Positions 1 to 46,102 of a stretch of DNA of 46,102 bases are shown here, piece after piece (positions within the stretch are counted from its first letter, which is position 1; every line of letters begins with the position of its first letter). Made by a program: the position numbers and the translations under genes. A model generated the notes under the pieces. The model saw only the letters and a program-made list of their open reading frames with translations. It did no database searches and had not been told where the DNA came from. Source of the stretch: Tyzzerella sp. An114 (GTDB lineage: Bacteria; Bacillota; Clostridia; Lachnospirales; Anaerotignaceae); NCBI RefSeq assembly GCF_002161055.1, contig NZ_NFLT01000013.1, forward strand, positions 1-46,102, in the 5' to 3' direction.

Positions 1-24
1 GTTCGAATCCTACTCGGGGAGCCA
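1..24 (+). tRNA. partial tRNA 3' end, probably tRNA-Asn
   Basis: Only the T-loop (TTCGAAT), the 3' side of the T-stem (CCTAC), the 3' acceptor strand (TCGGGGA), a discriminator G and an encoded CCA are present; the 5' part lies outside the window. A G discriminator and this T-arm match Firmicute tRNA-Asn genes best. The anticodon is not visible, so the identity is an inference. Confidence 0.7.
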
Positions 25-34
25 ATTTTAATAA

Positions 35-106
35 GGCCCAATGGTCAAGCGGTTAAGACACGGCCCTTTCACGGCTGTAACCCGGGTTCGATTCCCGGTT
101 GGGTCA
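35..106 (+). tRNA. tRNA-Glu (TTC)
   Basis: A full cloverleaf can be drawn. The acceptor strands GGCCCAA and TTGGGTC pair with one G-T wobble, the T-arm is CCGGG-TTCGATT-CCCGG, and the anticodon loop reads CTTTCAC with anticodon TTC. The discriminator is A and CCA is not encoded, unlike the preceding tRNA. It lies 10 nt after that tRNA with no terminator between, so both belong to one stable-RNA transcript. Confidence 0.95.
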
Positions 107-125
107 TTTTAATTTAATAAAAATT

Positions 126-243
126 TTCGGTGATGATGCGTTTAGGGGACACACCCGTTCCCATTCCGAACACGACGGTTAAGACCTAAACGGCTGATGA
201 TACTTGGTGGGAAGCCGCCTGGGAAAGTAAGTGGTCGCCGAGA
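126..243 (+). rRNA. rrf: 5S ribosomal RNA
   Basis: This is 5S rRNA of about 117 nt. The terminal helix pairs TCGGTGA near 127 with TCGCCGA near 236. The internal segment with CCCATTCCGAACACG is the conserved loop B/C region of bacterial 5S. It sits between tRNA-Glu and tRNA-Cys, as in the distal part of a Firmicute rRNA operon or a detached 5S-tRNA cluster. No 23S sequence is visible, so which one cannot be told. Ends are approximate by a few bases. Confidence 0.95.
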
Positions 244-247
244 TTAT

Positions 248-319
248 GGCGCTGTAGCCAAGTGGTAAGGCAAAGGTCTGCAACACCTCTATTCATCGGT
301 TCAAATCCGATCAGCGCCT
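248..319 (+). tRNA. tRNA-Cys (GCA)
   Basis: The acceptor strands GGCGCTG and CAGCGCC pair fully, the anticodon loop is TCTGCAA with anticodon GCA, the T-loop is TTCAAAT, and the discriminator is T as expected for cysteine. CCA is not encoded. It starts only 4 to 5 nt after the 5S gene, and a strong terminator follows within 6 nt, so it closes the stable-RNA transcript. Confidence 0.95.
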
Positions 320-324
320 CTCTT

Positions 325-354
325 AGAACCAACATATTTGTTGGTTCTTTTTTT
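325..354 (+). terminator. intrinsic terminator of the tRNA/5S cluster
   Basis: A perfect 10-bp stem AGAACCAACA / TGTTGGTTCT with a 4-nt loop is followed by a T-run. It ends the stable-RNA unit before the HAD gene. Confidence 0.9.
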
Positions 355-414
355 GTGTCTTTGTTGATTTTTATTTCATATTTATTTATACTGATTAAAA
401 AGAGGAGGTTTAAT

Positions 415-1248
415 ATGAAAAAAGTTATTATTATGGATATTGACGGAACTTTGACCAATGAGGAAAAAGTTATAACACCTAAAACAAAAGAAAAACTCTT
501 ACAACTTCAGTCTGAAGGTGCTGTTCTTGTTCTTGCATCAGGTAGACCAGACAGAGGTCTTATTGATTTTATTGAAGAACTTGAAATGGATAAACATCAT
601 GGTATTATTGTAGCTTTTAATGGTGCTAAAGTTATTGATTGCCAGACTAAAGAGGTTCTTTTTAATCAGGCTATGTCTGTTGAAATGTGTCAAAAAGTTC
701 TTAATCATATGAAAAAATTTGATGTTCGCCCTATGGTTTATAAAGATGACTATATATATGTAAACGATGTTTACAATAACATAGTTCATGTTTGGAATAG
801 AGAGCTTAATGTAATGAAATATGAGGCTAATATAGGAAAATACAAACTCTGTGAAATTGACGACCTTGAAAAATTTGCTGATTATCCTATGAATAAAATA
901 CTTACAACTGGTGAGCCTGATTATTTACAGGAAAATTATAAGGCTATGATGGAGCCTTTTAAAGATACATTAAATTGCGTATTTACTGCACCTATGTATT
1001 TTGAATTTACTGCAAAGGGCATTGATAAAGCTAACGCTATTCGTCTGTCACTTTTACCTCTTGGATATACAAAAGATGACATGATTGCTTTTGGTGATGC
1101 TGAAAATGATAAAACTATGATTGAATATGCTGGAATTGGTGTTGCTATGGGTAATGCTACAAAAGAACTTAAAGATGTTGCTGACTTTGTTACTCTTTCA
1201 AATGATGAGGATGGTATTGCTTATGCCCTTGAAAAGCTTTTAAAATAA
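415..1248 (+). CDS. Cof-type HAD-IIB family phosphatase
   Basis: A 277-residue cytoplasmic haloacid-dehalogenase superfamily hydrolase of the Cof/YidA type, which dephosphorylates small sugar phosphates or flavin-type metabolites; the substrate cannot be read from sequence. Motif I is DIDGT (nucleophile D8, acid/base D10), motif II is LASGRP near residue 41, and motif IV is FGDAENDKTMI near residue 225. The C2-type cap lies between motifs II and IV. The ATG at 415 is chosen because AGAGGAGG lies 7 to 8 nt upstream; an in-frame extension to 262 would run through tRNA-Cys and its terminator. Terminators on both sides make it monocistronic. It may be read by leakage from the tRNA promoter, since no separate promoter is obvious. 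Confidence 0.9.
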   Translation: MKKVIIMDIDGTLTNEEKVITPKTKEKLLQLQSEGAVLVLASGRPDRGLIDFIEELEMDKHHGIIVAFNGAKVIDCQTKEVLFNQAMSVEMCQKVLNHMKKFDVRPMVYKDDYIYVNDVYNNIVHVWNRELNVMKYEANIGKYKLCEIDDLEKFADYPMNKILTTGEPDYLQENYKAMMEPFKDTLNCVFTAPMYFEFTAKGIDKANAIRLSLLPLGYTKDDMIAFGDAENDKTMIEYAGIGVAMGNATKELKDVADFVTLSNDEDGIAYALEKLLK

Positions 1249-1254
1249 TAATTT

Positions 1255-1285
1255 AAAGGTATATGTTTTTAACATATACCTTTTT
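1255..1285 (+). terminator. intrinsic terminator after the HAD gene
   Basis: The stem AAAGGTATATGTT / AACATATACCTTT with a TTT loop is followed by further T residues. Confidence 0.85.
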
Positions 1286-1371
1286 GTTGTTTATATTATA
1301 TGAACATGTTTGTTTGTGTAATAAGCTGTTTATTTACATATATTATTGATTATTTACTATTATTATTTATA

Positions 1372-1401
1372 TTGATATATTTGTAATTGTTATGATACAA
1401 T
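1372..1401 (+). promoter_or_regulatory. candidate promoter of the ACT-PFL operon
   Basis: TTGATA (1372-1377) and TACAAT (1396-1401) are 18 bp apart, each matching 5 of 6 sigma-A consensus bases. The -10 overlaps an imperfect palindrome, TTGTA(N10)TACAA (1381-1400), which could be an operator. The region is very AT-rich, so chance matches are likely. Confidence 0.35.
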
Positions 1402-1457
1402 TAAATCTAGTTTTAATTTGGCTTTTTAAAATATAAAAATTTCAGGAGGCGTTTTTT

Positions 1458-1727
1458 ATGAAAAGCATAATAACTGTTTTAGGAACAGATAAAGTTGGTA
1501 TTATTGCAAAAGTTTGTAACTATCTTGCAGAAACTAATGTAAACATACTTGATATATCTCAGACTATTGTTGCAGGTTACTTTAATATGATGATGATTGT
1601 TGATATTTCAAATCCTTCAAAATCTTTTGAAGTTATGTCATCAGACCTTGAAAATATCGGAAATGAACTTGGTGTTGTTATAAAAATGCAGCATGAGGAT
1701 ATATTCAACTGTATGCACCGTATCTGA
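1458..1727 (+). CDS. ACT domain protein (UPF0237 family)
   Basis: An 89-residue stand-alone ACT domain (UPF0237/COG3830 type). The opening beta strand and helix read SIITVLGTDKVGIIAKVCNY, and the ligand-type loop GTDKVG is typical of ACT modules that sense amino acids. The length is normal for the family. AGGAGG lies 9 nt upstream of the ATG. The next gene encodes its usual partner, a PFL/UPF0210 protein, 58 nt downstream with no terminator between, so the two should be co-transcribed. The likely role is a small-molecule-binding partner of that protein; neither ligand nor effect is established here. Confidence 0.85.
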   Translation: MKSIITVLGTDKVGIIAKVCNYLAETNVNILDISQTIVAGYFNMMMIVDISNPSKSFEVMSSDLENIGNELGVVIKMQHEDIFNCMHRI

Positions 1728-1785
1728 TGTTTTGTTGACAGTTGGTTTTAAAAAAAATATAGTGTAAAACAGGAGGATAATTTTT

Positions 1786-3144
1786 ATGCTTTCCAGAATG
1801 GAGATACAGGAAACGAACAGAATGATTGCAGAGTCAAACCTTGATGTTCGTACCATAACAATGGGTATAAGTCTTATGGACTGTGCTGACTCTGATATTG
1901 ATAGATTTAATGAGAAAATATATAAAAAAATAACAACATATGCTAAAGATCTTGTTAAAGTAGGAGAGGAACTTGAAAAACAGTTTGGTGTGCCTATTGT
2001 AAACAAGAGAATTTCTGTTACTCCTATTGCTATTGCTGCTGCTGGTTGTAACACTGATTCTTATGTAAGTGTTGCAAAAACTCTTGATAGAGCAGCTAAA
2101 GAAGTTGGAGTAAACTTTATAGGTGGTTTTTCTGCCCTTGTACATAAGGGATTTACAAAGGCTGATAAAATTCTTATAGAGTCAATTCCAGAGGCTCTTG
2201 ATGTTACAGAGAGAGTGTGTTCATCTGTAAATATCGGTACATCAAGAAATGGTCTCAATATGGACGCTGTAAAGAGACTTGGTGAAATTATTGTTGAGAC
2301 AGCAGAGAGAACAAAAGACAGAGATTGTATAGGTTGTGCAAAATTTGTTGTATTCTGTAACGCTGTTGAAGATAACCCATTTATGGCTGGTGCTTTCCAT
2401 GGTGTTGGAGAGGCTGACTGTGTTATAAATGTTGGTGTAAGTGGTCCTGGTGTTGTTAAAAAAGCCCTTGAAGAAGTTAAAAATACAGACTTTGAAACAC
2501 TTTGTGAGACAGTTAAGAAAACAGCTTTTAAAATTACAAGAGTTGGTCAGATTGTTGCTCAGGAAGCTTCAAAAAGACTTAATGTTCCTTTTGGTATAAT
2601 TGACCTTTCTCTTGCTCCTACACCTGCTATTGGTGACAGTATTGCTGAAATATTCCAGGTTATGGGACTTGAGCAAGCTGGTGCTCCGGGAACAACTGCT
2701 GCTTTAGCTATACTTAATGATAATGTTAAAAAAGGCGGAGTTATGGCTTCATCTTATGTTGGTGGTCTTAGTGGCGCTTTTATTCCTGTAAGTGAAGACC
2801 ATGGTATGATTGAAGCTGCTGAAATGGGTGCTTTAACTCTTGAAAAACTTGAGGCTATGACTTGTGTTTGTTCAGTAGGTCTTGATATGATTGCAATTCC
2901 GGGAGATACTAAAGCTACTACAATTTCAGGTATTATAGCTGATGAGGCTGCTATCGGTATGGTTAATAATAAAACAACTGCTGTAAGACTTATACCTGTT
3001 ATTGGAAAAGGTGTTGGTGAGTCTGTAACATTCGGCGGTCTTTTAGGATATGCACCTATTATGCCTGTAAATAAATATAGCTGTGAAGCTTTTATAAATA
3101 GAGGCGGAAGAATTCCTGCACCTATCCACAGCTTTAAAAATTAA
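1786..3144 (+). CDS. PFL family protein (UPF0210 / DUF711)
   Basis: A 452-residue protein of the UPF0210/DUF711 family, distantly related to pyruvate formate-lyase-like folds. Its function is not established in general. The length is usual for the family. Glycine-rich conserved blocks are visible, such as [29 protein letters not shown] and the C-terminal [12 protein letters not shown]. No signal peptide or membrane segment is seen, so it should be cytosolic. A strong AGGAGG precedes the ATG. The gene follows the ACT-domain gene, an arrangement conserved in many anaerobes, which suggests the pair works together. A long hairpin terminator closes the operon. Confidence 0.85.
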
Positions 3145-3177
3145 TTTAAAATTTTATATATAATTAAACACAATTAA

Positions 3178-3234
3178 AGACTGCGATGATGTATAATTGA
3201 TTATATTAATATACAGCTTTCGCAGTCTGTTTTT
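3178..3234 (+). terminator. intrinsic terminator after the PFL gene
   Basis: The outer stem AGACTGCGA / TCGCAGTCT encloses an inner GTATA / TATAC stem and is followed by GTTTTT. The loop is unusually long for a terminator. Confidence 0.75.
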
Positions 3235-3294
3235 ATATTTATTACATTATTGAATATAATAAATGTATATTTTTTATTTTATGGAGGGGATTTC

Positions 3295-4749
3295 ATGAGA
3301 GTTTTGGAAGGTTTAAAACCTGAAAAAGTTTTTTATTACTTTGAGGAGATAAGTAGAATTCCTAGAGGAAGCGGAAATGAAAAGGCTATAAGTGACTATA
3401 TTGTCACTTTTGCAAAAGATAGAGGTTTGTTTGTACATCAGGATAACGCTAATAATGTTGTTATCAAAAAATCTGGTTCTAAGGGATATGAAAATTCTTT
3501 AGCTGTTATACTTCAGGGACATATTGATATGGTTTGTGAGAAAAACAGCGATGTTTCCCATGATTTTATTAAAGAAGGTCTTAAACTTCGTGTTGATGGT
3601 GATTTTGTTTTTGCTGAGGGAACAACTTTGGGAGCTGATAATGGAATTGCTGTGGCTTATATGTTAGCTCTCCTTGATGATGATACAATTTCACACCCAC
3701 CTATTGAATGTGTTTTCACAACTGATGAGGAAGTTGGAATGAAAGGAGCTATTGCCCTTGATACTTCAATTCTTGAAGGAAAAAGACTTATAAATATGGA
3801 TACTGAGGAGGAGGGTAAACTCCTTGTAAGTTGTTGTGGTGGTATGAAAATTACTACTGAATTACCTGTTATTTATGAAGATGTACCTAGTGATTTTAAA
3901 CCATATTTTATAAAAATAAGAGGTCTTAAAGGTGGACACAGTGGTTCTGATATTCATCTTCAGAGAGCTAATGCTGAAAAATTAATGGGTAGAGTTATTG
4001 CTGCCCTTGATGATGTTGATGTGAGATTTTCAAAAGTAAATGGCGGTCTTATGGATAATGCTATTGCTAGAGAATGTGACGCTCTTGTATTTTTAAAAGA
4101 GGATATATCAGACAATATTAAAAGTATTCTCGTAGATATAGAAACTAAATTTATTCACGAATACACAGGTGTTGAAGAAGGTATAAAAGTATTTATGGAA
4201 GAAACTGTTGAGGAAATTGAGTATAAAGCCTTTGACACAAAAACTAAAAATTCTGTAAGAGATATGCTTATACTTATTCCGTACGGTGTTATTACAATGA
4301 GCATGAATATACCTGGTCTTGTTGAAAGTTCAAATAATATTGGAATTGTGAGAACTGAAAAAGATTGCATAAAATTCATATGTGCTGCAAGAAGTTCTGT
4401 TGCGTCAAGAAAAGATATAATTTTTAATGAGATTGATACAATAGGAAGAATTCTTGGTGGTAAGACTTATGCAACATCTGCTTATCCTGCTTGGGAGTTT
4501 AATCCAAATTCTGAACTTTTGGCTATAACAAAAGATGTATTCCGTGATTTTTATAAAAAAGAACCTGTTGTTGAGGCAATACACGCCGGTCTTGAATGTG
4601 GTCTTTTTGCTGAAAAAATAAAAGGAATTGATATGATTTCAATAGGTCCTGATATGTTTGATGTTCATACTCCTGATGAGAGACTTAAAATTTCATCTAC
4701 TGAAAGTACATGGGAGTTCTTAAAGGCTTTACTTTCCAGACTTAAATAA
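3295..4749 (+). CDS. pepD: aminoacyl-histidine dipeptidase (peptidase D, M20 family)
   Basis: A 484-residue cytosolic M20 metallopeptidase that hydrolyses a broad range of dipeptides, including Xaa-His. The length matches PepD. Dinuclear zinc ligands appear in order: H in LQGHIDMVCEK, D in LGADNGIA, the EE pair in FTTDEEVGMKGA, and D in LINMDTEEEG, followed by the lid segment GLKGGHSGSDIH. The ATG at 3295 is chosen because GGAGGGG lies just upstream; an in-frame ATG at 3265 (or another upstream start) would add a hydrophobic stretch not found in PepD. It probably forms an operon with the permease gene 19 nt downstream. Role: peptide scavenging, with release of histidine and other amino acids. 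Confidence 0.93.
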   Translation: MRVLEGLKPEKVFYYFEEISRIPRGSGNEKAISDYIVTFAKDRGLFVHQDNANNVVIKKSGSKGYENSLAVILQGHIDMVCEKNSDVSHDFIKEGLKLRVDGDFVFAEGTTLGADNGIAVAYMLALLDDDTISHPPIECVFTTDEEVGMKGAIALDTSILEGKRLINMDTEEEGKLLVSCCGGMKITTELPVIYEDVPSDFKPYFIKIRGLKGGHSGSDIHLQRANAEKLMGRVIAALDDVDVRFSKVNGGLMDNAIARECDALVFLKEDISDNIKSILVDIETKFIHEYTGVEEGIKVFMEETVEEIEYKAFDTKTKNSVRDMLILIPYGVITMSMNIPGLVESSNNIGIVRTEKDCIKFICAARSSVASRKDIIFNEIDTIGRILGGKTYATSAYPAWEFNPNSELLAITKDVFRDFYKKEPVVEAIHAGLECGLFAEKIKGIDMISIGPDMFDVHTPDERLKISSTESTWEFLKALLSRLK

Positions 4750-4768
4750 TTAATTTAAGGAGGATAAT

Positions 4769-5953
4769 ATGAAATTACCATGGGATAAGGAATACCTTAA
4801 AATTTCCTTTCATGTTATTTTTACAATAATAGTGATATATGTTTTAAGTATACTTATTAAAAATATTTATATGTTTAATGAGGTTGCAGGACAGATTATA
4901 TCCTTTATTACCACTATACTGTCACCACTTATAATAGCTCTTGTGTTTTCTTATATAGTAAATCCTGTTGTTGAGATTTTTCATAATAAAACTCAAATCT
5001 TATGGGACAAAATACCTTTTAAAAATCATAAGGAAGATGACCCTAGATTTAAGGTGCGTACAAGAGGAACACTTTTGACATATATTACAATATTTGCTGT
5101 TATCGGTATTATAGTAAAAATGCTTATTGCAAAAATAGGTAGTGCTGATGCTAATATGTTTGCAAATATGATTAATGCCAGTATACAGGAGTTTTCCGAC
5201 CTTATAACATTTATATATGTTAAACTTGAGGAGTTTGGATTTTTACAGAATGTAAATGGAAGCTCTGCTCAACAATGGATTGCAACAGCTACAACAACTG
5301 TAACTAATTATGTTATGGGACTTGCCAATTCATTTTCAAAGGTTGGAAGTGGTGTTTTAAATACATTTATAGGTCTTACAATATCTTTTTATCTTTTGGT
5401 TGAAAAAGAAAGAATATTGTATTATTGTAATGATGCCATAGATGTGTTCTTTAAAAATGATACTGCAAAAAAAATAAAAGGTGTTTTTACAGATATGAAT
5501 AATACCTTTTCAGGATATATTGGTGGACAGATTACAGATGCAATTATAATGGCAACTCTTATAAGTATATCATTTAGCATTGTTGGAATAAATTATGCTC
5601 TTGTAATAGGTATAGTTTCAGGATTTTCAAATCTTATTCCTTATGTTGGTGCTATTGTTGCATTTATACTTGCTGTTGGTGTTGGACTTTTAAGTGGTAC
5701 ACCTATAAAAGCTCTCTATGCTGCCATAATTGTTCTTGTTCTTCAACAGATAGACAGTATATTTATTGTTCCTAGAGTTGTTGGAAAGAGTGTTGAACTT
5801 CACCCTGTTCTTGTACTTCTCTCATTATCTGTTTTTGGAAGCCTTTTTGGTCTTTTTGGAATGGTTGTTGCTGTGCCTGTTACAGCATTAATAAAACTTT
5901 TTATAACAAGGTGGTATATTAAAAAAAGAGAGTCTAAGTTTTCTTTAAAATAA
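4769..5953 (+). CDS. AI-2E family transporter (PerM/YdbI type)
   Basis: A 394-residue polytopic membrane protein of the AI-2E/UPF0118 exporter family. About eight hydrophobic segments are visible: one near residues 12-30, one near 38-65, one near 100-115, a cluster between about 190 and 340, and a C-terminal pair. The SNLIPYVGAIVAFILA segment and the later PRVVGKSVELHPVLVLLSL block are hallmarks of the family. Members are implicated in exporting small molecules or ions, and the substrate is not predictable. AAGGAGG precedes the ATG, 19 nt after pepD, so they are likely co-transcribed. A terminator follows. Confidence 0.88.
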   Translation: MKLPWDKEYLKISFHVIFTIIVIYVLSILIKNIYMFNEVAGQIISFITTILSPLIIALVFSYIVNPVVEIFHNKTQILWDKIPFKNHKEDDPRFKVRTRGTLLTYITIFAVIGIIVKMLIAKIGSADANMFANMINASIQEFSDLITFIYVKLEEFGFLQNVNGSSAQQWIATATTTVTNYVMGLANSFSKVGSGVLNTFIGLTISFYLLVEKERILYYCNDAIDVFFKNDTAKKIKGVFTDMNNTFSGYIGGQITDAIIMATLISISFSIVGINYALVIGIVSGFSNLIPYVGAIVAFILAVGVGLLSGTPIKALYAAIIVLVLQQIDSIFIVPRVVGKSVELHPVLVLLSLSVFGSLFGLFGMVVAVPVTALIKLFITRWYIKKRESKFSLK

Positions 5954-5973
5954 AATTAATATAAAATATACAA

Positions 5974-6015
5974 AAAATCCCTCTAGCAATTTGATTGCAG
6001 AGGGATTTTGTTTTT
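5974..6015 (+). terminator. intrinsic terminator after the AI-2E transporter
   Basis: The stem AAAATCCCTCT / AGAGGGATTTT encloses an inner GCAAT / ATTGC pair and is followed by a T-rich run. Confidence 0.9.
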
Positions 6016-6085
6016 CAGACAAAAAGTGTTTTTTTTATGTATATATTTAAAAATTATATTTTAAAATAAAAAGGAGAGCTTTTGT

Positions 6086-6700
6086 ATGAATAAAAGTGGA
6101 AGTGGAATTCTTCTGGCTGTTATTATGGTTGTTTTATTTATACTTTCTGTTGCCATAAACTTTTTTGATGTTACATATGGCATTTTCCCCATTATAGCTT
6201 TAGGAATAGCCCTTTTTTGTTTGTACTATACTAAGAAAAAAACATGGGCTTTGATTTCAAGTGTTTTTGTATTTGTTTTATGTCTATATGACTTTATTAT
6301 AAAAATACCTGTTATAGGTGGAATAATATATAAAGGTATGATTTTTGCCATTCCCGGAATAATGCTTATTATTATGTATTATAAAACAAAAAATTATGCC
6401 TATGCTGTTTTTGGAAGTTTTATGTTTTTTGCTGGTCTGTTTATAGTTGCTGTATATTTTGAAAATGTAAGATTTACTTGTGCATCAGCTTTTTTCGCAA
6501 TTATTGGAACATCATTTATAGTATCATATTTTTTATCTAAAGGAAGATGTGGAATTATATACGTTTTTACAACAGCAATATTTATGGTTCTTGCAATATT
6601 TAGCCTTCTTGGAACAAAGGCATATTATGCCTATTATATATATCCTGTCTCAATTTTGGTTATATGTTGTTTTACTTTTTTAAGTAAAATATTCCATTAG
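6086..6700 (+). CDS. uncharacterised polytopic membrane protein
   Basis: A 204-residue, extremely hydrophobic protein with about six to eight predicted membrane segments (around residues 8-25, 30-47, 50-72, 78-95, 100-122, 127-148, 153-178 and 183-202) and short charged connecting loops. No family motif or catalytic residue pattern was recognised, so no function is proposed. The ATG at 6086 is supported by AAGGAGAG nine to ten nt upstream. It stands between a terminator upstream and the tcdA promoter downstream, so it appears monocistronic. Confidence 0.75.
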   Translation: MNKSGSGILLAVIMVVLFILSVAINFFDVTYGIFPIIALGIALFCLYYTKKKTWALISSVFVFVLCLYDFIIKIPVIGGIIYKGMIFAIPGIMLIIMYYKTKNYAYAVFGSFMFFAGLFIVAVYFENVRFTCASAFFAIIGTSFIVSYFLSKGRCGIIYVFTTAIFMVLAIFSLLGTKAYYAYYIYPVSILVICCFTFLSKIFH

Positions 6701-6712
6701 ATAATTGTGATG

Positions 6713-6741
6713 TTGAGTTTTAATTTGTTTTGGGATATAAT
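6713..6741 (+). promoter_or_regulatory. promoter of the tcdA-rseC operon
   Basis: TTGAGT (6713-6718), a 17-bp spacer and a perfect TATAAT (6736-6741) lie 32 bp before the tcdA start. This is a good sigma-A match. Confidence 0.6.
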
Positions 6742-6773
6742 TAAGCCTGTAATTTTATGATAAGGAGTTTTTT

Positions 6774-7505
6774 ATGGATAACAGATTTATAAGAACAGAA
6801 ATGCTTATAGGAAATGAAGGTCTTGGAAAACTGAAAAATTCAAAGGTTGCTGTTTTTGGTATAGGCGGAGTTGGAGGATATGTTTGTGAGGCTCTGGCTC
6901 GTTCAGGTATTGGAAAATTTATACTTGTTGATAATGATACTGTTAGTATATCAAATATAAATCGTCAGATTATAGCTTTGGAAAGTACTGTTGGTATGTA
7001 TAAAACTGAGGCTATGGCTAAGAGAATAAAAGATATAAATCCTAATGCAGAAGTTAAAATATATAATAAGTTTTATTTAGGTGAGGAAGATGACTGTATA
7101 ATAGATGATGATTGTAATTATATAGTTGATGCTGTTGATACTGTCACAGCAAAAATAGCTCTTGTCCTTGCTGGTGAGAGAATGGGTATACCTGTTATTT
7201 CTTCCATGGGTACTGGAAATAAACTTAATCCTGCTATGTTTGAAATTACAGATATATATAAAACTTCTGTGTGTCCTTTGGCTAAAGTTATGAGAAAAGA
7301 GCTTAAGACAAGGGGTATAAAAAAACTTAAAGTTTTATATTCAAAAGAAGAACCAATAAAGGCGTCTATGTCTGAGGAGGAACTTTTGAAAAAAGGAGAA
7401 AATACAAATAAAAGAAGAACTCCGGCTAGTATATCTTTTGTTCCACCAGTGGCTGGACTTATGATAGGCGGAGAGGTTATAAAAGATTTGGCGGAGGTGA
7501 ATTGA
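6774..7505 (+). CDS. tcdA: tRNA threonylcarbamoyladenosine dehydratase (ThiF/E1-like)
   Basis: A 243-residue E1-like enzyme of the ThiF/MoeB/HesA superfamily, TcdA (CsdL/YgdL) branch. It cyclises t6A37 in ANN-decoding tRNAs to ct6A using ATP. The Rossmann ATP-binding motif is GIGGVGGYVCEAL near residues 28-40, followed by the acidic VDNDTVSISNINRQ segment and AVDTVTAK. The C-terminal part has the family block with PLAKVMRKEL, although CPLAK replaces the more usual DPLAK. No zinc CxxC pairs of MoeB are present, which favours TcdA. AAGGAG precedes the ATG. The stop codon lies 2 nt before the rseC-like ATG, so the two are translationally close. Confidence 0.88.
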   Translation: MDNRFIRTEMLIGNEGLGKLKNSKVAVFGIGGVGGYVCEALARSGIGKFILVDNDTVSISNINRQIIALESTVGMYKTEAMAKRIKDINPNAEVKIYNKFYLGEEDDCIIDDDCNYIVDAVDTVTAKIALVLAGERMGIPVISSMGTGNKLNPAMFEITDIYKTSVCPLAKVMRKELKTRGIKKLKVLYSKEEPIKASMSEEELLKKGENTNKRRTPASISFVPPVAGLMIGGEVIKDLAEVN

Positions 7506-7507
7506 TT

Positions 7508-7951
7508 ATGGCTGAAAAAGGCGTTGTTATGGAGATTAAAGATAATAATCTTGCCCTTGTTAAAATGACAAGAACAGAGGCTTGTGCTAAATGTAGAGCT
7601 TGTGTTGCTGGTATGAGTGAAAAGGATATGTTTATTGAAGCTGAAAATGTATGCGATGCAGAGAAAGGTCAGTGGGTTGAACTTGAACTTGCTGATAATG
7701 GATTTTTTTATGCTGTTATGATTATGTACGGCATACCTTTTGTGGCTTTGGTTGCTGGCATACTTTTGGGATATTTTGTTGTATCACCTTTAATTCCTTT
7801 TATAAATAGAGATATTTTAAGTTGTGTAATGGGCTTTGGTTTTACTGCTCTTGTTTACTTATGGATTAGAAGTCAAGAAAAAAGATGGGAGAGTAAAAAG
7901 TATAGACCTATTGCTGCAAGAATAACAACACCTGCTGAAAAGGGTGAATAA
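7508..7951 (+). CDS. RseC/MucC-family positive regulator protein
   Basis: A 147-residue RseC-family protein. The N-terminal cytoplasmic part carries the cysteine cluster CAKCRACVAG (three Cys near residues 29-35), and two membrane helices follow near residues 74-98 and 105-125. RseC relatives act with sigma-E anti-sigma systems or the SoxR-reducing Rsx/Rnf complexes. No rnf genes are in the window, so the partner here is unknown. ATG 7508 is chosen over the in-frame TTG at 7502 because GGAGG at 7493-7497 is about 10 nt from the ATG and too close to the TTG. It is co-transcribed with tcdA and ends at a strong terminator. Confidence 0.82.
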   Translation: MAEKGVVMEIKDNNLALVKMTRTEACAKCRACVAGMSEKDMFIEAENVCDAEKGQWVELELADNGFFYAVMIMYGIPFVALVAGILLGYFVVSPLIPFINRDILSCVMGFGFTALVYLWIRSQEKRWESKKYRPIAARITTPAEKGE

Positions 7952-7961
7952 GAGTTTTTAT

Positions 7962-7986
7962 GCGGAGTTTATACTCCGCTTTTTTT
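7962..7986 (+). terminator. intrinsic terminator after the tcdA-rseC operon
   Basis: The perfect 7-bp stem GCGGAGT / ACTCCGC with loop TTAT is followed by seven T residues. Confidence 0.95.
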
Positions 7987-8043
7987 GTGTATATATACAG
8001 TTATAAAAAATATAACACTTTTTATATGTATGTTTTTCACAAA

Positions 8044-8142
8044 AATTATTTAGCGTACGAAATAAAATCATAATATTTCATTGTGAAAATATGTACTTTT
8101 TTAAGTACATATTATATGCAGTTTGTTAATTATTTAGCATAC
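8044..8142. repeat. paired direct repeats flanking a hairpin upstream of glmU
   Basis: The 378-nt gap before glmU is not empty. AATTATTTAGCRTAC occurs at 8044-8058 and again at 8128-8142, exactly 84 bp apart (about eight helical turns), with one mismatch. Between them is a perfect 10-bp inverted repeat, ATATGTACTT / AAGTACATAT (8089-8098 / 8103-8112). It lacks a T-run on the plus strand, so it is not an obvious terminator. The arrangement resembles paired operators, but the protein is unknown. Confidence 0.5.
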
Positions 8143-8263
8143 AATCTATTTTTTGTTATAAATTTTAAAGTGTTGAATATTTTTAATGTCTTATGACTAA
8201 TTTTGTTGGTAAAATCGGTTTATAGGATATTATTTTAGGTAAATAAGTATATTGAAAATAGTC

Positions 8264-8294
8264 TTGTAAAATGAGAAAATAAATAATATATAAT
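8264..8294 (+). promoter_or_regulatory. candidate glmU promoter
   Basis: TTGTAA (8264-8269) is followed by TATATA after 17 bp or TATAAT (8289-8294) after 19 bp, 36 to 43 bp before the glmU ATG. It is plausible, but the surrounding AT-richness weakens the case. Confidence 0.4.
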
Positions 8295-8329
8295 TAACAG
8301 AATTTTAATATGGTTTACGGAGGTATCAT

Positions 8330-9691
8330 ATGGACAATCTTAAATCGATTATTCTTGCTGCCGGAGAAGGTACAAGAATGAAGTCAAAAATGCCTAAAGT
8401 TTTACATCAGATTTTAAATAAATCAATGGTAGATTATGTTATAGATGAAGCTTTTAAATGTGGTTCTGAAGATGTATGTGTTGTTATAGGACACAAAGCC
8501 GATATGGTTAAAGAAGCCATTGGAAATGATAAAGTTAAATTTGCAGTACAAAAAGAGCAGCTTGGAACAGGTCATGCTGTTATGCAGGCTGAGGATTTTA
8601 TAGATGAAAATAAAGATATCATAATACTTTATGGAGATACTCCTCTTATTACAGCTGAGACAATAGAAAAACTTGTAGCTTTCCATAGAAACGAGAAAAA
8701 CGGCTGTACAATAGTTTCTGCTATTGTTGATGACCCAACTGGATATGGTCATATTATAAGAAATGAAGATGGAAGTTTTAAAAAGAATGTTGAGCATAAA
8801 GATGCAACAGATGAAGAAAAAGCTGTAAAAGAAATAAATACAGGTATATATTGTTTTGACGGTGCAAAACTTAAAAGTGCACTTAAAAAACTTACAAATA
8901 ATAATGCTCAGGGTGAATATTATCTTCCTGATACCCTTGAGATAATACTCTCTGATGGAAGTAATGTTAATGCTATGACAACAGATGATGTGACAGAGTT
9001 TTTTGGTGTTAATTCAAGAGTTCAGCTTGCTGAGGCAACAGAGCTTATGAAAAAGAGAATTAACAGAAAACACATGGAAAATGGTGTTACAATAATTGAC
9101 CCAGCTAACACATATATTGATGCTTCAGTTGAGATTGGCTGTGATACAATAGTATATCCTGGTTCTGTTATTGAGGGAAAAACTGTTATCGGTGAAGATT
9201 GTAAAATTGGCCCAAATGCCAGAATAACAAACATGATTATCGGTGATGGTGTTAAATTCCAAGCTTCAACTGGTATGGATTCTAAGGTTGGAAATCGCAC
9301 AACAGTAGGTCCTTACGCTTATATAAGACCAAATTCAAATATTGGTGAAGATGTTAAAGTTGGAGACTTTGTTGAAATTAAAAATTCAAATGTTGGAAAT
9401 GGTACAAAGATTTCACATCTTACTTATGTTGGAGACAGTGACTGTGGTGAGAGAATAAACTTTGGCTGTGGTACTGTAACTGTAAACTATGACGGTAAAA
9501 AGAAATTTAGAACTGTCATTGAAGATGATGTATTTATTGGCTGTAATGCTAACCTTGTTGCACCTGTAACACTTAAAAAAGGCTCTTATGTAGCAGCAGG
9601 TTCAACTATAACAAAAGATGTTCCAGAAGATGTTTTAGCTGTTGCAAGAGCTAGACAGCAGATTATTGAAGGTTGGACAAAAAAACACTAA
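8330..9691 (+). CDS. glmU: bifunctional UDP-GlcNAc pyrophosphorylase / GlcN-1-P acetyltransferase
   Basis: A 453-residue cytoplasmic enzyme making UDP-GlcNAc, the precursor of peptidoglycan and surface polysaccharide. The N-terminal uridyltransferase carries LAAGEGTRMKSKMPKVLH (residues about 8-25) and the GDTPL motif near residue 103. From about residue 250 onward there is a left-handed beta-helix of hexapeptide repeats with acetyltransferase motifs such as YIRPNSNIGEDVKVGDFVEI and NYDGKKKFRT. Length is standard. GGAGG lies 7 nt upstream of the ATG. prs follows 131 nt later with its own promoter; glmU-prs order is conserved in Firmicutes, where spoVG usually precedes them. Here spoVG is about 19 kb away. 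The product feeds MurA, whose gene lies in this window. Confidence 0.97.
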   Translation: MDNLKSIILAAGEGTRMKSKMPKVLHQILNKSMVDYVIDEAFKCGSEDVCVVIGHKADMVKEAIGNDKVKFAVQKEQLGTGHAVMQAEDFIDENKDIIILYGDTPLITAETIEKLVAFHRNEKNGCTIVSAIVDDPTGYGHIIRNEDGSFKKNVEHKDATDEEKAVKEINTGIYCFDGAKLKSALKKLTNNNAQGEYYLPDTLEIILSDGSNVNAMTTDDVTEFFGVNSRVQLAEATELMKKRINRKHMENGVTIIDPANTYIDASVEIGCDTIVYPGSVIEGKTVIGEDCKIGPNARITNMIIGDGVKFQASTGMDSKVGNRTTVGPYAYIRPNSNIGEDVKVGDFVEIKNSNVGNGTKISHLTYVGDSDCGERINFGCGTVTVNYDGKKKFRTVIEDDVFIGCNANLVAPVTLKKGSYVAAGSTITKDVPEDVLAVARARQQIIEGWTKKH

Positions 9692-9702
9692 TTTTTAATG
9701 TG

Positions 9703-9731
9703 TTGAATTTTAAATAGTACTGTGATACTAT
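9703..9731 (+). promoter_or_regulatory. candidate prs promoter
   Basis: TTGAAT (9703-9708), a 17-bp spacer and TACTAT (9726-9731) lie about 90 bp before prs. No terminator separates glmU from prs, so prs is probably served both by read-through and by this promoter. Confidence 0.5.
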
Positions 9732-9822
9732 ATTCTTTGCGAAATTGTTTATCAATTTAAAACTTTATTATAAACCATTAATTTTATTAAACTAACGAAA
9801 GAATTAGGGGGACACAAACATT

Positions 9823-10782
9823 ATGATGTATACTTGCAGAAGCAACATCAAAATCTTTGCTTGTAATTCAAATATTGAACTTGCAAAGTCAATTGCCAAA
9901 AGTTTAGGATTATCACTTGGAGATGCTGAAGTTAGCCAGTTCAGCGATGGAGAAATTTCAATGAAAATCAATGAAACAATCCGTGGTGCAGACGTTTATA
10001 TTATCCAGTCAACATCTTATCCAGTAAATGATAACCTTATGGAGCTTCTTATCATGATTGATGCCATGAAGAGAGCTTCAGCAGGAAGAATAACAGCTGT
10101 TATTCCTTACTATGGATATGCTAGACAGGATAGAAAAACAAGAGCTAGAGACCCAATCAGTGCAAAACTTGTTGCAAACCTTCTTACATCAGCAGGTGCT
10201 AACAGAGTTCTTACAATGGATCTTCACTGTGCTCAGATACAGGGCTTCTTTGATATCCCTGTTGATAACCTTGTTGGACTTCCATTACTTACGAACTATT
10301 ACAGCCAGAAATATGGCGAAGATTTAAGCGAGTTTGTTGCTGTTTCTCCAGACCTTGGAAGCGTTGGAAGAACAAGAGGTTTTGCTACAAAACTTGATAT
10401 TCCTCTTGCAATTATCGACAAGAGAAGACCAAAAGCAAATGTCAGCGAGATTATGAACATCATAGGTAATGTTGAAGGAAAGAGAGTTATAATCGTAGAC
10501 GATATGATTGATACAGCAGGTACTATTACAAACGCTGCAAATGCTCTTAAAGAAAGAGGAGCTATTGAAGTTGACGCTTGTTGTACACACCCTGTTTTAT
10601 CAGGTCCTGCTATTGAAAGAATTGAAAAATCAGCTATTGATGAACTTCTTATACTTGATACAATAGAACTTCCAGAAGAGAAGAAAATTGCAAAAATCAA
10701 ACAGGTTTCTGTTGCTCCTATTTTTGCTGATGCTATCAATCGTATTCACGAAGGTATTTCAGTTTCAAAATTATTTGACTAA
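9823..10782 (+). CDS. prs: ribose-phosphate pyrophosphokinase
   Basis: A 319-residue PRPP synthetase, transferring pyrophosphate from ATP to ribose-5-phosphate for nucleotide, NAD, His and Trp synthesis. Visible blocks are [19 protein letters not shown] (residues about 40-58), the flexible-loop region [20 protein letters not shown], the metal and substrate segment [19 protein letters not shown], and the PRPP-binding loop [14 protein letters not shown] near residue 224. Length is typical of class I enzymes. The ATG at 9823 is preceded by AGGGGGA; the ATG at 9826 would work equally well. Codon use has more C-ending codons than its neighbours, consistent with high expression. A strong terminator follows. 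Confidence 0.97.
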
Positions 10783-10792
10783 TAATAAAAAG

Positions 10793-10824
10793 AGAGTATG
10801 GATTATAATCCATACTCTTTTTTT
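10793..10824 (+). terminator. intrinsic terminator after prs
   Basis: A perfect 26-bp palindrome (10793-10818, half-site AGAGTATGGATTA) is followed by a run of T. Confidence 0.93.
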
Positions 10825-10891
10825 ATTTGTAGTATTTATGTACAAAAATAAATGCACATATAAAAATTGTATATTACATACAAAACTTTAA

Positions 10892-10909
10892 TTGAGTATT
10901 TATTAACAA
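10892..10909. promoter_or_regulatory. weak Rex-like site upstream of ldhA
   Basis: TTGAGTA-TTTA-TTAACAA has one perfect half-site of the Rex consensus TTGTTAA-N4-TTAACAA and one poor half-site. It lies about 160 bp upstream of the ldhA promoter in the 390-nt gap between prs and ldhA, which otherwise holds the prs terminator and the ldhA promoter. Confidence 0.25.
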
Positions 10910-11050
10910 AATACAATATTCTTATATGGCATTTTTTACATAAAGTGAGTAAGTTTTATAGTAAAAACGGAAAAATATTTTATTTGAATAAAAGGTAACT
11001 ACTTATGCAATACTTACAAGTGTACAGCTATTAATTATATGAAAGGGTTA

Positions 11051-11079
11051 TTGACAAAGCTGTAAAATTGTATTATATT
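11051..11079 (+). promoter_or_regulatory. promoter of the D-lactate dehydrogenase gene
   Basis: A perfect TTGACA (11051-11056), a 17-bp spacer and TATATT (11074-11079) make this one of the best sigma-A promoters in the window. The untranslated leader would be about 85 nt. Confidence 0.75.
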
Positions 11080-11095
11080 GTTAAAAGTAAAACAA
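11078..11095. promoter_or_regulatory. candidate Rex operator overlapping the ldhA promoter
   Basis: TTGTTAA-AAGT-AAAACAA matches the Rex consensus TTGTTAA-N4-TTAACAA at 12 of 14 specified bases. It overlaps the end of the -10 box and the start-site region, where a bound repressor would block transcription. Rex responds to NADH/NAD+ and commonly controls lactate and alcohol dehydrogenases in Clostridia. Confidence 0.55.
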
Positions 11096-11172
11096 AGCAA
11101 AATTTATAAAGTAAAGTTGAAGTTATTTATTTAAGTTTTTTATAATATGTTCTTTTATAGGGAGGATTTTAA

Positions 11173-12153
11173 ATGAAAATAGCATTTTTTGACACAAAAC
11201 CTTATTTCAAAGATACTTTTGGCCCTTTAGCTAAAGAGTATGGATATGAAATAACTTTCTTTGATGAAAGATTAACTCCAGAAACAGCTAAACTTGCAGC
11301 AGGTCATGATGCAACTTGTTCTTTCGTTAATGATGAAGTTCCAGCAGAAGCTGTTAGAACACTTAAAGAAGTTGGTGTAAAAGTTATACTTCTTCGTTGT
11401 GCTGGATTTGACAGTGTTGACCTTGCTGTTGCTAAAGAGTGTGGTCTTCCTGTTCTTCGTGTTCCTGCTTATTCTCCAGAGTCAGTTGCTGAGCATGGTG
11501 CAGCTTTACTTTTAGGAGTAAACAGAAAAGTTCATTTATCATACAACAGATCAGTTAAATTCAACTTTAATGTTGCTGGATTAGACGGTATTGGTCTCTA
11601 TGGCAGAACAGCTGGTGTTATCGGTACAGGTAAAATCGGTAAATGTATGATTAACATATTAAAAGGTTTCGGAATGAAAATTATATGCTATGATGCATAC
11701 CCAGACACAAAGAGTGGTCTTGAATATGTAGACCTTGACACACTTTACAAAGAGTCAGATATTATATCTCTTCACTGCCCATATATGCCATCAACACATC
11801 ATATGATTAATGCTGAGTCTATCGCTAAAATGAAAGACGGCGTTATAATCGTAAACGTTGCAAGAGGTGCTTTAATTGATTCAGAAGCTCTTGTTGATGC
11901 TGTTGAATCTGGAAAAGTTCGTGGTGCAGGTCTTGACGTTTGTGAAGTTGAACATGATTATTTCTTCGAAGACAGAAGTAACCTTGAAAAACATGACCCA
12001 ACTCTTTCAAGAATGCTTTCAAATGAAAATATACTCCTTACAGGACATCTTGCATTCTTAACAGACGTTGCTTTAAATTCTATTGCTAAAGTTACTCTTG
12101 ATAACTTAAAAGCTTTTGAAGAAGGTAGAGAGCTTGTTAATGAAGTAAAATAA
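11173..12153 (+). CDS. ldhA: D-lactate dehydrogenase (D-2-hydroxyacid dehydrogenase family)
   Basis: A 326-residue cytoplasmic NAD-dependent D-2-hydroxyacid dehydrogenase reducing pyruvate to D-lactate and reoxidising NADH. The NAD motif is VIGTGKIGKCM (about residues 149-159). Catalytic residues of the family are seen as Arg in NVARGAL (about 232), Glu in the DVCEVEHD segment (about 260) and His in LTGHLAF (about 292). The segment EHDYFFEDRSN closely follows the E. coli LdhA type rather than glycerate or phosphoglycerate dehydrogenases. A related role on branched 2-oxo acids remains possible. GGGAGG precedes the ATG. It is monocistronic, with a strong promoter, a Rex-like operator and a terminator. 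C-ending codons suggest high expression. Confidence 0.9.
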   Translation: MKIAFFDTKPYFKDTFGPLAKEYGYEITFFDERLTPETAKLAAGHDATCSFVNDEVPAEAVRTLKEVGVKVILLRCAGFDSVDLAVAKECGLPVLRVPAYSPESVAEHGAALLLGVNRKVHLSYNRSVKFNFNVAGLDGIGLYGRTAGVIGTGKIGKCMINILKGFGMKIICYDAYPDTKSGLEYVDLDTLYKESDIISLHCPYMPSTHHMINAESIAKMKDGVIIVNVARGALIDSEALVDAVESGKVRGAGLDVCEVEHDYFFEDRSNLEKHDPTLSRMLSNENILLTGHLAFLTDVALNSIAKVTLDNLKAFEEGRELVNEVK

Positions 12154-12170
12154 TATTTAAAAATATTACA

Positions 12171-12203
12171 AAAAAGATACCGATTTTTTCGGTATCTTTT
12201 TTT
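12171..12203 (+). terminator. intrinsic terminator after ldhA
   Basis: The stem AAAAAGATACCG / CGGTATCTTTTT with an AT-only loop is followed by T residues. The rest of the gap up to 12403 is AT-rich with no convincing promoter; a TATAAT at 12364-12369 lacks a good -35. Confidence 0.93.
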
Positions 12204-12403
12204 GTTTTGGGGAACAAAATTGTATTATTATACGTCAAAACAAATAAAATGTACTTTTGTAATGAAATTGAAAGAATTAATTAGTATATATTGTATTTAA
12301 TAAAAGTCCATTTTATGTTAAAATTATAAAAAAATTAAAAAAATATTAGTAGATTATTAGTTTTATAATGATTTTTTTAATAAATAAAAGGGGGAAGATA
12401 ATT

Positions 12404-14617
12404 ATGAAACGCAAAATAGCGGTAACAATGGCCATGTTAATGGCTTGTTCTTCTGTTGTTCCAACTTTTGGTGCTGTAACATTTAAAGATATTGATGATG
12501 TGCCTTGGCAAGGAGCTCAGACATTTATAAATAGAGCCGGAGAGCTTGAAATTATGGTTGGAGAAGTTGTTGACGGAGAACGTTATTTCAGAGGTAAAGA
12601 CAACGTTACTTGTTTTGAGACTGTTCAGCTTGTGTATAGTATGCTTGATAAGACTGGAAACCTTAAGAGTACTGAAGGTGTTGAAAGCAAATGGTCTTAT
12701 GTTATGAAACAGTTGAGTGTTCCTGAATGGGCATATCCTTGTATTTCTTATTCTCTTGAATATGGAATAGTTTCTATGTCAGAGGTTGGAAAATTTACAA
12801 ATGCATCAAAGGGAACTCCTACATATGCAACACGTGAAGCAGCAGCTGTAATACTTGGAAAAGCTATGTCTGATAAGTATACTCTTGATACAGATGCTAA
12901 ACTTTCATTTAGTGATGCATCTTCTGTAAATGACACAAGTGTTCAGTATGTAGAACTTCTTGCTAGACTTGAAATTTTCCTTGGAGATTATAATAACAAT
13001 TTCAATCCTAAAGTTGCCATAAATAGAGCTGAAATGGCTACAATAATAACAAAGGCTTATGATAAAATGAATACAGGAAGCTCAAACAATGAAGATAATA
13101 ATAATTCATCAGAAACTGAACAGCCTTCAACTGGAACAACTATTGCAGCAGGAAGTGTTATATCTGTAAACGATATGGGTTCATCATATCTTGTTACAAT
13201 ACTTAAGAGTGATGGAGATAAAATAGGTCTTTTTGCAAGTTCTTCAACAACTGTAACAAATATTGGAGGAGGAACTTCAACATATACTGCTCTTTCTGCT
13301 GGAGATACTCTTAAAGATATTACTTATAGTGGAGCTGACATAAAGAGTCTTACAATAACATATGATGCTGACCCTGGTCTCAATCAGAACATAGGTAAAG
13401 TTGAAGGTACTATTGATGAGATATATAACGATATTGTTTATATAAATAAGAGTACAGGCGGTACAGCTAAATATTATATAAATGTAAATTGTGATTATAT
13501 TCTTGACGGAAAGACTGCTTCACAGAAAGATATATTTGATGCTTATAAAAAAGGCAGAGTTGATGTATCGGTAAGTCTTAATGTTAAAGGTGAGGCTACA
13601 AAACTTGATTGTACTACTAAAGAAAGTGATTATATGTACGGTGAACTTAGAAGTATATCAAGAAGTGGTCTTACAATAAAGAAATCAGGAAGAACATACA
13701 CAACAGATTATAGTTGGATAAATGGTGAATCTGACGATGTTGATTTCTATCTTGAAGGTAAGAATTCATCATATACAGATGTAAGAGATGCTTTTGATAG
13801 TTATAGTACAACATATGTAAAATATGTTACAGACAGTAGAGATGACGTTAAGAGACTTTATGTTTCAAAATATGATTTTGAAGATAATAGCAGCAGTGAT
13901 GGTACTTATAAAGGTACAATAAATGATGTAAGCAGAAGATATGTAAACTTTAAGAAATCAGGTTCAAGTTCATATAAAGAATATAATTTTAAGGGTGATG
14001 ATATTGATAACGCAACTCTTAAAATTGACGGAAAAACATATGATTACTATGATTTCAGAGACAAGCTTGACAGTGCAGGCACTTTATCTGTAACAATAGA
14101 AGTTAACAGTAAAGATGAAGTTACAAGAATTACTGCTACAACAACAAGTAGTTCTGATACATCAGGAGTAATAAAGAGCATGACATCATCAACAATAGCA
14201 ATAGGTTCATCATCAAATAAATATGATATTGCTAGTGGTGTAAGTGTTTCAATAGATGGAAACAGCGATTATAATATTGATGACCTTAGAAAATTTGTTG
14301 ATGATAGATATATAACAATGGAAGCTAACTTAACAATAAAATCATCTAAAGTAACAAAAATTGAAGCTCATATTAAAAAAGTTGAGGGTGATCTTAGATA
14401 CTTTGACAGCAGACGTGGAGAGCTTGAAGTTAGAACTCCAGACAGAACAACAATGGCCTTTGATTTTAAAACATCAACTCTTAATGTAAAAGGTGATGAA
14501 AGGTCTGTTGATGACCTTGAATATTACATGAATGACAAGGGTAGAGAATATGAAGTTGTTGTTGAGGTTGACCCTTCAAATGGATATGCTTCAACTATAA
14601 CTGTAACAGAAATATAA
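12404..14617 (+). CDS. SLH-domain cell-surface protein with five tandem C-terminal repeats
   Basis: A 737-residue secreted protein. Residues 1-24 form a signal peptide (MKRK basic start, hydrophobic core, likely cleavage after TFGA). Three degenerate S-layer-homology modules follow (about 24-83, 96-157 and 168-222) for non-covalent cell-wall anchoring. Next are a Ser/Asn/Thr linker (about 224-245), a beta-rich domain, and five related repeats of about 75-85 residues (about 331-408, 410-495, 499-584, 585-658, 659-737). Each repeat has a G-x-I/L start, a central short DG- or EG-containing segment, a D-L/F/V-R-type helix and a closing V-T/K-x-I strand. No enzyme motif was seen, so a structural or adhesive S-layer role is inferred. 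ATG 12404 follows AGGGGGA; the in-frame ATG at 12368 would displace the signal peptide. Confidence 0.85.
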   Translation: MKRKIAVTMAMLMACSSVVPTFGAVTFKDIDDVPWQGAQTFINRAGELEIMVGEVVDGERYFRGKDNVTCFETVQLVYSMLDKTGNLKSTEGVESKWSYVMKQLSVPEWAYPCISYSLEYGIVSMSEVGKFTNASKGTPTYATREAAAVILGKAMSDKYTLDTDAKLSFSDASSVNDTSVQYVELLARLEIFLGDYNNNFNPKVAINRAEMATIITKAYDKMNTGSSNNEDNNNSSETEQPSTGTTIAAGSVISVNDMGSSYLVTILKSDGDKIGLFASSSTTVTNIGGGTSTYTALSAGDTLKDITYSGADIKSLTITYDADPGLNQNIGKVEGTIDEIYNDIVYINKSTGGTAKYYINVNCDYILDGKTASQKDIFDAYKKGRVDVSVSLNVKGEATKLDCTTKESDYMYGELRSISRSGLTIKKSGRTYTTDYSWINGESDDVDFYLEGKNSSYTDVRDAFDSYSTTYVKYVTDSRDDVKRLYVSKYDFEDNSSSDGTYKGTINDVSRRYVNFKKSGSSSYKEYNFKGDDIDNATLKIDGKTYDYYDFRDKLDSAGTLSVTIEVNSKDEVTRITATTTSSSDTSGVIKSMTSSTIAIGSSSNKYDIASGVSVSIDGNSDYNIDDLRKFVDDRYITMEANLTIKSSKVTKIEAHIKKVEGDLRYFDSRRGELEVRTPDRTTMAFDFKTSTLNVKGDERSVDDLEYYMNDKGREYEVVVEVDPSNGYASTITVTEI

Positions 14618-14629
14618 TTGTACATTTTT

Positions 14630-14656
14630 AGGAGTATGCTTTGCATACTCCTTTTT
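14630..14656 (+). terminator. intrinsic terminator after the SLH gene
   Basis: A perfect 10-bp stem AGGAGTATGC / GCATACTCCT with a TTT loop is followed by a T-run. Confidence 0.93.
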
Positions 14657-14731
14657 ATTGTTATATATTTATAAAAATAGATTTGCTTTTTTGTGTAAAA
14701 CATAAAAAATAAAAAAATATATAAAATTGTG

Positions 14732-14759
14732 TTGACAAAATATAGGTTTGCAGTACATA
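14732..14759 (+). promoter_or_regulatory. promoter of the FAD-dependent dehydrogenase gene
   Basis: A perfect TTGACA (14732-14737) is followed after 16 bp by TACATA (14754-14759), or after 18 bp by CATAAT. The leader is about 55-60 nt. Confidence 0.55.
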
Positions 14760-14821
14760 ATAAGATGTTTTGTGCACATACATGTAAATATTGTTTTTTA
14801 GATTTTCGGAGGTGTTTTCCT

Positions 14822-16198
14822 ATGAATAAGAATTATGATGTTGCTATTATTGGTGGCGGTATAGGCGGAATTATGAATGCTTTTCGTCTCACAGAAAAAA
14901 ATCCGGAACTTAAAGTTGTTATAATTGAAAAGGGACATGAAATTGAAAAGAGAATATGTCCTATTGTAGCAAAGAAAACAGATAAGTGTATAAAATGTAA
15001 ATCATGTGCTATTATGGAAGGTATGGCAGGAGCAGGAGCTTTTTCTGATGGTAAATATGTAATATCAACAGAGTATGGCGGTTGGCTTACAGAATTTTTA
15101 GAGCCTGAAACTGTTATAAACTATATTGAACAGGCTGACGAGATACTTGTAAAATATGGCGCTACAACAGAAAGATTTATGCCTGACAATGAGCTTAAAA
15201 GATTATGTTTACAAAATGACCTTCATATGAGCCAAGCTCAGCTTAAACATCTTGGTACAGATAGCAATTTTGAGACAATGAGAAAACTTATTGTTGCTGT
15301 TGGAAAAAGATGTGAAATACTTTCAGATACAAAAGCTGTCGATGTAAATAAAGACACAAAAGAAATAACAATTGAAGATAGAGAAGGAACAAGAATGATT
15401 TCTGCTGACAAAATAATATTTGCTGTTGGTAGAGCTGGAAGTAGATTTTTCTCAAAATGGTGTGAGGATAATAATATATCCCTTAAAAATAATCAGGTTG
15501 ATATTGGTGTTCGTGTAGAGCTTCCTTCTATGATATGGGAACATTTTTCAAAGAAAATTTATGAACCTAAAATATGGTACAGAAGTAAAGGTTATGGGGA
15601 TACAACTAGAATGTTCTGTTTTAATGAACGTGGAAGTGTTGTAACTGAAAATACAGACGGAATACTTACTGTAAATGGTCATTCATATAGAGATGCTTCA
15701 AGAAAAACTCAAAATTCTAACTTTGCACTTTTATCAACAATAAGATTTACAGAGCCTTTTAAAGAGCCTATTGAATATGCAAGACACGTTGCTAAACTTG
15801 CTAATCTTATAAGTGGTGGAAGTGTACTTGTACAGCGTCTTGGAGACCTGGAAAACGGAAGAAGAACAGATGAAAAACGTCTTGCTCAGTCAACTACAAG
15901 ACCTACAATGAAAGCTGTTGCAGGAGATTTGAGCCTTTGTATACCAAAAAGACAGCTTGATAATATTGTTGAGACACTTCATGCATTGGATAAAATTGCA
16001 CCAGGTACAGCTAACTATGATACACTTCTTTATGGTATAGAATGTAAATATTATTCTGCAAGACCTAAAACTGTTGATTTTGAAATTGAAGGTTGTGACG
16101 GAATATATGCCATAGGTGATGGAGCTGGATTTACACGCTCTCTTTCACAGGCTGCTGCAAATGGTCTTTATGTTGCTGATATTATACTTAATAAATAA
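14822..16198 (+). CDS. FAD-dependent dehydrogenase-like protein (COG2509 type)
   Basis: A 458-residue NAD(P)/FAD-dependent oxidoreductase. The N-terminal dinucleotide-binding motif is VAIIGGGIGGIMNAFRL (residues about 7-23) and is followed by the E of VVIIEKG. A C-terminal FAD block, GIYAIGDGAGFTRSLSQAAANG, lies near residues 428-450. A cysteine cluster (C46 of RICPIV, then CIKCKSC near 56-62) precedes the GAGAFSDGKY motif and could bind a metal or a redox centre. The overall pattern fits COG2509, whose substrate is not known. Length is usual. The ATG at 14822 is preceded by GGAGG; in-frame upstream starts give an atypical Cys/Phe-rich leader. It is monocistronic between its own promoter and terminator. 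Confidence 0.8.
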   Translation: MNKNYDVAIIGGGIGGIMNAFRLTEKNPELKVVIIEKGHEIEKRICPIVAKKTDKCIKCKSCAIMEGMAGAGAFSDGKYVISTEYGGWLTEFLEPETVINYIEQADEILVKYGATTERFMPDNELKRLCLQNDLHMSQAQLKHLGTDSNFETMRKLIVAVGKRCEILSDTKAVDVNKDTKEITIEDREGTRMISADKIIFAVGRAGSRFFSKWCEDNNISLKNNQVDIGVRVELPSMIWEHFSKKIYEPKIWYRSKGYGDTTRMFCFNERGSVVTENTDGILTVNGHSYRDASRKTQNSNFALLSTIRFTEPFKEPIEYARHVAKLANLISGGSVLVQRLGDLENGRRTDEKRLAQSTTRPTMKAVAGDLSLCIPKRQLDNIVETLHALDKIAPGTANYDTLLYGIECKYYSARPKTVDFEIEGCDGIYAIGDGAGFTRSLSQAAANGLYVADIILNK

Positions 16199-16213
16199 AT
16201 TTAAAATATTTTT

Positions 16214-16237
16214 GCCGACACTTTGTGTCGGCTTTTT
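16214..16237 (+). terminator. intrinsic terminator after the FAD protein gene
   Basis: A perfect 8-bp stem GCCGACAC / GTGTCGGC with a TTT loop and five T residues. Confidence 0.95.
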
Positions 16238-16273
16238 ATATTATTAAGATTTTATGAATATTATCTCTATAAT

Positions 16274-16302
16274 TTTACATTGTACTTTAAATTTAGTATA
16301 AT
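16274..16302 (+). promoter_or_regulatory. walR promoter
   Basis: TTTACA (16274-16279), a 17-bp spacer and a perfect TATAAT (16297-16302) lie 70 bp before walR. No WalR-type repeat was seen here, so autoregulation of this promoter is not indicated. Confidence 0.6.
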
Positions 16303-16371
16303 TAAATTTAGTAAATATATAATAATTATAATAATAAAAAGAGCCTTTAAAGGTGTTTTTGGAGGTATTTT

Positions 16372-17064
16372 ATGGGTAAAAAAATACTTGTCGTTGATGA
16401 CGAAAAGGCTATTGCCAATATTATTAAATTTAATTTGAAAAAGGAAGGATATGATGTAATTACAGCGGAAGATGGGGAAATGGGAGTTATAAAGGCTTTT
16501 ACAGAAAATCCTGACCTTATACTTTTAGATATTATGATGCCTAAAATTGATGGATATGAGGCTTGTAAGAGAATTCGTGAGAAAATGTCAACTCCAATAA
16601 TAATGCTTACTGCAAGAGCTGAGGAGGTTGATAAAGTTTTAGGTCTTGAGCTTGGGGCTGATGACTATGTTACAAAGCCTTTCGGTATAAGAGAGCTTAT
16701 GGCGAGAGTTAAAGCTAATCTTAGAAAATATGACGCTGTCATAAAAACATCTGAAATGTCATCTAATATTATAGATTTTGGTAGACTTGTTATAGACCTT
16801 GACAGATATGAAGTTAAAAAAGATGGAAATGTAATTGATTTAACATTCAGAGAGTTTGAGCTTTTAAAATTCCTTGCACAGCAGAAATCACAAGTATTTT
16901 CAAGAGAAGTTCTCCTTGAAAAAGTTTGGGGCTATGAGTATTTTGGAGATGTTAGAACTGTTGATGTTACCATAAGACGTTTGAGAGAAAAAATTGAAGA
17001 TGACCCGGGAAAACCTTCTTATATACTCACTAAAAGAGGAGTAGGCTATTATTTTAATAGCTGA
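16372..17064 (+). CDS. walR: OmpR/PhoB-family response regulator WalR (YycF)
   Basis: A 230-residue response regulator. The receiver domain (about 3-118) has the acidic pocket DDE (residues 9-11), phosphoacceptor D53 in LLDIMMP, the T of MLTARAEE and K of VTKPFG. The C-terminal winged-helix DNA-binding domain (about 132-229) includes [14 protein letters not shown] and [20 protein letters not shown]. It sits before a WalK-like kinase and the yycH, yycI, walJ and rlmH genes, the gene set that defines the wal (yyc) system controlling cell-wall metabolism in Firmicutes. That context supports WalR over PhoP or PhoB. GGAGG is 7 nt before the ATG. A TGTWAH-N5-TGTWAH target lies downstream at 18946-18962. 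Confidence 0.9.
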
Positions 17065-17084
17065 TTTTAAGGTCTGGTGTGTTT

Positions 17085-18884
17085 ATGAAAATTAAAGAGA
17101 GTATAAAATATAAACTTATTATAATGTATCTTGGACTTGTTCTTATTGTTATGATTGTAAGCGGAACTTATATACTTTTAAGTCTCCAAAATATAGAACA
17201 GGATAAGGCTAAAACTCAACTTGAACTTTATACAGAGAGAATTAATGAGCAAGTTATTTCCGGAGGAGATGAGGAAAAATTTCAAGAGGAGCTTTTGAAA
17301 TTTTCACAGGGAGGCTCTAGTATATCAAATACTCAAGGAAATATAATAAATTCTAAAGGAAATACTATTGCTTCCACAACTGTTGTTGAGCCACCTTTCC
17401 CTCAATATAGAAATGCTTCTGTAATATCTGCTCTTTCAGGTACAGAGTCCTTTGATATGTTTAAGAGAAGTACAGATACTTCCGGTCTTGCTAAGTATTG
17501 GATAAGCTATGCTTCACCTGTAAAAGATGCAGAGGGTAATGTTAAATATGTGATATTTTCAAGAATAGATGCTAGTGATATAAAAGCAGGTCTTGAACAG
17601 ACGAGAAAAAGTATAATAATTGCTGTTCTTTTGGCATTTTCCCTTACTATTGTAATGGGATATGTTTTTGCAAAAACTATTACAGGTCCAATTCTTGAAC
17701 TTACATCAAAGGCAAAAGCTCTTGCCGGTGGAAATCTTAATCAACAAGTTGTTGTTAAGTCTAAAGATGAAATAGGTCAGCTTACAGTTAGCTTTAATAA
17801 TATGGCTCAAGAGCTGGACAAAAATATAAAAATTATATCTAATGAAAAAAATAAACTTGAAATAATACTCCATAATATGAGTGATGGTGTAATTTCCTAT
17901 GACAGTTTAGGAAATCTTATTCATGTTAATAGTGCCGCTATGGATATGCTTGAAGTTTCGGAATTTAATATGAGTTTTACAGATTTTATAAAAGAGTTTA
18001 ATTTAAGTGAAAGTCTTTATATTAATGTAACTTCTGAAAATTCAAAGAAAATTACATTTCCAATAGGAAAAAAATTTATAACAGCAAACTTTACACCTTA
18101 CTATAGAGAAGAAGACGTAATTGATGGTATTGTTGTTGTTCTTCAGGATATAACAGAGGCTAAAAAACTTGATGATATGCGAAAAGAGTTCGTTGCAAAT
18201 GTTTCTCATGAGCTTAGAACACCTCTTACAACAGTAAAAAGTTATACTGAAACTCTTATGGATGGGGCTGTGGAAGATATTGAAATAGCTATGGAATTTT
18301 TGGGTATTATAAATAGTGAGGCTGATAGAATGTCTTTCCTTGTCCATGACCTTTTACAGCTTTCTCGATTTGATAATAAACAAATTGTGCTTTCAGTATC
18401 TGAAATAGAGCTTAATAGATATATGACTGAAATTGTTAAACAAAACAAAATTCATGCCGATGCAAAAGAACAAAATCTTTATTTTATACCTTATAAAAAT
18501 GATGTTTATATAAAAGGTGACCGTGACAGAATAACACAGGTAGTAAATAATATAATAACAAATGCAATAAAATATAGTTATGAAAAAGCTGAAATAAAGG
18601 CTTTTATAGATGAAGATGCAAATTATTATAAATTGACAATAAAAGATACGGGAATGGGTATACAGAAAGAGGATATTTCAAGAATATTCGAGAGATTTTA
18701 TCGTGTTGATAAAGCAAGAAGTCGTGCTATGGGTGGAACAGGTTTAGGACTTGCCATAGCTAAAGAGATTATGGAAATACACAAAGGCAAAATTACTGTT
18801 GAGAGTGAATATGGAAAAGGAACTGCCATGACAATATGGTTTAATAAAAAATTTGATGAAAATAGTATTGAAAAAGATATTTAA
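17085..18884 (+). CDS. walK: sensor histidine kinase WalK (YycG)
   Basis: A 599-residue membrane kinase that should phosphorylate WalR. A first membrane helix near residues 11-33 is followed by an extracytoplasmic sensor of about 140 residues, a second helix near 175-198, a HAMP segment (about 199-250), a PAS domain (about 260-365), HisKA with the H-box FVANVSHELRTPLTT (His about 375), and a HATPase domain with N-box NNIITNAIKYS (about 487), DTGMGI (about 520), FERFYRVDKARS and GGTGLGLAIA (about 550). This layout is that of WalK. ATG 17085 is preferred, with only a weak AAGG upstream; GTG 17079 is possible and would add two residues. It lies 20 nt after walR and is probably co-transcribed. 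Confidence 0.9.
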   Translation: MKIKESIKYKLIIMYLGLVLIVMIVSGTYILLSLQNIEQDKAKTQLELYTERINEQVISGGDEEKFQEELLKFSQGGSSISNTQGNIINSKGNTIASTTVVEPPFPQYRNASVISALSGTESFDMFKRSTDTSGLAKYWISYASPVKDAEGNVKYVIFSRIDASDIKAGLEQTRKSIIIAVLLAFSLTIVMGYVFAKTITGPILELTSKAKALAGGNLNQQVVVKSKDEIGQLTVSFNNMAQELDKNIKIISNEKNKLEIILHNMSDGVISYDSLGNLIHVNSAAMDMLEVSEFNMSFTDFIKEFNLSESLYINVTSENSKKITFPIGKKFITANFTPYYREEDVIDGIVVVLQDITEAKKLDDMRKEFVANVSHELRTPLTTVKSYTETLMDGAVEDIEIAMEFLGIINSEADRMSFLVHDLLQLSRFDNKQIVLSVSEIELNRYMTEIVKQNKIHADAKEQNLYFIPYKNDVYIKGDRDRITQVVNNIITNAIKYSYEKAEIKAFIDEDANYYKLTIKDTGMGIQKEDISRIFERFYRVDKARSRAMGGTGLGLAIAKEIMEIHKGKITVESEYGKGTAMTIWFNKKFDENSIEKDI

Positions 18885-18923
18885 TACGTCTATTTTCTCT
18901 ATTTTCCTTGTGTTCCAATATAA

Positions 18924-18978
18924 TGTAATTCAAACGTAAGGCTCGTGTAACATAAATGTAACATTACTGTTTTATAAT
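18924..18978 (+). promoter_or_regulatory. WalR-type operator array and promoter inside the wal cluster
   Basis: Four half-sites start at 18924, 18935, 18946 and 18957, exactly 11 bp apart: TGTAAT, CGTAAG, TGTAAC, TGTAAC. The last two form TGTAAC-ATAAA-TGTAAC, a perfect match to the published WalR consensus TGTWAH-N5-TGTWAH. A perfect TATAAT follows at 18973-18978, ten bases after the box. The box therefore occupies the -35 region, the usual geometry for activation by PhoB/OmpR-family regulators. No conventional -35 is seen. The promoter faces the secreted-protein, yycH and yycI genes. Confidence 0.7.
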
Positions 18979-19032
18979 GTCTATACATGGATTTAAAACT
19001 ATAAAATAGCAAGGGAAGGAGGCTGCATAGAG

Positions 19033-19491
19033 ATGAAAACTAAATTTTTAGCATTGTTTGTGCTTTTGTTTATGTTTATTGCTCCAACTTTCGCTTATGC
19101 AGACCAGTTTTCTTCTTCCAATAAGGTAGAATTTTCTGTTACAAGCGGAGTTGAGCTTGGAGGTACAGAGTCAACTTTTGATAAACTTAGAACTATAACA
19201 GGTTCTAGTGAAAATGGTTCTCTTATTTCCATAACACTTAGCAAAAAAAATGCTAGTGGAACGCTTAATGAGTACGCAAGCTATGAAATAGAGATAGGTC
19301 CTACTGGTCTGTTTAGTCAGACTGTTGAGCTTGAACTCGGAGAAAATATAGTTTCTGTATCTGCGGATAAAGAAGGTAAAAACTCAAGTTATGGTGAATG
19401 TGTTATAAAAAGAAAAAAACGTGAAATAAAAACAGAGCTTGAGAATGGAATAAGTATACCGGGTATGAGCACCACGGTAGTTTTATATTAA
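19033..19491 (+). CDS. small secreted protein of unknown function in the wal cluster
   Basis: A 152-residue exported protein. Residues 1-23 form a signal peptide (MKTK, hydrophobic core, likely cleavage after FAYA). The mature part is predicted mostly beta strand with Ser/Thr/Gly turns and a segment, GPTGLFSQTVELELGENIVSV (residues about 94-114), that resembles the strand pattern of bacterial Ig-like domains. No enzyme motif or membrane anchor is seen. AAGGGAAGGAGG lies 8 to 10 nt upstream of the ATG. The gene is inserted between walK and yycH, a position empty in Bacillus, directly behind a promoter with a WalR box. It may be an extracytoplasmic input or output of the WalKR pathway; this is inference from position. 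Confidence 0.75.
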   Translation: MKTKFLALFVLLFMFIAPTFAYADQFSSSNKVEFSVTSGVELGGTESTFDKLRTITGSSENGSLISITLSKKNASGTLNEYASYEIEIGPTGLFSQTVELELGENIVSVSADKEGKNSSYGECVIKRKKREIKTELENGISIPGMSTTVVLY

Positions 19492-19509
19492 TACACAACG
19501 GTGATAATT

Positions 19510-20898
19510 ATGAGACTTAGCAGAATACAAAATTTTGTAATCATTGCTTTGGTCATAGCTGCCGTGATTCAGACAGGAAAGTTATGGCTTTATAATAACG
19601 ATAGCCATAACTTTTTTTATACAGTTTTTCAGAATATAGGGAAAAATAATATAAAATACAGTGGTGAAACTTATATATTGGAACCTTTAGAAATTGTTGC
19701 AGGTTATGGTAATAAAAAGTTTTCGAAGTTTTATGCACAGTCTGATGAAACAGGTTTATATGAACAAGGTAACGATGCAATTTTTGAAGTCCTTACAAAA
19801 GGTGAGTTTGTTAAAGAGTCAGAGTTGGAATGGAACTCTGTTTTGGCATCAAAATGTGTTATTTTTAAATATGCTCATGCTATAACTCTTGATGATTTTG
19901 AGGACGGATTTGAAAAAAATAATGTTTTTGAAAAATATATTGAATTTGATAGTATAGTAATATATTCTCAAATGAACTATGGTTCTATTTTGAGAGTTTT
20001 ATTTATAAATTCACAGACGGAAAAAGTTTATGAGTGTAATGTATCGAAAAGTAAGTCTGCACAAAATTTGTATAATACATTGGAAAAAGCACAAAATGAA
20101 GAAATGAAATCAGATAATTTTATAACCTATATATCAACTAAACAGAGTGGTTTTAATATATTTTCTGATGATATTTTTGTTCCCCAATGGTCTGAAACTG
20201 AATTTGTGTATCCTGTGTTAAAAAGAGTAAATCCTTTTGAAAAAAATGGAGAGTTTTCTTTGGCAACTCTTGAAATGTATATTGACCAATTTTTTGATAG
20301 TAGTACATCAAAATGGAGTGAAACTGATAATACAGGAACTTATCTTTTTAGTGATGATGATATTGTTGTAAAGTATATGACAACAGGTCTTCTTGAATAT
20401 TATAATTATGAGCCTATTGATAGAAGTATAAATCAAAGTTTTATAACTTCGTATTCGGTAGCTAAAAGTTTTATTGAGCAAGACACATCTCTTAAAACTG
20501 ATGTATATTTAGCAGATTGGGAAATAAATGAAGATGAGGCTGTTTATTATTTTAATTATACAGTAAATAATATGCCTCTTATACCTTCTGATGTTTTATC
20601 AAATATGACAGATATGAAATATTGTATTGAGATAAGTGTAAAAAATAACAGCGTAAAAAAATATCGAAGAATTGCTTATAACTATTCTAAAGATAATAAA
20701 ACTGCTGTTGCTGATAAAGAGTTTATAAAGGCTCTTGATGAAACTATTACAGTTATGTATGAAAATAACAGCGAAAACATAGTAACTAATGTTCAGGACA
20801 TAAAACTTGGATACTATATGAGTGGTAGAGATATTTTAAAACTCAAATGGTTTACAACAATAAATGGAGAAGTCCATTCTGTGGATTGCGAAAAATAG
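19510..20898 (+). CDS. yycH: YycH-like regulatory protein of WalK
   Basis: A 462-residue single-pass membrane protein with a short cytoplasmic start, a membrane helix near residues 8-26 (FVIIALVIAAVIQTGKLWLY) and a large extracytoplasmic domain. This topology, the length (about 455 in Bacillus), the KLWLY segment after the helix and the position after walK and before a YycI-like gene identify it as YycH. YycH and YycI contact the WalK membrane helices and modulate kinase activity. Sequence conservation in this family is low, so the call relies largely on context. ATG 19510 is preferred, with GGTGA just upstream; GTG 19501 would add three residues. The gene starts 18 nt after the secreted-protein gene. 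Confidence 0.75.
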   Translation: MRLSRIQNFVIIALVIAAVIQTGKLWLYNNDSHNFFYTVFQNIGKNNIKYSGETYILEPLEIVAGYGNKKFSKFYAQSDETGLYEQGNDAIFEVLTKGEFVKESELEWNSVLASKCVIFKYAHAITLDDFEDGFEKNNVFEKYIEFDSIVIYSQMNYGSILRVLFINSQTEKVYECNVSKSKSAQNLYNTLEKAQNEEMKSDNFITYISTKQSGFNIFSDDIFVPQWSETEFVYPVLKRVNPFEKNGEFSLATLEMYIDQFFDSSTSKWSETDNTGTYLFSDDDIVVKYMTTGLLEYYNYEPIDRSINQSFITSYSVAKSFIEQDTSLKTDVYLADWEINEDEAVYYFNYTVNNMPLIPSDVLSNMTDMKYCIEISVKNNSVKKYRRIAYNYSKDNKTAVADKEFIKALDETITVMYENNSENIVTNVQDIKLGYYMSGRDILKLKWFTTINGEVHSVDCEK

Positions 20899-20907
20899 GA
20901 GGTTATT

Positions 20908-21744
20908 ATGGACTGGAGCATAGCTAAAAAAACAGTTATAATTATACTTATAGTGCTTAATGTCTGCCTCTTTGTGCTTAATAGAAATGAAAAAGATGAT
21001 TTTAAAATTTCTCCAGCAAGAGAAAAATCAGCTATTGAAGTTTTGGCAAAAAGAGATGTATATATTTATACTGATATAATAGAAGATTACTCTCCAAAGA
21101 GAAAAATAAAAGTAAAACCTATTACAGTTACTCGTGAAAGTATTGAAGATACATTTTTTGAAAATGAAGATATAAAAATTTCAATAGAGTTTGATAGAGA
21201 TATACTTAAAAGTGATACTAAAACAGTATCCTATAAAGGTAATGATGTTATAGTTTATTATAATCAATCTGATGAAATAAATGAAAATTTTAATGTTAAA
21301 ACTGCACGAGAACAGGCAGATTTAGTTTTATCACAATCTGCTGGGAAATCAAATAGATTTGCACTTTTAAATACTGTTGAAAATGATGGTGAATATACTT
21401 TTACATACTGTGAAAAGTATAAAGGACAATTTGTTTATAGCAGTAGATATGATATAACTGTTAATAATAAGGGCGTAAAAACGGCGAATATAAAGTTTTG
21501 TGAAATAGAAGGTTATTCAGATGATAAAATTGAAATTTATGGTGCAGACGAGGCTCTTTTTACATTCTCTGATTTTATAGGGAAAAGTGCTACTGTAAAC
21601 AGAATTGAGATTGTTTATGATTATCCTTCAGATGACAATCCTGATGTTGATATGTCAACTAAGCTTGTTCCATATTACTTTATTTTTGTTATGGATAGGG
21701 ACCAGCCTTATATGGTTAACGCCTATACAAATAAAATTAAATAG
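20908..21744 (+). CDS. yycI: YycI-like regulatory protein of WalK
   Basis: A 278-residue single-pass membrane protein. The N-terminus MDWSIAKKTVIIILIVLNV (membrane helix about residues 8-25) closely follows the YycI signature, a DWS-x-x-K start and then a helix ending in LNxxL. The extracytoplasmic remainder is mixed alpha/beta with a C-terminal VPYYFIFVMD segment typical of YycH/YycI-type domains. Length agrees with Bacillus YycI (280). AGGAGG lies 6 nt before the ATG, 9 nt after yycH, so both are translated from one message. With YycH it should form the membrane complex that tunes WalK. Two terminators downstream separate it from murA. Confidence 0.85.
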   Translation: MDWSIAKKTVIIILIVLNVCLFVLNRNEKDDFKISPAREKSAIEVLAKRDVYIYTDIIEDYSPKRKIKVKPITVTRESIEDTFFENEDIKISIEFDRDILKSDTKTVSYKGNDVIVYYNQSDEINENFNVKTAREQADLVLSQSAGKSNRFALLNTVENDGEYTFTYCEKYKGQFVYSSRYDITVNNKGVKTANIKFCEIEGYSDDKIEIYGADEALFTFSDFIGKSATVNRIEIVYDYPSDDNPDVDMSTKLVPYYFIFVMDRDQPYMVNAYTNKIK

Positions 21745-21810
21745 ATTTTGATGAAAAAAATGTATTTTAATACAGAATTTAACTTTATAATATTAGCAAA
21801 TTTAATAAAA

Positions 21811-21857
21811 AAAACGGGTTTTAACTCTAAAATATAAGCTAAAATCCGTTTTATTTT
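21811..21857 (+). terminator. intrinsic terminator after yycI
   Basis: The 13-bp stem AAAACGGGTTTTA / TAAAATCCGTTTT (one G-T pair) with a 16-nt loop is followed by ATTTTT. It ends the wal operon proper. Confidence 0.8.
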
Positions 21858-21932
21858 TATATGATTAAAAAAGTCTTTATTGTTTTAAGTTTTAGTGGTA
21901 TAATTCTTAAGTAATTTGATTTTAGATTGTAT

Positions 21933-21960
21933 AAAAAAAGCCTTTTTTGAAGGCTTTTTT
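21933..21960 (+). terminator. second terminator or leader attenuator before murA
   Basis: The stem AAAAAAAGCCTT / AAGGCTTTTTT with a 5-nt loop and T-run lies 68 nt before the murA ATG. A TATAAT with a weak -35 (TTTATT, 21876-21904) lies between this hairpin and the preceding terminator. Transcripts from there would meet this hairpin before murA, so it could act as an attenuator instead of a simple terminator. Confidence 0.7.
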
Positions 21961-22028
21961 ACTGTATAAACAATTATGAAATCGTCTCTTTTGTTGGGAT
22001 AAAAAAGTGGAAGGATTTGAGTAATTCT

Positions 22029-23282
22029 ATGGAGAAACTGATTATTAATGGTCAGAAAAAACTTTGTGGTGAAGTCAGCATAAGCGGTGCAAAGAATGCA
22101 GCTGTTGCAATATTACCTGCAGCTATTATGGCTGATGATATTTGTTTTATAGATAACCTCCCTTGTATTGAGGACGTTACAAGTCTTTTTAATACTCTTA
22201 CAAAAATGGGAGCTAAATGCGAATTTTTAGATAAACATACTCTTAAAATAGACAGTAGAAATATTGAGAATGTAAGTGCAACTTATGAGGAAGTAAGAAA
22301 AATAAGAGCTTCATATTATCTTTTAGGAGCACTTCTTGGAAGATTTAAAAAAGCTGAAGTTGCTATGCCGGGAGGCTGTAACTTTGGTTCAAGACCTATT
22401 GACCTTCATCTTAAAGGCTTTAGAGCTCTTGGTGCAGAAGTTTTTGTTGATGACAATGTTGTTAAGGTTTATGCTGAAAAACTTCATGGTGCTTCAATAT
22501 ACATGGACCAAGTAAGTGTTGGTGCAACAATAAATATTATGCTTGCAGCATGTCTTGCTGAGGGTAATACTGTAATTGAAAATGCAGCTAAAGAACCTCA
22601 TGTGGTTGATACTGCTAACTTCCTTAATATTATGGGAGCAAAAATAAAGGGTGCTGGTACAGACGTAATAAGAATTACTGGTGTTCCTAAACTTCATGGA
22701 GCTGAATATACAATTATTCCAGACCAGATTGAAGCAGGTACATATATGATAGCTGCTGCTATTACAGGTGGAGATGTTGTTGTAAAAAATATAATACCGA
22801 AACATATGGATTGTCTTTCAGCGAAACTTGAGGAAATGAATGTAACAATAGAGGAGGGAGACGACTCTATAAGAGTTATATCTGACAGAGCTCTTAAAAA
22901 CGTAAATGTAAAAACAATGAGCTATCCAGGTTTCCCTACTGATTTACAGCCTCAAATGGCGGCTCTTTTGACTGTTTGTATGGGTGAAAATATAATAACT
23001 GAAAATGTTTGGGATAACAGATACCAGTATATTGACCAGCTCAAGAAAATGGGTGCTGATATTTCAATAGAAGGTAGAGTTGCAAGAATTAACGGTGTTC
23101 CAGAACTTGTTGGAACAGATGTATGTGCAACAGACCTTAGAGCGGGAGCAGCTATGATTATAGCAGGTCTTGCAGCTCGTGGTACAACTGAAATTAAAAA
23201 TGTGAAGTACATTGACAGAGGCTATGAAGATGTTGAAAACAAATTCGGAAACCTTGGAGCTGACATAAAAAGAGTAAAATAA
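22029..23282 (+). CDS. murA: UDP-N-acetylglucosamine 1-carboxyvinyltransferase
   Basis: A 417-residue cytoplasmic enzyme for the first committed step of peptidoglycan synthesis, transferring enolpyruvate from PEP to UDP-GlcNAc. The N-terminal [15 protein letters not shown] block, the catalytic loop [17 protein letters not shown] with Cys about 117 (the fosfomycin target), the [16 protein letters not shown] segment and the C-terminal [15 protein letters not shown] block are all present. ATG 22029 starts at the usual [11 protein letters not shown] 22017 is in frame but almost touches the GGAAGGA ribosome site. It is separated from yycI by two terminators and ended by its own. Its place inside the wal cluster puts a first-step wall enzyme next to the wall regulator. 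Confidence 0.96.
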
Positions 23283-23287
23283 ATTAT

Positions 23288-23320
23288 AAAAACGCTGGAA
23301 CTTTTGTTTCAGCGTTTTTT
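23288..23320 (+). terminator. intrinsic terminator after murA
   Basis: The stem AAAACGCTGGAAC / GTTTCAGCGTTTT with a TTTT loop is followed by more T. Confidence 0.9.
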
Positions 23321-23368
23321 TATGATTATCATGATTTATAATAATTATTGAAAAGAGGTGTGTTTTTA

Positions 23369-24163
23369 ATGGCTGTAAGATTTTGTCCCATAGCCAGCGG
23401 AAGTAGTGGAAACTGTATATATGCAGGAACCGAAAGTACAAATATACTTTTTGATGCGGGACTTAGTGGAAAAAGAATAAAAGAGGGGCTTGACATTTTA
23501 AATGTTGACGGAACAAATATTGATGCTCTCTTTATAACTCATGAACACAGTGACCATATAAAAGGAGCGGGAATAATATCAAGACGATTTGATATACCTA
23601 TATATGCAACTGAGGGAACATGGGAGGCTATGGAAAACACAATAGGAAATATTGGACGTAGAAATAAAAAATTTATATATAGCGGTGAACCTTGTGTAAT
23701 AAATGATATGTGTATAATGCCTTTTGATATACCTCATGATGCGGCTGAGCCTGTTGGTTACAGTATATTTGCAAAAGACTTTAAAATGACAATAGCAACA
23801 GATTTAGGTCATGTTACAGACACTGTTAAAGAAAATATACAAGGCTCTGATGTTCTTCTTTTAGAGTCAAATCATGATGTTGATATGTTAAAATGTGGTT
23901 CATATCCTTGGGCTTTGAAACAGAGAATACTTGGAGATAAGGGCCATATATCAAATGAGACTGCTGGAAAACTTATTTCTGAAATTATGGACGGCAAACT
24001 TAAACATATTTATTTAGGTCATTTAAGCGATGAAAATAATGAACCTCATTTGGCTTATGAGACTGTTAAAAGTATTTTGAATGAAAATGATATAAAAGTT
24101 GGTACATATCTTAAAATGGATATGGCTTCTCGTTATAGTAATAGTTGTCCTGTTATACTTTGA
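23369..24163 (+). CDS. walJ: MBL-fold metallohydrolase WalJ (YycJ)
   Basis: A 264-residue cytoplasmic metallo-beta-lactamase-fold protein. The metal-binding motif is ITHEHSDHIKG (about residues 53-63), with the later ligands in DIPHDAAEP, TDLGHVTD and LGHLSDEN. The start MAVRFCPIASGSSGNC is characteristic of YycJ/WalJ. Family members have 5'-3' exonuclease-like nuclease folds and are linked to coordination of cell division and DNA replication in Bacillus; the exact substrate is uncertain. ATG 23369 has AGAGGTG 8 nt upstream; the in-frame TTG 23348 is not needed. rlmH follows 8 nt later, and its ribosome site overlaps the walJ stop, so both are translationally coupled. Confidence 0.92.
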   Translation: MAVRFCPIASGSSGNCIYAGTESTNILFDAGLSGKRIKEGLDILNVDGTNIDALFITHEHSDHIKGAGIISRRFDIPIYATEGTWEAMENTIGNIGRRNKKFIYSGEPCVINDMCIMPFDIPHDAAEPVGYSIFAKDFKMTIATDLGHVTDTVKENIQGSDVLLLESNHDVDMLKCGSYPWALKQRILGDKGHISNETAGKLISEIMDGKLKHIYLGHLSDENNEPHLAYETVKSILNENDIKVGTYLKMDMASRYSNSCPVIL

Positions 24164-24171
24164 GGTGAAAT

Positions 24172-24651
24172 ATGAAAATTTCTATTATATGTGTTGGAAA
24201 ACTTAAAGAAAAATATTGGAATATGGCTATTGATGAATATTCAAAACGTCTTGGAAAGTATGTTAAACTTGAAATTATAGAAGTTCCTGACGAGAAAGCT
24301 CCTGAGTCAATGAGTTTGGCTGAGGAGGAAATCGTTAAGAAAAAAGAAGGGGAAAGAATACTTAAAAATATAAAAGATGATGCCTATTGTGTAGCTCTTG
24401 CCATAGAGGGTAAAAATTTAAGCTCTGAGGAGTTGGCTGATTTTGTTGAAAAAACAACTCTTAGAGGTGTAAGCCATATTGTTTTTGTTATAGGAGGCTC
24501 CCTTGGGTTGTCTAAAGATTTTATGAATAGGGCTAATTATTATCTTAGTTTCTCAAAAATGACTTTTCCACATCAGATGATGAGAGTTATACTTCTTGAA
24601 CAGATTTACAGAGCTATAAAAATAAATAGGAATGAACCTTACCACAAATAA
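24172..24651 (+). CDS. rlmH: 23S rRNA (pseudouridine-1915-N3) methyltransferase
   Basis: A 159-residue SPOUT-class methyltransferase that methylates pseudouridine 1915 in helix 69 of 23S rRNA on the 70S ribosome. The trefoil-knot SAM site is visible as [14 protein letters not shown] (about residues 103-116), and the C-terminus [18 protein letters not shown] then NEPYHK is the family signature, ending at the expected residue. The N-terminus [16 protein letters not shown] is equally typical. GAGGTGA sits 6 to 7 nt upstream of the ATG. It is the last gene of the wal cluster, as in Bacillus, where this region lies close to the replication origin. Confidence 0.96.
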
Positions 24652-24664
24652 TATTTAAAAATGC

Positions 24665-24673
24665 TGTGGATAA
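24665..24673 (-). promoter_or_regulatory. perfect DnaA box 1
   Basis: TGTGGATAA on the plus strand is TTATCCACA on the minus strand, the consensus DnaA-binding 9-mer. It lies 14 nt after the rlmH stop codon, in the AT-rich gap before murC. Confidence 0.5.
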
Positions 24674-24768
24674 CTATATACATATATTTAATTATAGTAT
24701 TTTTATTAAATATGTTTTTCTGTGTTCTATAAATATATTAAAATATTAAAATTTTATATGATATGCAT

Positions 24769-24807
24769 AAAAAAGCCTTGAGATTATATTAAAATCTCAA
24801 GGCTTTT
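24769..24807. terminator. bidirectional terminator between rlmH and murC
   Basis: A 15-bp stem, AAAAGCCTTGAGATT / AATCTCAAGGCTTTT, has A-runs on one side and T-runs on the other, so it can stop both convergent transcripts. Confidence 0.9.
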
Positions 24808-24888
24808 ATGTTTATTATGATTTGTGTCACTGTTTAAAATATTGTTATCACATATTTAAGTAGACAATAATTCACTTGTTTACAACTG

Positions 24889-24897
24889 TGTGGATAA
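24889..24897 (-). promoter_or_regulatory. perfect DnaA box 2
   Basis: A second TTATCCACA on the minus strand, in the same orientation as box 1 and 224 bp from it, next to the end of murC. Confidence 0.5.
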
Positions 24898-24900
24898 TGT

Positions 24901-26289
24901 TTATAAGTCCATTGAAACAAGTTTTTCTCCTACTGTGTAAATGTCTCCAGCTCCCATAGTTATTAAAAGGTCATTTTCTTCTGAATTTTCAGAAACAAAC
25001 TTGATAATATCATCAAGTTTTCCTATATATGTCACATCTTTGCCTTTTTCTTTTATTTTTTCAGCTAAATCCTTTGATGAAACTAATCCTGTGTCTTTTT
25101 CTCTTGCTGCATAAATATCAGCTATTATTATTTTATCTGCTTCATCAAAAGCATTTACAAACTCATCAAAAAGGTTGTATGTTCTTGTGTATGTGTGAGG
25201 TTGGAATATACACCAAAGTCTATTATGTTTTACATTTCTTGCAGCGGAGAGAGTTGCTTTTATTTCTGTTGGATGATGAGCGTAGTCATCTATTACTAAA
25301 GCTCCCTTATATGTTCCTTTTCTCTGAAATCTTCTGTTTGTTCCACCATAATTTGAAAGCCCTAAGGCTATTTTTTCAAAAGGTATACCAAGACAGTATG
25401 CAGCAGCACAAGCAGCAAGAGCGTTACTTATATTGTGTTCTCCCGGAATATTAAGATTTATTTGTCCTATGTCTTTTCCTTTATAATATACATCAAAAGA
25501 GTTTTTTCCGTCGCTGTGATGTATTATGTTTCCAGCATACCAATCTGCATTTTTATCTTTTGTGCTGTATATTTCAAAAGGACAACTTATGCTGTCTGTT
25601 ATAAATTTAGTGTCTTCTATCTCTCCGTTTATTACAAGCATACCATTTTCAGGTATTCTTTGGGCGAACTTGTGGAAAGATTTTCTTACATTTTCAAATG
25701 TTTTAAAATAGTCTAAATGGTCAGCTTCTATATTAAGTATTATACCTACAAGAGGATTGAATTTGAGGAAACTATCAAAATATTCACAGGCTTCAGCAAC
25801 AAAATATTTTGATGTACCTACTTTTGTGTTTCCTCCTATTGATGGAAGTATACCACCTACTGATATTGTTGGGTCTGTGTTTGCACAGAGAAGTATTTCG
25901 GATACCATTGAAGTTGTAGTTGTTTTTCCATGAGTTCCTGCTACTGCTATTGAATTTTCATACTCTGCCATTATATGACCTAAAAGTTCTGCTCTATCCA
26001 TTATGTCTATGTTTAATTCTTTTGCAGCTATAAGTTCAGGATTATCCTGTTTTACTGCTGCTGTGTATACAACAAGATTAAATTCATTAGTTATGTTCTC
26101 TTTTTTATGACCTATATTTATTTTTACACCAATACTTTCAAGATGTTTTGTTGTATCTGATACTTTCATATCAGTTCCTGCTACATTTACTCCTCTTGAT
26201 TTGAGTATTTCTGCAAGGCCAGACATACTTATTCCGCCAATACCTATAAAATATACATTTTTATATTTTTCGCTAAAACCGCTTTTCAT
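24901..26289 (-). CDS. murC: UDP-N-acetylmuramate--L-alanine ligase
   Basis: A 462-residue cytoplasmic Mur ligase adding L-alanine to UDP-MurNAc with ATP, two steps after MurA. The N-terminal UDP-binding motif is FIGIGGISMSGLAEIL (residues about 14-29), the ATP P-loop is GTHGKTTT (118-125), the central domain has EADHLDYF and HNISNALAA, and the C-terminal domain has VIDDYAHHPTEIKATL and FQPHTYTRT. Length is standard. On the minus strand, GAGGCG lies 9 to 10 nt before the ATG, with a promoter about 40 bp further upstream. It is convergent with rlmH and divergent from glgC. Confidence 0.97.
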   Translation of the reverse strand: MKSGFSEKYKNVYFIGIGGISMSGLAEILKSRGVNVAGTDMKVSDTTKHLESIGVKINIGHKKENITNEFNLVVYTAAVKQDNPELIAAKELNIDIMDRAELLGHIMAEYENSIAVAGTHGKTTTTSMVSEILLCANTDPTISVGGILPSIGGNTKVGTSKYFVAEACEYFDSFLKFNPLVGIILNIEADHLDYFKTFENVRKSFHKFAQRIPENGMLVINGEIEDTKFITDSISCPFEIYSTKDKNADWYAGNIIHHSDGKNSFDVYYKGKDIGQINLNIPGEHNISNALAACAAAYCLGIPFEKIALGLSNYGGTNRRFQRKGTYKGALVIDDYAHHPTEIKATLSAARNVKHNRLWCIFQPHTYTRTYNLFDEFVNAFDEADKIIIADIYAAREKDTGLVSSKDLAEKIKEKGKDVTYIGKLDDIIKFVSENSEENDLLITMGAGDIYTVGEKLVSMDL

Positions 26290-26329
26290 ACTGTGAACGC
26301 CTCAATTCCATAAAAAATTCTTTTTTTAG

Positions 26330-26358
26330 AGTATACTACAATGACAATTTAAAGTCCA
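26330..26358 (-). promoter_or_regulatory. candidate murC promoter (minus strand)
   Basis: Read on the minus strand, TGGACT (26358-26353), a 17-bp spacer and TATACT (26335-26330) lie about 40 bp before the murC ATG. Confidence 0.45.
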
Positions 26359-26383
26359 TAATACTTATATTATTATTGTCATT
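26340..26383. repeat. inverted repeat in the murC-glgC divergent region
   Basis: AATGACAAT (26340-26348) and ATTGTCATT (26375-26383) form a perfect 9-bp inverted repeat 26 bp apart, enclosing the candidate murC -35. It could be a paired operator. The remainder of this 387-nt gap is very AT-rich; it also holds TGTAAC-AAAAG-TGTATT at 26436-26452, one mismatch from a WalR box, and a glgC promoter candidate. Confidence 0.4.
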
Positions 26384-26598
26384 ATCACTTTATTTATAAA
26401 TATAGAATAAAAATATTAAAATACAGTGAAAAAAGTGTAACAAAAGTGTATTGTATACATAAATATGTGATTTATTTGATTAAAAGTAAAAAAACAATCA
26501 AATTATGGTAAAAAAATAATTAAATTTTTTTAATTTTGGTGTACAAGTGTGAAAAAATGTGTTATTATATTAGTGTAAATTGCCTATTTTACAATGCG

Positions 26599-26627
26599 TT
26601 TACATAAAAATTTTATTGCGTTTTAAT
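26599..26627 (+). promoter_or_regulatory. candidate glgC promoter
   Basis: TTTACA (26599-26604), a 17-bp spacer and TTTAAT (26622-26627) lie 50 bp before the glgC ATG, each matching five of six consensus bases. Confidence 0.4.
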
Positions 26628-26676
26628 AAAATAAGCCTTTAGTTTTATAAAATGCATCATTGGGGGTAAAGAGTTT

Positions 26677-27960
26677 ATGCGAAAAAAAGAAATGATGGCC
26701 ATGCTTCTGGCCGGAGGACAAGGTAGTCGACTTGGGATTTTAACAAGAAATGTTGCAAAACCAGCAGTTACATTTGGCGGAAAATATAGAATTATTGACT
26801 TTCCATTAAGTAACTGTATTAATTCGGGCGTTGACACTGTTGGTGTTCTTACACAGTACCAGCCTTTAAGACTTAACCAGCATATTGGCATTGGTATTCC
26901 ATGGGACCTCGACAAGAGAAACGGCGGTGTAACAATTCTTGCACCACATGTTAAAGGCGGCGGTGATTCAGGTGAATGGTTCATGGGTACTGCAAATGCC
27001 ATTTTCCAGAACATCGAATATATTGATAGCAATAACCCTGAGTATGTTCTTGTTTTATCAGGAGACCATATTTATAAAATGGACTACTCAAAAATGCTCG
27101 AATTCCACAAAGAAAACAACTGTGCAGCTACTATCGCTGTTATGGAAGTTCCTATTGAGGAAGCTAGCCGTTTCGGTATCATGAATACTGAAGGAAACGA
27201 CAAGATTTATGAGTTTGAGGAAAAACCTGCTAATCCTAAGAGTAACCTTGCTTCTATGGGTATTTACATATTTACATGGTCAAGACTTCGTGAAGCTTTA
27301 ATTGAGGACAGCAAAGTTCATCCAGATAGTGACTTTGGTATGCATATCATTCCTAAAATGCTTAGTGAAGGACAGACAATGTATGCTTACAGATTTAAAG
27401 ATTATTGGAAAGATGTTGGAACAATAGAGTCTTACTGGCAGGCTAATATGGAACTTATTAAAACTTTACCAGAATTCAATCTTTATGAAGATTTCTGGAA
27501 GATTTATACAAACAGTGACCACCAGCCTCCACAGTACACAGCTAAAGATGCAAAAGTTTCTACAAGTATTGTTTCTGAAGGCTGTGAAGTTTACGGCGAA
27601 GTTTATAACTCAGTTTTAGGACCTGGAGTTATAATTGAAAAAGGTGCTGTTGTTAAAGACTCAATTATTATGGAAAACACTGTTATTAACTCAGGCTGTT
27701 ACATTGATAGATGTATCCTTGATGAAAACTGTACTGTTGGTGCTAATGTAAAAATGGGTCTTGGCGAAAATATTGCTAACGAAAGCAAACCTAAAATCTA
27801 TAATACAGGTATTACAGTAGTTGGGGATAATACAAATATTCCTTCAAATGTTGAAATCGGAAAGAACTGTGTAATTTTTGGAAACACAACAGAGAGTGAT
27901 TACCCCGAAAATAAACTTGAAAGCGGAAAATCAATTATCAAAGAGGGGGCATCATTATGA
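26677..27960 (+). CDS. glgC: glucose-1-phosphate adenylyltransferase, catalytic subunit
   Basis: A 427-residue cytoplasmic ADP-glucose pyrophosphorylase making the glycogen precursor. The nucleotidyltransferase domain starts [27 protein letters not shown]-type near residue 10, with the [13 protein letters not shown] block, [11 protein letters not shown] near 130 and [11 protein letters not shown] near 180. The C-terminal part (about 290-400) is a left-handed beta-helix with hexapeptide repeats. Length is typical. GGGGG is about 11 nt before the ATG. The ATGA overlap with glgD shows translational coupling; in Firmicutes GlgC and GlgD form a heterotetramer. No glycogen synthase or branching enzyme gene follows here, which is unusual. 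Confidence 0.95.
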
Positions 27961-29069
27961 AAGCAATAGGTATTATTTTAGCCGGAGGAAATAACGAAGG
28001 TCTTGGAACACTTACAGAATTAAGAGCAGCAGCAGCTATGCCGGTAGCTAGCTGTTACAGAGCAATCGACTTTACTTTAAGTAGTATGTCAAGCTCAGGA
28101 ATAAACAAAGTAGCTGTACTTACACAGTACAACTCACGTTCTCTTCAGGACCACCTTACATCTTCAAAATGGTGGGATTTCGGAAGAAAACAGGGAGGTC
28201 TCTTTGTTTTCACACCTTATACAAGCCGTAACGATAATAGCTGGTTTAGAGGTACAGCAGACTCTATTTATCAGAACCTTTCATATCTTAAGAGAAGTAA
28301 TGAACCTTATGTTGTTATAACATCTGGTGATACAATCTACAAAATGGATTATAGAGAAGTAATTAAGTACCATGTTGAAAAAGGTGCTGATATTACTGTT
28401 GTATATAAAAACATGGAAGGAAAAGACCTTTCAAAATTTGGTATACTTCAGATGGACGATGACAAACGTCTTAATGAGTTTGAAGAAAAACCTTTACAGG
28501 CTCAGTCTTCAAATGCTTCCTTAGGTATATATGTAATATCAAGAACACTTCTTATAAGTCTACTTGGACAGATTATTCCTGAAGGAAGATATGACCTTGT
28601 TAAAGATATTATTATAAGATTTAGAAAAACTCTTAAAATCTATGGTTATGAGTTTGATGGATATTGGAGCTCAATTTCTGGTGGTGTTAATGATTACTTT
28701 AACACAAATATGGATTTCTTAAACAGAGATGTAAGAGACATATTTACAAAAAATGCTCCTTTTGTTGAAACAAAACCAAAAGATGAACCACCAGCAAAAT
28801 ATAATGCAGGTGCTGATGTAAGCGACACAATAGTAGGAAGCGGAAGTATATTAAACGGCAAGATTGAACATTCTGTTGTATTCCGTAAAGTATATACAGG
28901 AGAAAATTCTACTGTTAAAAACTCCATTATTATGGAAGGAAGCTATATAGGAAATAATTGCGTTGTTGAAAATGCAATCCTTGATAAAGATGTTGTACTT
29001 TCTGATGGAAAACAGATTATAGGAGAAGAAGGTAACCCTGTAATTATAAGCAAAGGAACAGTTATATAA
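27957..29069 (+). CDS. glgD: glucose-1-phosphate adenylyltransferase subunit GlgD
   Basis: A 370-residue paralogue of GlgC, overlapping it by ATGA. The substrate loop is degenerate: [20 protein letters not shown] replaces the GGQGSRLG and KPAV motifs of GlgC. The domain frame is kept ([25 protein letters not shown]), and a beta-helix end follows from about residue 285. GlgD proteins of this kind have little or no catalytic activity of their own and act as activating or regulatory partners of GlgC. The degenerate loop seen here agrees with that. There is no obvious terminator in the 102 nt before spoVG, so spoVG may be partly co-transcribed. Confidence 0.93.
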
Positions 29070-29171
29070 TATCTTTTATAATTAAAAAATTGGGGCATAA
29101 TATTCAAGCAGAATGTAAGTGAGTGCTGTTTAAATTTTTATCGGCATTCGGCAAACTAAGGGGGAATTTTT

Positions 29172-29459
29172 ATGAAAATCACAGATGTTAGAGTTAGAAA
29201 AGTTAATAAAGACGGAAAAATGAAAGCCGTTGTTTCTGTAACTTTTGATAATGAATTTGTTGTTCATGATATAAAAGTTATCGAACGTGAAGATAGTCTT
29301 TTTATAGCTATGCCCAGCAGAAAGACCGCAGACGGAGAATTTAGGGATATAGCACACCCTATAAATGCCGAAACTAGAGAAAAAATTCAAACAGCTGTAC
29401 TCGAAAAATATGAAGCAGCTCTTTTAAACAATGATAGTGAAGAAATAACTGAAGAATAA
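29172..29459 (+). CDS. spoVG: septation protein SpoVG
   Basis: A 95-residue protein starting [20 protein letters not shown] and containing [17 protein letters not shown], both diagnostic of SpoVG. It is a small nucleic-acid-binding regulator affecting septation, sporulation and virulence or wall genes in Firmicutes. Length is standard, with an acidic tail. AAGGGGGAA precedes the ATG. In Bacillus spoVG is directly upstream of glmU-prs; here it follows glgCD, so the ancestral cluster is split. A strong terminator follows. Its presence suggests, but does not prove, a spore-forming ancestry. Confidence 0.96.
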
Positions 29460-29473
29460 TTTTATTTATATTT

Positions 29474-29503
29474 AGAGCCTGTTTTTATAAACAGGCTCTT
29501 TTT
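29474..29503 (+). terminator. intrinsic terminator after spoVG
   Basis: A perfect 11-bp stem AGAGCCTGTTT / AAACAGGCTCT with loop TTAT is followed by T. Confidence 0.95.
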
Positions 29504-29561
29504 ATTTTTGGGGTATATATGATAAAATTGTTTTTATAATATTTTTTGGAGATTATTTATT

Positions 29562-30284
29562 ATGGAAATATATGATTTGTATTATAAAGACAATAAAATT
29601 CAATACACTCTTGAGAGAAAAAATATTCGCCGTGTCAATATACGATTAAAAAGTGATAAAAAGGTTTATGTGTCAGCTCCCTATAATGTGCCTTTAGATT
29701 TTATACAAAATTTTGTTTCATCAAAATCTAAGTGGATATTTAAAAATATTGCTGATATTGAAAAAAGACAGAATAATAAAATTGATAGTGATATTTATAA
29801 TAATAAAATTGTGTTTTTTATGGGAAATAAATTTAAAGTTAATATTATTAAAGATTTGAAAAACAATATTATATTGGATTATGAAAATATGTATATAAAT
29901 ATATATACTGCATATGATAATTCTGAATATATAAAAAAATTATATTTAGATTGGCTTGAATTTAATTGTAATATTGTTTTTAAAGAGTCAGTTGAAAGAA
30001 TGATTGAACTTTTATCTGATTATAATATAGATTTTCCTAAAATCTCTGTCAGAAATATGAAAACAAGATGGGGGAGCTGTACTCCTTCAAAAAAGAGTAT
30101 ACGATTAAATTTACAGCTTATTAAAGCTGATATTAAGTGTATAGACCAAGTTGTACTTCATGAGCTTGTTCATTTTATATATTTTAATCATAGTAAAGAT
30201 TTTTACTCAGTTATAAAAAAATATATGCCTGATTATAAAGAGCGTAAAGATTGTCTTGAAAATAATTTTAAAGATGGCATATAA
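29562..30284 (+). CDS. YgjP-like M48-related metallopeptidase (DUF45)
   Basis: A 240-residue protein of the YgjP/DUF45 family. The zinc-binding HELVH motif is at about residues 200-204, preceded by the family signature MKTRWGSCTPSKKSIRLNLQL and followed by FNHSKDFYSVIKKYMPDY. The N-terminal half holds the usual VNIRLKSDKKVYVSAP segment. Family members are predicted soluble zinc peptidases, and in some restriction-linked operons they accompany type I systems. No restriction genes are nearby, so the substrate is unknown. GGAGA precedes the ATG. It is followed by the initiator tRNA promoter. Confidence 0.88.
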   Translation: MEIYDLYYKDNKIQYTLERKNIRRVNIRLKSDKKVYVSAPYNVPLDFIQNFVSSKSKWIFKNIADIEKRQNNKIDSDIYNNKIVFFMGNKFKVNIIKDLKNNIILDYENMYINIYTAYDNSEYIKKLYLDWLEFNCNIVFKESVERMIELLSDYNIDFPKISVRNMKTRWGSCTPSKKSIRLNLQLIKADIKCIDQVVLHELVHFIYFNHSKDFYSVIKKYMPDYKERKDCLENNFKDGI

Positions 30285-30303
30285 AAGTTTAGTTATAATA
30301 CAG

Positions 30304-30332
30304 TTGACGTATATATATGATAGTGATATAAT
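30304..30332 (+). promoter_or_regulatory. initiator tRNA promoter
   Basis: TTGACG (30304-30309), a 17-bp spacer and a perfect TATAAT (30327-30332) lie 27 bp before the tRNA 5' end. The match is near consensus, as expected for a stable-RNA gene. Confidence 0.75.
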
Positions 30333-30359
30333 TATTTTTAGATAAAAACTATATAATAT

Positions 30360-30433
<74 letters not shown>

Positions 30434-30440
30434 TTTCTTT

Positions 30441-30470
30441 AAACCACTAATTATAGTGGTTTATTTTTTT
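30441..30470 (+). terminator. intrinsic terminator after tRNA-fMet
   Basis: A 9-bp stem AAACCACTA / TAGTGGTTT with loop ATTA is followed by ATTTTTTT. Confidence 0.92.
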
Positions 30471-30509
30471 GCTAAATTTTATGATATAATTTTAAAAAGG
30501 GGGTATTCT

Positions 30510-30974
30510 ATGATTAAAAGTAAAAGATTTTTAATTGTTATTATTGTTTTTGTATTAATTTATATTGTTTATACCTTTCCTGAAAATCTTATATCTAAAA
30601 AAATTAAAAATGATGTGTCTTTAATAAAAATCACAAAAGTTATAATACACCCCGGATTTAATGGTGGTAGTGATATAAAATATTATGACATTTCTTCTAA
30701 AGACAAAATATCAAAATTTATTGATGATTTGTCAAATGACAAAATATCGAAAAAATTTACAACGTCAATTAAATCTACAAATACAGATATAGTCACATAT
30801 TTTATTGTTGATATGTATAATGCTGAAAATGAAATGCTTGTTGATAATTTTACTTTATATAAGTCTGTGGATAAATATGAGATAAATAAAAATATAAGTT
30901 TTGATTTTAAAAGACCATATTATAAATGTAATGGGGAAGCTGTTTATAACTATTTGAATGGCTTTTTTGAATAA
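30510..30974 (+). CDS. small membrane-anchored protein, unknown function
   Basis: A 154-residue protein with a basic start (MIKSKR), one membrane helix at about residues 6-24 and a hydrophilic, Lys/Asp/Ile-rich remainder that should lie outside the membrane. No cysteine lipobox is present after the helix. The segment DISSKDKISKFIDDLSND faintly recalls small Clostridial DUF5301-type proteins, but this is not a firm assignment. AAGGGGG lies 8 nt before ATG 30510; in-frame upstream starts would overlap the tRNA terminator. A perfect DnaA-box 9-mer occurs inside the coding region at 30866 and is probably chance. Confidence 0.65.
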   Translation: MIKSKRFLIVIIVFVLIYIVYTFPENLISKKIKNDVSLIKITKVIIHPGFNGGSDIKYYDISSKDKISKFIDDLSNDKISKKFTTSIKSTNTDIVTYFIVDMYNAENEMLVDNFTLYKSVDKYEINKNISFDFKRPYYKCNGEAVYNYLNGFFE

Positions 30975-30978
30975 TATG

Positions 30979-31007
30979 TGGACGAATTTTGTTTGTTGTG
31001 ATAAAAT
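30979..31007 (+). promoter_or_regulatory. candidate promoter of the mepA leader
   Basis: TGGACG (30979-30984), a 17-bp spacer and TAAAAT (31002-31007) would start transcription near 31014, just before the structured leader RNA. Confidence 0.45.
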
Positions 31008-31020
31008 ATTAAAAAATAAA

Positions 31021-31117
31021 TAGGGGAAATCTCTGCCGCCGGGTAGAGAAAAATATTACACTCTGATTTTGTATCGATAGGCCTTAGCAGATACAATTTA
31101 TAGAGTGTATTTTTTTT
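31021..31117 (+). ncRNA. candidate guanidine-IV riboswitch (mepA motif) with terminator
   Basis: The leader has two hairpins. P1 (31031-31048) pairs CTCTGCC with GGTAGAG around a GC-rich loop. P2 pairs TACACTCT (31057-31064) with AGAGTGTA (31102-31109), with an inner stem TTGTATC / GATACAA and the 14-nt loop GATAGGCCTTAGCA, and runs into eight T residues at 31110-31117. P2 is therefore an intrinsic terminator placed directly on the ribosome site of the MATE gene. GGC and GCAG in the P2 loop can pair with GCC and CTGC in P1, giving a loop-loop contact. Two hairpins with a loop contact and a terminator P2, upstream of a MATE gene in Clostridia, is the layout described for guanidine-IV RNAs. The class call is from memory of that motif. 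Confidence 0.7.
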
Positions 31118-31127
31118 GGAGGGATTT

Positions 31128-32408
31128 ATGGAGAATGTGAGTATTGAGAAAGCTTTTGCAAAATATGTAGTTTTAAATATTATAAGTATGATAGGAATAT
31201 CTGCTTATATATTGGCTGATACAGTGTTTATTGCAAGAGGAATTGGAGCTGATGGTCTTACAGCTTTAAACCTTGCTTTGCCACTTTTTAATGTAATTCA
31301 AGGGTCAGGGCTTATGATTGGAATGGGAGCTTCAACAAGATTTTCTATATCAAAATCAGAGGTAGTTTTTACACAGGCTTTATATTTCGCTCTTTTTTTA
31401 TCACTTATATTGGCTGTTATAGGGTTTTTATTTTCTGATAATTTAAGTTTACTTCTTGGAGCTGATGAAGTCACTAAGGATATGACAAGCAGTTATTTAA
31501 AAGTAATATTAATGTTTTCGCCTATGTTTATGCTTAATAATACAATGCTTTGTTTTGTAAGAAATGATAATAATCCAAAACTCGCTATGATTGCAATGAC
31601 TTGTGGAAGTATATCTAATATTATACTTGACTATGTTTATGTATTCCCTATGAACCTTGGAATATTTGGAGCTGCTTTGGCAACTGGTACAGCTCCTGTT
31701 GTAAGTCTTATAATACAGTCATCTCATATATGGAGAAAGAAAAATTCTTTCCATGTAAAGGCTATAAAACCCATATTTTCTGTCATTAAAGATATAGGGG
31801 CTCTTGGTGTTTCTTCTTTAATAAGCGAAATTTCATCTGGAGTTGTAATAGTTGTTTTTAATTTTGTAATACTTGGTCTTGCGGGAAATACAGGTGTTGC
31901 GGCTTATGGTATAATTGTTAATATTGCCCTTGTAATAATATCTATATTTACAGGTATTTCAGAGGGAATACAGCCTCTTGTAAGTAGAAGTTATGGAAAA
32001 GGTGAAAAAGATAATGTTAAAAAGGTTTATAAATATGGCGTAATAACAGCTATTTCTATATCTATTGTTGTTTATTTAGTATCATTTATATATGCAGAGC
32101 CTATTGTCACAATATTTAACAGAGAAAATGACCCTGTACTTATGAATATGGCTGTTGATGGTATGAAATTTTATTTTACTGCTTTTATTTTTGTTGGAAT
32201 AAATGTTATAACATCAATATTTTTTAGCTCAACAGATAATCCAAAACCAGCTTTTATAATATCAATAATGAGAGGTTTTGTTGTAATTGTTCCTATGGCA
32301 TTTATAATGTCAAGACTTTTTGGAATGACAGGTGTTTGGTGGACACTTACAGTGTCAGAACTTATTGTTTCTTGTTTTTCAATGTTTATTGTTAGAAAGA
32401 ACATATAA
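31128..32408 (+). CDS. MATE family efflux transporter (MepA-like)
   Basis: A 426-residue, twelve-helix inner-membrane transporter of the MATE family, exporting cationic compounds by ion antiport. Visible blocks are FIARGIGADGLTALNLALPLFNV (about residues 31-53), the pseudo-repeat GMGASTRFSIS, the second-half GVAAYGIIVNIALVIISIFTGISEGIQPLVSRSYGKGE segment, and helices throughout. These fit the MepA/DinF-related branch. GGAGGG lies just before ATG 31128; TTG 31116 is within the terminator and is rejected. The leader RNA upstream suggests control by a small molecule, probably guanidinium; the protein may then export guanidinium-like or biguanide compounds. Confidence 0.9.
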   Translation: MENVSIEKAFAKYVVLNIISMIGISAYILADTVFIARGIGADGLTALNLALPLFNVIQGSGLMIGMGASTRFSISKSEVVFTQALYFALFLSLILAVIGFLFSDNLSLLLGADEVTKDMTSSYLKVILMFSPMFMLNNTMLCFVRNDNNPKLAMIAMTCGSISNIILDYVYVFPMNLGIFGAALATGTAPVVSLIIQSSHIWRKKNSFHVKAIKPIFSVIKDIGALGVSSLISEISSGVVIVVFNFVILGLAGNTGVAAYGIIVNIALVIISIFTGISEGIQPLVSRSYGKGEKDNVKKVYKYGVITAISISIVVYLVSFIYAEPIVTIFNRENDPVLMNMAVDGMKFYFTAFIFVGINVITSIFFSSTDNPKPAFIISIMRGFVVIVPMAFIMSRLFGMTGVWWTLTVSELIVSCFSMFIVRKNI

Positions 32409-32423
32409 TTTTATAAATATAAT

Positions 32424-32458
32424 AAAAAAGTCAGTAGATATTAATCTACTGACTTTTT
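32424..32458. terminator. bidirectional terminator between the MATE and SLH genes
   Basis: The palindrome GTCAGTAGAT / ATCTACTGAC with loop ATTA, A-run before and T-run after, serves both convergent genes. Confidence 0.93.
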
Positions 32459-32468
32459 GTTTTAAATT

Positions 32469-34187
32469 TTAGTTGTATGTTGACCAATCAGGGTCTGGAA
32501 GGAGTTCTGTCCATTTTTCGTAGCAGAAACCTCTACCTTCAACGATTTCTTCTGTTCTTTCATAACCATGAGTATTTGTAGCCTCCTGAACTGCTTCATA
32601 ATACCAAGCTGTTGTTGGAACATCTGTGTATGTTCTCATAGTATCAAGCATATCTCCTGCGTGAGTTGCACGCTGAAGAACACGGTTAGTAAGAGACATA
32701 ACCTCGGCACGAGTGATTGCCTGATTTGGTTTGAATGTGTTGTCAGGGTATCCTGAAATCCAACCATATGTGTATGCAAAGTTAATATAATCTTCAGCCC
32801 AATGACCTGCAACATCTGTAAATGTACTTGTACCTTCTGTAAGTTCTGAGAACTTAGAAGCTATTGTTGCAAGCTCTGCTCTTGATATAGGAGCGTCTGG
32901 TTTAAATGTTCCGTCTGGATAACCAGATATAATTCCCATATTTGTAAGAGTAGCAACTGATGTGTTGTACCATGAGTTAGCATTAACATCAGTAAAGTTT
33001 GTTGTACGTGAAAGATTCATTGTTCTTGCATAGTCTGTAAGAAGTCTGTAATATATTGCAGCAACTTCGGCTCTTGTTATCTGGTTTTCTGGACGAATTG
33101 TTCCATCATCATAACCTACGATATAAGCAAAGTGGTCCTCAAGGTTAAGGTCTGCTAATGGTGGTTCTTCATCTTCGATAGTAATTCCACCACCGCCACC
33201 GCCGCCGGTGCCGCCGCCAGAGCCACTGCCCCAGTCAGCTATAAGAGTGATATCTTTTGTTATAGGTGTTGAGAAGTCAAAAACTGTTCCTTCTCCAACT
33301 ACAAGCCAGTTGTTAAGAGGACGTACACCATTTGTTACTTCAGGTCTTGTTATTGTATTACCACATACAACAGTCTGTGGAGCAACTGATGTACCACCAT
33401 TTGAGTTAAATGTTACAGTATGTGTATCAGCTTTAAAATCATTGTAGACTTCATCAGCATCAAATTTGAATGTAACATCATTAGCAACAAATGCAACATT
33501 TATAATACTGTCAACAGTACCATCAGCATAAACTTTTACTGTGTCACCGTTTCTAAGTGCAGTAACAGCACCTCCTGAAAGGTCAGCAGAAACACCGCTT
33601 AATGTTATTGTTGATGTAAACTGTTTTGTATCTTTAGTTATAGTATTATCATTGATATATGCAAGCATATCATCATTTACAATCATCTTAAGTGATTTTA
33701 TTTCTGATGGTTTTACAGGTATTTTGTATGTATATACTGTAAATCCGTTTTCATCTTTACTTTCAGTTGGAACGATTTCTCCAAACTGTTCTGGGTCTGG
33801 TGTTAAAAATGTACTGCTAAAAGTACATTCAATATTACCATTAGCATCTGTATTGAATTTTAAACCATCAGTAATTACATTTTCGCTTGTACCTTCAGAT
33901 GTAACTGATACATCTACATTGATAGTGAATTTTGCTGATTCAAGTTCTCTTGAATGCCAGTCAGTAAGAAGTTTAGCCATACTATCAGTCATGTTTAATG
34001 TAGCTGTGTAAGAAATACTGTTTGTTTCAGGAGTTCCAAAACAATATTCAATAGCTGTGTTATTTCCGTGATTTGAGTTGATTTTAACTGTGTTTAAATC
34101 AAAAGCAGAAGCGGAAACAGGGAACATAGCAGAAAGCATAGCAATACTCATTGAACAAGCAACAAGTTTTTTAAATCCTTTTTTCAT
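32469..34187 (-). CDS. SLH-domain surface protein with InlB-type repeat
   Basis: A 572-residue secreted protein. Residues 1-29 are a signal peptide (MKKGFKK, hydrophobic core, cleavage near VSASA). An N-terminal beta-rich region of about 220 residues follows. Next comes a Listeria-Bacteroides/InlB B-type repeat (HTVTFNSNGGTSVAPQTV to ITLIADW, about 255-317), a glycine run (about 318-331) and three S-layer-homology modules (about 350-410, 412-470, 472-535) with the motifs GYDDGTIRPENQITRAE, GYPDGTFKPDAPISRAE and GYPDNTFKPNQAITRAE. The C-terminal SLH modules anchor it to wall polysaccharide; the N-terminal part is free for binding. No catalytic motif was seen. GGAGAAAG precedes the ATG on the minus strand. 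Confidence 0.9.
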   Translation of the reverse strand: MKKGFKKLVACSMSIAMLSAMFPVSASAFDLNTVKINSNHGNNTAIEYCFGTPETNSISYTATLNMTDSMAKLLTDWHSRELESAKFTINVDVSVTSEGTSENVITDGLKFNTDANGNIECTFSSTFLTPDPEQFGEIVPTESKDENGFTVYTYKIPVKPSEIKSLKMIVNDDMLAYINDNTITKDTKQFTSTITLSGVSADLSGGAVTALRNGDTVKVYADGTVDSIINVAFVANDVTFKFDADEVYNDFKADTHTVTFNSNGGTSVAPQTVVCGNTITRPEVTNGVRPLNNWLVVGEGTVFDFSTPITKDITLIADWGSGSGGGTGGGGGGGITIEDEEPPLADLNLEDHFAYIVGYDDGTIRPENQITRAEVAAIYYRLLTDYARTMNLSRTTNFTDVNANSWYNTSVATLTNMGIISGYPDGTFKPDAPISRAELATIASKFSELTEGTSTFTDVAGHWAEDYINFAYTYGWISGYPDNTFKPNQAITRAEVMSLTNRVLQRATHAGDMLDTMRTYTDVPTTAWYYEAVQEATNTHGYERTEEIVEGRGFCYEKWTELLPDPDWSTYN

Positions 34188-34282
34188 GTCTTTCTCCTTT
34201 CCAAAAAGTCATACCTAAAATATAAAGTTTAATTACATTTTTTATAATATAACTTTTTTGAATTATTATATATACATAACTT

Positions 34283-34312
34283 ATTATATTCCTTCTTGAG
34301 CATAAAAGTCAA
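34283..34312 (-). promoter_or_regulatory. promoter of the minus-strand SLH gene
   Basis: On the minus strand, TTGACT (34312-34307), an 18-bp spacer and TATAAT (34288-34283) lie about 95 bp before the ATG, giving a leader of roughly 90 nt. Confidence 0.6.
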
Positions 34313-34419
34313 GAATGTTTGGTTATTTAAGAAATTTTATAAAAAAAAGGTAATTTTAAAAAGATTTTTTATTAATACATTGTTATAATTACTAAAAAAA
34401 TATTAATTACATTATTTCG

Positions 34420-34448
34420 TTGAAATAATTAGAGGAATTTGGTATAAT
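34420..34448 (+). promoter_or_regulatory. promoter of the polysaccharide operon
   Basis: TTGAAA (34420-34425), a 17-bp spacer and a perfect TATAAT (34443-34448) lie 43 bp before the first gene. Being divergent from the SLH promoter, the two share about 105 bp of AT-rich DNA in the 304-nt gap; no other structure was seen there. Confidence 0.75.
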
Positions 34449-34491
34449 ATAGTAAAATTTTTTTATTTTGTAATTTATAGAAGGTGGTAGT

Positions 34492-35118
34492 ATGTTTTAT
34501 TTAAAAGTAAAAAGATTTCTTGATATTATATTATCATTTTTGGGGATAGTAATTTTATCACCAGTATTTCTTTTTACAGCTGCTGCTATAAAACTTGATT
34601 CTCCAGGAGAAATCATATTTAAACAGCAGAGAATAGGACTTAATGGTAAAGTTTTTAATATTTACAAATTTAGGTCTATGTGTGTTGGGGCTGAAAAAAC
34701 AGGTACAGGACAGTACAGTTTTAAGGGAGACCCTAGAGTAACAAAAGTAGGAAAAGTAATAAGAGCTTTAAGTATTGATGAGTTGCCTCAATTTTTTAAT
34801 ATACTTAAAGGTGAGATGAGTATAATAGGTCCTAGACCTACTCTTACATATCATCCATGGAAATTTGAGGATTATACAAATGAACAGAAAAAAAGATTTT
34901 TAGTTCGTCCTGGAGTTACAGGACTTGCTCAAATTAATGGAAGAAAGGACATTTCTTGGGACAAGCGTATAGAGTATGACATAGAATATATTGAAAATAT
35001 GTCCTTTTTTAATGATTTTAAAATATTTTTTAAAACAATTATAAAAATTTTAATGAGAGCTGATAACATGAATACTGGTGAGACTGTTTCTCATAGTCTT
35101 AACAAAAAAACTGCTTGA
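34492..35118 (+). CDS. undecaprenyl-phosphate sugar-1-phosphate transferase
   Basis: A 208-residue bacterial sugar transferase of the PglC/WcaJ C-terminal-domain type, which starts the repeat unit by moving a sugar-1-phosphate to undecaprenyl phosphate at the inner membrane. An N-terminal membrane segment is at about residues 13-33, followed by PGEIIFKQQRIGLNGKVFNI, the KFRSM motif, RALSIDELPQFFNILKGEMS, IIGPRPTL and RPGVTGLAQINGRKDISWD, all family hallmarks. The short length indicates a minimal monotopic enzyme without the WcaJ membrane extension. GAAGGTGG precedes the ATG. It opens the operon. The sugar could be Gal, Glc, GalNAc or a bacillosamine type; sequence alone does not decide. Confidence 0.92.
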   Translation: MFYLKVKRFLDIILSFLGIVILSPVFLFTAAAIKLDSPGEIIFKQQRIGLNGKVFNIYKFRSMCVGAEKTGTGQYSFKGDPRVTKVGKVIRALSIDELPQFFNILKGEMSIIGPRPTLTYHPWKFEDYTNEQKKRFLVRPGVTGLAQINGRKDISWDKRIEYDIEYIENMSFFNDFKIFFKTIIKILMRADNMNTGETVSHSLNKKTA

Positions 35119-35144
35119 TTTGATTATAGAAGGACAGAATTATT

Positions 35145-35987
35145 ATGAGTATAAAACTTATGTATATAACTAATAGAGAAGATGTGGCTTGTATAGCTGA
35201 TGAATGTGGTGTTGATAGAATATTTATAGACCTTGAAATACTTGGCAAAGAGGAAAGACAAGGATATCTTGATACAGTTATTTCTTATCACACTATTGAA
35301 GATGTTGGTAAAATAAGAAAAGTTATTAAAAATGCAGAACTTCTTGTCCGTACAAATCCTATTAATAATAACAGTAGTGAAGAATTAGATAAAATTATAA
35401 ATTTGGGAGCTGATATAGTTATGCTCCCATTTTTTAGGACAAAATATGAAGTTCAAAAATTTGTAGATATTGTTAATGGTAGAGCTAAAGTATGCATACT
35501 TTTGGAAACTCCTGAGGCTGTTGATGTATTAGATGATATACTTACTATAAAAGGTATTGATGAAATACATATAGGACTTAATGACCTTCATATTGGATAT
35601 GGTCTTGATTTTATGTTTCAGCTTCTTTCTAATGGAACTGTTGAAAAAATATGTGATAAAATAAAAAAAGCTGGTATAAAGTATGGATTTGGAGGAATTT
35701 CAAGCATAGGTGAGGGAGAACTTCCGGCGGAATATATACTTTGTGAACATTATAGGCTTGGTTCATCAATGGTTATATTGTCACGTTCATTCTGTGATAC
35801 TAAAAAAATATCTGATATTAATGAAATTAAAAAAATATTCTATAATGGTGTTAAAGAAATAAGAAAAAAAGAGTTAGAGTTTTCAAAATATACTGAAAAA
35901 GATTTTTTGAATAATAAATTCATTGTATCTGAAAAAGTTGAAATTATAGTTGACAAAATTATAGAGCAAAAGAGGAATTTAGTATGA
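35145..35987 (+). CDS. HpcH/HpaI-type aldolase (citrate-lyase beta family)
   Basis: A 280-residue protein of the HpcH/HpaI aldolase / citrate lyase fold, a metal-dependent class II aldolase family acting on 2-oxo acids such as pyruvate. The start has the acid-rich strand DRIFIDLEILGK, then LVRTNPINNN, the metal-ligand Glu in LLETPEAVDVL (about 127) and the second ligand Asp in HIGLNDLHIGYGL (about 150). The FGGISSIGEG segment near 188 is in place of the family's later barrel strand. About 55 C-terminal residues extend past the barrel. It overlaps the next gene by four bases (ATGA), so it belongs to the polysaccharide operon, perhaps making or cleaving an acidic or acyl-type sugar precursor; this is inference. 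Confidence 0.78.
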   Translation: MSIKLMYITNREDVACIADECGVDRIFIDLEILGKEERQGYLDTVISYHTIEDVGKIRKVIKNAELLVRTNPINNNSSEELDKIINLGADIVMLPFFRTKYEVQKFVDIVNGRAKVCILLETPEAVDVLDDILTIKGIDEIHIGLNDLHIGYGLDFMFQLLSNGTVEKICDKIKKAGIKYGFGGISSIGEGELPAEYILCEHYRLGSSMVILSRSFCDTKKISDINEIKKIFYNGVKEIRKKELEFSKYTEKDFLNNKFIVSEKVEIIVDKIIEQKRNLV

Positions 35988-37111
35988 AAAAAATTTTATT
36001 TACAGCAACTGTTCAAAGTCATATTTGCCTTTTTCATCTTCATGTTATGAAAATGTTAAAAGAAAAATATGGTTGTGAAATACATGTAGCAGCAAGAGAT
36101 AACCTTATGGAGAAAAAGGGACTTAAACTTGAGTATTATGATAAAGCTTTTTCTATTCCTTTTACTCGTTCTCCTATTAGCAAAAATAATATAAAAGCTT
36201 ATAAAATGCTTAAAAACTTAATTAAAGAAAATGATTATGATGTTATACATTGTAATACTCCTGTTGGTGGTATTCTTTCAAGAATGGCTGCTAAAAGTGT
36301 AGGCAAAAAAGATTTAAAAGTTATATATACAGCTCATGGTTTCCATTTTTTTAAAGGTGCTCCCAAAAAGAATTGGGTTCTTTTTTATACATTAGAGAAG
36401 TACTTTTCTAAATTTACAGATGTTTTAATCACTATAAATAAGGAAGATTATAATATTGCAAAACAAAAATTTAAAGCTAAAAAAATAGAGTACGTTCCCG
36501 GAATTGGTGTTGATATACCTAAATTTAGAGATGTATCTGTTGATATAGCTGAAAAAAGAAAAGAACTTGGTATACCTAAAGATGCTTTTTTGGTTCTTTC
36601 TGTTGGTGAGATGAGTATAAGAAAAAATCAAGAAGTTGTTATTAAAGCCATAAGTAAAACTAAAAAAGATGATATATATTATGTCATATGTGGAGTTGGA
36701 GCTTTGGAAGAGTATCTTAAAGAACTTGCCAAAAAAGAAGGACTTGAAGATAGATTTATTTTGGGTGGACATAGACGTGATATACAAGAAATATGCAAAA
36801 TGGCAGATGTTTTTGTATTTCCTTCTTTACAAGAAGGATTGCCTGTTGCTCTTATGGAGGCTATGGCTTCAGGATTGCCTGTTATTGCTTCTGATATAAG
36901 AGGAAATGTTGACCTTATAGAAGATGGAAAAGGCGGTTTTCTTGTAAATCCTTATGATGTTGATAGAATATGTGATAAAATAAATTTTATATACAATGAT
37001 AAATCTATGAATGAAAGTTTTAGAGAATTTAATGAAGAAAAAATTAAAAACTTCGGAAAAGATGTTGTTCTTTCAAAAATGGAAGAAATATATAAAGAAG
37101 TTTTGAAGTAA
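35984..37111 (+). CDS. GT4 family glycosyltransferase 1 of the operon
   Basis: A 375-residue retaining GT-B glycosyltransferase. The N-terminal acceptor domain starts MKKILFTATVQSHICLFHLH and contains YDVIHCNTPVGG and YTAHGFHFFKGAP. The C-terminal nucleotide-sugar domain (from about 190) has VLSVGEMSIRKNQEV, RDIQEICKMADVFVFPSLQEG and the EX7E-type motif in EGLPVALMEAMASGLPVIAS. EpsD-like enzymes of the same layout are found in Bacillus exopolysaccharide clusters. The start overlaps the aldolase stop by ATGA. It likely adds the second sugar of the unit; donor and linkage are unknown. Confidence 0.9.
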   Translation: MKKILFTATVQSHICLFHLHVMKMLKEKYGCEIHVAARDNLMEKKGLKLEYYDKAFSIPFTRSPISKNNIKAYKMLKNLIKENDYDVIHCNTPVGGILSRMAAKSVGKKDLKVIYTAHGFHFFKGAPKKNWVLFYTLEKYFSKFTDVLITINKEDYNIAKQKFKAKKIEYVPGIGVDIPKFRDVSVDIAEKRKELGIPKDAFLVLSVGEMSIRKNQEVVIKAISKTKKDDIYYVICGVGALEEYLKELAKKEGLEDRFILGGHRRDIQEICKMADVFVFPSLQEGLPVALMEAMASGLPVIASDIRGNVDLIEDGKGGFLVNPYDVDRICDKINFIYNDKSMNESFREFNEEKIKNFGKDVVLSKMEEIYKEVLK

Positions 37112-37124
37112 GGAGTTGCAGGTT

Positions 37125-38219
37125 TTGAGAGTGCTTCATTTTATACCAGATATAGGAATATCAAATGGTATTATGAGTGTTATTTTAAATTATTATAACA
37201 ATATGCCCGAAGATATTGATTTTGATATTATATATTTTAAAGATACTGAAAGAACGAGAAAAAGCGACATTGAGAAGCTCGGAGGAAGGGTATATAAAAT
37301 AGAACGCCCTTCCTTAAGAGCTTTTTTTACTAGAGATATTGATAAATTTTTTAAAAATCATAAAGATGAGTACAGTTTTTTACATATACATCATCCAGCT
37401 ATGACAGTATTTCTTGCACCAACAGCTAAAAAATATGGTGTAAAGAATATAGCAATACATTGTCATTCCACATGGTTTTCATTTAAAAAGAGAAATATTA
37501 TAATAAATAGAATTTTAAGTATTATTGCTAAAAATATGACTACATATATGTTTGCTTGTGGTAGAGATGCAGGTATATTTTGGTATAGTGAAAAAGATTT
37601 TAAAAATGGAAAAGTCACTGTTATAAATAATGCTGTTGACTGTGAAAAATTTAGATTTTCTCAAAATATTCGTGATGAGTATAGAGAAAAATTGGGTGTT
37701 AGTGATAAATTTGTAGTTGGTCATGTTGGTAGAGTTAAACCTCCACAAAAAAATCATCCTTTTATAATAAAAATATTTTCTGAGATTAAAAAAATTAATA
37801 GTAATGCTGTTCTTATGCTTGCCGGAGCAGATGAGGATTATGAACTTTCTAATATTGCTAAAAGTTTAAATGTATACGATGATATAAAATTTATGGGACA
37901 GAGAAAAGACGTTGATAAATTACTTCAGGTTTTTGATGTTTTCTTATTCCCTTCTTTTTATGAAGGGCTGCCTGTTGCAGCTGTTGAAGCTCAAGCTGCC
38001 GGTTTACCAGTTATTATGTCAGATTGTATAACAGATGAGGTCTGTATAACTGATAATGCAATTAGGCTTTCTCTTGACGAGTCGCCTAAATTATGGGCAA
38101 AAAAAGCTATTGAGTTATCTAATAAATTTAGGATAGATACTTTTGATATTATGAAATGTAAAGGTTGGAACATAAAAGATAGTGCTCAAAATCTTGCACA
38201 TATATATAAGGAAGTGTAA
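37125..38219 (+). CDS. GT4 family glycosyltransferase 2 (TTG start)
   Basis: A 364-residue GT-B enzyme, EpsF-like. The start MRVLHFIPDIGISNGIMSVI carries the family's glycine loop, followed by FLHIHHPAMT and IAIHCHSTWF. The C-terminal half has VGHVGRVKPPQKNHPFII, FMGQRKDVDKLL and SFYEGLPVAAVEAQAAGLPVIMS. TTG 37125 is chosen because AAGGAG at 37110-37115 is 9 nt away; TTG 37116 directly abuts that site. It lies 13 nt after GT4-1 and 2 nt before GT4-3. The sugar is unknown. Confidence 0.88.
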   Translation: MRVLHFIPDIGISNGIMSVILNYYNNMPEDIDFDIIYFKDTERTRKSDIEKLGGRVYKIERPSLRAFFTRDIDKFFKNHKDEYSFLHIHHPAMTVFLAPTAKKYGVKNIAIHCHSTWFSFKKRNIIINRILSIIAKNMTTYMFACGRDAGIFWYSEKDFKNGKVTVINNAVDCEKFRFSQNIRDEYREKLGVSDKFVVGHVGRVKPPQKNHPFIIKIFSEIKKINSNAVLMLAGADEDYELSNIAKSLNVYDDIKFMGQRKDVDKLLQVFDVFLFPSFYEGLPVAAVEAQAAGLPVIMSDCITDEVCITDNAIRLSLDESPKLWAKKAIELSNKFRIDTFDIMKCKGWNIKDSAQNLAHIYKEV

Positions 38220-38221
38220 TT

Positions 38222-39343
38222 ATGAGTGATAAAATTAGAATATTACAGGTCTTCGGTAGTATGAACCGTGGTGGTGCCGAGACAATGATTATGAATATGT
38301 ATAGAAATATTTATAGGGATAAAATGCAGTTTGATTTTGTTGTGCATAAAACTGATAAAGGAGATTATGATGATGAAATATATGATTTGGGAGGCAATAT
38401 ATTTTATTGTGAAAGATATAATGTTATAAATCATTTCTCATATGAAAAATGGTGGAACAAATTTTTTGATGAACATAAAGAATATAAAATTATTCATGCA
38501 CATGCAACAGGACCAGCTGCTGTATATATTCCAATAGCTAAAAAACATGGTCTTTTTGCTATTTCTCATAGTCATATTGCTCTGTCTCAAAAAGGGTTTA
38601 GACAAGCTGTAAATAATATGTATAGAAAGCCTTTGGTTAATATATCTGATTATATGTTTGCTTGCTCAAGGGAAGCCGGATTTTGGATGTTTGGAAATGA
38701 TATTGAAAATAAAAGTAATTATAGAGTTTTTAATAACGCTGTTGATACAGAAATTTTCAAATATAATGAAAATAAAAGAAATGAAAAACGAAAAGAATTA
38801 AAATTGGAAAATAATTTTGTAATAACAAATGTTTCTAGATTTCATGAGCAAAAAAATCATACTTTTATTATAGATATATTTGAAAAGGTATATGAAAAAA
38901 ATAAAAATTCAAAGCTTCTTCTTGTAGGAGATGGCATGCTGAAAAGTGAAATTGAAAATAAAGTTAGAGATAAAGGTTTACAGGAATGTGTGATATTTAC
39001 AGGAGTTAGAAGTGATATTCCTGAAATTCTTCAAGCTTCAGATGTTGTTCTTTTTCCATCTTTAAGAGAAGGATTACCTGTTGCTCTTGTGGAAGCTCAA
39101 GCATCTGGTCTTAAGGTTATATGTTCAGATACAATATCTAAAGAGGTTAAAATAACAAATCTTGTTGAGATGTATTCTTTGTCTGACAGTTCGGAAAAAT
39201 GGGCTAATGAAATATTAAAATATTATGAAGGCTATGATAGAAAAGATATGAGTGACGAAATTAAAAAAGCTGGATACGATATAAAATCAAGTGCAAAATG
39301 GCTTCAGGAGTTTTATGAGAATATATTGATTAAAAAAAGGTGA
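38222..39343 (+). CDS. GT4 family glycosyltransferase 3
   Basis: A 373-residue GT-B enzyme with start RILQVFGSMNRGGAETMIMN (glycine-rich acceptor-domain loop), IIHAHATGPAAVYIPIAKKHG, AISHSHIALS and, in the donor domain, TNVSRFHEQKNHTFII, FTGVRSDIPEILQASDVVLFP and SLREGLPVALVEAQASGLKVICS. It resembles EpsF and the neighbouring GT4-2. GAAGTG serves as a weak ribosome site 6 nt upstream, 2 nt after the previous stop, so re-initiation is likely. Its last 27 codons are almost identical at DNA level to the end of GT4-4. Confidence 0.9.
   Translation: MSDKIRILQVFGSMNRGGAETMIMNMYRNIYRDKMQFDFVVHKTDKGDYDDEIYDLGGNIFYCERYNVINHFSYEKWWNKFFDEHKEYKIIHAHATGPAAVYIPIAKKHGLFAISHSHIALSQKGFRQAVNNMYRKPLVNISDYMFACSREAGFWMFGNDIENKSNYRVFNNAVDTEIFKYNENKRNEKRKELKLENNFVITNVSRFHEQKNHTFIIDIFEKVYEKNKNSKLLLVGDGMLKSEIENKVRDKGLQECVIFTGVRSDIPEILQASDVVLFPSLREGLPVALVEAQASGLKVICSDTISKEVKITNLVEMYSLSDSSEKWANEILKYYEGYDRKDMSDEIKKAGYDIKSSAKWLQEFYENILIKKR
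39237..39317 (+). repeat. 81-nt repeat copy A at the 3' end of GT4-3
   Basis: This block differs from 40341-40421 at only 3 of 81 positions, with the last 40 bases identical, while the 5' halves of the two genes have clearly diverged. Copy spacing is 1104 bp. Confidence 0.9.
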
Positions 39344-39349
39344 TTTGTT

Positions 39350-40447
39350 TTGAACAATAGAGTTTTATATTTTGGTATATCTCCAAACTTAGGTGGGGTT
39401 GAAACATTAATAAATGGTTTATATGATAATATTGAAGAATTTCAAATAGATTTTGTTGTAACATCAAAAGAAAAAATAAATTTTGAAAATAAATATATTG
39501 AAAAAGGTAGTCGCATTATAAGAATTAATCCTAGAAGAAAGGGTGTTTTTAAATATTGGAAAGAGCTTTTTAATATTTTTAAAAAATATAATGATTATAG
39601 TATAGTTCATGTTCACATAAATTCATGTAGCTCCATTGAACCTGTTATAGTAGCTAAGTTGTGTGGATTAAAAACTATTGTTCATAGTCATAATTCTAAC
39701 GCTCCTGGAGGAAAGATAACTAAGTTTTTACACAAAATTAATAAGTGTATACTTCCTTTTTTTGCTGATTATTATATTGCTTGTTCTGATTTGGCTGGTA
39801 AATTTATGTTTTATAACAATAATATAAATTATTTAAAAAACGGAATAAAAATTGAAAATTATATATTTGATTTTAATAAAAGAGAAAATACAAGACAATT
39901 TTATAATTGTGAAAACGATTTTGTGATTTGTCATATAGGTATTTTTAATAATGTTAAAAATCAGACCTTTGTTGTTGATATTTTTAAAGATATTTTAATT
40001 CAACATAAAAATTCTAAACTTATATTAGTTGGAGATGGAGCTTTGAAAGAGAATGTTAAACAAAAATGTGTAGATTTGGGTATTGAACAAAATGTTATAT
40101 TTACAGGGATTTGTAGTGATATACAATCAATTCTTTCAGCATCAGATATTTTTGTGTTTCCGTCATTATATGAAGGTCTACCTTTAACACTTGTAGAAGC
40201 TCAAACATCTGGTATAAAGGTTATATGTTCGGATACAATTTCAAATCAAGTTAAAATTACTGAGTTAATAGAAACACATTCTCTTTCACAAACATCTAAT
40301 CAATGGGCAAAAGCTATTTTAAAATATTCTAATGGTTACAATAGAAAAGATATGAGTGAAGAAATTGAAAAAGCTGGATATGATATAAAATCAAGTGCAA
40401 AATGGCTTCAGGAGTTTTATGGGGAGATTTTGAATTATGATAAATAA
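39350..40447 (+). CDS. GT4 family glycosyltransferase 4 (TTG start)
   Basis: A 365-residue GT-B enzyme. The start MNNRVLYFGISPNLGGVETL is followed by SIVHVHINSCSSIEPV and IVHSHNSNAPGG. The donor domain has CHIGIFNNVKNQTFVVDIFKD, FTGICSDIQSILSASDIFVFP and SLYEGLPLTLVEAQTSGIKVICS. TTG 39350 has AAGGTGA six nt upstream and no nearby ATG alternative. The region from about residue 270 to the end closely follows GT4-3, including the almost identical last 27 codons, whereas the acceptor domain differs. Different acceptors with a similar donor domain would fit two sequential transfers from related nucleotide sugars. Confidence 0.88.
   Translation: MNNRVLYFGISPNLGGVETLINGLYDNIEEFQIDFVVTSKEKINFENKYIEKGSRIIRINPRRKGVFKYWKELFNIFKKYNDYSIVHVHINSCSSIEPVIVAKLCGLKTIVHSHNSNAPGGKITKFLHKINKCILPFFADYYIACSDLAGKFMFYNNNINYLKNGIKIENYIFDFNKRENTRQFYNCENDFVICHIGIFNNVKNQTFVVDIFKDILIQHKNSKLILVGDGALKENVKQKCVDLGIEQNVIFTGICSDIQSILSASDIFVFPSLYEGLPLTLVEAQTSGIKVICSDTISNQVKITELIETHSLSQTSNQWAKAILKYSNGYNRKDMSEEIEKAGYDIKSSAKWLQEFYGEILNYDK
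40341..40421 (+). repeat. 81-nt repeat copy B at the 3' end of GT4-4
   Basis: The partner of 39237-39317, with 78 of 81 positions identical. Confidence 0.9.
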
Positions 40448-41570
40448 TAATAAATTGAAAAAAAATCTTATGATAGTTGTAAGTCCTTTGAAAATTGGAG
40501 GAGTTGACCTTGTTGCTATAAATCTCCAAACTCATATAAATAAAGATAAATATAATGTTATATATTATCTAAATGGTGAGGATATAGGGCCTATGGAAGA
40601 TTACGTTTTAAAAACTGGTGCAACTATTTTTCATAGACCTAAAAATGTTGGTAAAAGTTACATAAAGCAATATTTATATCTTAAAAAATTTATGATAGAA
40701 AACGATATAGATATAGTACATTCTCATCTTATGTTTTATAGTGGACTTGTAATGAGAGCTGCTGCAAAGGTAGGGGTAAAAAAAAGAGTTCCTCATTCTC
40801 ATATGACCAATCCATGTATTCAAAGGTCTCATTTAAAAAATTTCCTTTTTATTTTTTATCATTTTATTATGAAAGGTTTTCTTGTAAAATATGGAACTGA
40901 TATTATAGCTTGTGGACCTGAGGCTGGATATTATCTTTATGGAAAAAAGATATTTAAAAAAAGAGGTATTATTTTACATAATGGAATTGAATTAAATAAA
41001 TATTTTTATTCTAATGAAATTAGAAATTTATTAAGAAAATCAGAGAAATTAAATGACAGTATTGTGATAGGTCATGTAGGAAGGTTAAATTTTGTAAAAA
41101 ATCATACATTTCTTTTAGATGTATTTTATGAGATATATAAAATTAATAATAATTCAGTATTGTTAATTGTTGGCGATGGAGAACAGAGGGAGAATATAAT
41201 TAAAAAAGCAGATAAACTAGGGCTACTGGATAAAGTTATAATAACAGGAATAAGACGTGATGTTGAGAACTTTTTACAAGCTATGGATATTATGATATTT
41301 CCTTCTTTGTATGAAGGACTTCCTTTGACACTTATTGAAGCTCAAGCCTCAAAACTTCCTTGTCTTATTTCAGATACTGTTTCAAAATCTGCTAAATATA
41401 ATGAAAATGTTGATTATATGTCACTTAAACAATCTCCAAAGGAATGGGCAAAAAAAGCTTTATATATGATAAAAAATGATAGAAATTCTATTAATATAAG
41501 TAATCTGTGTAAAGATTATGATATAAATAGTGTAGCTTTAAAGCTTGAGGAAATTTATGACAATATATAA
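40437..41570 (+). CDS. GT4 family glycosyltransferase 5
   Basis: A 377-residue GT-B enzyme overlapping GT4-4 by 11 bases. Seen are LMIVVSPLKIGGVDLVAINL, DIVHSHLMFYSGLVMRAAAK, RVPHSHMTNPC and, in the donor domain, GHVGRLNFVKNHTFLLDVFYE, ITGIRRDVENFLQAMDIMIFP and SLYEGLPLTLIEAQASKLPCLIS. It belongs to the same subgroup as the preceding three but lacks the shared 81-nt tail. GGGGAG about 10 nt upstream is its ribosome site. Coupled translation with GT4-4 is expected from the overlap. Confidence 0.9.
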   Translation: MINNNKLKKNLMIVVSPLKIGGVDLVAINLQTHINKDKYNVIYYLNGEDIGPMEDYVLKTGATIFHRPKNVGKSYIKQYLYLKKFMIENDIDIVHSHLMFYSGLVMRAAAKVGVKKRVPHSHMTNPCIQRSHLKNFLFIFYHFIMKGFLVKYGTDIIACGPEAGYYLYGKKIFKKRGIILHNGIELNKYFYSNEIRNLLRKSEKLNDSIVIGHVGRLNFVKNHTFLLDVFYEIYKINNNSVLLIVGDGEQRENIIKKADKLGLLDKVIITGIRRDVENFLQAMDIMIFPSLYEGLPLTLIEAQASKLPCLISDTVSKSAKYNENVDYMSLKQSPKEWAKKALYMIKNDRNSINISNLCKDYDINSVALKLEEIYDNI

Positions 41571-41585
41571 TGAAAGGACATATAT

Positions 41586-42779
41586 ATGGAAGTATATTTA
41601 AGTATATTTATTGCTTTTTCAATATTATATTATTTTTTGCCAAAAGACAAATTTAAGTATGCTTATATTTTTATTGTAATGGCTTTGGCAATTATGGCAT
41701 ATAATGCAGTTCCTAACGAAACTGATGATTTAACAAGATATTTTAAGCAGATTGAAAATCTTAGATATGGTGGTTGGGATAAATTACAACAAATGATAAG
41801 TGATGATGAAAGTGGTTGGGGAAGTTTACCTGTATGTGGATATTATTTTTATTTTATAAGTAGACTTCCTAGCAACAATTATCTTCAAGCTATAACAATA
41901 TTTTTAGCTTATGGAAGTATGTTTATTATTATTTGTAAAGCATCTGTAAGATTTAATATTTCTAAATGGTATACATATTTAATGTCATTTTTTATATTAT
42001 CAACATTTTGGTTCTATGATATATGTAGTGGTATTAGAAACGGACTTGCTTTTTGTATATTTGGTTTGTGTGTCTACTATTTTTTTGTAGAGAAAAAACA
42101 TAAGTTTTTATGTATTATTGGTTTTATTCTTATGGCTGGACTTCATTCTAGCGTTATAATGCTTGATGTCATTTTATTACTTACCATTATAACAGGAAAA
42201 AGTGATAGTAAACTTTTAACACCCTTTATGTTTCTTGGAATGGCTGTTGGTTCAAGTTTTATAGGTTATATAAGTGAGTTTTCTAATAATGACTATATAC
42301 TTTTAATAGCTGGAAAAGCTGAAAGACATATGGGAGAAGTTATAGATATTACACAAATTGGTGCATCTTATGCATCTAACATAGCTACTTTTGTTATTCT
42401 TCTTTTATTACTTATATATTTTATACCTATTATAAAAAAATCTAAATATAAAGATGATTTGTTTAAGTATATGAAGTTTATAAATTTTACAATGGCTTTT
42501 GCTTTTGGTTCAATGTTTACATCAGGACTTGTTTTTTTGAGACTTGTTAGATTTCTAATGCCTTCAATGGTTTTCATACTTATAATAATAGGCTTGCAGA
42601 TATATAGTGATAATAAGGATAAAAAAGTTAAAAAGCAACATAGTAAAAGTATTATTGTAAATGTAAATAAAGAAAAAAATAATATTATGGTTATTAACTG
42701 TTTAATATTTTTTTATACAGTTATATATATGGTTTATGCATGTACTTTAAGTAGTCTTATATGGCTTCATTTTAGCTGA
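41586..42779 (+). CDS. EpsG-like polysaccharide polymerase
   Basis: A 397-residue polytopic membrane protein. About ten hydrophobic segments are visible, beginning at residues 3-16 and 22-38. The early motif NETDDLTRYFKQI (about residues 44-56) and the GIRNGLAFCIFGLCVYYF segment (about 152-170) are characteristic of EpsG family proteins, which occupy the Wzy polymerase position in Gram-positive exopolysaccharide clusters. It would join lipid-linked repeat units on the outer membrane face. It is the only polymerase candidate in the window. GAAAGGA precedes the ATG, 15 nt after GT4-5. Confidence 0.85.
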   Translation: MEVYLSIFIAFSILYYFLPKDKFKYAYIFIVMALAIMAYNAVPNETDDLTRYFKQIENLRYGGWDKLQQMISDDESGWGSLPVCGYYFYFISRLPSNNYLQAITIFLAYGSMFIIICKASVRFNISKWYTYLMSFFILSTFWFYDICSGIRNGLAFCIFGLCVYYFFVEKKHKFLCIIGFILMAGLHSSVIMLDVILLLTIITGKSDSKLLTPFMFLGMAVGSSFIGYISEFSNNDYILLIAGKAERHMGEVIDITQIGASYASNIATFVILLLLLIYFIPIIKKSKYKDDLFKYMKFINFTMAFAFGSMFTSGLVFLRLVRFLMPSMVFILIIIGLQIYSDNKDKKVKKQHSKSIIVNVNKEKNNIMVINCLIFFYTVIYMVYACTLSSLIWLHFS

Positions 42780-42795
42780 TATAGAGGTGTTTGTT

Positions 42796-43824
42796 TTGAT
42801 TAGTATAATAGTTCCTATATATAAAGTGGAAAAATACATAAATAAGTGCATTGATAGTATATTAAATCAAAAACTTAAAGATTTTGAGCTTATATTGGTA
42901 GATGATGGTTCACCGGATAATTGTGGAAAAATATGTGATGAATATTCAAAAAAAGATAATAGAATAAAAGTTATACATAAGAAAAACGGTGGTCTTGTAA
43001 GTGCAAGACAAGCAGGTTTTAAAGTATCTACTGGAGAATATATAGGTTTTGTAGATGGTGATGATTATATAGAAGAAAATATGTTTTTTGATATGATGGA
43101 AAAAGCTAAAGAATATAATGCAGATATGGTTTTATGTGATTTTTTTCATTTATATCCAGATAAAAAAGTTAAGTCTAAACAATATTTTGAAGGCGGATTT
43201 TATGATAAAAAATCTCTTGAAAAATATATTTACCCTAAAATGATTTTTTCTGGAAGTTATTATTCTTTTGGTTTTACTCCCAGTTGTTGGAGTAAAATTT
43301 TTAAAAGAGAAGTACTTGAGAATAATATTATGAAAGTTGATACAAGAATAAAAATGGGTGAAGATGCAGCATTTACGTATCCTTGTATGCTTGACTCAAA
43401 TAATATTTATTTTATTAAAAATAAGCATCTTTATAATTATAGAATAAATCCAAAATCAATGACTCAAAGCTATGATAAAAATCTTTGGAATATAATACTT
43501 TTGCCATATTATAGACTTAAAGAAAAAAGTTTTGAAAGTGATTTTGATATAAGTTTTCAGTTGAATTATTACCTTTTGTATCTTATCAATTTTGTTATTA
43601 GAAATGAAGCGAAAGCTGGAAAAATAAAATCTTTGAAAGATAAAATTAAAATAATAAAAGAAATATTATACAATGATGATATTTTAAAGGCTATAAAAGA
43701 AGTTGACTTAAATATATTACCAAATCATACAAAAACTATTGTTAAGTTTATAAGAAAAAAATCTGTTTTGGGATTGTATATATATATTAATATGTTTTCT
43801 ATATTTTTAAGAATTAAAAGATAG
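42796..43824 (+). CDS. GT2 family glycosyltransferase A (TTG start)
   Basis: A 342-residue inverting GT-A enzyme. The N-terminal block is ISIIVPIYKVEKYINKCIDS, then LILVDDGSPDNCGKICDEY and GFVDGDDYIEE, with the donor and metal motif DGDD near residue 88. The C-terminal half is specific to this copy and ends in a basic, hydrophobic segment that may touch the membrane. TTG 42796 has AGAGGTG 6 to 7 nt upstream; GTG 42787 overlaps that site. Donor and acceptor are unknown. Confidence 0.88.
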   Translation: MISIIVPIYKVEKYINKCIDSILNQKLKDFELILVDDGSPDNCGKICDEYSKKDNRIKVIHKKNGGLVSARQAGFKVSTGEYIGFVDGDDYIEENMFFDMMEKAKEYNADMVLCDFFHLYPDKKVKSKQYFEGGFYDKKSLEKYIYPKMIFSGSYYSFGFTPSCWSKIFKREVLENNIMKVDTRIKMGEDAAFTYPCMLDSNNIYFIKNKHLYNYRINPKSMTQSYDKNLWNIILLPYYRLKEKSFESDFDISFQLNYYLLYLINFVIRNEAKAGKIKSLKDKIKIIKEILYNDDILKAIKEVDLNILPNHTKTIVKFIRKKSVLGLYIYINMFSIFLRIKR

Positions 43825-43836
43825 CAGGGTGTTTTT

Positions 43837-44823
43837 GTGGAAGAATATAAAATAAGTGTAATAGTACCTGTTTATAAGGTTGAAGAATATTTGAATAAAT
43901 GTGTTGATAGCATAATAAATCAGACATACAAAAATTTAGAGATAATACTTGTAGATGATGGTTCACCGGATAGTTGTGGGAAAATATGTGATGAATATGC
44001 AAAAAAAGATAGTAGAATAAAGGTTATACATAAAGAAAATGGAGGAGTGTCATCAGCAAGAAATGCAGGTCTTGATGTAGCAACAGGCGACTATATAGGA
44101 TTTGTAGATAGTGACGACTGGATAGAACCTAATATGTATGAGTTTTTGATTAAAAAATGCTTATATTATAATACAGATATAGCAAGATGTGAATTTATAG
44201 ATGAGTATGATTTTAATATATCGGATAAAAATATTTCGTTAAATGAAAATTATTATATTATTGAAAATAGCGATAATATTATAATTGATATTATTAAAGG
44301 AAGTTGGAGTGAGGGGGTTTTATGTAATAAACTTTATAAAAGTTCATTACTTCGAAATATACGTTTAAAAAATGATTTGAAATATTGTGAAGATTTGCTT
44401 TTTAATTATTATGTTATGAAGAAGGCTAATAAAATTTTTGTGTCAAATATTAAAAAATATCATTATTTTAGAAGAAATGATTCTGTAACAGGTGTGCAAA
44501 TATCTGAAAGTTCATTTGATATGTTAAAAGTTGCTAATATAATAATTAGTAACGAAATTGATAATAGAGAAATATATATTTATGCTGTAAGGAGAATTGT
44601 TAGGAATTGTATTGTTCTTATAAATAGTTGTATTATTAACAATTTATATAAAGATAAAGTTAGTTATATGAGAAATATAATAAGAAAATATATTGACAAT
44701 ATAAAAAATGATAATGTATACACTTTTAAAGAAAAGACTTGTGCTTTAATAATATGCTATATGTTGTGGTTATATATAATTCTTATAAAAATAAATCATA
44801 TAAGAGTTGCTTTAAAAAATTGA
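43837..44823 (+). CDS. GT2 family glycosyltransferase B (GTG start)
   Basis: A 328-residue GT-A enzyme starting MEEYKISVIVPVYKVEEYLN at GTG 43837, with AGGGTG upstream. The motifs are ILVDDGSPDSCGKICDEYA and GFVDSDDWIEP (DSDD near residue 90). The first 95 codons are near-identical to GT2-C and GT2-D, whereas the rest diverges. A conserved ED dipeptide in LKYCEDLLFNYYVMKKA (near 190) fits the catalytic base region of this GT2 group. The C-terminal 30 residues are hydrophobic. It lies 12 nt after GT2-A. Confidence 0.88.
   Translation: MEEYKISVIVPVYKVEEYLNKCVDSIINQTYKNLEIILVDDGSPDSCGKICDEYAKKDSRIKVIHKENGGVSSARNAGLDVATGDYIGFVDSDDWIEPNMYEFLIKKCLYYNTDIARCEFIDEYDFNISDKNISLNENYYIIENSDNIIIDIIKGSWSEGVLCNKLYKSSLLRNIRLKNDLKYCEDLLFNYYVMKKANKIFVSNIKKYHYFRRNDSVTGVQISESSFDMLKVANIIISNEIDNREIYIYAVRRIVRNCIVLINSCIINNLYKDKVSYMRNIIRKYIDNIKNDNVYTFKEKTCALIICYMLWLYIILIKINHIRVALKN
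43840..44124 (+). repeat. GT2 5'-block copy 1
   Basis: About 285 nt coding for the nucleotide-binding half of GT2-B. By eye it is about 85-90 percent identical to 44843-45127 and 45808-46093, with most changes at third codon positions. Similarity falls off sharply after the DSDDWI codons. Confidence 0.85.
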
Positions 44824-44839
44824 TATGGAGTAAAGTTTT

Positions 44840-45796
44840 ATGGAAGAATATAAAATAAGTGTTATAGTACCTATATATAAAGTTGAAAAGTATTTGAATA
44901 AATGTATTGATAGTATTATAAATCAAACATATAAAAACTTAGAAATAATATTAGTAGATGATGGTTCACCAGATGATTGTGGAAAAATATGTGATGAATA
45001 TGCTAAAAAAGATAGTAGAATAAAGGTTATACATAAGGAAAATGGAGGTCTTTCATCAGCAAGAAACTCAGGTCTTGATATAGCAACAGGTAATTATATA
45101 GGATTTGTAGACAGTGATGATTGGATTGATATCGATATGTATGAAACTATGATGAAATATGCAATATCACAAAAAGCAGATATTATTAGATGTGGAATAC
45201 ATATACATGAAAACGGAAAAATTTTTGATGAAGTAAATTCAGATATTGATTTAAATAAAGATATGGATGTAAAAATAAAAGAGCTTATTGATGGTGGAAT
45301 ATTACAAGGAGCTGCTTGGAATAAACTTTATAAAAAATTTCTTTTTGATGATATAAGATATGATGAAACTATTTTTAGAAATGAAGATAGTCTTGCATCT
45401 TATTATATATTAAAAAAAGCTAAAAAAGTTATTGCTATTAAAGAATGTAAATATAATTATTTAATTAGACAAGGTTCTATAATAATGTCAGGATTAAATT
45501 TAGCTAGTTTTGACATGATAAGAATAACTAAAATATTTATTGATAATGAAATCAATAATAAAATTACAAAGTCTTATTGTTTAAAAAGATTTGTTTTTAT
45601 ATCTTTACACTTATTAACACAATTAATAAGAGAAAATAAATTTATAGAAAAATTTAATGATATAAGAAGTGATATTATTAAATATAAAAAAGAAATATAT
45701 AAATGTAAAATTATAAAATTTAGAGATAAAGTTAAAATTAGCTTAGTAATTTATACGCCTTTTATGTATAAATTTTTAGTTAAAAGAAAAAGGTGA
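44840..45796 (+). CDS. GT2 family glycosyltransferase C
   Basis: A 318-residue GT-A enzyme, MEEYKISVIVPIYKVEKYLN at the start, ILVDDGSPDDCGKICDEYA and GFVDSDDWIDIDMYE with DSDD near residue 90. The catalytic-region block is GAAWNKLYKKFLFDDIRYDE and then NEDSLASYYILKKAKKV. The C-terminal half differs from those of its neighbours. GGAGTAA precedes the ATG, 16 nt after GT2-B. As with the other GT2 genes, the sugar transferred cannot be read from the sequence. Confidence 0.88.
   Translation: MEEYKISVIVPIYKVEKYLNKCIDSIINQTYKNLEIILVDDGSPDDCGKICDEYAKKDSRIKVIHKENGGLSSARNSGLDIATGNYIGFVDSDDWIDIDMYETMMKYAISQKADIIRCGIHIHENGKIFDEVNSDIDLNKDMDVKIKELIDGGILQGAAWNKLYKKFLFDDIRYDETIFRNEDSLASYYILKKAKKVIAIKECKYNYLIRQGSIIMSGLNLASFDMIRITKIFIDNEINNKITKSYCLKRFVFISLHLLTQLIRENKFIEKFNDIRSDIIKYKKEIYKCKIIKFRDKVKISLVIYTPFMYKFLVKRKR
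44843..45127 (+). repeat. GT2 5'-block copy 2
   Basis: The second copy of the N-terminal GT2 DNA block, 1003 bp after copy 1. Confidence 0.85.
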
Positions 45797-45804
45797 CAGA
45801 TTAT

Positions 45805-46102
45805 ATGGAAAATAAAAAAATAAGTGTAATAGTGCCAATATATAATGTAGAAAAATATTTAAATAGATGTGTAGACAGTATAATAAATCAGACATATAAA
45901 AATTTGGAAATAATACTTGTAGACGATGGTTCACCAGATAATTGTGGAAAAATATGCGATGAATATGCAAAAAAAGATAATAGAATAAAGGTTGTACATA
46001 AAGAAAATGGAGGAGTATCATCAGCAAGAAATGTGGGTCTAAATATAGCAACAGGAGATTATATAGGTTTTGTAGATGGTGATGACTGGATAGATTTATA
46101 TA
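45805..46102 (+). CDS. GT2 family glycosyltransferase D, partial at the window edge
   Basis: The first 99 codons of another GT-A enzyme, cut by the end of the window. The ATG at 45805 follows AAAGGTGA and starts MENKKISVIVPIYNVEKYLN. ILVDDGSPDNCGKICDEYA and GFVDGDDWID are present, so the catalytic N-terminal half is intact as far as it goes. It begins 8 nt after GT2-C, showing that the operon continues to the right. Confidence 0.9.
   Translation, partial: MENKKISVIVPIYNVEKYLNRCVDSIINQTYKNLEIILVDDGSPDNCGKICDEYAKKDNRIKVVHKENGGVSSARNVGLNIATGDYIGFVDGDDWIDLY
45808..46093 (+). repeat. GT2 5'-block copy 3
   Basis: The third copy of the N-terminal GT2 DNA block, 965 bp after copy 2; its end is close to the window edge. 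Confidence 0.8.

Follow-up and report, generated by a model that had tools for sequence, protein, structure and literature searches.

Our comparisons support the array at positions 18924–18978 of the window (the whole stretch of 46,102 nucleotides from Tyzzerella sp. An114 that was analysed) as a genuine promoter element of the WalR type that has been strongly conserved. It goes with the accessory operon, which encodes a small secreted protein, a YycH-like protein and YycI, and not with walK, because nine genomes keep the array with this operon away from walK. We consider it likely that 18924–18978 is an activator-dependent sigma-A promoter, driven by phosphorylated WalR, that transcribes the accessory operon.

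The array consists of four direct boxes on the forward strand: TGTAAT (box 1, 18924–18929), the deviant CGTAAG (box 2, 18935–18940) and two copies of TGTAAC (box 3, 18946–18951; box 4, 18957–18962). The −10 element TATAAT follows on the same strand at 18973–18978, starting 10 bp past the end of box 4 without overlap with the array, and a ribosome-binding site, AAGGAGG, lies at 19016–19022 (forward strand). An earlier note had reported these letters and starts with their 11-bp step, a perfect TATAAT without a usable −35, and a last pair forming a perfect WalR box, and direct reading bears out all of these points. The best −35 hexamer at a spacing of 15–19 bp matches TTGACA at only two of six positions, and 18946–18962 is a perfect pair of half-sites with a 5-bp spacer, TGTWAH-N5-TGTWAH, which together with the next A also fits TGTWAHA-N4-TGTWAHA. 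The further description of all four boxes as WalR half-sites needs correction at box 2: CGTAAG has two mismatches to TGTWAH, boxes 1 and 2 form no consensus pair, and box 2 fits TGTWAH in only 2 of the 65 conserved copies described below. Transcription would be expected to start near 18985, which would place the four boxes at about −61 to −23 and box 4 at about −28 to −23.

The gene order is walR, walK, a 148-bp gap, the small secreted gene, the YycH-like gene, yycI and then a frame that is murA-like by eye; all genes from walR to yycI lie on the forward strand. The response regulator WalR (YycF, 16372–17064) scores 341.4 bits against the NCBIfam YycF equivalog, above the cut-off of 340. The gene at 17079–18884 encodes a WalK-type sensor histidine kinase with Pfam HAMP, HisKA and HATPase domains and a weak PAS match; its best NCBIfam family is HK_WalK, although its 489.9 bits stay below the cut-off of 725. 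A separate SLH-domain surface protein is encoded close upstream of the wal cluster (12368–14617).

The first gene of the promoter's operon (19033–19491) encodes a protein of 152 aa, recognised by alignment and, by eye, by a signal-like N-terminus. According to its model (pLDDT 83.8), it is probably one Ig-like beta-sandwich domain; it has a weak match to Glucodextran_B/Big_6, below the cut-off, and a fold search returned only generic beta-sandwich matches, none of them convincing. The YycH-like protein (19501–20898, 465 aa) is named from its conserved place in the operon and its topology only, as 21 members gave no YycH family match in Pfam and none in PDB sequences. YycI (20908–21744, 278 aa) is identified through Pfam in relatives and through its fold. 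PF09648 is matched by 14 of 21 aligned YycI members at E ≤ 1 (best 3.1e-12) and not by the window protein itself, whose model matches Bacillus subtilis YycI (2o3o; Foldseek E 3e-8, TM 0.49–0.58) and the WALK-YYCH model 9a5d (E 7e-8); its best fold match is 5coz, an uncharacterised protein of E. rectale (E 7e-10). The operon of secreted protein, yycH and yycI that the earlier note had named is thus upheld at YycI, and its yycH is carried by position and topology only.

A lone box pair is weak evidence, because the perfect TGTWAH-N5-TGTWAH matches four times in the window (two of the matches being one place read on both strands) against 1.07 expected from shuffles. The four-box array is not a product of chance, and no other site in the genome is of comparable quality. 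Four YGTAA boxes in 11-bp phase with at most two mismatches occur at three places in the 2.75-Mb genome, namely the array itself (no mismatch), its copy one box off and one other place (two mismatches), and the same pattern written backwards had no match in the genome. Phases of 9, 10, 12 and 13 bp gave nothing within one mismatch in the window; 11 bp gives the array. Under the sequence model R1 the array reaches 55 bits; the runner-up among the matches listed for the genome (150 of 6792 candidates scored) reaches 16.5.

Within the order, the small secreted protein was matched in 69 of 98 genomes, its own included, and 68 loci were scanned over 450 bp upstream of its gene; the remaining one (G081) was left out because the protein match begins at base 1 of the contig. 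The scan fixes the 11-bp phase, and the highest score among 2040 dinucleotide shuffles was 19.7. The best upstream array exceeded this maximum in 65 of the 68 loci (own included), four of them barely (20.1–20.2), so that the phase, whose loss in relatives keeping the downstream gene had been named as grounds for giving up the idea, is retained. As for the other three loci, R1 places the array of G034 (L042) and G079 (L067) farther upstream than the 450 bp scanned, and in G085 the protein match falls within an unrelated frame of 1027 aa, with an array elsewhere on the contig behind a walK. Nine more matches come from other families of the order, eight of them behind a walK-like end and the ninth not. 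A scan of named genomes yielded a single locus, in Candidatus Fimicola merdigallinarum (a genus in Lachnospirales), where the small protein is 76% identical. In family f6 of the order, YycI was found in none of the nine genomes listed and a weak array match in one of the nine (G230, 26.4 bits); operon and array seem to have been lost together there.

The 65 copies resemble one another in detail. Although the scan did not require it, a perfect TATAAT stands at offset 49 in 52 of them, and seven more have a −10 with five of the six letters; no copy has a −35 with more than three of six matches. TGTWAH is fitted by box 1 in 48 copies and by boxes 3 and 4 in 62 each; boxes 3 and 4 together make a perfect TGTWAH-N5-TGTWAH in 59 copies and TGTWAHA-N4-TGTWAHA in 42. 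Box 3 has GTAA in every one of the 65 copies and box 4 in almost all; the usual form of box 1 is TGTWA and that of box 2 NGTAAG. The spacers between boxes 1 and 2 (AA) and between boxes 3 and 4 (two A) are partly kept and that between boxes 2 and 3 is not, a pattern that suggests two dimer units and agrees with the two-unit reading put forward in the earlier note. The alignment of the arrays (A1) has 58 rows: of the 65, a duplicate and six rows that were weak or out of register were omitted, and one row kept (L070) is shifted by one box.

In the loci of relatives, walK and walR were recognised by end motifs or by eye, except in the search for walK elsewhere in the nine genomes mentioned above. 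Within the 700 bp upstream, 56 of the 68 loci show a walK end motif; of the 12 without it, nine have a strong array. Each of these nine carries its walK at another place: on a different contig in seven, at a distance of about 15 kb in G016 and about 2.8 kb in G048. None of the eight readable ends of these displaced walK genes has an array within 400 bp. The description of the element as an internal promoter of the wal cluster is therefore too narrow: a promoter-type element of the accessory operon it is, but array and operon also occur away from walK.

Arrays of this kind turn up in many genomes across the class and in some genomes of other classes of the phylum. Among the class-level matches we examined 20 loci outside the order, of which 15 have a walK end upstream and the small secreted and YycH-like genes downstream and five do not; box 2 is often NTTAA there. 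A wider array model matched 104 of 291 class genomes at E ≤ 1e-4, and a YycI profile matched 141 of 291. The comparison of array and YycI took 137 of these 141 genomes, and of 139 array rows (one per genome) 71 precede a yycI in the same orientation, 1.9–3.9 kb away (median 2071 bp); the other 68 do not adjoin a listed YycI. For the 60 best arrays of the class sample, the same placement ahead of yycI holds in 51 cases. The Fisher value for this co-occurrence is only indicative, because some of the genomes counted (those of the 15 loci outside the order among them) had served to train models R1 and R2, and relatedness was uncorrected. At E ≤ 1e-5 the array was matched in 26 of the 299 genomes sampled from the phylum, its own among them. 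Eleven loci were examined among the 25 other matches: eight have walK, the array, and the small secreted and YycH-like genes (one of them with another gene between walK and the array), two have an array before walR and one has neither. By eye, the arrays before walR in these two loci, L193 (G432) and L196 (G386), are four-box arrays, an arrangement that would amount to direct autoregulation.

An adjacent array at E ≤ 1e-4 is missing in 66 of the 137 listed YycI genomes, in some through lost sensitivity and in at least five without any visible array. We examined 15 of these 66; as they were picked for lacking the match, they do not prove absence independently. In seven, a small secreted gene precedes yycH and an array or a degenerate array lies just ahead of that gene (scores 21.4–27.1); the lowest of them, L219, has three boxes, and by score the weakest are barely distinct. 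In five, the order is walR-walK-yycH-yycI, with neither the small gene nor an array (highest score at any position 19.2–21.2), and three are uninformative. The overall pattern is one of array and small secreted gene occurring together.

WalR is the best-supported candidate for the regulator of the array, because the protein passes the YycF cut-off, its recognition helix is that of 2zxj (near-identical in 2d1v, 6cqg, 2hwv and 5za3), boxes 3 and 4 fit the consensus, secondary sites precede a peptidoglycan hydrolase gene and genes for surface proteins, and the pst boxes of the genome differ. Second best in the genome under the array model is a site (16.5 bits, E 0.02) ahead of a gene for a secreted SH3-NlpC/P60 hydrolase, and such hydrolases are classical WalR targets. 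In relatives, 31 secondary regions (L104–L134), chosen from the upper matches listed, were read by eye, signal-like starts included; on this reading 24 of the 31 sites precede a gene with a signal-like start, 4 with boxes forward and 20 with boxes turned round, and TTGAC follows shortly downstream of the boxes in 12 of the 20 turned sites. Four more sites precede a frame of about 37 aa and three have no assigned gene. The ~37-aa frame is conserved (start MNFEKVVINS or alike) and has an array with TATAAT before it in L104, L105, L115 and L119, from genomes G034, G026, G052 and G014 of one genus; it is possibly a WalR-driven small protein. A turned WalR-type pair lies directly upstream of the promoters of secreted proteins of about 450 aa in L107, L108, L111, L113 and L114, five paralogues all in G004, and likewise in L091 of the own genome.

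The array might instead be a pho-box-like element of PhoP, PhoB or another OmpR-family regulator. PhoB boxes are tandem 11-bp direct repeats that replace the −35 element, and PhoB takes over the −35 role; the layout of the array is that of these boxes. The likeness of the WalR and PhoP consensus sequences is also stated in the part of PMC4168254 available, and the two box types differ by few letters. However, the upstream regions of pstS and pstC in the same genome carry TTAACA/TTTACA repeats, some of them 11 or 22 bp apart (L200, 4130–4287 and 5166–5327), which are probable PhoP boxes and whose letters the array does not share, and no R1 match falls at the pst regions among the best 20 listed (150 of 6792 candidates scored). 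Nor would a pho box be expected from the company of the array, which co-occurs with wal accessory genes, stands twice before walR, and has further sites ahead of a hydrolase and surface proteins. With different boxes at the pst promoters we rejected a pho box, and we regard this reading as a whole as quite improbable. Least probable is that the conservation is a by-product of the walK 3′ end or chance in AT-rich DNA. In many loci the array does begin close behind the walK stop codon or overlaps it, but it stays with the operon in the nine genomes without an adjacent walK, while the eight readable walK ends there lack it, and chance is opposed by the 65 of 68 loci that score above all shuffles, four of them by a narrow margin. 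The genome pattern scan, the shuffles and the nine walK-separated genomes led us to reject both.

A WalR-driven promoter would work as follows. Four direct WalR-type boxes in one-turn phase would stand in for the −35 element; sitting at about −61 to −23 with no −35 present, they point to an activator that does the work of the −35. Phosphorylated WalR would probably bind as two tandem dimers, strongly at boxes 3 and 4 and more weakly at boxes 1 and 2, reach to about −23 and recruit RNA polymerase to TATAAT in a PhoB-like manner. The promoter would then drive the small secreted protein, the YycH-like protein and YycI, the last two being of the known class of WalK modulators, and WalR output would set the level of these WalK helpers. 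It would do so separately from walRK. At the promoter of walRK itself there is no perfect WalR box pair: TGTWAH-N5-TGTWAH was found within 350 bp upstream of walR in none of 17 loci (the window and 16 of 20 loci where walR was found). WalR binding, activation, the two dimers and the feedback are all what we infer from sequence. Against this reading we count the systematic departure of box 2 from the consensus and the descriptions of Wal operons studied so far as not autoregulated (PMC9210968, PMC4801191). A rule from Staphylococcus aureus bears on the sign of the effect: according to PMC10746227, in part, WalR sites that lie between −35 and −10, or downstream of them, are associated with repression, and for a box between −35 and −10 the rule would predict repression rather than activation. 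WalR on the same array could accordingly repress the accessory operon, with boxes 3 and 4 (box 4 at about −28 to −23) blocking the promoter core, so that low WalR activity would raise the modulators. Yet with no −35 better than three of six in any of the 65 copies there is nothing obvious to make a basal promoter, and the array stops short of the −10. Repression seems unlikely to us, and activation by WalR is the reading that we carry forward.

WalRK is an essential, widely studied cell-wall regulator of Gram-positive bacteria. Tentatively, as something possible rather than probable, we propose that the array makes up one module with the small secreted protein, which is probably Ig-like; this module would insert between walK and yycH, be old in Clostridia and be present in further classes. 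The protein would be an unrecognised extracytoplasmic part of the Wal system, the array would give a steep, cooperative WalR readout, and feedback on WalK would run via an exported protein and not via the levels of WalR and WalK. Wal operons are called not autoregulated in print (PMC9210968, PMC4801191, as excerpted). A WalR-type promoter with boxes 3 and 4 nearly invariant in many Clostridia would mean that a large branch controls its WalK helpers by feedback; it would also point to a new exported Wal component and be a natural candidate WalR operator for binding studies. The role of YycH and YycI would become testable through their own regulation.

In its layout of tandem 11-bp repeats in place of −35, the array is like the pho boxes of PhoB and PhoP, from which its letters differ. 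The WalR (YycF/VicR) box of Bacillus, Staphylococcus and Streptococcus is TGTWAH-N5-TGTWAH, refined in S. mutans to TGTWAHA-N4-TGTWAHA (PMC4168254, in part); boxes 3 and 4 match both forms, and regulator family and recognition helix are alike. As in known WalR regulons, genes for hydrolases and surface proteins stand behind other sites here too. The order WalR, WalK, YycH-like protein and YycI is that of walRKHI in Bacilli (PMC4801191, in part). According to the same excerpt, the two promoters of S. aureus walRKHI lie ahead of walR and lack WalR sites, and walRK reportedly does not autoregulate; here, yycH has ahead of it one further gene, for a secreted protein, and a separate promoter of WalR type. 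The wal operon of Clostridioides difficile (walA-walR-walK-truA2), described as not autoregulated, as are those of other Firmicutes, in the available part of PMC9210968, likewise includes a gene for an extra extracytoplasmic protein. There, the gene for WalA, a predicted beta-propeller lipoprotein, stands ahead of walR (PMC9210968, in part), whereas here the small secreted gene follows walK and has its own promoter. Excerpts of reports on S. aureus differ on WalK modulators of the YycH/YycI class, which are activating in two (PMC5013275, PMC7355866) and without major effect in another (PMC4801191). Known WalR promoters have one pair or several separate pairs of boxes (lytE, PMC7299342; isaA, ssaA and dnaA, PMC10746227; both in part); here, four boxes in continuous 11-bp phase replace the −35 and are conserved at one operon. 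Among the matches listed, the titles and abstract openings of the open-licence literature did not describe such a promoter, and, so far as this literature reaches, the four-box WalR-type promoter at the yycH-yycI operon is a previously undescribed variation on the known WalR boxes.
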